Of a DNA stretch of 64,000 nucleotides, positions 1 to 64,000 are shown piece after piece (the stretch's first letter is position 1; every line of letters begins with the position of its first letter). This stretch comes from Arbacia lixula. Its lineage: Eukaryota > Echinodermata > Echinoidea > Arbacioida > Arbaciidae. Location of the stretch: the NCBI GenBank assembly GCA_963669155.1, contig OZ022595.1, positions 4,190,642 to 4,254,641 of the forward strand, written 5' to 3'. The notes under the pieces are model-generated. The model ran no database searches. It had not been told where the DNA came from and worked only from the letters and a program-made list of their open reading frames with translations. The position numbers were made by a program, and so were the translations under genes.

Positions 1-240
1 TAAATCACAATTTCTCAAATTGCTTGGTCCGAACATGTTGAGAATTTATCACCTGTTTGAAGGCTTTTTGTCTTCCCAGTACAGTGCATGCCCCTGTCCC
101 CTTCCCCACTAACCCACTTTTCACAACTTCCTCTCACGTTATCAAATACAATGATACCACTGACATCATCTGAAGGGAATACCCCGTAGCTTGTCACATT
201 TGACCACATTAATTCTCAGGATATTTCCTTCTCACTTTGC
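1..240. repeat. Dispersed repeat copy at window edge
   Basis: The stretch around 28-95 (gaacatgttgag, then gaaggctttttgtcttccca, then gtacagtgcatgcccc) recurs in diverged form at about 36515-36675. This shows that the window opens inside a dispersed repeat. No coding potential is seen. Confidence 0.45.
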
Positions 241-315
241 CAGTATCCGGGACATCATTACACGTGCGTACCTGCAATAAACTGTGTCCTACATCGCGTG
301 ATGAGCCGTGCGTGG

Positions 316-321
316 ATAAAA
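316..321 (+). promoter_or_regulatory. Possible TATA-like box upstream of GPCR gene
   Basis: ATAAAA lies about 200 bases before a near-consensus splice donor (G|GTAAGTATG at 521/522). Together they could mark the core promoter and non-coding first exon of the GPCR gene. This is inference from spacing only; no initiator or CpG island supports it. Confidence 0.2.
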
Positions 322-345
322 GCAAACCTCCGCGTCGTATTTCTC

Positions 346-521
346 AAATTGCTGATAAATGAGACCTGCAAGTTGATCGGCGTCCACAAACTAGTCAATG
401 GTTGAAGCTCACGGCGTTCGTATGAGTTCTCTCTAGTGCAGCAAATGACACGCTCTCTATAGCGGACTTCAAGGGGAAGCAGCTTTGCTAGGAACAGTGT
501 GCGTCATTGTTTTGACTTGTG
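346..521 (+). other. Possible 5'-UTR exon of the GPCR gene
   Basis: This unique-looking stretch ends in a strong donor (TTGTG|GTAAGTATG). It could splice to an acceptor at 4816 (cttttaactcctacag), 30 bases before the GPCR start codon. It holds no useful open frame. The exon start is a guess based on the TATA-like box at 316. Only transcript data would confirm it. Confidence 0.22.
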
Positions 522-1439
522 GTAAGTATGCCCGGCCTTTGTGTTTCTTTCAACAATGTCATATTTCGCTGCATGTATTTGTATTACATATTTTTTCTAT
601 ACGAATAAGGTGACAACTACATTATCTGAATAACAAGATAGCCTTTGAGAATTACAAATGATAGGAACGACGAGAATATGGATCCAACTGGCATTGGTGA
701 AATTTGACAAACTGAGGCCATATTCATGAACCTTTTCTAACTCAGTTACCATGTGTGAAGCGGACAAGTTCTCAAAACCTTGCGATCTTTGCAGCAATCT
801 ATGTCTTAGTGAGTGGATAAAACACCTAGATAAATAGTATGTAGTTGACAGTATAGCTGAGAGAAACATGTGATAACGATCGTCCTTTATTTTAATTACA
901 GGAGGAAATGTGAATAGAATTTGATTCAGTCTCCCACATTAAAATATGATATTTTTGGAAGGATTTTATATTTTCATTCATATTGTGAAAACAAGGGACT
1001 GGTTGGAAACTCCAATACCATGTAGCCTTGCATTGATCAGTCAACTAAATTGCTACGAAACCTAACTACGGACGTTGCTCTCTAGCTTGCATGGACAATT
1101 TTGTTACAAACTAGATGTGTTTGAATACTTATAATGTGAAAGTAATGCATTCAGAATCATGTCCGTCCCTGCACGAAAAACAGGAACAGGGCCTCTATGT
1201 ATACCTGGTTCTGTAGCTAATGCACAGGCAAGTGTTTATACTTCATTCATGGCAAGCAAAAGAGTAGTCTAGTTTCTAGGCCGTGGATTGCCTTCTTCCT
1301 TTCCTGATCTCTACCTGATCTCTGCGAGAGAGCAGAGAGGACAGATGGCTTAGTCTTTATTGCCAGATGGAGATATAACCACTAGAGATACCGGTAATGC
1401 TAATACAATTTATCAAACGTGCTCTGAGACAATATTATC

Positions 1440-1655
1440 AAAATACTAGATATTAAAAAAAATTGACACATTTGGAAAATTATAACAAATAAATTACAAC
1501 TTGAATCAAGCTGAAATTGACACATCATAAAGTCAAGGTATGTCGTTTTCTACCACCAGGTTTTGTGACATTTCATTCTTGTAGTAATTCTTGCACTATT
1601 AAATGAGATTTGCACTTTTGGACAAGTTTGGACCTAATAAAGTGTGTGTATCCAA
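1440..1655. repeat. Dispersed repeat, copy 1
   Basis: It shares an ordered set of short blocks with 4235-4445: gaaattgacacatcata, caggttttgtgacatttcat, aatgagattt, then ggacaa and ttggacctaa. Related, more diverged text is seen near 25580-25760, and reversed near 24645-24700. The family is unnamed here. Confidence 0.55.
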
Positions 1656-2116
1656 TAGGTGATTCAGAACACAATGAACATTGTATACCATACCTGTTAA
1701 TCCACTAGCGACTGTCATCACAATGTCATTAATGATACACGATGCCTCCTCCAGAAAAGAAGTGGTGGGTGGACATGCGCGATGCACAACGACCATTAAA
1801 TCATTAAATATTTCAAGGAATATTACAAGAATAATGATTAATAAAATATCACACAACCTGCTAGTAAAAAAATTACTTTCCTTGACTTAATGATGTAATA
1901 ATTTAGCTTGATTCTAAATTTAACTTATTATACTTACATTTGATTATTTTTCAAAAGTGTCAAAACATTGTTTCAACCCCTGTACAATACCCTGGTATAA
2001 TATCATGATTATGCAATCAATCAAACACATGCGAAAAGGATGAATTGCGAGCTGTTTAATCCAGTTACAAAATAAATGGATTTTCAATTGTGATTTAAAT
2101 GTGTGGAGGGCAAAAA

Positions 2117-2285
2117 TGGTTACAGTTCGATAGTCTGAAGGTTCGTTTATTCCGAATGTTCGTCATTCCGAAGGTTCGCAATTTCGAAACACGTAAATTG
2201 CCTATATACCTCGATACTCGTTAGTCCGAAAACGAAAAGGATTCGTTAATCCGAGAATAACGAACCTTCGGAATAACGAGTGCTT
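2117..2285. mobile_element. Palindromic TTCCGAA MITE, copy 1
   Basis: It is built from repeated ttcgttattccgaa-like words on both strands, so it can fold into a hairpin. A second copy in the opposite orientation lies at 34071-34245; both carry the inner words cacgtaaattgcc and ctcgttagtccg. It has no coding capacity and is most likely a non-autonomous DNA element. Confidence 0.6.
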
Positions 2286-2489
2286 CTCGCAAAAATAACA
2301 TGTCATATGACACTGAATGATCGTTTCCCTGTTATGAAAAAAGATATATGATTTAGTAGCTATTTTTAGTCAACATGCCATCTTTGCACACGTTGATAGA
2401 TCACTGAATTTTCCCAGTAGGTTCCTCTTCTTCCTCTTATTCCGGAAAATTGTTCTCAATGGATGGCACAGATTCATTTCTTCTAGTAT

Positions 2490-3290
2490 GTCTTGCAATT
2501 TTCGCACTGTACACAACAAAAAAGTAAGCCCCCCCCCCTCCCCCTTAAGCAAAAAAGCATAACTTTTTATCAAAGGTGTTTTTGACAAAATAGTTTGGCG
2601 GGATTGTTCCTTAATCTATTGACTAACTTCTGTGTGGAAATACATTAATCCAATTAGTCATGCATCAGTGGGCAAATTTAAGAGGCAAAAATGTCGCTTT
2701 TCAAAAGTCACAAGCGTAATTTTGGGATTCTGTCAAGAATTTTTGATGAATTCCATTTCTGGTGCATAATTTATGTCCTTTCAATGTTTATCATCCATTT
2801 TTCGATGCACTTACACCTATCCCGACACTTAACCCATTGTTCTGGTTGAGTGAGCACCGTTTAACAAATACTCATCCCTCTTGAGTTTGACACTTTTTAA
2901 AAAACCCTTTTTTGGTGAAAAAATAAAACTCTGGATATTTTGACAAGATGTAACATTACCTGTTATGTAAACATAAGAAGTTATTTTCGTGTCATGGTTG
3001 AGTGAAAACACTTTAAAGGTCGCATAAGAAGTGCTAAAATGTATTGTTAAAACGGTATGAATAATTACCTTTGTGAATTTTTGAAAAGTGACATTTTTGC
3101 CTTTACAATTTGCCCAATCCTTAATGACTAATTGCATTAATGTGATTTTCACACAGATTTTGGTCAATAAGTTAAGAACAATCCTGCCGAATTATTTGGC
3201 CCAAAACTTCTTCGATGGAAAGTTATGCTATTTTTCTTAGGGGGGGGGGGGGGGGGGAGGGGACTTACTATTTTGTTGTGTTTATATTGA
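2490..3290. repeat. Foldback repeat with terminal poly-C / poly-G tracts
   Basis: The left arm (about 2500-2740) and right arm (about 3050-3290) are imperfect inverted copies. The left arm reads acaacaaaaaagtaag, a C-run, then ttaagcaaaaaagcata; the right arm has the complement with an 18-base G-run at 3241. Related single arms lie at 43945-44215 (same orientation as the left arm) and 37140-37370 (opposite). The homopolymer at the same position in several copies shows it is part of the element. Confidence 0.6.
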
Positions 3291-4078
3291 CACATTGACA
3301 GTCAACGACCGATTTGCTTACTAGTCACTTAAAGTAGTCCTGTATCAACTCTAAATTTAGGAAATTATTTAGAATGTTACTAGCACTAGTAAAGTTTCAC
3401 GAATATCAATTCTGCCAAGCTCGACTTAACTAGAATTTACAACATTTTTAAAAAGAAGCTATATATACAGTCAGTTTGGCCACTCATTGGGGAAGTCATC
3501 ATGCACTGCTAGTAAGCCTTCGTGAATACCCAATTGGACACAAAGAGCAAAAGAAAGCAAATTCAGGCCTTTTAGTATCTTAGTAGGCTCAGCAAGATTT
3601 TATGAATATGGCCCTTGGACTCTATTTTGTAGCGATGGGGATCTCCCAATATCACTCAAGACAAAAATATTCAGCAAATGTATTATCCTTGTGCACATAA
3701 TTATATGGACCAAATTAGGAGACTGGAAAAGACGCTCAGATTCGCAGAAAGAGGCATGGAAAAAATCATTATATGAATCACAATGAGGGACATTTTAAGA
3801 GACGAGGAAGTGAAAGTCGTTAAGCACAGAAAATGTGATGGCTGATGGACCAGTAGAAGATGCAAACATTATAGAGATGGATGTATTACATTTAGGAATA
3901 CGTCAGTATTGTGTTAGCCAGAACAGCACAAGGCGGTTAGGGTAGAATGAAATAGGTTCAGTGGCATAATTTCAGCAGTGAAATAAAATAGACTAGATAT
4001 ACCGTTTATATACAAATGTATTATACATAGAGGGAGAGGGGGGGGCGAGTGAGAGAGAGGTAGATACATGAGGAGAGG

Positions 4079-4086
4079 GAGAGAGA

Positions 4087-4128
<42 letters not shown>

Positions 4129-4156
4129 GAGAGAGAGAGAGAGAGTAGAGAAAGAC

Positions 4157-4190
<34 letters not shown>
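4079..4190. repeat. (GA)n microsatellite
   Basis: Nearly pure GA dinucleotide runs broken by short interruptions. The serine/leucine-rich frames across it are not genes. Confidence 0.9.
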
Positions 4191-4193
<3 letters not shown>

Positions 4194-4234
4194 GATTGCG
4201 ATTGATTCGCGTTATACTAATTTTAGGTGTTGTC

Positions 4235-4445
4235 AAAAAAAAACTGTTGACACTTTTGGAACATGATACAAAATAAGTTACAACAAATCAAACTGAAATT
4301 GACACATCATATAGTCAAAGGCTGTCAAGTTTATTTTGGAGCAGGTTTTGTGACATTTCATCTATTAATATTTTTGTAATAATCGTTGGAATATTTAATG
4401 AGATTTTCACTCTCGGACAAAATTGGACCTAAAAATGTGTACGTA
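4235..4445. repeat. Dispersed repeat, copy 2
   Basis: Same family as 1440-1655: shared gaaattgacacatcata, gcaggttttgtgacatttcat and ttggacctaa in the same order, with about one base in five changed. It ends at the TA microsatellite. Confidence 0.55.
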
Positions 4446-4455
4446 TATTCTTATA

Positions 4456-4470
4456 TATAATATACATATA

Positions 4471-4524
<54 letters not shown>

Positions 4525-4558
4525 AGATATATATATATATATAAGGTAGTATATGAGG

Positions 4559-4607
<49 letters not shown>

Positions 4608-4621
4608 CGTGTGTGTGTGTG
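4456..4621. repeat. (TA)n/(TG)n compound microsatellite
   Basis: Long TA runs (4456-4585) pass into TG runs (4586-4621). It lies about 225 bases before the GPCR start codon. Confidence 0.9.
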
Positions 4622-4845
4622 TTGGAGTTGTTTTATTTGTTCATTAGTTATCATTAATAGCAGGGAAATAAGTTCAACATCTTCATGCCAATGATAATGA
4701 GAGAGTTAACCCTTACATTACCAGACCTAGAAAACCCAATTGGCTTACTACATATCTTAAAACCAGTCATAATGAGATAGTTAACAACCCTGGCATATTT
4801 CTTTTAACTCCTACAGACGGAAGTGAACAAAAGTTTTCAAAAACA

Positions 4846-7740
4846 ATGGCTTCAGTAACGCCTCCCCTCGACATGGCCAACAGCTCTGCAGCATCGACCG
4901 CAGAGTACTTTAATGGGACAATCGAGAAAATCGAGCTCGTCTTCTATATCCTCCTCATGGTGACCGCATTCATTGCGAACATCGTGGCGATCTCGACAAT
5001 CCTAAGGACGAAGGCCCTTCGGGCCAACCCGCACAACCTCCTGATACTCAACCTCAACGTCATTGACCTCGGAATCACGCTGCTCAGCATGACGTTCTCC
5101 GTCGGGTCTTTCTTCGATGACGGAGCCGCCTTGAAGAACAGCTACACATTGTGCCGGGTAAGCCTCACCCCTAGATTCTGTTGTGTGTGAAAGAGGAAGT
5201 AATGAGTGGGAAAGGTATCTCTACAGGGATTTTTCTATGCCATTTGCAATAATTCCAATCACATCGGGAATTTGAGACATTGATTCCAGGGGTAGGAGGA
5301 AGTAATGGGCGGAAAATGGTTTCTTGAAAGTGATATTCAACAGGAAATGGTTTTTGCGATCCAATTGCCATAATCACAATATTATCGGCCATTTTAAATA
5401 TTCATTCTTGAGAGGAGGGATAGGGGTGTGGTGTGGGGGGGGGGGGGATCATGTCATGCCTGTATGAGTATGAGTATGTAATTACTTGAAGAAAAAGTGT
5501 TGCCACATACGGTACCTTCATCCGGAAGCTGTTTGCGATTTGCCATAATTACAATCATTTCGGGATTTTAGAAAGATTCTATACTTTGCATTTGTATCTG
5601 AAGATCGCTTCAAACCACCGGTGATGAACAACAACAGAAAACCACTTCCGTATCAATGTTCCTTCACCGAAACGGGTGAACTGGATATCAAATAATTATC
5701 ACATAAGATAAAACTTGATATTTCTTTTAAAGTGCCTTTCTACACCTTGAAAGACATTTTGAAAGAATATCAACGTATATGTTCACAATCATGCTGCCTT
5801 CTGTAAGTCAAGAGTGTATTAAGCATACAAATACCACATAAGTGATTACAAACAGCCGAGAATGGCAAATGCTCAAATTTGAAAAGAGTCTAACATTTCT
5901 ATCTCATTTCCATTAAATGTGCTAACAGGTTATCTTTTTAAATGTTCTCCCATTTCTGTGTTCAATTCAGTTCAACGGTCTCTTCGCGATGACGTGCACG
6001 GTAGGCAACTTCACGACGACATTCTGTATTGCGATCGACCGATACATAACGGTCGTCTGGTCCACGCGCTTCCCGAACACCAAAATGCGCGTCTATATCC
6101 TGCTCGCGTACAGCTGGATCGTTTCCTTCACGTTTGCCCTCTTCCCCACAGCGGAGATCCTGTCCAAGTTCGTCTACACGCCTGCCACGCACCACTGTTC
6201 ACCCGCGTGGAATGAGTGCGCGTACTACATCACGTGGTTCGTGCACATCTACGGCGTAACCGTCCCCGTCATGACAGTCTGCTACGCGTTCGTGTTTCGC
6301 GCCATCCGGCAGAAGGAGAATCGCCTGCGGGGGTATGGCGTGGGCAAAAAGGGCACGCCGGCGCCGTCTTCTGAGTCTGGGACTGTGACTGCTGCAGGTC
6401 CACTGCCTGCCAAATCGCTACAGACTGTAGACCAGAGCTGCGAAAACTCCTTCAGTCAGAGTGAGGTGGTTGCTTCTAGATATTACCGGAAGAGGCAGGA
6501 TACTAAGGAACTACCGTCGAACGTGTCCACTTCAGACATGTCACCACATGCAGAGAATAACCTTCGCGTGGAGAACCAGTTTCAACTCGCAATCAGACCC
6601 AACGCCTCAGAACCATACCTTCCCACGTGTACCGCCGAAGAGCAAGCGCCGACGAAGAAAGAAGTGACTCTGACTCGTTCCGTCAGTCTCAAAGACCCTG
6701 CTTCTGCTCCCGAGGACAGAGGTGGCCATCGAGACGGCCGGAATAGATGGAGCTTTCGGAGAGACTTTCGGAACAAATTCGCGATCGGTTTTGGAAGTCC
6801 CTCATCGGGAAGTGACGCCGAGAAGGGGTACTATTCTTCGGAGGGAACCTTGGGGTCCTCGAACGACGAATCTTCCAAGATGAAGAAGAAGGAGAAGAGG
6901 CGGATGCTTAGAATGCAGAATCTCTCTGTCGATAAACAAGTCGCATTTACTGGTAAGTCTCGTATGACTTTGACAACCTAGTCAGCCTATTTCAACATTA
7001 AATAGAAAATCATAAATCTGATCAGCGAACTCCTCATTCTGTGTACTAATATGGCAACAAGGCTTTCTTTGTGTCAGTCCACCGTGTAGCACTCTATTTT
7101 CGATCCATCTTTGTGAAACATATTACGTAATTTTTTCACCAGTCTTATTCTGACTTCTGCTGTTGGGATTTCTTGTTTAAAAATCACTGAATAACTATTC
7201 TTTGTAGAAAACGGATGTTTTAATTGATTTTAAAGAATTCATAGGGAATAAGGCCGGCAAAAGTACATATATTGAGCTTGGCGTAATTTGAAGGTTTTCA
7301 ATGTGAATCCTCCAGAATATCACAGAGATTAACAGCTGAAGAACCGGTACCTATCATTGATAGTCGCATGTCAGTAGTATTCATTGCCTATGGGAGTGAG
7401 AGAGTTAACGCCAATGTCTTTTTCTCTCCTCCATATAGGCGTACTCCTCGTCCTGACCACAATAATCTGCTGGACCCCATACAACATAATCCACTCGTGC
7501 TTTCTCGACATCAACCTCAATCATCACTGGGAATCGCTGGCCATGTTGCTGGGCTACCTCAACGCCCTTCTCGACCCACTCATCTACACATTCATGAACA
7601 GGAAGGCGCGCGCGGCTAGGAGCGAGTACACGCGTGGCATAATGGGCGCGCTCCAACGATTGCGTTATTGGTGCGCGGACGGAGTTGGCGATATGTGTGA
7701 AGGAATTGGGATGCAATGTCGTCGGGAGAGGGACGCATAA
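4846..7740 (+). CDS. Class A (rhodopsin-like) G-protein-coupled receptor, three exons
   Basis: Seven-helix plasma-membrane receptor, 531 aa. Coding exons are 4846-5157, 5971-6952 and 7439-7740; donors CGG|GTAAGC and CTG|GTAAGT and acceptors ATTCAG and ATATAG keep phase 0 and phase 1. The N-terminus has two N-glycosylation sequons (Asn12, Asn23). TM1 is about 29-53; TM2 carries Asp74 (2.50). Cys103 (3.25) sits 24 residues before the DRY motif (127-129). The third intracellular loop is very long (about 214-430), rich in Ser, Lys and Glu. TM6 has CWTP (442-445) and TM7 DPLIY (477-481). There is no aspartate at 3.32 (it is Ala110), which argues against a classical monoamine receptor, and no retinal lysine precedes DPLIY, so it is not a canonical opsin. 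The ligand is unknown. The first intron falls one residue after Cys3.25. The start ATG is the first in frame, in context aacaATGG. Confidence 0.9.
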
Positions 7741-8371
7741 TGAACCTACTATTTATTAATACACATGCGGTATGAGGGACGCGCTTTAAAGGTACCGTTA
7801 TAGGTTCCCGGACGCGCGTATTTTTTTGTTACACCGTCGCCTTTCATCCCCCCCCCCCCCCCCCGCCCATTAATTGCAATGATTCATGCTGGAGTCAGAG
7901 TCTACCAGGCCGTGCATGTAGACTGTGAGTGTCCATAGTGTCAAAATATTGTACTGATAAATAGAAACAACATGAAACTGTGATCTCACAATCAATAGTT
8001 CGGCAGCAGCTCACGCGATAGCCGGCGCTCACCCAAGTCATTGTTCCACCATGAAGTGGTTTCGGTTGCCTATGTGCGCTGACCTTAATCTTCCCAGTAC
8101 CGAGACTTAAACATATACTGGACGGTTCACAAGCTCGTGACTGACTAGATATGAATCGAGTTTATACCTAAACTGTGCTGAAAATAGTGTCAGCAAACCG
8201 CATCCGTAGTTTATGGTGAATACATTTGTAAACGGAACGTTGATTAATGTGTTGGGGTGCGGAGGTGGGGGGCGGTCCATTTGTGTATTTACACCTTGTA
8301 AATAAGTTTCTGTTATGAAGTCAGTATAAAGCCGGTTTTCCGAGTTCTTCGGTTGGGCGTTCACTAATTGG

Positions 8372-8377
8372 AATAAA
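8372..8377 (+). terminator. Candidate polyadenylation signal of GPCR gene
   Basis: AATAAA lies about 630 bases after the GPCR stop codon. No nearer AATAAA was noticed. The stretch between includes a 16-base poly-C tract near 7850. Confidence 0.35.
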
Positions 8378-9261
8378 ACCTATTTCCAATACCACTGTTC
8401 CTCCTGTGGGATGGGTATCGAATCACCTAATTCACTTTTAAGTGAAAAGCGTTAAACTTCTGGAAAACCGGTTCTAGCGAAAGACAAACTATCGATATCA
8501 GTAAAGAAAAATGATTATTACGAGGCTGTGATATGATGACATATTTACGACCTCAAGTGAAAAGGGGAAGCTGAAAGGTCAATCTTTTACGCGCTAAAGT
8601 ACTTTCGCTTCCGGGATGAGTGCTTACAGGAACTACCCACTGATCCCTCTACCCACTGATCAGTGGAACTACCCCATGTGACGTTAGCCTGGTCTTCATC
8701 CTATTGAACATTTAGAATAAAAAATGTTTAAAAAAATGTTTTAAAAAATGTTAAAAAGTCGAGACTTTAAGACTAGGCATCGTTTCATCATCCTCTTCTC
8801 ATCTTTTGTCAGTCCGGCGGGGCTGGGGACGAATCGAGAATGACGAATCTACTGCAGCCAGTTATTGAATAGTTTGGTTTTAAAATTGCCTACAGTCTGG
8901 ACGCTAGGCTAGGCGTCGTTCGTTAACAAGTGAGTGTAAATGATATTCCAAATGCTCCTCTCTTTCACTTGACATTAATATGTCATTATAAATTATTTAT
9001 CACTTCCCTTACTAAATAAGTAAAAAAAAAATGACCCATCTTTTTTAATTTGTCTTATTTGAAGTATTTATACGTAATCATAGGTTCATAATATGTCTCG
9101 ATAAAGATATTCTCCCAGCATATTGCCGTATCATTCTCATTTTGATCTTTTTAAGAATGACTGAACAACGGAAAATCTTCAGAAGATTGCAAACATCTCA
9201 ACTGGATGGGTGAAGAATACGACAAATTGGGAAATGATTGAAAACACAGTACACAGAAAGA

Positions 9262-9332
9262 CACACACACACGCGCGCGCGCGCGCGCACACACACACAC
9301 ACACACACTCTCTCTCTCTCTCTCTCTCTCTA
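9262..9332. repeat. Compound microsatellite (CA)n(CG)n(CA)n(CT)n
   Basis: Four dinucleotide blocks in a row: CA, CG (9272-9288), CA and CT. The alternating purine-pyrimidine CA/CG part has Z-DNA-forming potential. Frames reading across it are not genes. Confidence 0.9.
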
Positions 9333-9386
9333 CCACATGAGCGCACAGAAGACTGTACATTCACATTGTTTTATTCTTCAGCTTGG

Positions 9387-9491
9387 GCCATATTCATGGA
9401 ACCTTACTAGCCTAGGTAGTTACTAAACTGCATGCAGCTGAATGCACTGCAATAGCTAACTAAGCTTAGCATGGTTTCGTGAATATGGCCT
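9387..9491. mobile_element. Short hairpin MITE with GGCCATATTCA ends
   Basis: It starts gggccatattcatggaacc and ends with the complement (ggtttcgtgaatatggcc), with tagtta-rich sequence between. Similar ends occur near 711 and 3594, so this is a small dispersed foldback family. Confidence 0.55.
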
Positions 9492-9504
9492 CTGGCCACT
9501 CGGC

Positions 9505-9655
9505 GCAAGTGAGATTTCTCAGTCTTCTGCAGATTGTCCAATGTTCCATATGCATACAAAGATCCAAATAGAAATGATACCGAAATATGCTTGGAGGATA
9601 ACCCTACCAAATCATAATAATGAACCCATGGTTAAGTGTTCATACAAATGAGACA
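9505..9655. repeat. Dispersed repeat related to 12750-13110
   Basis: Ordered shared blocks with 12750-13110: gtgagattt, cagtcttct, ttccg/ttcca, gatc-aaat-ga, taccgaaatatg, gaggat, then ataat-atgac, ttaagtgtt and gagacaact. Spacing is similar but bases are diverged. No coding potential is apparent. Confidence 0.4.
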
Positions 9656-10084
9656 AACTGAAAACGATGGGACAGATTTTTGGCTCATTCTGCAGAACAA
9701 GTGATAAATAATAAAACGTAATCGTAGGTAAAATATAATAAACGCTGTCTTTTTATATACACAGTCAAACCGGGCTATGCGGCCACCTGCCGTTAGCAGC
9801 TACCCCAACTCCTCCGCACAGAAATTCCGTGTTAAAGACCCTTGATATAGCGGTCACCTGTCTAACGCGGCCAGCGGTCTCGGATAGCTTGTGTATTTCT
9901 TGCCGGTGCGCGACGAAGGGGAAAAACGATCACTGGGGTTTGCGCCTTAATAGCGGGGATAGCGCCTTCAACGGGGGTAGCGCGGTGCGCGACGGAGGGG
10001 GAAAAACGATGACAAAAGACAAGTATCTGGTCTAATCCGGATCCGTGATTATGCAGACTAACTGGCAGCAGCGTGCGGTTAAAA

Positions 10085-10702
10085 GGTTACTAAATTAGAA
10101 AAATAAGTTCCCACTAATCTATGTAAAATTATCCACTAAAAGCGAATTTCACATTCGTTTGCCGCATTAAAGTCTCATTTTGACGAAAATTTGAAAAAAC
10201 GTAAACCTCCAAGTGACGTCAGAGGAGTCAAATGCCATAAAAGACTCCGCTGTTAAACTTAGATTGTACGGAAGTCAACAATAGACTATTTTCGTAATGT
10301 ATTCACAACTTTCCCCAAACTGTGTGGTAACGCGTTATTGCATTCACCTGTATCTTGTCATTCAGATTTAATGAATGGAATGCACATTGAATGTATTAGT
10401 TGATGCTCCTTGGACAAGCTTTGGGGTTCCCATTGGTACCGTATTGTTAAAACGGTGTGAAAAATATTTGCATACATAACGAAAAGGTCTATTAGAGGTT
10501 ACTGTTGACTTTCGTACAATCTAAGTTTAACAGCGGAGTCTTTTATGGCATTTGACTCCTCTGACGTCACTTGGAGGTGTGCTGGTTTTTTTTTTCCTTT
10601 TCAAAATGAGACTTTATTGCAGCAAACAAATGTGAAATTCGTTTTTAGTGGATAATTTTACATAGATTACTGGGAACTTAATATTTTTCTAATTTAGTAA
10701 CC
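10085..10702. mobile_element. Complete long-TIR MITE (ggttactaaattag family)
   Basis: Ends are exact complements at the tips (GGTTACTAAATTAG and CTAATTTAGTAACC). Inverted arms of about 200 bases (10085-10285 and 10498-10702) flank a roughly 210-base centre, and both arms carry gacgtcagaggagtca-type text. No transposase is encoded. Further copies lie at 51762-52341 (nearly full), 33384-33718, 26421-26553, 40738-40965 and 42490-42712, with scraps near 27659 and 55510. It is the most abundant MITE in the window. The superfamily is not determined because no clean target-site duplication is seen. Confidence 0.75.
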
Positions 10703-11217
10703 CTGCTCGGTGTTCTCAAGCTCACAAGCACGCAGCTAGCTGTAACTCGAAACACATCGATATGCGATATGCCTATGGAATAAGTTGCTTACCTCAATCA
10801 ACTCCCATAGGGAAAATATTGAGGCAACAGTAGTTGAAAAGACACAATAAAAATATTTCTCGATTTGATAAAATAGGTTTAGATAGTAAATATAATTCAG
10901 TGTGCATTTGTAGTGGTATAGTTTTGTTATTACTAATCAAAATGTAAAAAATGAATATGAACCTTACATAAATGAAGTAAGTGATGAAGTAAGTGAATTA
11001 ATTAGAGTCTACACTTCACCGGCACTAACGCTTAGCTATATGGGTAGATACTTACTAACAACGAACAAAGACAACACTTGATTATCATTTACGCGGTTTT
11101 GTTTTCAGCACGTTGTCATTCTTTTGAAATTGTTATGAGGTTTATCCACTATTCACGGCGTCCTGCCAAGGCAAACAGGCTTCTCATCATATGCGGCCCT
11201 TAATTGCTAACTTTCGT

Positions 11218-11353
11218 AATCATTGTCCGGTAGGCTACCGGTAGAACTCGATTGTCAAAGCTTTTTTTCAAAACTTGGACATCTTAACCATTGTCCCGTA
11301 GGCTACCGATAGAACTCGATTTTCTCAGCTTCTTTTCAAAACTTGGACATGTA
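11218..11353. repeat. Two tandem copies of a 68-bp unit
   Basis: The unit aa-cattgtcc-gtaggctacc, then gatagaactcgatt, then caaaacttggacat occurs at 11218 and again at 11286 with a few changes. Nothing else is seen here. Confidence 0.75.
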
Positions 11354-12252
11354 TTAGTTGCAGATTCTTTTAATCAAGGAAAGTTTCCGGGTTTTTTTCA
11401 GTAGGGTATTTTAATTCAAGATTCTGTTTATTCGGCAAGTTAACAATTCTGCTCAAAGTCTTACGCAATTACGATTTGCGCTTTATGCATGCATGCATGT
11501 ATTCACGGTGATTTGTAGCCCTACACGGACCCTACGCCCGCCTGTACTGTAGGCGTGTGGGTCCTCGCAGTGCTACGTGTCGTGCATCAAATTAGCAATT
11601 GGGCATTATAACTTATATCCCCCAAACGCAACTAAACGCAACTTGAGATTTGAATAAAATCTGATAACATGTGTTTCATCTGCTAAACCACATGTGTTTT
11701 ATTAGTAAAAGTAGAAATTGTTTCGCGTGGCATAAGATTTCTAATAAACATTTATCACCGATACAGCCGATGAAATATGATATTAAATTAACATATTCAT
11801 CTGATAATGAATCATTTTCTACGTACAGCTTACACATAATACGTTTCTACTAGTGTAGCAATCTGCTTGATATTTATTTTTGTTTGAACACTGAAGACAG
11901 AATTATGACATGATATTGTGCTTCATTCTTCCTTTTGCAGATCTAGACTAAACAAACATACCCTTGGATGCTCAAGGCCCTTTACCGTGCCAACCATTGT
12001 TCAAGGGCCCTTTCATGGCACAAAAGAAATAATACACAGATCTCACACAAAATCGCGCACAAAGAAATAATACAAAGATAAAAAAAAAAATGTGCGTTCA
12101 TGTTGATTCACATTTTTCATTGAAAGAAAACATCACAAAATAATATTCAAATTTCACATACAAAATAAGATGCATGCATATCATACATAAGCAACAAATT
12201 ATGTTGCAACATGACGGTTACATAGGGCAAAACATAAACATGCACAACATAA

Positions 12253-12345
12253 AAATGGCCGCCGACCTGTCTATAGTGGCCACTTGTCTATAGTGGTCTC
12301 TTGCCGTTTCCCTTGAGCGGCCGCTATAGACAGTTTTACTATTTA
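12253..12345. mobile_element. Short TIR repeat, ctgtctatagtggcc family
   Basis: Left text gacctgtctatagtggccac is followed about 60 bases later by the complement ggccgctatagacag. The same family is at 33959-34315 and, degenerate, at 9762-9960. It is probably a non-autonomous DNA transposon. Confidence 0.5.
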
Positions 12346-12406
12346 TAATGAAGATTTTCTGGTGTGTGTATGTATGTGTGTGTTTCCATGTGCGTGGGAG
12401 AGAGAG

Positions 12407-12412
<6 letters not shown>

Positions 12413-12459
<47 letters not shown>

Positions 12460-12480
12460 GTGTGAGTGTGAGTGTGTATG
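12413..12480. repeat. (TA)n(TG)n microsatellite
   Basis: TA run followed by TG run. Confidence 0.85.
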
Positions 12481-12529
12481 TGTTTCATCAATATTTTTCA
12501 TTTTGATTCCTATTGGTCTCCTGATGGCT

Positions 12530-12700
12530 CCAGTACGTGTTCTACTTGTTTCTACTGGTATTCTTATGGATCCAGGAGAAATTGCTACTGGTTTCTACTG
12601 GCACTCTACTGGTATTTTTCTAATGGTTTCTACTGGAAATCATTTCACTTTCCATATTCAAACCAGTAGAAAAATTCCAGTAGAAACCAGTAGGAAGCTA
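12530..12700. repeat. Short repeats and hairpin of tactggtttctactgg
   Basis: Several direct copies of a ctactggt/ttctactgg word (12545-12640) are followed by inverted copies (ccagtagaaaccagta, 12662-12692), so the stretch can form a hairpin. A poly-A run follows. Confidence 0.6.
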
Positions 12701-14090
12701 AAAAAAAAAAAAAATTGTCCTATACACGTATTTCATCCAGCTACTTGGTACAAGTGAGATTTTGCAGTCTTCTAATGATGGTCCGTTGTTCCGTCGTGAA
12801 TCTTAAGATCTAAATGGATGGAAAATAAAAGCCATTGCTATGTTGTATGTATTTACATTGAAATTGACCTTTGTATGTATCATATGTATTCTATGTATAT
12901 TTTGAATTCTTAGTCTAATTTTGTAGTTTTTTATCACATGGCCCCAATGAAGACCAGTCCTCGTAGTGATTAACAAAATGATTAGTCCATCATTCAAATG
13001 AAAAGGCTACCGAAATATGGTGAGAGGATGACTCTACCCAGACAATAATCATGACCTAACGATTAAGCGTTTGTACCTAACACGAGACAACTTTGAACAG
13101 ACGGGCGTTTTTTTTTGTAATCACTCCATGGCCATCATCAGGGGTGCGGAGGGTGCGAACGCACCCCACCCCCACCCCCGCCCGACCAAAATGTTTTTGA
13201 GGGTTTTTTTTTTTAGAAGGGGGAGACTTAGTCTTGTTGTTGTTGTATTTTTTTTTTTTTTTTTTTGGGGGGGGGGGAGGCGGGTTATAGGTCTTTAAAA
13301 TGGGCGACCTCTTATTAGTAATTTTTGTGTCCTTTTTCACCAAAAGCACCCCCCCCCCTCCTTGGAAAAAAACTGATGGCGACACTGCACTCTGTATATG
13401 TACATATCTTGTCCAACTTGCCTTCGCATTTCAGGTTTCGCAATATTGTTTTTTATTTAAGTTGTTGGAATCAATTAAACAAGAAATTAAACAAGATTCT
13501 CACATGTGAATATGACTTTAATTTAGGACTTTCTGGAAAATGTAACTATGCGCAATATGTAATGTGTGTACGTATGTATGTGTGTTTGCATGCGCGAGTT
13601 TTATGAGTACACACTAATTATCCCTTCCCATTCCCGGAAGTAGATCAGCTCCTCTACCAGATATGTTTACGACTGTAATTTGACCATAATACACGTAGAT
13701 CACATTCCTATATGCTTTCTAGATATTAAGTTTGCGCATACTTGATTTCATCGGTTGCTAAGGATGATTAAGATTACGCCATCCAGACATGATTGACAGG
13801 TAAACTGCAGTACACTTAATTCTTCTGAACCCACTCCATGCTACCTGTGGACAATTGCACTATTAATATATACACATTCCATTGAGAAGCTTAATGTCTG
13901 ACGAGCAAAGGGTGAATATTTTGGCCGTAAATTATAAATGATCTATCCGTTATAGCGTGACAAGGCTAATTAAGGCTACATTTGGAACATTTTGAAACCA
14001 ATAGGCTTATGACCCCAACATACCTCTGCGAGCCGATATGAACACCTAACAAATAGAAATCCAGAGTATTATCTTATCGGAAAATAAGAC

Positions 14091-14101
14091 TATGCAAATG
14101 A
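14091..14101. repeat. Target-site duplication, left copy
   Basis: TATGCAAATGA, repeated exactly at 15189-15199, brackets the LINE fragment. Confidence 0.7.
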
Positions 14102-15188
14102 CAGCATCCATCGAGGTAAACTCCTTAAAATTCTCCGTGCTTATGGCATCCCTGAGAAACTAGTCCAGGCAATCAGTGCCACTTACTCCAAGACGCGTGC
14201 TAAGGTCTGCACACCTGATGGAGACACAGAGTACTTTGAGATACTGGCGGGGGTACTTCAAGGAGACACGTTAGCACCCTTTTTGTTTATTATAGCCCTT
14301 GACTATGCTCTGAGGCTTGCCATCAATGGCAGAGAGGAGGAGCTTGGATTCACATTGGTGCCCCGTCAAAGCCGTCGGGTTCCACCAGTAATGGTCACTG
14401 ACCTGGACTTCGCTGACGATATTGCATTGATATCAGATACGGCAGAGAAGGCAAGGGAACTACTTCTAACAGTGGAAAGGGAGTGCAATAAGATTGGTCT
14501 GCAGCTAAATGCCAAGAAAACAAAGGTGATGGCCTACAATATAAATGACACCTCTATAAGTACCTTAGATGGCACAGTTCTCGAAGTGAAGAATAACTTC
14601 AAATATCTGGGATCCTGGATCGCCTCGACAGACCAGGACATCAGAATCAGACGTGCCCTTGCATGGAATGCCTTGCATAGTATGAGAAATGTTTGGAAGT
14701 CCCAAATTAAAGATGACATAAAACGCCGGCTTTTTGTTGCAACAGTTGAATCTGTCCTGCTCTATGGAGCAGAGACGTGGACACTCACAGCCCAACAAGA
14801 AAAAGCACTGGATGGAGTGTACACACGTATGCTTAGGGTAGCTCTTAATGTGTCTTGGTGTGACTTTATACGAAATGTCAATTTATATGGTGGTCTACCA
14901 AAAGTATCTATCAAAGTGCGTAAGAGGAGAATGAAAATAGCGGGACACTGTGTGAGACACCCTGAACTATCAGCTAATCCCCTCACACTCTGGGAGCCTA
15001 AACAGGGTACTGCAAGAAGAGGGAGAAGTCGGGCCACTTACATTAGCGTACTAAAGAATGACACTGGCCTTGATAGCGTTAGTGAGCTCAGGACAGCCAT
15101 GATGGATAGACAGGTCTGGAGGTGCAACTATGTTCATGGAACCCGAGATGGCATAGGCTGAAGCCTATGCATGCCCTCGAATTAGTAG
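14102..15188 (+). mobile_element. 5'-truncated LINE: reverse transcriptase C-terminal half
   Basis: One uninterrupted frame (about 14103-15161) encodes the second half of a non-LTR reverse transcriptase. It begins in the finger/palm region (residues SIHRGKLLKILRAYGIP), passes GVLQGDTLAPFLF and the catalytic palm motif FADDIAL (from about 14410), then thumb and C-terminal segments with GAETWTLT. It belongs to the widespread animal endonuclease/reverse-transcriptase LINE group. The 5' end is missing, as usual for target-primed insertion, and matching 11-bp duplications flank it. No poly-A tail is present; the 3' end is a short attagtag stretch. The open frame suggests a fairly young insertion, but without the endonuclease and upstream part it cannot move alone. 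Confidence 0.85.
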
Positions 15189-15199
15189 TATGCAAATGA
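15189..15199. repeat. Target-site duplication, right copy
   Basis: TATGCAAATGA matches 14091-14101 exactly. Confidence 0.7.
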
Positions 15200-15271
15200 T
15201 CTTTTTCCGCAATCCAACGATCTACCTCTTGAAGGTAACGTCAGGGCCCTGTCTATAGGGCTCTTGGCAGC

Positions 15272-15428
15272 GTCAGAGCCATCCATATACAGAGGTTGGC
15301 CAACTCGGTTTCATTCGGTTACAACATGGCGCAAATTCTTTTGTTGTTCGCTTGCCCAACAAAGCAACACGCGTCATGTTGTTACCTCTTGAAACCGAGT
15401 TGGCCAAACTCTGTTTATAGATGGCTCT
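15272..15428. mobile_element. Hairpin repeat with ttggccaactcggttt arms
   Basis: The left arm (agagccatccatatacagag, then gttggccaactcggttt) and the right arm (aaaccgagttggccaa, then agatggctct) are complementary. Just after it, 15438-15465 reads like the flank of the Penelope remnant at 47606 (tactgcaa-agctccatct). Confidence 0.6.
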
Positions 15429-15702
15429 GGGTAGCGTACTGCAACAGCTCCATCTACGACGAGAGTTAGGGCCGCTCACTCGTCTGAGGTCTGAACAAAG
15501 TCACAGATCAAGGAATTGTAAGCTTTTTGTCCTACAGTAGGAAATTCTCTTGTTTGTATCACAGCTCTAAACAGTACAGTGTGATTTTGTGTGATCCTTT
15601 ATTTTAATAGTCCATTGTTATTTAAGTATGCCAAAGTATATACACTACCATCGCACTTCTTAGTGCACCGAGGTTATTCATGGACGTTTTTTTTGGTCAG
15701 AG

Positions 15703-15945
15703 GTCCCCTCTCCCTCCCCCACCTCTCCCCCCTCTCTCTCTTTCTCTCCCTCCCTCCTCCTCTCCCTCTTCCTCCCCCCCCCCTCTCTCTCTATCTCTCT
15801 CTCCCTCTTTCTCTCTCTCCCCCCTCTCTCCCTGCCCCCTTCTCTCCCTGCCCCCTCTCTCTCTCTCTCTCTCTCTCAAATTTAGTATCCTCTCTCCCTC
15901 TCTCATTCTCTTATCCCTCACTTCTCCCTCTCCCCTCTCGCTCTG
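15703..15945. repeat. CT-rich low-complexity tract
   Basis: A polypyrimidine tract of ctctccc-type repeats about 240 bases long. Pro/Ser/Leu-rich frames here are artefacts of composition. Confidence 0.85.
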
Positions 15946-18614
15946 TATACATGTTAAACATGTGCTGAACACAAACAAAAAAGAACGAGGATAACAGGAA
16001 TAATGACCAATGGTTGTAATACCACGTTGATTTGAAATCAAAATTGTCCAATAATATGACCAATGTAACGAGTAAGCTATCAAATTAATGTTCTGCATAA
16101 CCCATTCGAGACAAAAATGGACACCGTTAAAATGATTTCACGTGCTTATTTCAGAAAGACATTTTCAACATGTTGAAAGGCACTGACAAACGGACGTACG
16201 TTGAAATTTGAAAAGTCTATGCACGTTTGGGAGAAAAAAGTAAGTTCACCCAACGTGATATAATCTAGAGTATTGCTACAAAAGTTAACCTTATGTAGAT
16301 ATGTTCATAATATCAGACCTCACCCAATAACAGAATGATAATCGGCATCAGCCACACAAATGATACTTAGCAAATCAAATATTCTCGTAAATTTACCTTC
16401 AGAAAGAATTTCAACTTAACAAACCCAAAATAAGAAATTGATGTTCGTATGTCAACATGCAATACGGTAAATATCAATAATCATATAAATACCAATATAG
16501 AAACGCAATTTGTTTTTGGAGATCACATATTGTTTTCCCTGAACAAGATCTCTTATCGAGATTAAGAAGAACCTGTACATAAAGACATCATGGTTGCATT
16601 AATTGTCTTCCTTGCGTGGCCTTTCTACTAGACCTGCTTCACTGTAATTCATGTCACGCGGTCAATCTTATCAAAAGTATCTTGATCTTTTGAAAACAAG
16701 AAGTTGTGTAAATGCCACATTGTATAGAAGATGATGCATTACAATGAGTTTATCCTTACCGTTACATGTCATAGGGATGTTTGCCAGGGTCGTCCAAAGC
16801 AAGAGTCTTGTACCTGCACACACATGCACTGACAAACTAATGTTGAACACCGGACCTATGCAAGAACTCAGATCATTGCTGTTGACCGGTTTATCAGCGT
16901 CGTGATAAGATAGGATAATGACAAAGGATTTAGGATTAAATGACCATATTGAAAATATATTTGAATATATATATATGTTTAAACATATTTCAAAAGGCAG
17001 CTGGAGATTTACAAAGCAGTATGCGTTTCTGACTGTACTTTAAATTTACGTCATTGTTAACAATCACAAACTGGACCTATATGCTCCTGCTTATGCTTTA
17101 CACAACTTGATTTTGTCCACAAGGATACATCACCTTTAAATATTACACAAATATAAGACTATATTGCTATTAGCAGTCACATTAAATTTAAACCCCAAAA
17201 AAATATAAACACGGGTTTCATGTACAAAAAAATATAGATTTTTTTTTGGTCGGTAAGTCTCAGGTTTCTTATACCCATCCCCAAAACACACACGCACGCA
17301 TACAAACAAAGTACTTTATTTTGTTGCAATTGCTGTTTGTTATATCATCTTATACAAATTAATACTGTATACACTACGGAATACCATGAAGAGATCAGCA
17401 TAAGTGATGGAATAGTAAATCATAGATGTGTACTCAGATTAAAGAACATGTTCAAAACATTTCATGGTCACCAGTGTTCTCTTTTTTTTATAACTTTTTC
17501 TGCGGAATGTAAAAGTGTGAATATTCTATGATTGAGCTCAATTTCAACAGGTCCAGCATCGGTGAGAATATTGTAATCACATAGTCTTCTTCTTCACGAT
17601 GGCGAGCTATACACGACATGCAAGGAAAATCCGTCCCATAATGCACCGCGCATAGACATCTGGGCATTGTGTGCAGTCATACATACTTCCGGTCTAAAAT
17701 GCTCGTACACTAGACAGGGAGTGGGCACGCTGCATTATGAGACGACTTCACCCTATAGGCAGCATGGACAATTGGATTGAAAAAGTTATTCGAGGTAATG
17801 AAGCAATTGCGAAGATTTATTTCAAATCTCTTCTCTTCACTCTCTCCGTGCCATTTACGCATTTTGGCGCCATAAATACCCATTCATAAAAGCATTTATT
17901 GTTTGGCATTTCTGTCCTATCAGCACGTTATTCACCAGCCTTAGTAAAAGCTGTTAACCCCATACACTTTCAAGCAGCATACTTTACTTATTCATATCAT
18001 TTATAGTTCTTTATTTATCTCCCCACATCTATCACTGCAAGAAGGATCTCACGAAAAGATGTAGTACATGTATATTCGCAACACATGTCGACACACGTCT
18101 AAGCTGCAATCAATATTTCATTTCAACAGATATATACATATTGTCCTTTGCATGGAGGTTGATAGTTATTGCAAGTATCCAATTATTCAACTTCTCTGAG
18201 ACCAGCGAATATACTGTGAGTGTAATGCATAATGAGTTGATGTTGGCGTATGAGGTATTGCTAAAGCATATGCTGAAGAGGTATGGACATGGGACTGGGA
18301 GCCCCCTACCCCTACATACATACAAATACATCTTGCAACTTAACGTACCATGAATTTCCCCTGAGAAAGGGAGGGGGAGGGACGGCGGTCCTGGGCAGTA
18401 TGTCATGAGGAATGCTTCCTTTCTAGTTTTATTTCAGCTTCGTTTTCCCCTCACTTTAGTTCAGCTTGTTTCGTCACGATATCACCTTAGCATATATAAC
18501 TTTGATAAGAACAAGGATTCATTGCATTTTGTACAACAAATAACATGCTAATCCGTTTTACTCGAATGTTAAGACAAGGACAAAATTTATAATTCTCTTG
18601 AGATTATATAAATG

Positions 18615-18620
18615 TTTATT
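18615..18620 (-). terminator. Candidate polyadenylation signal of deoxyhypusine synthase gene
   Basis: AATAAA on the minus strand about 490 bases past the stop codon at 19106. Assigned only from position. Confidence 0.35.
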
Positions 18621-19105
18621 TTATGACACATTTATATTTTAAGCCGTGAATACACATGCAAGCAAAATACAATTTTCAAGAAAAAGATAAGTAAGAAATT
18701 TCAAGTACGTAACATAGTAAAACTTATTACATCATATCCTGAACCAATTAAGCAAATTTCGGAATTTTCACCAAACTCTCCCCCAAATACACGTTATTGA
18801 TTATAATGTTACCATAAACTGTTTACACATTTAAATGGTTTCCAAACAAGCCATCACAAATTAGATATTCCTTACCACTTGTCCCATTTTGCTTACACCT
18901 GTTACCAACTGTTACCCGATTTCTCAGCGCTCTATAGCAGCAATCAACTCTTTAACCTTTCATGTATTACCGATGCAGTTTACACAGGTAATGCAAATAC
19001 ATCACAGGAAGTAGCATTTTCCCTGGCACAGCAGGTGTTAATGCGAGCGAGATGTCTGCTCTGCTTCACAGTCAGGCGAAGTCCCACGTGACATGCCCGG
19101 TCCAA

Positions 19106-22100
19106 TTAGGACTCCGGGTAGACCAGCTTGGCAAACGTCTCGGCTACCAGCAAGGGAAACAGAAGCGTCGCTTCACCGAATATCTGTAAAATATTTAATT
19201 CACACAAAAAGTACCAAAAAGTATGACTGTAGTCAGGACCCTCATTGTTTGAAATTGTGACTACGTTCACAAAAATAGACATGTATTTGCATTGAATCCA
19301 ACAATATTGCAAATTATCATACAAATAAAATGCATTGTGATAACCGTACTCATAGTAACACTCAACGGTGAGTGATTCTTAGTACCGCTCGATTTCGTAA
19401 CGATTCCCAGACACTAGTTTCGAGAGATACACATAGACAAACCCGCACCTTTGCAGGGGTAGCAGAGGACTTGGGAAGGGGAAGGGGGGGGGGGGTGCAA
19501 GAAGGGGGTAGAGGGAGAGGGAGACGTGGGCAGAGATCCATACCTTCACAGGGGTAGCTGAAGCCTTGATCTTCCCCCATGACACTGCTTCATCGGGCAT
19601 GGCGCCTGAGTCGGACCCATCGAAATCCTGAGCCGTGTTGATATACACTGCATAGTCTACGCCCGCGGGTTGACGCTGTCAATAAAAAGAACACGACCAC
19701 TTTAATAGACACGCCCACTGTTGTTTTGCCTACGTGGTCGGCTGCAGAATGTTTTTTTTTTCATGCATTGCTGTAATCACAATTACATCTTAATAGAAAG
19801 ACCACGGTTCTTTTCTTCCCTCTACCCTTCCCTCAATGATGGTATGTTAGTCGTGAGTGTGATTGCATCGTGCTTATCAAGTATAGTCAAAACTGTGTAC
19901 AAATGATGTAAATGATGCTACAGACACATAACACATTTAACATTCAAATGCTATATTTACACGATTTGACCACACGTTCGTCAATCCTGTAGTACACACG
20001 AGTACTAGTGTCCATGATTCAATAAACTATTCAGAGTTGAACCTTAACTTAAACCATCCTACTTTTATTCAATAGAACTATTATCTTCCAACTTGACAAG
20101 TGAAAGAACCGCTTCAGAGTTCAATATAGGGTAAAGTCATTGTGATACAAAAGCATGGTTGCGGACTAAACTTTTGATACTCACGAAAGCCACAGTGGTT
20201 GATATTCGCGTGTATCTATTATGATGCGGTATTTACATCAAGACACCATGGACTTCTAACTAACGTCATTTCATGATTACATCGTTAGCCCCGCACTTTC
20301 CTTAACCCCGTACTATTTGTTTAGGCTTTTTCACTTTTGAAATCATTCGCCCCGGACTTTCTCGATAGCTTATGTACATCTATGAGTGTTCACTACATTT
20401 GAAGCAATGCCGATACGGCACATTAAGAGTTAGGCATCAACCAATGGTGTTTCGTGCTGGTGTTAGGTTCAGCGTGACCGGTGTTTTATCCAACGCTCTT
20501 GGTACCAGATTGAATGTTCAGTTTGCTGTAAGATTTGGCACACTCCTCGCTGTTATTATCCCAATGGAATGCAAGCTTATGGCTCCACGTCTTTAATTCA
20601 AATTGGGGTAGATCAACCAAAGATGACATTATCGTTGAAAAGAATATTCATGTATTACAAGTTGAACATCTTTGATCAAGTCTTTGTATATACAGTAGGC
20701 ATACAAACTGATTATCGTTGTTCCAAAGCAGTACAATGGTTTACCACAGATAAGTCTTTGATTGACTTCATGGGCTTAGTATGTAGACACACATGGAATT
20801 TAGAGAAAATTGTCTGTTACCCTCAGTTTCAGGCTTTTAATCGCGATGAAAACTTGCCCCATCAAATTTTCACGAGGTTTAGATAAATGAATTTCACTTT
20901 AACACATAAGCCTATATATGGGGAAATAATGACATGTGAGCGGCCTTACGTGTGCGTTTGCGTTGCAGATGTGGTGTTTGCCAATGCCAGCCCCCAACGT
21001 GATCATCCCCGTGTGCTTAGACATGATGCTTTGAGACAAGATCCGAATCATATCTATAAACCGGGGAGGTAGACGAACAGAAGGGGAGATGTAAGCACCT
21101 CAACTTGTCAAATTCATGAATTATATACAGCGTATTAACGGAAAATTAAACACTGAAAATTAATTTGATTTAATGGAAGAAAAAAAAACAGAAACATCAC
21201 GAAAAAGATTGGTAAAAGTGTGAGAAAATCAGATAAACTTAAACGAAGTTGTGAATTTGTGGAAATCACAATTATACGCACTGCTTCTTAATCAGTAACC
21301 TTCATGTGCAACTCCAATTGTCTGAAATAATGCGCTGTGTGGAATTGTCATTATTTTTGTGTACCGTGCTTCAACAAGACAATACCCAAAGCATCACTTA
21401 CCTACCTTCGACTTAGACAGCAAACTTTGGGGCTAGTGATTCAGATATTTTCCGCAAATAAATACGTAGGCCTACTGTAGATTTCAGGCGTTTGGTAATC
21501 AGCGTAATACGATACCTCTATCCATCTTAATGATGAGAATAATTATGTTTGTTAACTTGATATGGCAATACCAATGTATGTGTAGTAGTGTATTATTACG
21601 TGTGCGTATGTTTACACTTGACATATTATGTGTATACTGTAATTGTTATATGTATATGATTTGGAAGATTTAAAATCACTTAAAAAAACATCGTGCATAC
21701 ACCTGTGGGAGACTGCTAAAACCCATTTCACATTTGGCGACTCGACTATTCCGCCCTCCAACCGTCACCTTGCACTTCATGTCGTGCCAGTAATTGACGA
21801 GTAACAGAAACAGTTAACTATGATTAGCCTAGTAGTATCAAGGCCTCCAGCTTTTTTGAAAATCCAAGTTTTAGAGTTACCCTTTTTTATCTTCCCATCT
21901 CCGTCATGTGAGGGAATCTCGGCAATCTGGTAGCTGCATGCCGTGGCGAAGCCTAACTCCAATGATTGTACCATGTACTTGTTGTACTTGATGGTAGTTT
22001 TGACATTGCCAGACAGTCCACTAAACTACAATCTATAGAGTGCAGACACGCGTGTCTTCCTGAAGCCACTCGTTGATCATGTTGATCCGTTTCCACGCTC

Positions 22101-25100
22101 TACATGCCAATTGTATACGCCAACAATAAAACCTCATGTAGGATTTTAACTGCCTTCTCAAATATAAAAGGTCTGGTTGCCTTTGTTTTATTAAAGTGGT
22201 GAAATTATGCCATGAGCCTTACGAATGATCCGACATCCACGTGGACAAACACCGATCTCTGCACGCGTAGTTTGATACCCGACCTTGACCTACCTTCCGC
22301 AGTGTCGATTCGGAGGCGTTTGGTTGGGTGTCGCTGGTGCAGATAGAAGATCTCATCGCCGAATGCCCCATCGGTGATGGCAGGACAAAAGACGGGAATG
22401 TTGTTCTAATCCAAAACAAACAAAAATACACCTTTATTATTTTCTTCGTTCTCGACCAAGACTTTTAACCCTTCCAGAACCAAGCCTTGGATTTTCCGTG
22501 CCCATGGTTATAAGAAGGTCAAAAGCAAAGATAATCATTGTTTAAACTTTTAAAGTAGCGACGCATTTGTATTTTAAAGATTAGATGATTAATCTCATAG
22601 TTTCATTATTGACACCCAACGACTGCATGACCAACTTATTTCTTCTTCAGCCATTGTTGCTGGATGAAGGCCTCAGCATGGTCTCTCCACTTCTCTCTTT
22701 CCCTCGCATATTTATACCAGTTGGCATCATGCCAGAATTGCCCTATCTCATCTCTCCATCTCTTCCTTTATCTGCCTCTGTTTCCTTTTCCGACCAACCT
22801 ATTTATTGTTCTATAAAGAGCGACGCACATCATGTGTAATGGAGTTCACGAAGGTGTGGTTGTACAATATCACTACATAAAACACATGCATGCAAAATGT
22901 ATAATTCGTGAAACGTTATTCAAACACGTAAGTGATACAGTAATTTAGAGAGTAGAAAGAGAGGGAGGGTAAAGGATTAACAAACGGAAGAGTAAGGTTT
23001 TATAAGAGCCGCTATTTTAAAGTGCATGAAATTAAAATATAATAATTATAAGCATAAACTCTCCTAGCAATAAAATGTTTTCTTCCAAGCTCAATCAGAC
23101 AGATGTTATTAAATACAAACCAATTTTACATGTTTCAATAACTTACCTTATATGCCCAGTAGTAGACGGAGGATTCATCGTCAATCTCCTTGCCAAATCT
23201 GGCTATCATTTTGGAAGGAGTCCAGTTGACGCTCTGTCAATCGAGAAGACGCACAAAGTATCTCCTTGTAGTGCTACATAATACATCATATAATTGCAAT
23301 ACATGTTTTATGTTTTAACTAATGTGCATTGGTAGTAGCACCTACACCCCTCCCCCCCCCCCCTCTCGTTCCCCAAACTCAAACCCAACATTTCTATCAC
23401 TCATGAACGGTGGTGATGACTGTAAAGTACAAGTGTGGGTCATATTGCATATAGGTATTCAATTAGTATTACTTTCCAGGTAACAGGTGCAAGAATGAGA
23501 GCTCATTTTGCTAGTTATCATTAGTGGTAGATTACAATAATTGAAAACTTATATGCAACATGGCCCGGGATTCAATGTTGTGTTTTGCGTTACATAAATA
23601 ATGTTACGCCATTGTAACTTATTTTGACTCATCCTATGTCGCACTCAACTATTTCCTATATAGATAACTGCAAATGAGTGCCAGGTATAATAGACAAATA
23701 ATAGATAAAGATGTACATTTTATCCCATTTATCATTTGGCCGCGTCCGCCTTGCCACCGTAAGTTCAGGTCTGATCTGTAGGTTTAATAGTTTGCACCAC
23801 TGAGCAATGTTATTGTAGTATAAAAGAGGAAAGTATGTATCAAGCAGGAACTGAACTTACATCCTTCTCCTGTTCGACATGCATCTCTTCGAGAATGGGC
23901 TGGATGAATTCTGTGAAGTTGTAATAGTGGCTCTCTGGAACGAAAACGTTTCCGCCGCGATTGATCCGCAGATTCCACAGTTGTTCGCCTGGTATGAGAA
24001 AGCACAATGACATGGTATCAGTGCGTCGTGTCATTGCGTCAATGCGGCAATCAGTGCGTCTGAGAATAGCGAGCTTTCGTTTTGAGGACGGACGGGCTCC
24101 AGTACGGTAATCCGACACCAAGATCGATCTGCGCATGCGCCACCGCCCGCTCTGGAATCCGCGCGGGGAATCGAGAACGTGAATTCTGAGATTTCTCGTC
24201 CTCGACGAGTAGAGGACAGCAGCCAATCAGCGCCCGTACAGATGATGTAATGCAAATCGCACGTGCGACCGGCTGTTTTGTGAACAAGCTCAGTAGGGGA
24301 TGTGCCAGATGACGTCACACGCACCGCCGTTCGCGTTCTCTGTCTTTTAGCGAAACTGCGTGTGAATTGCCGCGGACGGACGGCGAGAACAGATTGCTCA
24401 CTGATCTCGTTTCCGTCCGCAGGATTATAACGAAAGCTCCCTACTAGAGTATCTCAACTCAACGACGCGACATGGCGCAGTGGGGGTATTGCCCATTGTG
24501 TATTACACCTGTCCATCCACCAGCTACTGCCTTTGTAGCGATATTACAGTACACGATGCTTCTGGCAAATAATAACTGTGGGTAGAAATGTTTGATGCAC
24601 AATGGGCACTGTCGTGTTCTGAGTTTAATATCTGATACATGTACACCCAAATATTTAGGTCCAAATTTATCCAAAAAGGGAAAATCTCATGAAATACTCA
24701 CAGGAATTAATCATAATAATCATAACTGATAATAGGTTACAAAACCTACTTCCAAGAAACTTTCATAATTTGACTTTATGTTGCCTTAATGTTCGCTTGA
24801 TTTGAACTGATACTTCCTTATTCAGAGTGTTTTTTTAACACATAGCTTTAAAGCGTTTCGCCGTCTGTTCAGGTTTACGTTTAGATATGGATTAATTTGT
24901 TCATAGTCATGGTAAAGCTAAACAGCAAACAGCCAATGAACTCTCAGCACTGCAGCTTATTCCATGGAAATTTAGTCATGACATACGATGGTACAGGTAG
25001 GATCAAACAGATGTACAAGATCACTGTTTCTAAAGACTCCTGTCTGGGAAGCTCACTCAACTTGAATCCCTCGAAAGTTTTTTGCATGGAACTTCACTTG

Positions 25101-27229
25101 TCCTTAAATTCCACAGGCCTGCCAATAAAGATCAGGTTTCTCTTCCCTAGGGATGGGGGGGGGGGGGGGGGGGGGCTAAACGAGTAAGTAGCAGGACCTG
25201 GTCACTGGATTTGTGCAGGTGTGACGTCAGTAGGCCCTCACGAATGCAGAATCGTGGCAAATTCGTTTCGTCTGAGTTGGCCTTTTAAAACTGGTTTTAA
25301 TGTATATGAAACATGGTGCATGCAGCTACGTAGAGGTATATCTCTTACCTTTGGCGCGAAAGTCACCTACGTAGAAATCTCCAAGACATTTGATGAAGTC
25401 TTCCTCAATACCGCCCGCTGTCGTCACAATGCAATCAATCTGAATCACAGAAAATAGTATCAGTGTGGTCTTCATGCTGTTCGTGCTGTTGATGCATTTG
25501 ATCCCGAGTAATACATACAAATCTCATGTAGCAGCCTTTCGTCTGGCATGCTAATGGTTCACGCTAACAAAAAGTAAATTGTACAAGGCGTTTGACACTT
25601 TGATCTTTAATAACTCAAAAGTGACACCTGAAATTTAGCTTAACATGAATTCGAAGGATGACACTTCCTTTGGGATGCAGGTTTCGTGATATTATATCAA
25701 CTGATATTCTTTTAATAATCTTCTAAATGTATTATTACATTGTCACTTGTTGACAATTCAAAACACAGCAATGCCCATTTTATGCGATCAATCGGCCAGT
25801 ATGTGTCGGTTGTAATGTTCGCAATCTTGAAAAGGTGACTCATGCAGGGTATATACAAACTATATCGATTCGAATATCAAACGGGTCGAGCGTTGGGACG
25901 TTCGCAGTGTTGACCTCCAACCACTATTGCTGATTCAACAAACACACAGGTCCCTACTACAATAATGACTTCTTACTGCACACGGACAAAGGAAGATATG
26001 TTTGTATTTTTGTTTAAAATGAGAAATATCACGAGTAAATAATATAAACATTTCACCACTTTGTTCATACCAGATTATGTTTGGCAAGAAAGCAGATAGC
26101 TTCACGCAAACCGCATGTAATGATGCTGGATGTATATCCAAGGAATATGGTGCAGTTTGTCTGAGGACTGCCCGACAGATCACGCTGCGTGCTGTCAGAA
26201 GAGTCTTCCACAGGTTCGAACTTCTTCTCTATCTATTGAGTAAAGAAAACATCCCTTGATCACTTCACAGAATACATGCCTGTGGAGAGAAATGAAATGT
26301 CGTCAATTCTGTTGTGTCTGTCACTGATACTCTCCGAGTAAATCTAGCTTATCATTTTATTCCTGCTAGTAAACATTGGTAATGTGGCTGTCACATCTAC
26401 CGGAATCATTTTGACTTCTCATACGTCACGGGAAGCGTGCGTTTTTTTTCAATTTTTCTCCAAATTGAGACTTTATTGCGGCAAACGAATGTGAATTCGC
26501 TTTTAGTGGATAATTTTAGATAAGTGGGAACTTATTTTTCTAATTTAGTAACCATTGAAGGATGCAAGGTTCAAGATATCATCTTGCCGTTTTCTTTCCT
26601 TCTTATATGATTTGATCAATCAACTTTATTTACACGGAGAGTACCATTAACAAAAAGCAAGAATAGTAATGCAGCTACATGTTTTTCTGTGTATTATTCC
26701 TTAAATAGTTAGAGCAGCTAGCTTAAGCAATTCACTATGTTGACATGGCTGGCTGGCAAAAGGTGGGTTAATTAGTATTTCGGGTGTTACTTCAAATATT
26801 AGCTATGTTGCAATTTTATAACATAATCACGATTGTCATCTCTTTCATTAAAGCTGCGCATGTAAGCATTACCATTCGGTTAACTTCATCAACTGCGGCG
26901 GAGAAATGCGACGCCTGGAAGCCCGTTGTCCTCATGGAGGCGACGATCTGTTTCAGATCGGCGCCCTGGCTGAAGTCAAAGCCGCGCACGACCACGGGTT
27001 CGCTCGAGGTCAACTTTTCGATCTTCTCATCAACATTTCCGCGAACGATGGCTGGAATTGGTCGGTAGGGCAACGTCTGGTTGCTCACCGACGTCGAAGA
27101 TAACCCTCTGACGTTGACTGGGGCTAGGTGCTGCCATGAAACTTGTCGACGTCGACGAGCGCATAAGCGATACAGCGACCAGCGCCGGACGGCTAGTGAC
27201 GTCAACTGGATCACACTGTCTGACATCAT
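19106..27229 (-). CDS. DHPS: Deoxyhypusine synthase family protein, nine exons
   Basis: Deoxyhypusine synthase transfers the butylamine group of spermidine, with NAD, to a lysine of eIF5A. Coding exons in order: 27229-26873, 26232-26071, 25439-25349, 23988-23861, 23233-23147, 22405-22294, 21053-20950, 19675-19544, 19183-19106; all phases join, giving 416 aa. The core from RGFDF (82) to the C-terminus aligns with human DHPS. Conserved: TTAGG-EED, TDGAFGD, KHH (His339), the DFDGSDSG loop and the catalytic lysine in EAVSWGK (Lys382). Odd points: the first ~80 residues are a basic, Ser/Thr-rich extension resembling a mitochondrial presequence; human Asn106 and Ser109 of the NAD-binding TSNLIS loop are Ser155 and Thr158; human Gly283 is Ala334; the C-terminus is short. 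Start: Met27229, or Met27226 next to it; no other in-frame Met lies before the core. It could be the true enzyme or a diverged paralogue. Confidence 0.9.
24064..24440. mobile_element. GC-rich TIR element in intron 3 of deoxyhypusine synthase gene
   Basis: Ends are inverted: gcgagctttcgttttgagga then cggacgg at the left, and ccgtccgc then ataacgaaagctccctac at the right. The interior is clearly more GC-rich than the surrounding intron. Frames inside have no recognisable domain. It is likely a MITE-type insertion; the superfamily is unknown. Confidence 0.5.
26421..26553. mobile_element. Solo end of the ggttactaaattag MITE
   Basis: About 130 bases match the right end of the 10085-10702 element, including tgagactttattgcggcaaa, gtggataatttta and the tip ctaatttagtaacc. 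It lies in intron 1 of the deoxyhypusine synthase gene. Confidence 0.75.
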
Positions 27230-27429
27230 TGAAGCTGATATTCACTCTGAATATGTGGTAGATCAGTACAAAATATATATTATCATTATAACAGAATGCT
27301 TCGATGTGACCTAATTAACAGTCATGATAAGCTTATTTTTCAAAACACTCTCAAGCAAGCAAACACTGCTACCACAACTACCTTACCTCACAGCACGTAC
27401 CCATTTCCAAGGGTGTTTGAATTATTTGG

Positions 27430-27620
27430 AGTGTCATCAGCCGTTTAGTGAATGCACATTTTACTGTAATGCCCTTGAAGACACAAAAGAAAGCTTTACA
27501 GAGGACTTCTCGTAAATCCCACTTTCGTAGCCGCCAACTCTCTGGCTGATATTCCCTTGTATTTGGTGCATAAACAAAGTACGATGTAGGATGCGCAGGA
27601 GATTTTTTGTTAATGTATGA
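27430..27620 (+). repeat. B repeat, diverged fragment
   Basis: It shares ordered blocks with 38560-38715: agccgttta/tgccgtttaa, cacaaaagaa-gctttaca, taaacaaa and ggatgcgcag-aga. This makes it an older copy of the repeat at 38535-39205. Confidence 0.45.
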
Positions 27621-27845
27621 ATTAGTTTGTGCTACTTGAACAACCTTGGAAAACATTTGGGGTTACCATTAGTAGCCATTGTTTAAAGGACATGCATACA
27701 GTTTCCATACATGACGAAAATGGTTTATTGCAAAGTGGATCTTGGTTTGAACGTGAGGCTGCAAGTCCATGTTAACAAATTATTCTTCACCGTTTGGTCA
27801 AAAGCACTGATTCGTGTATCCTACCTGGTAGGAATTAAGTATTCC

Positions 27846-28120
27846 TGATGAATTAGATCAACTAGCTCTCTTGCAGAGAGATCCTGGGATTCGGCCCAGC
27901 CCAGTGCGTACACCCTTGGACAAGGTGTTTTGCTCATGTTTGTCCCTCTCAGCCCAGGTGTAGTGAGTGAGTACCTGGCAGGATTTACTTCTGATCTTAT
28001 TAGACCAACTAGCTTCTGGCACTGTATAGGCCTAATTGGCTAAAGCCAGTGTATTACTCGAGCGCTTTGGAAAGCGCTATATAAAATACGATTACTATTA
28101 TCATTAACTACTATCATTAT
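27846..28120 (+). mobile_element. SINE-like repeat with (ATT)n-type tail
   Basis: The body reads gatcctgggattcgg, ccttggacaaggtgttttgc, cagcccaggtg, gtacctggcaggattta and ends agcgctttggaaagcgctat followed by an attactattatcatta tail. This layout (short non-coding body, conserved 3' end, simple-repeat tail) is typical of animal SINEs. A clear tRNA A/B box was not verified. Confidence 0.55.
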
Positions 28121-28682
28121 ATATATTTCGAACGGAACCTGTGGAAAACAGCCTATGGCAGTAATGGGTTACCGTGCTAAAATGAAATGGATTGAAATGA
28201 AAATGATCATTCGACACGGCCTATTATTTTGCGTTCCTATAATCAGGTTATTTCAACATGATTTCATGATTAATAGCAATAATGCTAATAATTGGGTTTT
28301 ATATAGCACTAATTCTATGAAAAGGTGTGTCGCGATGTTTAGCGGTTGCGCGTCAGTCGTGGATTTCGTGCATGGGGGGGGGGGGGGGGGAGGGGGAGGG
28401 GCTATTCAGCGCTAGAAGGTCGTTGGTGTAATCAAATCGGGAGTAATTTACAGTATTTTAACTCATTTCGCAACATGTTATTGAGCAAATGTTTGAAACA
28501 ACTAAGCGTTTGGCGTCAACAGTGTATAGTGTACGTGTTTGCCATTTAATCTTTATAATTGGTGCATCGCATTTTAAAATACAAGGTTGTCATTTCTACG
28601 GAAGACAGACAAATACAGATATTGACATATATTGACAGATATTGTTTGGATATAGGTTGCTGTATTGCGGATTGAATTGAAT

Positions 28683-28790
28683 GATATACCAGGGAGGTGT
28701 TATGAAGGAGAAGAAACTCCAGCATTATACATTCAAACATCTGTATGGGTTCTAAAGCGTGTTTCATGAATGTCAAAAACATTCAATTTC
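28683..28790. repeat. catctgtatgggttctaaag dispersed repeat, copy 1
   Basis: The block ccaggga-gtgttat-gaagga, then gaaact, then cattcaaacatctgtatggg, then ttctaaag is repeated at 29408-29512 and, reversed, near 43870-43940. Confidence 0.65.
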
Positions 28791-29407
28791 AATTTATTCA
28801 TATTTCTGTTCAATACATGTAAAATAAAAGCAATAATACATCAACATAGTCAGTCTTTGACATAAACAAAACTAGTATAATGATGCAAAATATTACATAA
28901 TGGTCAATATCAAACATACAGTGGATATAGCTAAAGAAATATGAATGGGGCCTATTTAAAGCAAGCTTGTAAATCGTATAGACCCCAAAATAATGTGGAT
29001 TAAAAGAACACTTCGGAGTACGGATAAACAAATTGACCAAAGAAATAAACAAAAGAAATCATAAACAACCCAAGAAACAACATGAAAACAAATCGAGAAC
29101 AAAAATCAAAAGGCGTACGATTAATCCAGCAATACAACAAAAAAGTTTGCATGCGAGGAATAGACAAACAAAACCAAACAAATCAGGAGAAGTCAGGATG
29201 AAATACGATAGTGCTCAAGCTTCTACGAAGGCAATTCGACTGTTGACTCAGTATTGAATATGTATGAATAAGTATAAATATGTATACGAAGACATCATTC
29301 ATAAGATGGATTCATTATAATATATGCAAATCACATTACATGTACATTCCGGCAAGGACGCCTAACCATGCCACGTGGCCGAGCACCCGCCGAGCTCAAG
29401 GAAATTG

Positions 29408-29512
29408 GCTAGTAATTCCAGGGAAGTGTTATAGGAAGGAATAGAAACTCGGGCATAATACATTCAAACATCTGTATGGGTTCTAAAGTGTGCTCATGAA
29501 TGTCAAAAGAAT
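29408..29512. repeat. catctgtatgggttctaaag dispersed repeat, copy 2
   Basis: Close copy of 28683-28790. It directly abuts the left 630-bp direct repeat at 29516. Confidence 0.65.
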
Positions 29513-29515
29513 TCC

Positions 29516-30147
29516 ATAATCATGACAATGCTTTGATGTTCCATGTGCCGAGCCGACATTTAGCTGATGTCAACTTGAAAAGAAATTTCTTTTATTTCCC
29601 ATTTGTCTGTAGACGTTTTGTTTTTGACAAATTTGTTTGCAAACTATAAGGAAGTTAACGGCAGATAATGACAGATTCTAATACTCTTCTTTTGTTTCGA
29701 AAAGTATTAAGTAATCATTAAAAATCGGACATATAACCTATTTGTATTAATTACAAAATTGACCAATTTCTTCACTTTCCGACAACTTGTGCATTTGGGA
29801 GATTCAACCACCCTCAAAATGATATATTAAGCTGTGTGTTATCATTAACGGCGTTTGTGTGTGTTTGCGTGAAGTAGAGATATTTTACTTGAAAAACTTG
29901 TTTATTTGTGTTTGCTGATACCTGTTTTGCTCATGGAAGTATTAATGTCATTAACAGAACGGGACAAGCGAAATGAGACTGTAAATTTCTTTTGTTCCCT
30001 CTGAGAAACCGTTGCCACACAATCATGTTCATCATTGTTCAAACACCTGAACAGCACCTGTTGAGAACACCATAACTTTTCAGCGGCTTGGCACATGGGT
30101 TCAAAGAAAGAAAGTTGCTTCATATCCTTTCCATAACACATCCCTGG
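29516..30147. repeat. 630-bp direct repeat, left copy, flanking a LINE
   Basis: Runs from ataatcatgacaatgctttg to tccctgg and matches 31630-32258 over its whole length at roughly nine bases in ten. On the minus strand it holds a 79-residue open frame (30141-29902) that aligns with one in the other copy. No known domain is recognised. Confidence 0.8.
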
Positions 30148-31629
30148 TAATTCTAAAGAGTATCAGTTTTTTTTTCCAAGAACTCGGCAGGTTGCTCGGA
30201 CCAAGGTGCCGGGCAGCGTCCTTGTCGGAGCGTGAGTGGTGAACAAAAAAAAAAAGAGTAAAGGCTAAAAGAAATTATTGCGTGGTTTATGAACATAACA
30301 AATGTTTCTTTAAATTGCACTTGAATGAAGATATTTTTATGCAGCGAGTAAGCTCGTGGGGAAGGTTTTTCCAAAACATTGGCCCTGTAAACATGATTGT
30401 TTTCTTTGCAAAAATTGTTCGAGTACGTGGAAGGTGAAAAGCGTCGCGCTGTCGAGTTGGATAATTATGAATAGCATCGTTTCTTGTAAACATGTGCGAG
30501 AAAACATCTGGAAGTTCCCCATTCGAAAATTTGAACATAAATATACCGACATTGTAGTAAAATAAGTCTATTATTTTCAAGATGTTATTGCTTGCAAAAA
30601 GTAATTTGTGTGGGACAAATAACCAGTGTTATTTACAATTCTAATAGCACGTTTTTTAATAAGAAAAAGAGAGTCCAGTAAAAATTTTGACGCATTCCCC
30701 CATGCAAGAATCCCTTAGTTAAGATATGGCGAAATTAAAGTTGAGAATATGTTTTGTAAAATGCGGCTAGGAAAAAAGTGTTTGAGTTTATTGAGAATTC
30801 CGGTGTTTCTGGACAAAATTTTACTAAGATAATTAATGTGGGTTTTCCAAGATAAGTCATTATCAATATGTAAGCCTAAAAATTTAGTACTATCGACCTG
30901 TTGAACATTAGTGTCGCTAATTTTAAGAGGAGCGGGGAGGGCATTCAAAGAATTACTAAAGATCATTTAGTTGTTTTTTTCAATATTAAGAGATAATCTG
31001 TTTGCGTGGATCCAAGTCTGGACTAGTCGTAATTCATTATTCATTGTATCAGCGAGTAAGATGGGATTGTTATGTGAATAAAATAAATCTGTGTCGTCGG
31101 CAAAACAAATAAAAGAGAGTACCTGAGAAGATTTTTGAATGTCATTAATATATAAAATAAATAAAAGTGGGCCCAGCAGGGAACCTTGGGGGACACCACA
31201 CGAAATCAATTTTAGTTGAGAGTCATGACTATTGATGCTAACGTACTGTTTCCTATTCTTTAGATAATCCCTAAACCATTCAAGAGCCCCCCCCCCCCCC
31301 CCCCACGGATTCCATAGTGACTTAATTTTTAAAGTAAAATTTCATGGTCTATCGTGTCGAATGCCTTCGAAAAATCAAGGAAAACACCAATGGTATGAGA
31401 AGCATCATCTATAGCATGGGCTACCTTGTCAATAAAACTGAGTAATGCATGGGTAGTACTATGTTTTTCTCTGAAACCAAACTGGAAGTTAGTGAAAACC
31501 TGGCAATTCAAAAGAAACCTAAGAGTGCGTTTGTAAACAAGTCTTTCAAGAATTTTAGAAAATGATGTTAAAAGGGAGATAAGACGATAATTATTTACGA
31601 AATCTTTTTGACCTTTTTTAAAAATGGCA
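30148..31629 (-). mobile_element. Degraded Jockey/CR1-type LINE, truncated at 5' end
   Basis: On the minus strand, successive frames give a non-LTR reverse transcriptase: FKKG-KD-VNNYRLISLL and SKILERLVYKR (31629-31500), FLDFSKAFDTIDHEILL (near 31340), GVPQGSLLGPLLFILYINDI and catalytic FADDTDL (31200-31090), KFLGLHIDNDLSW (near 30870), then a C-terminal NYPTRQRDAFHLPRTRT stretch (30470) and the stop at 30287. Frameshifts and stops occur, one at a poly-C run at 31290, so it is dead. The 5' half is missing. A short A-run (30175-30167 read on the minus strand) marks the 3' end. Confidence 0.85.
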
Positions 31630-32258
31630 ATAATCATGACAATGCTTTGATGTTCCATGTGCCGGGCCGACATGTAGCTGTTGTGAACTTGAAAAAGAAA
31701 TGTCTTTAGTTGCCCATTTGTCTCTAGAAGCTTTGTTTTTGACAAATTTGTTTGCAAATTATAAGGAAGTTAAGTACAGATTATGACAGATCCTTCACTC
31801 TGCTTTTGTTTCGAAAAGTAATGAGGAATCATTAAAAAAAACCCGGACATATAACATATTTGTATTACTTACTAAATTTACCAATTTCATCACTTTCCGA
31901 CATCTTGTGCATTTGTGGGATTCAACCATTCTGAAAATGATATATTAAGCTGTGTATTAACGGTGATGGTATGCGTTTGCGTGCAGCGGAGATATTTTAC
32001 TTAAAAATCTTGTTTATTTGTGTTTACTGATACCTGTTATGCTCATGAAAGTATTAATTCCATTAACAGAACGGGACAAGCGAAATGAGACTGTCCATTT
32101 CTTTTGTTCTCTCTGAGAAGCCGTTGCCACGCAATCATGTTCATAATTGTTCAAACACCTGAACAGCACCTGTTGAGAACAACATAACCTTTCAGCGGCT
32201 TGGCACATGGGTTCAAAGAGAGAAAGTTGCTTCACATCCTTCCATAACATATCCCTGG
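31630..32258. repeat. 630-bp direct repeat, right copy
   Basis: Same orientation as 29516-30147 and immediately adjacent to the truncated 5' end of the LINE. A 124-residue minus-strand frame (32388-32014) runs through it and 130 bases beyond its outer edge. Its C-terminal 75 residues match the frame in the left copy (EPMCQAAE, QQVLFRCLNN, EHDCVAT, SFRLSRSVN). Function unknown. Confidence 0.8.
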
Positions 32259-32388
32259 ATATACGAATACACTCCTTGTTTATGACCTCGTTTATTTTGC
32301 GGCTCGCAACATTCACAGACCGCGTGCACAATGACAGCACAAGTACGGGACGAGAACGAACAAGAACGCATTTAAGATATTTGCACAA
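32014..32388 (-). CDS. Unknown 124-residue open frame in the direct repeat
   Basis: The frame is not recognised. Its last 75 or so residues are repeated with about one change in six at 30141-29902, ending in the same ISKHK plus stop in both copies. Conservation of frame and stop between diverged copies hints that the repeat once coded for protein, perhaps the end of a mobile-element protein. No catalytic motif, signal or membrane segment is evident. It may equally be chance openness in a young repeat. Confidence 0.2.
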   Translation of the reverse strand: MCKYLKCVLVRSRPVLVLSLCTRSVNVASRKINEVINKECIRISRDMLWKDVKQLSLFEPMCQAAERLCCSQQVLFRCLNNYEHDCVATASQREQKKWTVSFRLSRSVNGINTFMSITGISKHK

Positions 32389-32953
32389 TTTTCGAATCGT
32401 TGCAATGTTATTTACCCGGAATCGTCAGTTTTGTCTCATAGACACCCGATACTCACCAGTTCCTGTGCTTTCTTGCTCTTTCTTGTCTGCTGAACATATA
32501 TTATATCGCCGATACACCTCCAGTTCACCCGCTACATGTCATTTAGGAGAACAAGAAATGCATGTGAACAGAGATGAAAATATTGAAAATGTTGCTCTAA
32601 TTTGGTCGTCTGTAAATGCTGCCTGACAAGGTATGATTGTTGCAATGCAAATACCTGAACCTTGGAACCAGATGCAATGACTATTTTGCTATATCCATTA
32701 TTGTCTATACGATATAATAAAAATGTGATTGCTGCAATACAAATACTTGGAACCAGATGTTTACGACCCATTCTGGTCAATACAATACAATACATATGTG
32801 AATGCTACATTCACACGCTTTATCCTTCTAAGGTGTTATACGTAATGAACGTAATCAATATGTTTTTAATGTTCTTTCCGAATCACTTCATCTCTCTGTG
32901 TCAACCATACACAAGTATACACATACATGTACTACACCACCTCTCCTCTTTCA

Positions 32954-33346
<393 letters not shown>

Positions 33347-33383
33347 TCATCAACTCCTTTTCTATCGTTAAAATCGTTCTCCC

Positions 33384-33718
33384 TAATTGCGTAGTAGCGC
33401 GTTATTGCATTTACATGTATCTTGTCATTCAGATTCGATGGATGGAATGCACTTTGAATCTATTAGTTGTTGCTACTCGGACAAATCTCGGACAAGCTTT
33501 GGGGTTCCCATTGGTAACGTTTTGTTTGAACGGCGTGAATAAAATATTATATTCATGCCGTTGGCATTTATGGCATTTTGACAGCACCTGTTGGCGTGCG
33601 TTTTTTTTTCAAATTTTCGTCAAAATGAGACTATAATGCGGCAAACGAATGTGAATTCGTTTTTCGTGGATAATTTTACATAGATAAGTGGGAACTTATT
33701 TTTCTAATTTAGAAACCC
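33384..33718. mobile_element. ggttactaaattag MITE, left-arm-deleted copy
   Basis: It contains the central part (gcgttattgcat, cttgtcattcag, gacaagctttggggttccca) and the complete right arm ending ctaatttagaaaccct. The left arm is missing. Confidence 0.7.
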
Positions 33719-33958
33719 TTTAATTACATGTGTGTTATTACAGAGTTAATTACATACAAGAATATATAGTACTAGAAAAACAACTCACTGTAGTAGTACT
33801 CCAGATACATCAGTTAAGTGTTTTTTTCTAGTTTATTTTCTCTGAAAAGCGAAGTGGGCATCTGTGATATTCAGAGTCGTCGAAGTGCGGACTATAATGG
33901 TTTTAGTAATTATGTTTCAAAGTTAGCCAACAGAGGGCAGGAATTAACCAAAAACCGT

Positions 33959-34315
33959 ATACAGTCAAACCTGTCTTAGAGGCCACCTGTCTATAGCAGC
34001 CAACCTGTCTATAGTGGCCACTGAAATATTTCCCCCGGAGAGAGATCGTGTGTTAAAGAATCGGGAAAAACTCGTTATTCCGAAGGTTCGTTATTCCGAA
34101 CGTTACGCGACAAATGCTCGGATTTAAAAAAAAAAAACTTTTTCGTTTCCGGACTAACGAGCATCGAGGTCTAGGCAATTTACGTGTTTCGGAATAACGA
34201 ACCTTCGGAATAAACGAATTTTCGGAATATCGAACTGTAACCAAAGAACCTGTCTATAAAGGCCAATTTTTTTTTGCTTCCCTTGGGTGGCCACTATAGA
34301 TAGGTTTCACTGTAT
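33959..34315. mobile_element. TIR MITE (acagtcaaacctgtct) with a second MITE inserted in it
   Basis: The ends are inverted (atacagtcaaacctgtct, then ggccac, and ggccactatagataggtttc, then actgtat). Between them, at 34071-34245, sits a complete TTCCGAA element in the opposite orientation to 2117-2285. The outer text resumes on both sides (tgtctatagtggcc before, ctgtctataaaggcc after), so the inner one inserted later. Confidence 0.65.
34071..34245. mobile_element. Palindromic TTCCGAA MITE, copy 2 (nested)
   Basis: Reverse-orientation copy of 2117-2285, rich in cgttattccgaaggttcg on one side and the complement on the other. Confidence 0.65.
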
Positions 34316-34837
34316 GTTGTGATATTGGTATTTGTAAATGTGCAATGATATTGCGATTATGTAATCGCATGTCAGACCAAAATCTGATAAAATGTGAGAT
34401 TTTGCATGGGATTGTGCACAAAATGCTGCTTTTCCTAAACTACTCTATATCTCTGCCAATTGTGCCTTCTAGGCCTTTTGCTTGATCACATTGTTTTTGA
34501 AAATTATCAAAATACATATTTGAAGCAAACAAAATCATAAACATTAAGAGAACAATTGGGGAGAAATCAATAGAATACATAAGAAATTAAAAAAAACCCA
34601 AAATACATTAGAATTGATTTGTAATGGCAAAGTTGTTTAACATGATATTGTTGATTATGATACTCGGCACATTAAAAAAAGGTTTGAACTTCATGCCATC
34701 TTTTTAATGAAATATAAAAAAGGGTAAAATCTGCATCTGATTTTAAACAAAATTGAACACTTTTTTCTTTAAAACAGTATGAAGCCTTTATCTCCATGCA
34801 AAAGTTTACGTCGCTCCTTTACCGAAATGTTAGGTGG

Positions 34838-34864
34838 GGGGGGGGGGGGGGGGAGGGGGGGGGG
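34838..34864. repeat. Long poly-G tract
   Basis: Twenty-six Gs out of 27 bases, followed by a C-rich stretch (cccccctacccccag), giving G-quadruplex potential. One of many G/C homopolymers in the window. Confidence 0.8.
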
Positions 34865-34964
34865 GTCAAAATCCCCCCTACCCCCAGTCAAAACCTGCTC
34901 TTAAAAAGAGCAATCAGAATAGGGTTATGCCTTTACCACATGCAAAAAAATATTGCACATTCGA

Positions 34965-35515
34965 GATAAATATGTGGTTCTAATAAAAATTAAGAAAAAT
35001 GAAAATAAACTCTAGATTTCAATGTCAATCGCTTTTGAGCCCCAAACACTTATAGATCATCTGAAGCGGAATCTATTTTACTTTTTGAAAATACCATTAT
35101 TTTTCAACCTCTCCTTGTAGTAGGGTCAGGATCCAGCAAAATATCAACCATGTTCAAATCCAAAATGCGTGAGATATGACGAAGTTGTGAACGATCCTAA
35201 CCAGCCAATTATAGTCCACGATAATAACGAAATGCCACCGGCGATTCAAGGGTCGCGGACTATGATTGGCTGGTTAGGATCGCTCACAACTTCGTCATGT
35301 CTCATGCAGTTTTTATTTGGACATGGTGTATATTTTGCTGGATCCTGACCCTTCTACAAGGAGAGATTGAAAAAAATGGTATGTTCACAAAGTACAATAG
35401 ATTCCGATTCAGATGATCTATAAGTGTTTGGGGCTCAAAAGCGTTTGACATTGAAATATAGAGTTTTTCTTTTCATTTTCTTTATTTAAATAGAACCACA
35501 TATTTATCTCGAATT
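34965..35515. mobile_element. Large foldback element, arms about 250 bp
   Basis: Left arm 34965-35222 and right arm 35258-35515 are inverted copies: ataaatatgtggttcta with its complement tagaaccacatatttat, gagccccaaacacttataga with its complement, and gatcctaaccagccaat against attggctggttaggatc near the middle. The centre of about 35 bases is cgaaatgccaccggcg. No coding. The arm text gggtcaggatccagcaaa recurs at 35890 and 36095. Confidence 0.75.
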
Positions 35516-35739
35516 TGCAATATTTTTCTGCCTGTTTGAATTGAATGTTTTTTCATACTTGGTAAACTTCGACCTCCAACATACAGGTGCAAAAGAAAGT
35601 GTACAAAAATATGGTTTATTCATGGAGATATCGCAGTTTGAAAGGGAGACCTTTTTCGTGGTTCGAGTGGTCAAGTGAAGGTCACGACTACCGAGCTGAA
35701 AATAAAATCGCGTGTTTTCTGCTGCCTGCGGACGAATAT

Positions 35740-36125
35740 CGGTTGCCAAGTCCGTATGATTTCTGAAAATTCGCGTCACTTTGAAGACGAATAGCACAAA
35801 TGTTTTATTTTAGAGCCCAAACAAAACTGGAATCAAATTCTGGAGCACTGGCTTTCCAGAGCTGTAACTGGTCTTGCCGTCCAATTTGTAGAAAGGTCAG
35901 GATCCAGCAAAGTCTGAGAGCTTACATATTAGTCGGTTGCGAAGTCCGCACGATTTCTGAAATCTCGCGTCACTTTGAAGACGAAGAGCACAAATATTTT
36001 ATTATTCAGCCCAAACAATATTGAAATCAAAATCTCCGCTGGAGTATTGGCTTTTTAGAGCCGTAAATGTCGTTGCCGTACAATCCATAGAAGGGTCAGG
36101 ATTCAGCAAGATCTGAGAGCTTACA
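35740..36125. repeat. Tandem duplication, unit about 195 bp
   Basis: Unit 1 (about 35740-35932) and unit 2 (about 35933-36125) share cggttgc-aagtccg, gatttctgaaa, cgcgtcactttgaagacgaa, gagcccaaac, ggtcaggat-cagcaa and tctgagagcttaca. Each unit ends with the word also found in the foldback just upstream, so the two structures are related. Confidence 0.7.
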
Positions 36126-36699
36126 CATTTAAAAAAAGATTGAGGCCTGTTTTTGAAAGCAAATAATATAAAAACTCCTTTGCGGCTTTCGAAAAAAATG
36201 AAAATATTTATTAAGAAACATATGATCTCAACCCCTGTCTAAAAAAAAATCCTGATCACTATGCTTATAGAAGACACCAGCAAAAGATCTCGCGAGCATG
36301 TCGCATTCCTTCATTATCTAGGTGCACCAAAATCTGCGCGTGAGATTTCGCGAGACTAAAAATAAAACGCTCACGATTTCTATAGAACGACCGAGCGCTG
36401 CCGATTGACAGCATATTTTGTTTGTTTGTATGGGATGGTATCGTGTAGATTTATTTGCATACCCGTTATCACAGACACTGTAGCCAGTGGTGTGCGACCG
36501 TGCTATTGATTGTAACATGTTCGGGCCGAACATTTTGAGGATTCGTGATTTAATCACAAATTAATCAAGCTTCTCAAATAGACAATACATGAATTTAAGA
36601 CCATTGGCAAGAAGATTGCTAACAATTACATTCTGAAGGCTTTTTTGCCTTCCCAGTACAGTATATGCCCTTTAATTAGGTAAAATAAACGCACACAAG

Positions 36700-36790
36700 C
36701 GTGCACGCACACACACACACATACTCACACGCACACACGCACACACACACACACATGCACACACACAAACACACACACACACACACACAT
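36700..36790. repeat. (CA)n microsatellite
   Basis: About 90 bases of CA/CG repeat with minor interruptions. Confidence 0.85.
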
Positions 36791-36828
36791 ACTACACCTT
36801 GAATGGACAGTCATAGTTTCGAAAAGAT

Positions 36829-37125
36829 CTACACACCGTGGCATACGAGTACAGAATGAATTGAGACATGTTTTGCAGGGAGGGTTCGTAATGGATCCAG
36901 GGGTAGTTTGGGTACCATTTGGCTTGAAACAGGCAGTAGTTTCATCATCATCTTTCGCCTCAGATGCTCCATCACCCTCAATAGCACTTTCTTCTGGTTG
37001 AACTTCCGGAAGAACAGTCCTATCTCCGATATCATCCGATTTTGACGTAGACGGCTGTTCGTCATCATGTTCTTCTTTCTCATCATGCTTGAAAAAGAAG
37101 TGATCTTTGATGTTTTCAACTTCTC
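36829..37125 (-). other. Open stretch, possible exon fragment, acidic
   Basis: Two minus-strand frames are open. One reads DHFFFKHDEKEEHDD, then EQPSTSKSDD, then a Cys-containing tail, ending in the CA repeat. An acidic PSTSK-type linker is common in regulatory proteins and transposases, but no domain is recognisable. It starts after a stop at 37124-37126 without a Met, so at most it would be an internal exon piece. The adjacent 37140-37370 is a known repeat. Confidence 0.15.
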
Positions 37126-37139
37126 ATTATGAGCCATCC

Positions 37140-37370
37140 TAAAATCCGAAAATCGATTCACGCTGTGAATTATGGCTTTTGAAAAGTTACAGTTTTGCCT
37201 CTAAAAAGTGCCCACTCACGCATGACTTATTGGATTAATGTGTTTTTTACACAGAAGTTAGTTAATAAGGTGAGAAACAATCCTGCCAAATTATTTTGCC
37301 CAAAACCTCTTCGATAAAAAGTTATGATATTTTGCTTAGTGAGGACAAACCACAAGATAACCACAAAATA
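37140..37370. repeat. Poly-C/G foldback family, single arm
   Basis: Inverted relative to the left arm at 2500-2740: tttgaaaagt, cagttttgcct, agtgcccactca, gcatgacttattggat, caatcctgccaaattatttt and aaagttatgatattttgctta. The poly-G run is not kept here. Confidence 0.55.
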
Positions 37371-37574
37371 CTTGTAAGATTTTTCTCTTTTTTACCGTCT
37401 GAATTGGATTTCACTGTGTGAATGCGGCTAATACATTTACCAATAAACACAATTACAATATTGATGAGGATTATTACCATCATCATCATAATTATTATTA
37501 TTAATATTATAATTGTTATCATTATTATTTTTACTATTACTGTATTATCATCATGATGACTTATTAAGTAAGCA

Positions 37575-37695
37575 AATATCATCCCCCCAAACCTGGGGTG
37601 GGGGGATGATTGTACATGCCATCCCCCTCAACCCCTCCTCCCTCTCCCCCCTCCCCCCCCCCCCCCCGCCCCCCGTTGTCTACGCCCCTGCATCT
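37575..37695. repeat. Poly-C repeat with tctacgcccctg end
   Basis: gggggatgattgtacatgcc, a C-rich run and ctacgcccctgcatc match in inverse the stretch at 43640-43725 (ccaggggcgtagat, then gcgtgtacaatcaccc). It is a dispersed repeat with a built-in C-run. Confidence 0.55.
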
Positions 37696-38534
37696 CGTGT
37701 ATCGATACCGCATCGGAATTTTCAGACAATTTGATTCTCACAACTCCGCAATAATTGATAAAATATCAGGTTGAAATAATTTGGTTTGGTTTGATTTGGT
37801 TAAATATGGGGCGAAGCATTGTTGAAAACGTTGATTAGTCGACGGCTTGATGTATAACGCATCATTTTCATGAAGATTGGTGTGCTACCAATCTCTCATT
37901 TTCTTCTGTTAAATCAATTAATCGATTTTCATTAATGCTTTCCATTTTGGTCATATTTTACAGATATTTATTTACAGATACCATGTTAATGATAGTCTAC
38001 GCAAACATGCCATTCTTGAAATAAATGTCTGAATCTTGAAAAAAGGGTTATCAAATGCATGTGATGATATTCACAACTGATGCAGCTGTCTCAATCAAAC
38101 GTATAATTAATCATGAAAAAATAAATAAGCGAACACGAGTAAATTTTCAACATTTAAACAGTGTTAAAATGTTGGATTGCTTAGACTAGACCTCTGATCA
38201 ACGGAATGCTCGAATGATCCTCAACATTTTGAAATATTTATTAACCTTTTTCATAAATCTTTCCTTTAATGGAGTGATGTTAAACAAGCAAACCCCTTTC
38301 CCCGCAAGCTGATTTTATGCTTAGCGAATTCTGAAGAAACGCAGCAGAAATGTTATCATAGAACGCGTAATGCAAATTTATTCACTTTTTCAGTCCTAAT
38401 TACGCAACTCAGCTTTCCACAAGTCACTATTGTTCTCAAGGATCATCCGATCGAGAACAATAAATATGACAGGGTCCGAGCAGTTCCAGCATTTAGAGCT
38501 GTGGTTAGATTTGTTACAAGGAGGGTTAAGCACA

Positions 38535-39205
38535 TGGATATCCAGCTGCCGTTTAATTAATGCAGATTCATTGTACTCTCCTGCTAGTCACAAAAGAACG
38601 CTTTACAAAGATTTTCTCTTTGATCCCCATGTTCGGATCCGCGATTCTCTGGATGATTTTTGCCTGGATTTGACGTATAAACAAAATCGGATGCGCAGAA
38701 GAATTTGGTGAAATATCCTCGCCCCATATGCTTGCACAGTTGTGACATTTAATACCTACGATGCATCTATGAAGATTCAATCGAGGAATAGTGTTACAAC
38801 ATGGCAAAATGGCTCTAAACGTGATATCAAGTTGCAGTATAAAAGTCTCAATTTCACAATGTTCCGCATTATACCTGCTTACAAAATTGCATGAAACGTT
38901 ACTTTCAGATATTTTCCTTTTGGAAAAGTAACATGAAAAACGTGGCCAACCGCGCCCAAACTAGTATTTCCATCTCAAAAAGGATAAAATTTCGTATTCG
39001 CTTGTCCTTATTAACTACATAATAAGCACTTATGTATGCATGTATAGGAATGCGTATGACCTATTATAAAAGGCAGGTGAACGTGACGCAATCGCGTATG
39101 CATCATATTGTTGAGAGCAGCTGCTAGTCATGAATATTAAGTGGCGGCATCATACCTTGTTCAAAGCGATGTATATCCATGTGCTTAAACATCCTTGGTA
39201 GTAAT
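38535..39205 (+). repeat. B repeat, main copy
   Basis: About 670 bases matching 46545-45795 in inverted orientation, with shorter copies at 27430-27620 and 40585-40650. On the plus strand a short frame (DDFCLDLTYKQNRMRRRIW, near 38655-38710) matches the other copy (NFCLDLTYNQNGMRRRIW), so part may once have been coding. The superfamily is not recognised. Confidence 0.6.
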
Positions 39206-39333
39206 AGCTTCGAGAATCACTTCAGTGCTAACTATCGGAGTTAGAGCTGAGGTTAGAGTTGTCATCGTGTCGAGAAACACGCCACTTATTTCACACAAAT
39301 CAGCATATGTCTTCGAGTTGTCTTCCCGTTCGT

Positions 39334-39983
39334 CACATTAAAGGTCCCTTGTCATCAAAATGTATATCGATATGTTGATGCAACATAATATGTGCATAAC
39401 AAAATCACTACCTGTTCAATGGAAATATGTGTCCTATATTTGAAAATAATTTTTCTTTATTTTTTCTCAGCACTGATAAGCCCCGCCTCCAAAATATCCT
39501 CCAGCTCAAGATTCCCCCTGTGACATCATCAAAGGTAGAATTTAGCAGGATAATAAGCAGAATTTATGCACAAACTAAACTTTGCAATGACTACCTCCAC
39601 CTGCTCTCAAGAGCATCACATGTCTTCACACAATACCATCTAGCAACCTTTCATGTGGGAATAATCGTTTCTTATGTCAGAAATGTGCTAGCTGTGTGAT
39701 GCTCTTATAAGCACTTGCAGGTAGTCATTGCAATGTTTATTTTGTGCATAAATTATGTCCATTATCCTGCTAATTTCTACCTTTGATGATGTCACAGGGG
39801 GAATCTCGAGTTGGAGGATATTTTGGAGGCGGGGCTTATCAATGCTGAGAAAAAATATAGATAAATTATTATAAAATATAGGAAACATATTTCCATTGAA
39901 CAGTTAGTGATTTTGTCATATACATATTAAGTTGTATCAACAGACGTCCACATATATTTTGATGACAGGGGCCCTTTAATGTG
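39334..39983. mobile_element. Long-TIR MITE with cacattaaagg ends
   Basis: Termini cacattaaaggtcccttgtc and gacaggggccctttaatgtg are inverted, and inverted arms of about 270 bases follow (aagccccgcctccaaaatat against atattttggaggcggggctt; cctgtgacatcatcaaaggt against acctttgatgatgtcacagg). The centre is about 100 bases with agagcatcaca words. There is a TTAA at each end (39338-39341 and 39976-39979), which would suit a piggyBac-like target, but this is unproven. Non-coding. Confidence 0.7.
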
Positions 39984-40737
39984 TACCTGCACCTCTGAGC
40001 AGAAAACATAGAAATATCTTCTTGGTGAGCTTATGTCCCACAAGTTGAATTAACTCTAGGCTATGCGTGTCAGACAATATGTTGTTCTGTGTGAGTTGTA
40101 GGTAGGTATTATCTGTGCGGACACGCATCAAGAGCGCAGAAAGGATTAAGACTGGAAATGAGACGTCACCCTCTTGCACAAATCCAAAGACCACTTCCGA
40201 CGATTCAGCAACACGCACAGCCGTATGATTAATCGGATCGTATAGTGTATGGTGGCCTTTAAACAAATATGCAATGCGAAACTAATAAATACACGCTTGC
40301 TGAAAAGGTGTTGGCGTCAGGAGATCCAATGGCTGGTCGCCTTGTAAAGTCAGTCAGCATGCAGATAACCTTGATGAGAGTCACATTAGCATGCCAGGCA
40401 CTTTATTTTACCCCGGTCCGCAACGAAGTCATGATCATTATAAATGCCTTATTATCAGGAAAGCTTTCCGCACTACCATAATTGTTCACAACATATGGTT
40501 GACTGTTCGCATCATCGTTAAAACTAATTAGTGCAAATAATTAATGTAATAGATACACGTGCAGAGTCATGCAGCGCCAGAAGAAATGGACATCTTTGTC
40601 TAGCATTCTTTCGTGACTAGAAGGTGAGAACAATCAATCTGCATTAACTTCACTAGTGATAGTACTTTATTCACTTACATATTCTTGGTATGATTAGGGC
40701 AGGGACCTTGCGGTGTCTGGGCATTGTTTTCAATCAT

Positions 40738-40965
40738 CCATTTTCGTAATGTATTCACAACTTTCCCCCTTACTGCTTGCTGACGCGTTATTACATCCAC
40801 CTGTATTTTATTATTCAATTTCAATGGATGGAACACACTCTGAATCTATTAGTTGTTGCTGCTTGGACAATCCTCGGACAAGCTTTGGGGTTACCATTCG
40901 TAACATTTGGTTTGAATGACGTGAATAAAATTTGCATACATAACGAAAATGGTTATATTCAATTC
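40738..40965. mobile_element. Central fragment of the ggttactaaattag MITE
   Basis: ttttcgtaatgtattcacaa, gacgcgttatta, acacactctgaatctattag and ggacaagctttggggtt match the middle of 10085-10702 (10290-10490). Neither tip is present. Confidence 0.65.
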
Positions 40966-42489
40966 AGAGGACAGTCGAAGATGTTCATTTGTGTGGCATG
41001 TCTGGAATGGAGTCACTAGTCATACACACAAATCACATTGCGGTGCATTTTGTCTGGCACAAGGAAAGTTCATTCCGATTTCCGGGGCACGGTATTAACC
41101 GGGGTGGCTCACATATACAATGGGAATAACATTCAGTCAGGCGTGACACTGATTAAAATGGTACATGCATAATGAGCTAGGCTCTCTTCTGCGAAAGGTG
41201 ACTTTGCTGACGACATTGTATTCATAACTTTGACATTTTTAATAACTATAACATACACATGACTGGTAAGCCGTCCAATATATGTTGCCGTTTGCTAACG
41301 ACATGTTTAATGATCTAAAGATTGAGGACTTGGGGTGGTATAAGCCCTTGAAAGGTTAATCACGGTTGATGTACATAATGACGGGGGAATTAAAGAGGAA
41401 TTCTTGTCTGGCTACAGCGACATTATGAACTAGTTTAGCATTATCTCATATCCATACGTCATTGTATAACTGAAATGCGTGTATGAGTATGTATGTGCAG
41501 AGAGGTGGTAAGGAATGGGGTCAGCACGAATTGTGATTTATTCCTACAGCAGCCGCGTGCATTGATATCACAATGAAATACTCTACGCGTTTGGCTCTTT
41601 GATCGAGGGTGATCCTCCGCCAAACAAACATGACAAATTTTGGATGCATTTAGAGGAATATTCTGTATGCGCATACGATTTCAGAACCACTTCATGTAGT
41701 GAAGTGCATGTGCAGTTGTAGAACATCGTATAATGATACGATTCTGTGAATTTCAGATTATATTGTTGCTTCGTGTGTGTTTTTTTTATAAATCAAGAAT
41801 ACTGTCGAAAACATGTCAGAAATATGCCTCCATATCGCACATTGGGCAATCATATTTCCTTACAATATCTTGTAAATCGTTTATTGAGTGTTTCACCTTC
41901 CATGGAAACAATCTCGATTTCATGTCCGGAGATGTCCGAAAAAGTTACGGACCAAATTCTTTCTACAATTTTATCAAAATTCCCCTTCGCTCACGCCCAA
42001 TCTAATTTCCAGTGTGTGTAATAAGATCAGATATGAACTCCCAGCGAAGGCTGAACGGTTGACATATTTCTCAAACCAGATTTTCTTTTGTTATTCAGAG
42101 GAAGGCACTGCCTAATTAGAAATACAGCGTATTGGGTGAAACACCTGAATGTCTTGAATTTTTATGAGGGGGCGGTCATAATAGATTAAAGGAAGTCTAT
42201 CCGAGTGCAGTCCATCCATGATACGTCCATGATTTAAGATCGTTACCTGATTACATCAACTGAGTAATCATATTTGATATTTTCAGCTATTTTATTGTAA
42301 TTAATTTGTACTTACACACACATACATATCCTTTGCATGATTGTTTTGTTTCATTTTTTTCAATACATTAAAACTGACTGCATGAATTTAATTTGTATTA
42401 GATGGAATCATAATAAAAATCGTTGAAAAGAAATGTTTATATGCGTATAGACAAAACTGGTATGCTGATAAGAGTCAAATGAACGGTAA

Positions 42490-42712
42490 ATGAATAGACT
42501 ATCTTCGTTATATATGAGCACTTTATGCACGTCTTGTAATAATACACCACAAATGGCAATCCCAAAGCTTGACAAAAATGTTGTCCGAGAACCAACAAAT
42601 AATATGTTCAGAGTGTCCCACCCTTTGAAACTGAATCAATAGATACAGGTGAATGCAATAACGCGTTATTACGAAGCTAGGAGGAAAGTCATGAACACAT
42701 TAGGAACTATTT
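42490..42712. mobile_element. Central fragment of the ggttactaaattag MITE, inverted
   Basis: ggcaatcccaaagcttgaca, gaatcaatagatacaggtga and gcaataacgcgttattacg match the complement of the MITE centre. More diverged than the other copies. Confidence 0.55.
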
Positions 42713-43382
42713 CTTCATGTTGCTCCAACACGTCGTGACTTATAAACACAGATAATCATTCATTCTTTTGTAATGTGCTACGTACAAGAATACTCACCGC
42801 TTGCTCGTTTGCATTGCACATATCATACAACGACTACATACCCATGCACATGAGACTTGGGAGGTTTCTTACCGTAATTTCATATGTGTTGACCTCTTCA
42901 AGGTGAATAGACGAGGGCGTAGACGAGGTTATAAAAAGTACGCAGTGGTGATGGCTGCGCGGTATGGTACGACCTGATCTTCCACAATTATCTCTGTTGT
43001 CTTTACAACGCGATCGCTTTACTCTCGGTAACAATTGTGGCGATTGAGCACCGAGACGGTTCACTCAGAAATGAAAACGTCACCAGGCGTTAAAACGGAG
43101 GCAGTGGGGATCCGATTAATGGTCTGTCATCATTTATACCGGCGTGCTATATGAAGTGCGCGCAAAATTATGACACCATTCCCGCCGAGCTCAGTATTTA
43201 AGTACATGTCGTGTCATACCATGGTACAATGATCTATGTTCACCACCCCTCCCACCTCTCTCTCGCGCGCGCTTTCTGTATCACCGTTCCTCTGTCCCCC
43301 TCTCTTTCCCCATTTCTGCCTATCTCCGTTTTTTCTCTCTATCACTGTCACTCCTCTCCCCACTCCCGCTCTCTACTCTCCT

Positions 43383-43434
43383 ATGTATGTATGTATGTAT
43401 GTATGTATGTATGTATGTATGTATGTATGTATAT
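43383..43434. repeat. (ATGT)n microsatellite
   Basis: About 13 perfect ATGT units, followed by TA repeats. Confidence 0.9.
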
Positions 43435-43527
43435 ATATATGTATGTATACATGCATATATCCCACTTTATCCCCCCCCCTCTCTCTCTCTCCCAGGCCCC
43501 CCCCCCCCCCCACCTGCTCTTTCTCTC

Positions 43528-43567
<40 letters not shown>

Positions 43568-43639
43568 CCTCACTATCTATCTCGATGTCCCTCTTCCTCG
43601 CATGTGTGATTGAATTGCACACATGGCTGATTACATAAA

Positions 43640-43726
43640 CATCCAGGGGCGTAGATATCGGAGGCGGGGGTATGTCCCCATACTCATATTTTGGGTGAAG
43701 GTGGCGTGTACAATCACCCCCCCCCC

Positions 43727-43764
<38 letters not shown>

Positions 43765-43775
43765 CGCGCGCGCAC
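43640..43775. repeat. caggggcgtagat repeat with C-run and (CA)n
   Basis: Inverted relative of 37575-37695, ending in a C-run (43719-43729) that passes into CA repeats. Confidence 0.55.
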
Positions 43776-43944
43776 GCACATAGCAATGGAATCATTTTGT
43801 AAAGTACAGCTAAATGTCGGTGGCGCGCATGGGACATCAAATCATTGTAGTGATTGTGGAATGCTTTTCACATTCATTAGCACGCTTATAGTATCCATAC
43901 AGATGTTTGAATATATTATGCACGAGTTATCCATCCTTCCTAGC

Positions 43945-44215
43945 ATAAACACAACAAAAAAGTAGCCCCCCTCCCCCTGAGCAAAATAGCATAAGTTTTT
44001 ATAGAAGAGGTTTTATGGCAACATAATTTAGCAGGATTGTTCCTTAACTTATTGACTAACTTATGTATGAAAATCACATTGATCCAATTAGTCATGCATG
44101 AGTGGGCAAATTCTAAAGGCAAAAATGTCACTTTTCAAAAGTCACAAGGGTAATTTAGGGATTCTGTCATATGAATTTTGATGAATTCCATTTCTGGTGC
44201 ATAAATTGGCATGGA
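43945..44215. repeat. Poly-C foldback family, single arm
   Basis: Close match to 2505-2770: acaacaaaaaagtag, then ccccctccccctgagcaaaa, ggattgttccttaa, ttattgactaactt, gatccaattagtcatgcat, cttttcaaaagtcacaa and gaattccatttctggtgcat. Confidence 0.7.
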
Positions 44216-44499
44216 CCAGACCTACTGCCGGTCCATGGATAGATTCCAGACATGCGTGTCTTAAAGGTGTTCAGTTTGTCATAATAAGCGCTTCAAAACT
44301 CCTTCTGACAAGCATCGAAATTCAGAATTATTTTATCATGAATAAGGCAATTCCCTTTCAAGACCCACTTCCGTCTTGAGATGAGCAAACACAATATGTG
44401 AAAGTTTTTTTTCTTCTCACGTAGTTACATTAATGTATGTGAAAATCGTATGATTTTTAACAGATTAAAGATGCTTTATGTTGTTTCAAAAAGGGAAAC

Positions 44500-44640
44500 A
44501 AGCTCCCCTTACTACACTCCCTATTCTTGGAGGTCGATCGTCTTGTCACCCGATGGGAGCAGTGATTTTGCCGCCCCCCCCCCCCTCCCTCAGGACAAAA
44601 ATCCTGCGTACGGCCTTGCGTTTGGGTGATACGAATAACA
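44500..44640. repeat. Repeat with poly-C and caggatttttgtcctg
   Basis: A gggagcagtgattttg stretch, a C-run (44573-44586) and tcaggacaaaaatcctgcgt. The last word is itself a short palindrome. No gene. Confidence 0.35.
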
Positions 44641-45428
44641 TTAGACACGTGCAGTTTGGGAGCAGTTTACGAACAGTGCCTCTCTTTAGTCTAGATCAAA
44701 ACTACAAAATCCCCCAACCGTGGGAGGGCAGACACCCCCGTTTGTTGACATGTCAAGTACATGATGAGCCTCATGAAATGAGCAAGAAAAATGGAAATTT
44801 ATGATCTCATGTCAACTCCGTGAATTAGATTCATGCACATACGAATTAGATCAGCCACATTTGACGGTTGGCTGGCCTCGCTATTTTGTAAATCTCAGCT
44901 TTCATGATTCTTCCATATTAGTACAAAGCAGACAATACAAACACACCGACAATCTACCATTGTGTTCTCATTGGAGTCGCCATCGAAGCTATTCAAGAAA
45001 GGGGAAAACACGGGATAAATGTTTTGACGCTGGGGAAAATAATTGCGTTTCAGGGTAGTTGCTCACTTTGAAAAAATCTCGTAGAAGCTACGAAATGCTG
45101 CAGTCGATCGTCGATGAATTCGTATTATACAATCAAACTCTCAAAATGTGATCGATGGCCTTCTCGTTTATTTGTAGACAGTGACATGAACGACGGCGAC
45201 AACTAAGAACGCCGGGGAGGGGGGGGGGGGGGGGGGTATCCATGCGATGCGAAAAAGAACTTATAAAAAATCTCTAACTTATAAAAACTACGAGAATCTC
45301 TAAACACAATATTCCCACCCGGTTGGCATGCGCTCCCTCGTATATAATCAAAAGCTCGTAATTTGTCATTATTCATTTAATTTCCTCTTGCTTCCTGTCA
45401 CATTAGTGGGGGATACTCCCCCTACTAA

Positions 45429-45761
45429 TATATACTCGCACAGAGTGATGTTTTTAACTTCGAAAAACTGAAAACATTCTTTATCAGAGCTTTAGACGAA
45501 AGGCAAATCATTCCAAACATCCAGACGCTGATAGTAGCACTTGGAAATGTCGACCAGGCAACACAAGAGCATGACAAACCATCAAAATATTTTTTAAAAC
45601 ATGTTAATGAAATTGACGGAAACGTGTCCATGTTTGACTGTAAACATGTTATTTTGACTTGGAGAAATATAAGCCATGAACATGCTAAATTATTTCAATT
45701 ACACAACCCATTTAACGAAACCAAAAATGTACTGCTTCTCATCATACCCTATTGCAAATGA
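45429..45761 (+). CDS. Unknown coding repeat, copy A (fragment)
   Basis: An open frame of about 110 codons without a certain start reads KLKTFFIRALDERQIIPNIQ, TLIVALGNVDQATQEHDKP, KYFLKHVNEIDGNVSMFD and HVILTWRNISHEHAKL, then stops at 45759-45761. A second copy at about 46545-46830 shows clear protein-level similarity (YVTELDGNLSVLDCEYVIW, TWRNRSHERAE) but is broken by stops. Changes are often conservative, suggesting past selection on the protein. The family is not recognised; it is probably part of a mobile-element protein. The two copies are separated by an inverted B repeat. Confidence 0.35.
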   Translation, partial: YILAQSDVFNFEKLKTFFIRALDERQIIPNIQTLIVALGNVDQATQEHDKPSKYFLKHVNEIDGNVSMFDCKHVILTWRNISHEHAKLFQLHNPFNETKNVLLLIIPYCK

Positions 45762-45794
45762 CGAACTGTAATCACGCTTCATCAGAGCAAGGAT

Positions 45795-46545
45795 GTTTAA
45801 GCACATGGATATGCATCGCTTTGAACGAGGTTTGATTCCGCCACTTAATATTCATGACTAGCAGCTGCTCTCAATAATATGATGCATACGCGATTGCGTC
45901 ACGTTCACTTGGATTTTATAATAGGTCATGCGCATTCCTATACATGCATACATTTTTAATAGGTCATACGCATTCCTATACATGCATACATTTCAGCTTT
46001 CGTTGCTGAACTTTGAATTTTGTCACTAAGTGCTTGTTATTTAGTTAATAAGGACAAGCGAATACGAAATTTGATACATTTTGAGATGGAAATGCTAGCT
46101 TGGGCGCGGCTGGGCACGTTTTTCATGTTACTTGTCTGAAAGGAAAATATCTGAAAGTAACGTTTCATGCAATTTTTTTAAGCAGGTATGATGCGGAACA
46201 TTGTGAAATTGAGACTTTTATACTGCAACTTCATATCACGTTTAGCGCCTTTTTTGCTATATTGTAACACTATTCCTTGATTGAATCTTTGTAGATGCGT
46301 CGTAGGTATTACATGCCACAACTATGCAAGCATATGGGGTGAGGATATTTCCCCAAATTCTTCTGCGCATCCCATTTTGGTTATACGTCAAATCCAGGCA
46401 AAAATTATCCAGAGTTTCGGCGGATTCGAACATGGGGGGGGGGGGGGTCAAAGAGAAAATCATTGTAAAGCATTTTTTTGTGACTAGAAGGAGAGGACAA
46501 TGAATCTGCATCAATGAAACGGCAGTTGGATATCCATTGGCGAAA
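45795..46545 (-). repeat. B repeat, inverted copy
   Basis: Reverse complement of 38535-39205 in the same block order (atgtttaagcacatggatat at 45795 corresponds to the far end of the other copy). It carries an internal 47-base duplication (taataggtcat-cgcattcc at about 45921 and 45958) and a 13-base poly-G (46434-46447). Confidence 0.65.
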
Positions 46546-46830
46546 CAGCCTTGATCAGAGCCATAGACGAGAAGACATAATCAGCACATACATCCAAACA
46601 CACATGGGCATGTAAAACCAAAAAAGTAGTTTTTTTTTCATATATAATTCAGTTTAGAAAAACAAAGGTAGTTGTAAAAATACGTCACTGAACTTGATGG
46701 AAACCTGTCTGTGCTTGATTGCGAATATGTAATTTGGACGTGGAGAAACAGAAGCCATGAACGTGCTGAAAACAGTTGATTACACACCCCATTGATAGAA
46801 AGCAAAACAGGACAGCTACTGCTAACAGCC
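46545..46830 (+). pseudogene. Unknown coding repeat, copy A' (broken)
   Basis: Similar at protein level to 45429-45761 (see that entry) but with in-frame stops, for example after SHERAENS. It is a decayed paralogue of the same unknown element. Confidence 0.35.
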
Positions 46831-46929
46831 TACCAAAGCAAACTAGACAAACAGTTATAGTGTTATAGTATTTATATTGTTTTCTATGTATTATGACCAT
46901 TTGTTATTGTATTTATCTTGTTTCAATGT

Positions 46930-47075
46930 ATTATAATTATTTGTTATTGTATTTATTTTGTTTATATGTAGTGTAATTTCTTTGTGCAGGTCCCCGTGAT
47001 AGAGCAGGGTTTTTTTTTATAACTGAAAGGGCTACCTTGTTGAAATGAAACTGAATAAATAAATAAACATTTAAC
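46930..47075 (+). mobile_element. LINE 3' tail
   Basis: gtccccgtgatagagcaggg, then gaaagggctaccttgttgaa, then an aataaataaataaac tail. Very similar to 59705-59790 (agtcccgtggtagaacag, gaaggggctaccctggg, aataaaa tail). Such endings are typical of animal CR1/L2-type LINE 3' UTRs. No coding part is attached. Confidence 0.5.
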
Positions 47076-47219
47076 TTCTCATATCGTTTAATATGCCAAT
47101 GACAATGAAAGAAACAAGACATTATCAAAATATACTTTTAAACAGATATTCAGAATACAACGATTTGGCTGAAAAGATATTACTTGACAACGTTGTGAGC
47201 TTGTTCAAACATATGGTGA

Positions 47220-47637
47220 GTTGACGTACTTCTTGTCGTAGATGAAGCTATCACAGTTCGTCGGTCTACCACATTCACTGCAAAGACTGTCAGCAGTCCT
47301 ACATCGGGGAAAGATGGAGGAAGGAAAGCTGAGCGCCAACAAGAAGCGGAACAAATAGGCTCGGCTCACTTTGCTAGAGGCAAGAGGAAGGAAGCGACGT
47401 CGCAAGTTCGCCAGTCAGCCATTAATGACCACGAGGCCACGAACAACCACCCCATTAACTGGCGTAACTCGCAATTCCATGAGGTTTTCTATGTGGATAA
47501 GGGAACAATTCACATACGCACTGAAAGGGGAAGAACTGTTATCCATGACATGGGCCAGCACAATCTTTCTCCTACGACTCCATTCTTTCAGACCAACATA
47601 CTGCAATAGCTCCATCTATGACGAGAAGTACGTCAAC
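47220..47637 (+). mobile_element. Penelope-like element GIY-YIG endonuclease remnant between inverted repeats
   Basis: Translated in pieces, it gives VYHIHCKDCQQSYIGE (GIY-YIG-type core, about 47265-47312), then SAINDHEATNNHPINW (near 47430) and GTIHIRTERGR, HDMGQHNLSPTTPFF (to about 47590). This matches the order of the C-terminal endonuclease of Penelope-like retroelements. Frameshifts make it inactive, and the reverse transcriptase is absent. A 32-bp imperfect inverted repeat (47220-47251 and 47606-47637, three mismatches) brackets it. Confidence 0.65.
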
Positions 47638-48728
47638 TCTTTAGAGGTCAGCTATGAGCACCAGCTTACTTACAACAGGTTTATCTCTTGATTTCCTCAA
47701 AAAGGAGATATTTATAGTAATTCCAATCACCGAGGATGCTGTAAAGCGTTGTTTATACTGAATTTGCACATGATGTATGTAGTTTATAAACTTTGATGCG
47801 GTAAAAAACCATATGTAAACCTAGTGTATACATAGTATAACTAGAACTTCGTCAGACCTCTGACCTCTGGGGTCAGAGGTCTGACGAAGCTAACATATCC
47901 ATCATAAACAGTGTAAGCTTACCTACAATATATAAATATCTTGAGTGTGAAAAACACATTTTAATTGCCTTATTTTCCAATCTGATGAAACTCTTTGTTC
48001 GAATAAAATGCTATATTCGGACATCCTAATTTTCAAAGAAGAAATATTGGAGACTAAATGTTCTAAAGGGGGTGTAATGTTATGTAGTGCAGAAATCTTA
48101 ATGAAAAGATCACCTGCATTATTGTCTTGTCTTCTTTGAGATTTCGTTACATAAAGGTGTCTCTATATCATTATGTAACATAGCCAATTTTACTCTGCAA
48201 ACTATGCTTTCATTTCCATCCTACGTCTACCCATTTACAACGAAGATATTGAGGAGCCTGCAGAAATCTGCGAAAATATAAAAAAAAGAAAATCCTAGAT
48301 TTTTTTGGACATATTGATTTAGTTCACATTCATGACATAGCCGTCCTTTGCTCATTCATTTTCGAATCATCTTTTTTTAAGTGTTAATTTGAAAATGACA
48401 CCTTTTCCTCTTAGGACTCATTATTGCTTGAAATCTAGAAATGTACACATATTTCACGTCACTGCGTGCAATTTATTCTCATTATTGTAATCCTTTTTGT
48501 TACTGATTTGATATTTCATTAATCTCCACCACAGGAAAGTATTTAATAGCACTTTATAATCGGCGTGGAAAGTGTGTTCTTTTGATAATTATATATCTTT
48601 TGGTCAAATAAGTGAAAATAATCCTAATGATAATATCGGTGCATCTTTGTTTACCTACCTTTCATATACATATTGCTTGCGTTATATTACATGAGCATTG
48701 TTCTTGGGCACATTTCCTGGTCCTATAG
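47638..48728. other. Intergenic region between Penelope remnant and transporter
   Basis: No gene is seen. A short perfect hairpin (tcagacctctgacctc/ggggtcagaggtctga, about 47854-47884) lies here. The lower part is probably the transporter 3' UTR. Confidence 0.45.
48472..48477 (-). terminator. Candidate polyadenylation signal of the transporter gene
   Basis: AATAAA on the minus strand about 250 bases after the stop at 48729. Confidence 0.35.
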
Positions 48729-51702
48729 TTAGATCACAACTTCAGACGCGACATTTTTCGATTTTCTGCATTGAGAATGAATGAAGATCCTAGACCAGAC
48801 TAGCGGTGAAATAGTGACGACGGCAACGGCCAAATCGAAGACTCCGACCACACAGAACGACAGGTTGTAAGACTGCGTGCGGTCAAAGATGGCGCCTGTA
48901 CGAAGGAGAATGGGAATGTGTGAGAAGGAAAGACGTGGCGAGAATATTAGAACGTATACCATTAAAATGATAAACAGTTCCGCAGCCTTAGTGATCATAG
49001 ATATGAAGAAACTTCAACAACGTAAGACTAATTACTCAAATTACAATTAAAATAAGTACTGAAATAACACGTGTTGGCTCGTTACTTTACTATCAAGGAC
49101 TAATGGAAAAAGTTTGATCAAACTTCAACAACGTAAGACTAATTACTCAAATTAAAATTAAAATAACTACTGAAATAACACGTGTTGGCTCGTTACTTTA
49201 CTATCAAGGACTAATGGAAATCGTTTGATCAACTCTGCCTGTTTCCCTTCAACACTATTTATCATAAACGTCGCTGGGAAATATTATTGTTGCATGCACT
49301 AAGTGAGTTGGTTTGACTCGAAGACCATATGCTTTAGGCACTTACCTAACATGGAGCCACTAATGGGAAAGCTGGTCCCGAGGAAGAAGAAAAGCACTGT
49401 GACACCTGTTTTAAACCGGTCGCTTCCAACTGCTTTCTTCACCAACACGAATTGAGTGGGGCCCTTGAATCCCATGAGTATCCCCAACACGAAAGACAAT
49501 ATCACAAGAAACTGGAAAGAGTCAGCGACCAGGTTTATGCAGAACGCTGCAGCCGATATGACGTTAACCACGGCGTGTAAGACTTCTACCGCTATGTAGT
49601 CTTTCGACAGTACAAATCCTCCAGCAAACCGGCCGATGAAATTAGCCGAGCCACCGGCTATTGAGATTTGAACAGCTTGCTGAGTTGTGAGTCCTTTCGC
49701 AATTGCGTTCGGGATTGTGAAGAAAAGCCACCCATTGTACGAACTTCCGTAGAGGAAGGCTTGGAGACTGACCATCACTAGGAGAGGATGATCTTTGAAA
49801 ATACCTAGATCTACAAATTGAACCAATTTTCCTAAAGCATAGCATTTCGGGCACTTGTTGTTCTTCTTTGGAGAGCCGGAAATTTGACCTAACGGTTTAG
49901 CTGTGACGGACTCAGCTCTGTGATCACTCCCTTCGAATTGTGCTGAGCTGAAATCTAAATCCGTTAAAGAGTCATTCGCAAAGGCTTCATTTTCATAGAC
50001 AGCACGCCCTTCTTCTTTTCCCATGGAAAGCTCCGGTAGGTTTTGTAAATGTTCTTGTCGATCCTGTAAGTGAATCCCTCGTATATGCTTCACACTTTCT
50101 CTTGCATTTCTTTGCGATTTTTCTACAGCTTCTTTCATTATTACCATGGAATTTCTGCCACTACTTCCCACATCTCCTCGGTGTTTTCTAAGGTTCGTGG
50201 ATGAACCACGTATAATTATGTTTGGCTCGACATAGGTCCCAATTTCTCCCTCTTTATAAACAAATACGCATCCACTTAAATTTGTCTGTGTTATGTTGGG
50301 AATGTCACATTCGATGTGGTCACTCGGCGCTGTGGCCACCTGGACATCCGGTGTGCCGCTTTTTCCTCCTTCCTCGCTACCGGATGCTGTCTCATTTTTG
50401 ACGGGTTCAAGAAGAGCTCCCACAACGACCATATGTGCGTTGATGCCACTGAGCAGTAAGAGGGCGCCCCTCCATCCGTAGTGGGACACCAATGCCTCGA
50501 AGGCAAGAGGAACAAGCATCACACCCACGCTTCCCCCCGAGAGCAGGACACCTGACGCAATCGCGAATCGGTCAGGGAAGTAGTCAATTGGACTGGCGTT
50601 CGTCGGCATAATGATTACGATGTATCCTAGACCTGGTTAAAAAAATATATGACAGAGAAGATACAGAAGTGACGTCATCATTATCTTCAATAGAGGATGA
50701 GCAGAAAAGCATGCAGTCTATACATGTTCTAGTTAACGATCTAAACAGAGACATCAATCTATTTTACAAGGACCACGATTCTGTCCGCCAAAAGTCAAGT
50801 GAGTATATGGAATAGGATGAACAATACTAACATGTGACAGGTCCCGGCCAAGCTTAAAAGTAGCCAACAAGAATGAGCTGAAAACAAATGGAACTGTTTT
50901 CCCTGGCACTTACCCAATAATGTCATGGCCAGGGAGAATTGGGCGCCTGTCTGTGCAAGAGATGAGAAGATGATTCCAAGAGACGAAAGAATCCCACCGG
51001 TTAGTACCAGCTGGCGGACGGAGAAGCGCCGAAGCAGCGGGGTGTTCACAAATGCTGTTGGGATGATGATATTGTGTTAAGATAATTGTAACGTTGATAT
51101 CATGAAGGGGCACAAATAAACCGACACTTTACATGAGCAACAACTTAAAAAAACCCCACCTTTTTTTTTCTCTCACGGTAGACTTCATGTGTGTTGTTGT
51201 GAAGATTAATTATGACTGCTTCAATATCTTGGTAAATTCAAAGGTAATGCATTTGTTATAGGGTATTGCTGTTTGGTCAATCCGAATGAGGGAGTTATCC
51301 CTTTAACGTCAAAGATATAAATTATCACAAGTTAAACTTACCAAGCCAGTACCACATGCCAAACGCAAAGCCCAGGACACCGCCGAGGTAAGCCGTACTG
51401 ACGTCGAATTCCTCCGTGGTGTCTTCAAGAATCACCGCGTACGATCTGATGACGCCATTCTCGACGAAAGACACCAAGAACAGACCAGCCAAGATAAACC
51501 ATCTTTTAGCACCTTTTGTGACGTCACGGCGACGTGCGAGTCCAGCGGGAGGTTGATTTGTGTTGAGGAAAGCTGTGTACATGTCGGCATGAGGCAAACA
51601 ATGCAGAAACAAGATAAGGTTGTTTTTAAATTTCCGAGTTTCTGCTGATAGTCCACGGGCCCCGTGGCTCATATGACATATGAGTATCATCTCAGGTGAC
51701 AA
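48729..51702 (-). CDS. SLC16-like monocarboxylate transporter (MFS), four exons
   Basis: Plasma-membrane major-facilitator carrier, probably for monocarboxylates or related small solutes. Exons: 51702-51342, 51054-50914, 50632-49346, 48895-48729; all introns are phase 1 and junctions read GMWYWL-AFVNTP, LLG-LGYIVI and SML-GAIFD. Up to 651 aa from Met51702, or 611 aa from Met51582; the start is uncertain. The second SLC16 signature is clear after TM4 (YFPDRFAIASG, then GGSVGVM), followed by HYGWRGALLLL. A hydrophilic loop of about 190 residues separates the two halves; the second half resumes at DLGIFKDHPLLVM. The usual SLC16 N-terminal DGGWGW motif before TM1 is not present; instead RRRDVTKGAKRWF precedes TM1, so either the motif has diverged or an upstream exon is missed. 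Substrate cannot be stated from sequence. Confidence 0.85.
49010..49231. repeat. 111-bp tandem duplication in transporter last intron
   Basis: Two copies (49010-49120 and 49121-49231) differ at only a few bases, so the duplication is recent. It lies in the intron between the last two transporter exons. Confidence 0.85.
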
Positions 51703-51761
51703 AGCATCACTATGATTCGTTATGGTCCATACCCGTCGGCTTCACATTGCATGCGTTTGAA

Positions 51762-52341
51762 GGGTTACTAAATAAGACAAATAGGTTCCCACTAATCTAT
51801 GTAAAATTATCCACTAAAAACGAGTTTCACATTCGCTGGCCGCAATAAAGTCTCATTTTGATGAACAACAACAAAAAAAAAAAAAACCGCACGCCTCCAG
51901 TGACGTCAGAGAAGTCAAAATGCAATAAATGCCAACGGCGTGAATAAAGTATTTTATTCATGCCGTACCAATGGGAACCCCAAAGCTTGTCCGAAGTTTG
52001 TCCGAGTAGCAACAACTAATAGATTCAAAGTGCATTCCATCCATTGAATCTGAATGACAAGATACAGGTGAATGCAATAACGCATTACTACGCAGTTAGG
52101 GAAAAAGTTGTGAATGCATTACGAAAATTGTCTGTTGTTGACTTCCGTACAATCTAAATTTAACAGCGGAGTCTTTTATGGTAGTTGACTCCTCTGACGT
52201 CACTGGAGGCGTGCGTTCTTTTTTTTTTCAATTTTTTTGTCAAAATGAGACTTTATTGCGGAAAAACGAAGGTGAAATTAATCTTTAGTGGATAATTTTA
52301 CATAAATTAGTGGGAACTTATTTTTTCTAATTCAGTAACCC
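51762..52341. mobile_element. ggttactaaattag MITE, near-complete copy
   Basis: Tips gggttactaaataag and ctaattcagtaaccc are inverted. The arms carry tgacgtcagagaagtca and gactcctctgacgtcactgg. The interior is in the opposite orientation to 10085-10702. It sits about 60 bases beyond the first recognised transporter exon, so it may lie in the promoter or in an upstream intron. Confidence 0.75.
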
Positions 52342-55300
52342 TTTAATGTGAGAAATACCCGATGAGCGCACTGAGAGGGACAATACGATTATGAATGTGT
52401 ACTTGCTGCGGGTCAAATGTAAACAAGGGTAGTTCTCCACCTTTTCTTAAAATGTTCGTAAAACTTCGACTGTGAGATTTCGTACACGTCATTGCAAGGG
52501 TATACTGCTGATTCCTGCCGACTTTTCGTGACTTTTGCAAATTGGACACCCTGTTTTTAAGGCAAAATTAATGCGATTCCAGTGGTCCATCAAGCTATTT
52601 CTTGCAGCCGTAGGTGTGTTATGTATTGCGCATAACTATATGGATTGCGCATCTAATTGACAGTCTGACAGGCTGTTTGCACCGAGATATTGAAAAAGAC
52701 GATTTCAGAGGAAGCAAATATTCTACATAATAGTTAAGGGAAAGTACAGTACACTACTTTCCTCGACAGTATCCGCTTATAATTACTCGAGATTAAATGG
52801 GACGATTTATGATGTACATCTTTAGTATGATATCTTATTCAAGTTTGGCTTTAAACAGTCCTCTAAGAACCTATTGAAGGGGAAACATTGATAAGACGAA
52901 ATATCAGCTTGAAAGATGAATGCATGATTTATTACAACATTAAATTCCAACTCATAGTGGTTTGATGGACAAAATCAGACATATTCATGTTGCCTAATAA
53001 ACCATGACAAGCTGTCTGTACGGAGATAATTCCGAAATTAATCAACCCCCTTTCGGGATATGAGAATACAAACATGTTTTGCATAGTATAAATATAACAA
53101 TAATATAACAATGATAAACATGTGATAAAATAAACAATGATAAACATATCACATGATGTTATATATGAAAACAAAGAAAACATGTACTGAGCAAATGATA
53201 AATATGTGATAATATGATTATGAACATGCAAATGAGTGTGCCTAGTAACAATACTCACTTGCGGCACGTCATTTACATAACACCCTTGGCTCTTTAGAAA
53301 AATGTGATATGATTATATTAATAAATTTCGCTTTTTTCAACTTGCAAGGACGAACAGTATTAAGAATCTTATCCATGTGCAATACACTTGGGCTTAAGCT
53401 ACTACTACACAAGTTATTTTGTACATGCATGCTATCTACTTATTTTGAAAGAACGGGCATACAAAAATGTCATGAAATTCATCACCAAAGTCTATTGATG
53501 TACAGAGTGGGCATTGCGGGTCATATACTCCATTTGCATCAAATCTATCTTTATTGACTGGTAATCTATGTGACATATATCTAAACTTGCTTAAAGCTAT
53601 TGCTTCTTTCTGACATAGCATATGCAAATACTTTTCATGTGCCAACTTAATCTTAAACATCCTATAGTTAGCGCACATTCTATCTGACCTGATAGCTGCA
53701 CTACATTCCTAACAAAAAATGCCAGAAAGTCCAATTTTAATAGTATTCATAATCCAAGCAGCATTTTATTCTTCTCCTTGGGCTGGCCAAATGCTCCCAA
53801 GTTCTGCGAAATCGAAACAGTTTTCAAGGGACTCAACCTATTGTGACCTTATATTATTTCCCCTTTGTGCTTCAGCTTGGGAATTCAAAAGATATTTAAA
53901 AAGAATCAATGAATAATTTGATTTCCTTCAAAACAATCCAGTGCAATACTAGCGCATGATTTATAATGCTCTTCTGTCGGGATTGTGTGAAATTGTGCGT
54001 GGTGTGCCGTATAACTAGTTGATGAGTAGAATATATAAAGAATATAAAGGTTACTCGGCCTTTTTAGTTCAGTAGAAACACGACTTTACTGATGTGCCAA
54101 AAAAAAAATATGTGTTTAGCCTACCAAAACGTATTGATCATAGACAATTGAGGCGAGCATTCAATGTGTTGCTACTCATCATCCGCTATCACCCGTTATA
54201 TCTTACCCTGTATTATCATATGACTAGGTGATCCAACTCACCGGGATTACCGCCGAAGTTTCGTGAAACTAGGGAAGGCAGGCAGACGAATGGGTGTCCA
54301 GAAAAGACAACCCCTTCAGAAGATGTGTGTATCACACATCCTGCTTTAAGGAATCACCGGCTATGCGCAGGAAATCTCTAATCATTTGCAAGACTATTTT
54401 GTCTGAACTTTTTTTCTGATGTGACCATTAGGAAGCAGTTTATTTTGTAGATGTGCATTTTGCATTACTTGCATGCGATGAAGCGTGCTTGTGAGGTGAG
54501 ACATGGAAAAATATAATTTTGTATAAAAGTATACTCAAAGTTAATGATTAATTCCATTGTAGAAAAGTATACTTAAAGTGAATAATTAAATCAAACACAT
54601 GTGAATGTAACATATTTAAATATGTGTACATTTAGATAAAATAATGAATTTTCAATTAAATCAATCATTCAAGCTTTTAAACATTTTCAACAACATTATC
54701 CGAACTGGTTTCATGCACATGTGCAGATGAGAATACACTGTATGCAGGAATGTGAACGTCTGCGCATCAACAGCTTTCAAACTAACTTACATGGTAAACA
54801 AACTGAAATGCCGAATTTGGCAACATTTCATTTTTAAACATGCTACATATTCAGAATGTATGCGCATTCCGAGGTTGCGTGGGCACTACAACCGATGCAT
54901 CGTTGTAAACATTCCACAGATGAATAACCACGCTTTCCAATGATACCACAGTCACGTATAATGATGATGCAACAATATATAAATATATTACCTCTCAAAC
55001 TTGACTTGCAGAAGTGTTTTTGAGTGGTTTAATTATAATGCAGCAATGTACGTACCCATGATGGTGCTTGTCGATCAATGGTAGCTGACCCGGGACTGAT
55101 GTAACATGTCTGTTAGCATGATGGGTAGTATAACTTTTATCGAGACTGAACGTTGATATACTGGGCAGACAGTAAAACACCACACTTCTTCAGCAGCAGC
55201 TGACATAACAAGGCGGTTGCTTTTCAATTTCGCGACCTGGGTTGACCGATTATTAGCATGACTAGATCCAAACAGTAATAGCGCTATGTCGTCACAAAAA

Positions 55301-55806
55301 AAATCTGCCATTTTGTGTTAACGCTGATTGTGATATGAAATAAAGAATTTCCTGTCCGAATAATAGGTTCTTTCCTGGTAATGCAAATAAAAATAATAAT
55401 GGCACTTCGAGGTGAATTGTACAATATATGTCATGGCTGAGTAATTCAAACATGTAACCGCTAAGGTAACCCCTATACCTACATTTTGTAAGTAAAAGAT
55501 CACCATAGCGCATAGTTTGAACGACTTGAATAGAATATGAATACATCACGAAAATGGTGTATTGCCAGGAGCTTGTTTTCGGCTTAAGAACGTCACAAGG
55601 ATTTTATCATTGTTCATGGGTAAATGGCAGTGGCGTATCACGGTATTGGTGTTGGTATATGTATACGCATCACGGTATTGGTGTTGGTATATGTTGGTGA
55701 CAGAAAGATGGTGGAAGGGGGTCGTGGTATCATTGACTAGTGGAGGTGTTGGTATGTGTGTTTGCGATCGGAGTGTGAATGGTGGTGATGGAGGTATCAT
55801 TGTTTT
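52342..55806. other. Intergenic region, mostly AT-rich, with a LINE remnant
   Basis: No gene is supported. A LINE 3' coding remnant lies at 53436-53712 and a MITE scrap near 55510. 54290-54360 includes a small hairpin (gatgtgtgtatcacacatc). Other open frames are short and lack domains. Confidence 0.45.
53436..53712 (-). mobile_element. LINE remnant: C-terminal zinc-knuckle region of reverse transcriptase
   Basis: The minus-strand frame reads SAAIRSDRMCANYRMFKIKL, ALSKFRYMSHRLPVNKDRFD and CPLCTSIDFGDEFHDIFVCP. The CxxC, then GDEFH, then CP pattern is the conserved end of many animal non-LTR reverse-transcriptase proteins. The rest of the element is absent. Confidence 0.6.
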
Positions 55807-56660
55807 AAGGTGGTGTTGGTATGCGTATTTGTGATCGAAGAGTGAATAGAGTGGGTGGCGGTGGTATCATTGATTAGCCCTTTCATAACCAGGACATGAA
55901 AACCCATTGGCTTACTACACATATTCATGCCAATGGTAACGAGACTGTTAAGGTGGTGTTGGTATGTGTGTTTGTGATCTGAGGGTGAATAGAGGGGATG
56001 GTATCATTGATTAGCCCTTTCATAACCAGGACATGAAAACCCATTGGCTTACTACACATATTCATGCCAATGGTAACGAGACTGTTAAGGTGGTGTTGGT
56101 ATGTGTGTTTGTGATCGGAGGGTGAATAGAGGGGATGGTATCATTGATTAGCCCTTTCATAACCAGGACATGAAAACCCATTGGCTTACTACACATACTC
56201 ATGCCAATGGTAACGAGACTGTTAAGGTGGTGTTGGTATGCGTATTTGGGATCGGAGGGTGAATAGAGGGGGTGACGGTGGTATCATTGATTAGCCGTTT
56301 TATAACCAGGACATGAAAGCCCATTGGCTTACTACACATATTCATGCCAATGGTAATGAGAGTGTTAAGGTGGTGTTGGTATGTGTGTTTGTGATCGGAG
56401 GGTGAATAGAGGGGGTGACGGTGGTATCATTGATTAGCCGTTTTATAACCAGGACATGAAAGCCCATTGGCTTACTACACATATTCATGCCAATGGTGAG
56501 TGTTAAGGTGGTGTTGTATGTGTGTTTGTGATCGGAGGGTGAATAGAGGGGATGGTATCATTGATTAGCCCTTTCATAACCAGGACATGAAAACCCATTG
56601 GCTTACTACACATTTTCATGCCAATGGTAATGAGAGAGTTAAGGTGGTGTTGGTATCTAT
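55807..56660. repeat. Minisatellite, about six units of 136-143 bp
   Basis: Units begin aaggtggtgttggtat at 55807, 55950, 56087, 56224, 56367, 56505 and 56641. Each holds gtgatcggagggtgaataga, gtatcattgattagcc, ataaccaggacatgaaa, cccattggcttactacacat and catgccaatggtaa. A gtgttggtatatg-rich lead-in starts at 55630. The last part of the unit also occurs singly at 4685-4790. Confidence 0.85.
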
Positions 56661-57179
56661 GTTTGTGATCGGAGTGGGGTAGTGGGGTATTATTGTTAGG
56701 TGGCCTGTCGTAGCCGAGAGATCGCCTTCTAATTTCGTTATTCTCTGCCCCCTCCCCCGCCATTTGCCTGTGTTATCTTTATGTCAACATTGCGCGTGTC
56801 ATGTTTTACCAGATTTTCATGAAATATACATCTTTAATGTTAACCTGTCAACATGTGTTTCTCAAGGTAATTGATAACCATGACGTCATGAACAAGCAAT
56901 TAAATGAAAATCAATTACTTGATTAATTAATTACAATTAATTAATCAATTAACATCTCTGAAATGGATCACATTTTTTTCTCATGAAATTTGGCATGAGT
57001 AGGTTAAAAGATAAGAAAAGACGGTTGTCTAACCCGCTGTATCCCCTGCCTCACTGTTGGTGCAGTGAAGAGGAGTAGCCAGAATTGGTCTGTTAGCTTT
57101 GTGGTTCGTAGTTCCAACTCGGGCAGGGAATAGCCAACGCAAAACCACCGACATGTATTTAACTAAGCCAGTACTTAGT

Positions 57180-57738
57180 ACTTACAAGTAAGAAAATATC
57201 GTCCCGGTTGGCATTCCTGGGGCGTCTCAGAAATTATCTAACCCTCAGTAGTGCCAAACTGCTTGCAGATGCACTAATACTCCCGTACTTTGATTATTGC
57301 AGTTGTGCATGGTCGAACTGTGCACAATACGTTAAAGAAACACTCGTTAAGCAACACAGGAAGATGGCCAGAGTAGTATTAAGAACAGAAGCCAGAACTT
57401 CCACCAATACAGTATTAAAACACCTAAACTGGGTTCCAATACAAGACAGATGGGATTTCCAAGTTTGTAAAATGAATCACGCTGCTGTTCACAGTTATTC
57501 CCCACCATATTTAAACAACATAATAGTAACAACAAGAAATACACACCGATACAGTACCCGTTCCTGCTCCGATCATGGTCTTATACCAGTAATCCCCGCA
57601 GTACGCACCCAAACCGGCAAAAAGTCATTCTCACACTATGGGTCAACCATATGGAATAACCTACACCCAGAAGTTAAACGTACCACAAACAAACAACAAT
57701 TCATACCATTATATTGGAGAGACAGAGATTCACAGTAA
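57180..57738 (+). mobile_element. LINE remnant: C-terminal part of a CR1/Jockey-type reverse transcriptase
   Basis: One open frame (about 57182-57738) reads SRLAFLGRLRNYLTLSSAKL, then LPYFDYCSCAWSNC, LNWVPIQDRW, NTHRYSTRSCSDHGLIPVI and KKSFSHYGSTIWNNLHPEVK, then stops. This is the thumb and C-terminal tail of a non-LTR retrotransposon protein; the catalytic part is missing. The preceding 57030-57180 is non-coding. Confidence 0.75.
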
Positions 57739-58462
57739 TCGAACAATCTAGTGTAAACTTTTTTCACATAAGTTGTCAGAGACCTATCTATTACAAATAA
57801 TGATACCTGTCATGTATATATATCTCCTTTTAATTCTATTTCCTAATCAAATGGTCACATGTACACTCATGATAATTGTTAAAAGATAATCATGTATCAT
57901 TCTTGCATTGTGTTATTGTTCACTCTTTTTTACATTGGAGAAACACTGATTGGGCTACAAACGTATTTTCAAATAATAATACCTATCAAGTTTATGTTTT
58001 CTTTTATATATATTAAAAGTCAATTGTCACTTTAATAACACTGACCCATTACGATAAACCATGCTTGTAGTTTGTTCTTGTTCACGATTGTTTACATTGG
58101 AGGATCTTTGATTGGGTTGAAATCTGTACGTAAACATAATCCATGTATGTCTATCAGTTTCCATTGACATTTAATTGTCGATTGTGTCACTGTCCAATGC
58201 AAAACAGATAATTATTGCTACAAATATATAAAATTTCTTGTGCCAAAAAGTTGATAAATCACCTGCCTACCATTTTTTAAGTAATAAATTTGATGTTTGT
58301 TTAAAAAAGTGTTATGGATATAATTGTTAATAGATTTTTGGTTAAAACAGTGTTATTGTTTACTGCATAAATGGATATAATTGTTATTTTCTTGTTTAAG
58401 AAGAAACACACAAATATTGCTTATAACGAAGGGAGATTTTTCAATTGATGAAATTAATATAC

Positions 58463-58513
<51 letters not shown>

Positions 58514-58807
58514 TGTGTATACATATATGTATATATTTATATATATAAATATATATAATTATATTTTTGTTCACTACAATACTTTATCATTATATAGTTT
58601 TGCAAGCAATGCAATGTGAGATATGATTCAATACCCTCACATATTTTCATATACACCTGGTGTAAGTTGAGGAGAAATGATACATGTGCTTTCCAGTATT
58701 ACAAGTGCCTATACTTTGAATACTTTTCAACTGTTATTTTCCACAGATAAAATGCAATTTCCAAAATGGTGTTTAATTCTCACTGAACTATACTTGTTAT
58801 TTGTTTA

Positions 58808-58855
<48 letters not shown>

Positions 58856-58885
58856 AAGAATAGAGGATGCGATGGCGCTGATTAC
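57739..58885. other. AT-rich stretch with microsatellites
   Basis: Probably LINE 3' UTR and flanking DNA, with no gene. TA/GA microsatellites lie at 58457-58515 and a TA run at 58808-58853 directly before the large palindrome. Confidence 0.5.
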
Positions 58886-59663
58886 TAGGTGAAGACAAAC
58901 AAATTAAATGAAACGCCGGAGAAGAAAAATTATTCGAATTTTCGGTCATAGACCTTTATCAAGAATGAATGACTGAACAATTTACACAAAAACATGATTG
59001 CGTACAACGAGCGTATTTTAAACTGAAACTAGGGGCGCTTATTACATATTGTTACGTAGTACAAGATAGGCGTAAAACTAGGTAAACCAAATATAGAGTA
59101 AAATCCACATATCGACATGATGTAAAGTTCCTGCACAAAAAAAGTGAAAATAATAAATCAAAATTAGGCGGTAGACTCATTAGGGATCCTGCAAAAAACA
59201 ATCACAAGTAGTTACGTAAAGTTGCATATACTACATTACAGTAAACAAAATCCACTGGCCGACATTAGGTAAAATTTTACCTAATGTCGGCCAGTGGATT
59301 TTGTTTACTGTAATGTAGTATATGCAACCTTACGTAACTACTTGTGATTGTTTTTTGCAGGATCCCTAATGAGTCTACCGCCTAATTTTGATTTATTATT
59401 TTCACTTTTTTTGTGCAGGAACTTTACATCATGTCGATATGTGGATTTTACTCTATATTTGGTTTACCTAGTTTTACGCCTATCTTGTACTACGTAACAA
59501 TATGTAATAAGCGCCCCTAGTTTCAGTTTAAAATACGCTCGTTGTACGCAATCATGTTTTTGTGTAAATTGTTCAGTCATTCATTCTTGATAAAGGTCTA
59601 TGACCGAAAATTCGAATAATTTTTCTTCTCCGGCGTTTCATTTAATTTGTTTGTCTTCACCTA
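58886..59663. repeat. 778-bp near-perfect palindrome (389-bp arms, no spacer)
   Basis: The arms 58886-59274 and 59275-59663 are reverse complements with a single mismatch noticed (gtaaAgttgc at about 59218 against gcaacCttac on the other side) and no gap. The centre is ggtaaaattttacc. Both outer edges run into TA-rich simple sequence. Each arm's outer part carries gataaaggtctatgaccgaa, then aattcgaa, a word resembling the 3' non-coding region of Penelope-like elements, so the arms may come from such an element. Transcribed, it would form a very stable hairpin. It could also be an assembly artefact. Confidence 0.9.
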
Positions 59664-59699
59664 TATATATATATATATATATATGTAAACCATGTTGTG

Positions 59700-59795
59700 T
59701 TATGTGTCAAAGCAGAGTCCCGTGGTAGAACAGTTTTAACCACTGAAGGGGCTACCCTGGGTAAAGAATACCAATAAAATACCAATAAAGTAAAG
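59700..59795 (+). mobile_element. LINE 3' tail
   Basis: agtcccgtggtagaacag, then gaaggggctaccctggg, then aataaaataccaataaagt. Similar to 46960-47075. Confidence 0.5.
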
Positions 59796-60174
59796 TGCTT
59801 AGATGACAAAGAGACGATGGAAATGTTGTGTTAAAGCACAAGGGCAAAAAAAAGTATTTGATAATAGAATATTTATCATTTGATTATTTTCCACATCTCT
59901 AGTTTCAATCACAAAAATAACATAAACAAAAGACACGTTTCCTCCAAAGCCACAAAGATTAAAGGAACATAGTAAAAAGAACATATCTCGGGCGAAATTG
60001 TCTGCAATGGGCAAAAATAAAAAGATCCCCATATAATAAAAAAAAACTCATTGACCATTTAGATAGATTTAGGTAGATTCCTCCCTTGCCAGTAAAAGTG
60101 ACTAAAGCATACATAATTATTCTCATTACCTCCTTCCTCCCTTGAAAAATCCTATATTATTAATTCCTGGTACC

Positions 60175-60330
60175 GAACAAAAGATATGTGATGTTGTGAA
60201 GACTTTCCTTAAGAACAGAGCACCAGGTTTACACGGACTCCGTATTAAAGCTATGAAGCTTAGTATTTACACTTTTAGATAGACCTCTCTGTCATATCTT
60301 TAACTTATGTTTAAAGGGATAATTTACCCT
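60175..60330 (+). mobile_element. LINE remnant: N-terminal reverse-transcriptase motif
   Basis: Plus-strand residues VVKTFLKNRAPGLHGLRIKA, then MKLS, match the conserved NKAPGPDGI region at the start of LINE reverse transcriptases. A stop follows within about 20 codons. Confidence 0.5.
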
Positions 60331-61260
60331 GAAAATAATTTACAAAACATGCACCTATAAAATAAAACACTGAAGAACGACTTGAAACATGAATACCATA
60401 TACGTGCAGGGTAAGATGTTTTTGACTTCCCATCTAATTTTGCTTTAAAATTTATATTGTTGATTTCACATTTCTCACAAAATGTAAAACTAAGCTGTAC
60501 TTACTATTAAGTACAATGACTCACGGTAATTCATTAACTGTCTGAAAGATTGGTAAGTTCCTTTCAAAATAAAGAATAAAACGTGTTCCAAAGACCTTTC
60601 GTTTTGTGTAGGGCTTGTGTTTGGTTTTAGTAAACGTGGTAAAAGAAATTAAGCTGAATTAACAGTTTCAGTTATTCAGTCCGATATCTTCTAATAAACG
60701 AATGAAATTAAATAAGGCATAGCTTAAACTTGTACAAATGGATCAATAATATCCAGATCAAATGATAAACATATTGTACATAATCACCACGCTTCTCAGT
60801 GCATAGGTTTGGACTAAGAAACTTCACTGAAGTCAAGATAAGATAACTATGTACGGATTTTTTAGTGTTTGCTTCTATTGCTTAAGCGTTGGGAGGGGGT
60901 AGCTTGATTAGGCAAGAGTGAAAACTGTCAACCTTATTCGTATTTACCTCACCAGATGTCCGTAATTCCCCAATTTTGGTCGGGGAATAGCGGACATCTA
61001 TGACAATACTTTTTAAAAGATAACTTTAAAAAGAATTAACGCCGCTTGCCTCTATCCATGCCATAATGAGGGTATACCACACAGGTACATTATACGATGT
61101 CCATTTGATGATGGGACTACTCGTCATGCTCGTTGTGCTAATACAGAAGTTTGAAATGATATGTCCGTATTTACCCCGCTCTCCCCTATTACTGTCGTTC
61201 ATGCAATTTCACAAGCACAAACTCTAGATTTTACTTGTCAACGAATCATGATGGGTAATG
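60331..61260. other. AT-rich stretch downstream of the dehydrogenase
   Basis: No exon is recognised. Probably includes the dehydrogenase 3' UTR on the minus strand. A short inverted pair (gatgtccgtaattccccaat and ggggaatagcggacatc) lies at about 60954-60999. Confidence 0.4.
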
Positions 61261-62282
61261 TCACTTCTTGTTCCTGTCAATGTTGTAGATATCGTAGTAA
61301 TAAGACAGAGGTCTGACGTCATGCCTCACAATGTTCAATTCATCGTTTGTTGGTTGACCAATCAGCAGCCTGGAATAGTCCAACCACAAACTGCCATCCT
61401 CATCGCCGTGCTTCCTGGCCAAGACGTCGCGCACGTAGTCGCTCGTGCAGATGCGGAAAGGCGCCTGCTCATCTTCGATCGTCTGCTCGACAACCTCGGC
61501 GATCTCATTCGCCGTTTGGGCTAGATCCTTGAAGTGATATCTGGATGCGAGTGAACATGCGATGACAAAATAGAAGGATGTTATGAGCAGCTCTTTGAGT
61601 GTCACATGTGAATCATTTCACCATCAATACACACAAACCTCATAGACCAGCATTAATCAGGCACATAAAGGGATAAGTGTATCAGCAGCATAATAAACAT
61701 GTATAATTGTACATTTTAGTGATGGTAATCGATGATTGTGTAGAGCGATTATATAAAGTACATCTTTTTTTTACAGATTCAGATATTTCATCACATGTTG
61801 GTCATAATAGTAGCAAGAAACGGCGTTGTATAGATATCCACCCTTTTAAAACATCCTTGCTGGACTTACTTGCGTTCACATGTGATGTGAAAATACGTAC
61901 AAGGGAAAAGTGCGTCGAGGTTGGACTATATCAAGACATTATTGGCGGGAAAAGGAAGTCATGAGTTTAGAATCGAGACCAGCGTCGTCACAAAGACGGT
62001 AAATCCGACAAATCTCACTTGATTGTTGGTTCGAACGTCTTGATGTGATTTGCTGTGATGGGATCCATCTCGTCAGAGCTAGCGGTCGCGATCTGCCCCG
62101 TCTCCTTCATGTTCTTGATGATATCGGTCTCCACTGCCGCTGCGCAGACTGTGTGAAACCTATGCAAAGATTGAGAAACAGAGACAAATACACGGGAAGG
62201 ACAATGAGTGAGTAAGAGAAGATAGATAGAGAGAGTGTCTGTGTGTGTGTGGTGAAGGGGGGGGGGCAATAACAAAGGCAGA

Positions 62283-62325
<43 letters not shown>

Positions 62326-63144
62326 GGGGGGAGAAAGCGAGAGATAAGGTGTGAATCAATACTAAGGAGAAAACCAAGAAACATAATTATGTAGGATGAA
62401 GAGATAAATAATGACATAGCTGCCGGAAGTGAAGGAGGAGGGGTGGGGCGTCATGAGGTATGTGGTGGATGGAGCCCGCAAGTATCCTGTACCCATATGT
62501 CACTTGAGATGGGCGCAAAACTCCTGTTGATCTTTGCACCAAATTTCACTACCAAATACTTATATTACTCACAATTGCCGTTTGATTACCTTTCTTCTGA
62601 TAATTTCCTTTCATTTTACACCTAGATTAAGAAAGAACTACCAATAGCGCAGGCCATGTGCACCCAAATTAAAATTTAACGTAGCAATATTTTCTTGCTT
62701 AACAGGTCATAATTGAAAATGCATCTTTCCTTCAAACGTATAGTGTCTAATTGAAAGAAACCTGGATATAACGATATACGGCTAATTATGCAAAGTGATA
62801 TATGTATGGTGAGAAATGGAAAGAAAGTGAGATAGAGAATGAGATAATTCTTAACAAGTGAATGACTGTGCTCAAGAGCGAGAAAGGCAATATTCACCAG
62901 CATTTCTTGACGTTTTTCTGAAATCGATCAACTTGTTTATAAACATAATTAGCGTACATATAACACAGTGAGTAATGCTGCAAATTAAATCTTAGGAGCG
63001 TGTAAAAAGCAGTGGATTAAGAATGGATTGATTTATGTTTTCTTTCTCACCTAATATTGAAGGCTTCCATTCTGCTTGCTAGTGCTTCAACGAGCCCCTC
63101 AACACCATGCTTGGACGACACGTAGATATCGTACAGGGGATAAC
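61261..63144 (-). CDS. Short-chain dehydrogenase (RDH8/HSD17B1-like), 3' exons only
   Basis: NAD(P)-dependent oxidoreductase of the SDR family; relatives reduce retinal or oxidise 17-beta steroids. Three exons are seen: 63144-63051, 62159-62019, 61540-61261. Junctions agree in phase: FNI-R-FHTV and PTI-K-YHF. The first visible exon has the catalytic YxxxK (YVSSK in GYPLYDIYVSSKHGVEG), then EALASRMEAFNIR. The second continues the substrate-side region (CAAAVETDII). The last covers the C-terminal helix part (KDLAQTANEIAEVVEQTIED) and ends at 61261. The N-terminal Rossmann half with the TGxxxGIG cofactor motif must lie above 63144 or outside the window; the visible first exon starts mid-codon at an acceptor (ttgaag). 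A usual relative has about 300 residues; about 171 are seen. The exact substrate is unknown. Confidence 0.82.
62225..62340. repeat. (GA)n and poly-G low-complexity tract in dehydrogenase intron
   Basis: GT run, G-run (62257-62266) and GA repeats (62287-62322) in the intron following the 62159-62019 exon's acceptor side. Frames on either strand are compositional. Confidence 0.85.
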
Positions 63145-64000
63145 CTTCAAAGTTAAGTCAGGAGAAAGGAATGTAAACTTGTAAAACAAAACACACTTCA
63201 TAATTCATAACATTCAGAATATGATGAGAAAACAAGTATCAACTGGTCACTGCTACGTCACTTGTGTACTGTACGATCTGATCAGGCCACTGTCTGCTCT
63301 CAACCGCCGAGTGCGCACCATACCAAGAATTACCCGGAAGTCACACGGAGTTGTGTGCGGTATGATTCCATGAATTGCTCTTCTTCTGTTTTTGATAACG
63401 GAATAAAATATTTTTCATGGAGGTATGCGTGTTAAAAGATGTTTGTAATGATGTATCAAGTGCACAGGTAAAAGGATGCATATCATTTCTAGAAAATGGA
63501 CATCAACAAATAAAATTGAACACAACATATGGGAGAGCACCTCGCCCGTGATGTCATAAAATCAAAATATTCAAAGATCATAAATTTCTTATTCTATGAC
63601 GGATTTTCCAGACCTTTACTTATATGTTTCTTTCATGTGTCGGCTTTTATTGAAACCAACTTAATTTCAGGGTGACTATCCCTTTATTACGCTTCCAATG
63701 CGCTTTGTGCGCTCTCAGTGCGTTCTAGCTTGTCTACTTCCCCATCAATACGCTCATGTAGTTCATGTTGTGCTGTCACGGCCATGTATGCGGCTCCCTA
63801 CCGCTCTCATCAAAGCGCTGACCATCTGCGTTTGTTTCGAGCGTCACCAAAACCAGCCGAGGTTGTGTGCTTAAGGAAGCTCTAGGTGACTACGACGTTT
63901 CCACTATGTCATCAGATCATTTGCAGTAGATACCTTTACACTGCGCTCTATTTCATAGAGGGCGCACAGAGCATTGTGATATGCACAAGGTCGCAGTGAG
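63145..64000. other. Upstream intron of the dehydrogenase
   Basis: Sequence upstream (on the minus strand) of the first visible dehydrogenase exon. No further exon with SDR motifs was found up to the window edge. Confidence 0.45.

Follow-up and report, generated by a model that had tools for sequence, protein, structure and literature searches.

A spacerless 778-bp palindrome in Arbacia lixula as a truncated Penelope-like element insertion, with a possible route to palindromes of its family

The palindrome and its flanks

A palindrome of 778 bp lies at positions 58886-59663 of the window, by which we mean the whole 64-kb stretch of DNA analyzed here, located at C20:4190642-4254641. Its two arms (58886-59274 and 59275-59663, 389 nt each) meet with a spacer of 0 nt, and their comparison reveals a sole non-complementary pair, A at 59220 and C at 59329; the preliminary description, which had reported a nearly perfect palindrome without spacer and with one differing position, was right in both its coordinates and its account of the structure. 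Each arm is the outward-facing 3' end of a Penelope-like element (PLE), on the minus strand in the left arm and on the plus strand in the right arm. The arms join at the word AATT (59273-59276), which is common to both of them and forms a self-complementary 4-nt overlap with no spacer (family sequence GGTAAAATTCC; palindrome GGTAAAATTTTACC). With family positions (R) counted on copy L009, both arms reach R392.

On the left side, a 33-nt sequence at 58853-58885 (minus strand; sense GTAATCAGCGCCATCGCATCCTCTATTCTTCTT), the PLE tail, is located between the arm and a 40-nt pure TA run (58814-58853), the first A of the tail being ambiguous with this run. On the right side, a 22-nt pure TA run (59662-59683) adjoins the arm directly. 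Hence, the earlier statement that TA repeats touch both edges applies to the right edge but not to the left, where the tail had been missed. The tail was found at the left end only, and other copies carry the identical sequence at one end; we refer to the tail side as the A end and to the no-tail side as the B end. A 32-nt word from the outer end has two occurrences with opposite orientation in the 64-kb window, compared with 0 of 100 shuffles. The palindrome is a genuine insertion of two mirror copies of a PLE 3' end, joined 5'-to-5' within TA repeats.

Elsewhere in the window, two more self-inverted stretches were observed at 39334-39983 (83% over 657 columns) and 34938-35535 (86% over 605), which are perhaps older fold-back elements of other families, as well as a tandem array at 55805-56674 with a 137-bp unit in about 6 copies.

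Coding copies, forms and targets of the family

The window arm has at least 48 matches in the 607-Mb genome, the window's own two included (40 of 731 candidates scored). Long copies have the arm sequence as their 3' end and contain long open frames, which measured from stop to stop comprise 953 aa in L009, 749 aa on each strand of L010, 902 and 964 aa in L011, and 432 aa in L014. A YIDDFIG motif is visible in long-copy frames. Two frames, that of L009 and the 964-aa frame of L011, were scanned with Pfam, and in both of them RVT_1 was detected at 30.4 bits (cut-off 29.6) together with GIY-YIG at 22.3 bits, just under its cut-off of 22.6 (E 1.6e-4), the latter being C-terminal and in the same frame as the reverse transcriptase (RT). 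The presence of RT and GIY-YIG in one frame is the mark of endonuclease-bearing (EN+) PLEs. We consider the identity of the window element as a PLE to be nearly certain, and the previous suggestion of head-to-head Penelope-like ends at TA repeats is borne out by arms that match the 3' ends of copies with RT and GIY-YIG-like frames. The window copy itself does not code for protein and represents a truncated EN+ PLE inserted in a (TA)n microsatellite; no PLE protein remnants were found in the 64-kb window (best E 1.5), and a comparison of the L009 frame with solved structures gave no match at E 0.01. No description of this PLE family was found in the open-licence literature, and the insertion is of a known kind.

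Among 19 element rows, both outer ends (TAGGTGAAGACAAACAAATTAA and its mirror) are intact in 11, while some end is altered, missing or masked in the other 8. One outer end is preceded by the tail (AAGAAGAATAGAGGATGCGATGGCGCTGATTAC), which has 31-33 nt in this family (a tail of about 30-40 nt is a trait of EN+ PLEs), and the other is directly adjoined by repeats, mostly TA. Nearly spacerless palindromes are also present in other lengths, including 5831 bp (L010), 2474 bp (L013), 1778 bp (L012), 933 bp (L017) and down to 84 bp (L043). Additional forms include long arms with a spacer (L009 and L014), a single truncated arm (L032), tandem copies (L011 and L037) and partial fold-backs of 63 nt (L018), 32 nt (L033) and, by eye, about 20 nt (L025); a less sure partial fold-back, 85% alike and adjoining a GA repeat, was seen in L042. 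Two-ended copies have the inverted arrangement, so that together with the tandem copies the direct or inverted pLTR arrangement of EN+ PLEs is present.

The outline of inverted arms flanked by TA would also fit a DNA transposon or MITE that has long terminal inverted repeats and duplicates its TA target, and transposon families that target TA microsatellites exist, such as the Mutator-like MuTAnT of Medicago, which is alike in sitting inside these repeats (PMC4486113). However, MuTAnT elements are described there as DNA transposons, and no such coding sequence was present in the L009 and L011 frames scanned here, both of which hold RT and a GIY-YIG-like domain. Moreover, the arm length in our family is not fixed (28 nt to over 3000), an extra tail is found at one end, and L032 consists of a single truncated arm. 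A TIR DNA transposon or MITE, characterized by set-length inverted repeats and a transposase, was therefore rejected, and we regard such an origin as extremely improbable.

An assembly or library artefact in the form of a fold-back chimera was considered as well, since perfect palindromes are a known artefact form and N stretches occur in some loci (L018, L030, L035, L040 and L044). Against it, palindromes of diverse lengths (down to 84 bp) bounded by the element's own ends are found at many places, and some of them have diverged arms, which makes an artefact very improbable. The same recurrence, as read from the assembly sequence alone, disfavours the option of an assembly join raised in the preliminary description, which would be an unlikely origin of the window palindrome. 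Within larger copies, arm-versus-arm substitutions range from 0 to about 2.5% (higher with indels), implying that the palindromes are not all newborn; the proposal that the window palindrome is very young or maintained was thus too narrow, considering that the arms of some other palindromic copies are 2-3% apart. Over the first 389 nt, 13 arm pairs from 11 loci show 0-3 substitutions between arms. When compared with the first arm's nearest other copy, the arms are mutually closer in 7 of the 11 loci, equal in 2 and farther in 2, so a single-RNA origin may not hold for every locus.

The flanks that were read are mostly (TA)n, consistent with the AT-rich target trait of EN+ PLEs, with exceptions including L020 in (CTAT)n, L027, whose tail is next to GA repeats, and L044 and L055, which lack a TA run on the tail side. 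Away from elements, TA runs of at least 16 nt are scarce: nine loci with about 65 kb in total contain 2 of them, and the remainder of the window has 5 at three places. This indicates a strong association between the element and (TA)n, and it is likely that the TA runs predate the insertions. A repeat with a tRNA-like start (SINE-like by eye; L016, 2110-2310), which has at least 43 genome matches, also flanks PLE insertions at L015, L044, L048, L054 and L060, suggesting that its AT-rich parts may serve as targets. Several PLE insertions are located side by side in L017 (390-1973) and L018 (453-3223), those in L017 being unequally diverged. Three same-orientation no-tail ends with 824 bp spacing at G000:C3:28914630-28916308 are probably a tandem array containing the element.

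Outer ends, arm lengths and short arms

A word consisting of the tail's inner 6 nt and the arm's first 25 nt had 278 genome matches with up to 3 mismatches, and the no-tail end next to TA had 130, compared with 0 for the control in each case. For pairing, we took 100 of the 278 tail ends and 98 of the 130 no-tail ends (two of 100 listed no-tail rows were dropped as tail-end variants, GATTTC) and searched for convergent ends within 9 kb. Among the matches listed, 35 convergent pairs were identified, namely 33 A-B, 2 A-A and 0 B-B (P 1.7e-8 versus random pairing), where A-A pairs are under-detected because the tail list is incomplete (100/278). The exact-match ends, which are complete (70 tail and 37 no-tail), gave 22 A-B pairs, 1 A-A pair (L064) and 0 B-B pairs (P 2.7e-6). 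The tail is thus single-ended in 33 of the 35 listed convergent pairs; of the two A-A pairs, L064 reads as two neighbouring insertions and L047 is tailed at both ends. Among the listed ends, those left without a partner number 38 of the 70 exact tail ends, 25 of the 30 tail ends with one mismatch and 65 of the 98 no-tail ends, and no-tail ends outside TA runs are missed because the B-end search word includes TATATA.

Arm lengths, which were taken from BLAST ends (the A-arm value of L009 being given by construction because this copy is the reference), agree within 50 nt in 23 of the 33 A-B pairs, compared with a shuffled mean of 8.7 and 0 of 100,000 shuffles. Total lengths of these matched pairs range from 84 to 5831 bp. 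With a limit of 10%, 14 A-B pairs agree (2.2 shuffled), and among 12 pairs with an arm of at least 300 nt, 5 match (0.9 shuffled, P 0.001). When a match was defined as within 15 nt or 10%, it was found in 8 of 15 pairs with both arms longer than 100 nt (shuffled mean 1.07; 0 of 200,000) and in 8 of 20 whose longer arm exceeds 100 nt (shuffled mean 1.45; 5 of 200,000). Four loci outside the 33 pairs (L015, L016, L018 and L020) entered one arm-length test as extras. L011, L025 and L059 are complex, and the L011 pair uses the tail at its tandem junction. In the 23 symmetric pairs, the tail arm is longer in 11, the no-tail arm in 8, and both are equal in 4. In the equal pairs (L045, L054, L061 and the window), the words at or next to the centre are, by eye, fully or almost self-complementary. 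The 19 symmetric pairs with unequal arms have junctions of several types, namely 9 overlaps of 1-3 nt, 1 plain join, 4 with 1-2 extra nt, and 5 with a spacer of 7 to 384 nt (L053, L055, L056, L060 and L062). In addition, short matched arms surround simple-repeat centres in L062 (132-515; CT-rich, 384 nt) and L053 (128-198; AAT-rich, 71 nt), which looks like capture or expansion of repeat DNA, and in L059 (175-263) the tail, the 5' leader and the start of the element's ORF are found at the palindrome centre, as would result from a template jump.

Both sets of observations bear on how the palindromes were made. In simple self-priming, a strand begun at one start site would fold back and serve as its own template up to its end, without a further initiation. 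Near-symmetric arms, small loops and partial fold-backs agree with this explanation, which resembles what has been proposed for rotifer PLEs with an antisense template (PMC3846280). However, it predicts like outer ends, while the ends are A-B in 33 of the 35 listed pairs and in 22 of 23 pairs among exact ends; in those 8 of the 19 unequal symmetric pairs in which the no-tail arm is longer, the tail end would not be its copy. Self-priming of this kind seems unlikely. Independent twin priming, in which two cDNAs begun on both cut strands would each be randomly truncated and then end-joined, explains the A-B ends as well as asymmetric copies such as L021 (81/1414), L026 (133/2180) and L063 (1575/181). 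Yet arm lengths are matched far beyond the shuffled expectation, including arms longer than 100 nt, and we likewise find this explanation doubtful. The asymmetric pairs (10 of 33) do need plain end joining, and twin priming may be the maker of this minority. Host fold-back repair or replication template switching might also have made palindromes from ordinary truncated insertions, and host-made fold-back inverted duplications have been described in yeast (PMC7467729 and PMC11724301). Such a host origin does not account for the regular occurrence of site B at the second outer end, and appears quite improbable.

Short arms may have an additional source of symmetry. The sense strand contains TCATTC at 59581-59586 (plus strand; mirror at 58963-58968, minus strand), which is similar to the initiator consensus TCAKTY and whose A falls at R81, making 59583 a possible RNA start. 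Among 75 arm ends that were entered by hand (a subset of all seen), 40 are located up to R110, of which 8 are at R80-83 and 4 of those at R81. When words along the unit were counted with up to 3 mismatches, the numbers decreased from 621 (R15-40) and 428 (R47-72) to 194 (R73-98) and 167 (R111-136), which is consistent with stops in that zone; divergence may differ between the words. Judging from these positions in the sequence, the short-arm ends may be read as run-off at the RNA 5' end, and because short arms share stops (near R81, R40-98), run-off may explain some of the symmetry of this class.

Hammerhead ribozyme motifs are a trait of EN+ PLEs. A degenerate hammerhead-ribozyme-like word (CUUGAUAA-A-GGUC-UAU-GACC-GAAA-AUUCGAAU-A) was noticed at 59586-59618 (plus strand; mirror at 58931-58963, minus strand) as a weak candidate, and the word GGTCTATGACCGAA highlighted in the preliminary description lies inside this fold. 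A loose hammerhead expression (degenerate core and stem II) has 3 matches in the 3590-nt unit, this word being one of them, and the fold of the region has a z of -1.38, with 17 of 200 shuffles equally good. Rfam searches of six loci gave no match at the gathering score; around the arm, they returned 8 sub-threshold matches at E up to 1 (including bglG and miRNA hairpin families, which reflect the palindromic structure) and ten at E up to 10, with 0 hammerheads in either. Based on the Rfam results and the fold z, a hammerhead ribozyme in the arm appears doubtful. Run-off at a hammerhead cut (R45) is disfavoured as well: R44-46 accounts for 5 of the 40 short ends, but the highest density over 4 nt, with 8 ends, is found at R80-83, which is more in keeping with a transcription start.

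Two start sites, fold-back and known systems

One-site fold-back of one strand predicts identical outer ends, and independent truncation predicts unrelated arm lengths. Considering that neither is mostly seen, initiation on two strands at two sites, followed by fold-back or pairing of the cDNAs, could account for both features. In such a model, the element's enzyme would cut both target strands, and each target 3' end would prime reverse transcription of the element RNA, with the tail site (A) used by one and site B, 31-33 nt upstream, by the other. One growing cDNA would then be copied after folding back or after base pairing with its partner through a self-complementary word, and the product would anneal to the cDNA begun at the other site and thereby close the insertion as a palindrome. 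For the window copy, pairing of cDNA ends fits better, because its AATT centre has zero loop and a one-strand hairpin needs a loop.

Several published observations on PLEs are related to this model. A purified PLE protein was able to cleave and extend both strands, with initiation at two neighbouring sites that delimit the tail (PMC11167929), and self-priming has been inferred for rotifer PLEs from junction palindromes (PMC3846280). In vitro, however, the start site showed no difference between strands (PMC11167929), which counts against the proposed mechanism, as does L047 with its tail at both ends. The combination of one start site per strand with fold-back was not found in the accessible portions of the open-licence literature. 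Overall, a truncated PLE insertion made by two-site initiation and fold-back is our best explanation, with a probability of roughly 60%; for the mechanism of two sites plus fold-back taken by itself, we see the chances as even. More tentatively, and somewhat short of an even chance, fold-back of nascent cDNA could be common, perhaps the standard way of closure, with each start site used once, one per cut strand, in which case PLE integration would yield palindromes normally and not by accident.

For PLEs, earlier publications have already described inverted pLTRs, junction palindromes, tails and AT-rich targets. Poseidon of Anolis carolinensis (PAc), from the Penelope/Poseidon clade, is similar to the present family in having RT and C-terminal GIY-YIG (here a GIY-YIG-like domain just under the Pfam cut-off) in one frame, a tail between two adjacent RT start sites, and AT-rich targets (PMC11167929). 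PAc contains a hammerhead ribozyme that cleaves once protein is added, whereas our family has only a degenerate word, and the accessible text of that study does not report one start site per strand, which is proposed here (PMC11167929). Penelope families of Adineta vaga are alike in their head-to-head inverted pLTRs, palindromes at the inverted junction, a 31-bp tail on one inverted pLTR and simple AT-rich targets (PMC3846280). According to the portion of that report at hand, the rotifer copies contain an ORF, ORF parts or captured DNA between pLTRs, and some have 8-10-bp target duplications, whereas many copies in the window family are bare palindromes and a duplication is unreadable in (TA)n (PMC3846280).

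The single-tail rule and the matched arms bear on how PLEs integrate, a process whose later steps, beyond cutting and extension, still await validation according to the available text of the 2024 in vitro work (PMC11167929). The family also carries a warning that a palindrome without spacer in an assembly can be a true product of a retroelement, and that it can be taken erroneously for a TIR transposon or MITE. Because this genome contains hundreds of the family's ends, and many of them belong to simple palindromes with readable junctions, the family represents a data set for testing integration models, and it gives an unusually clear family-wide record of how palindromes may arise.
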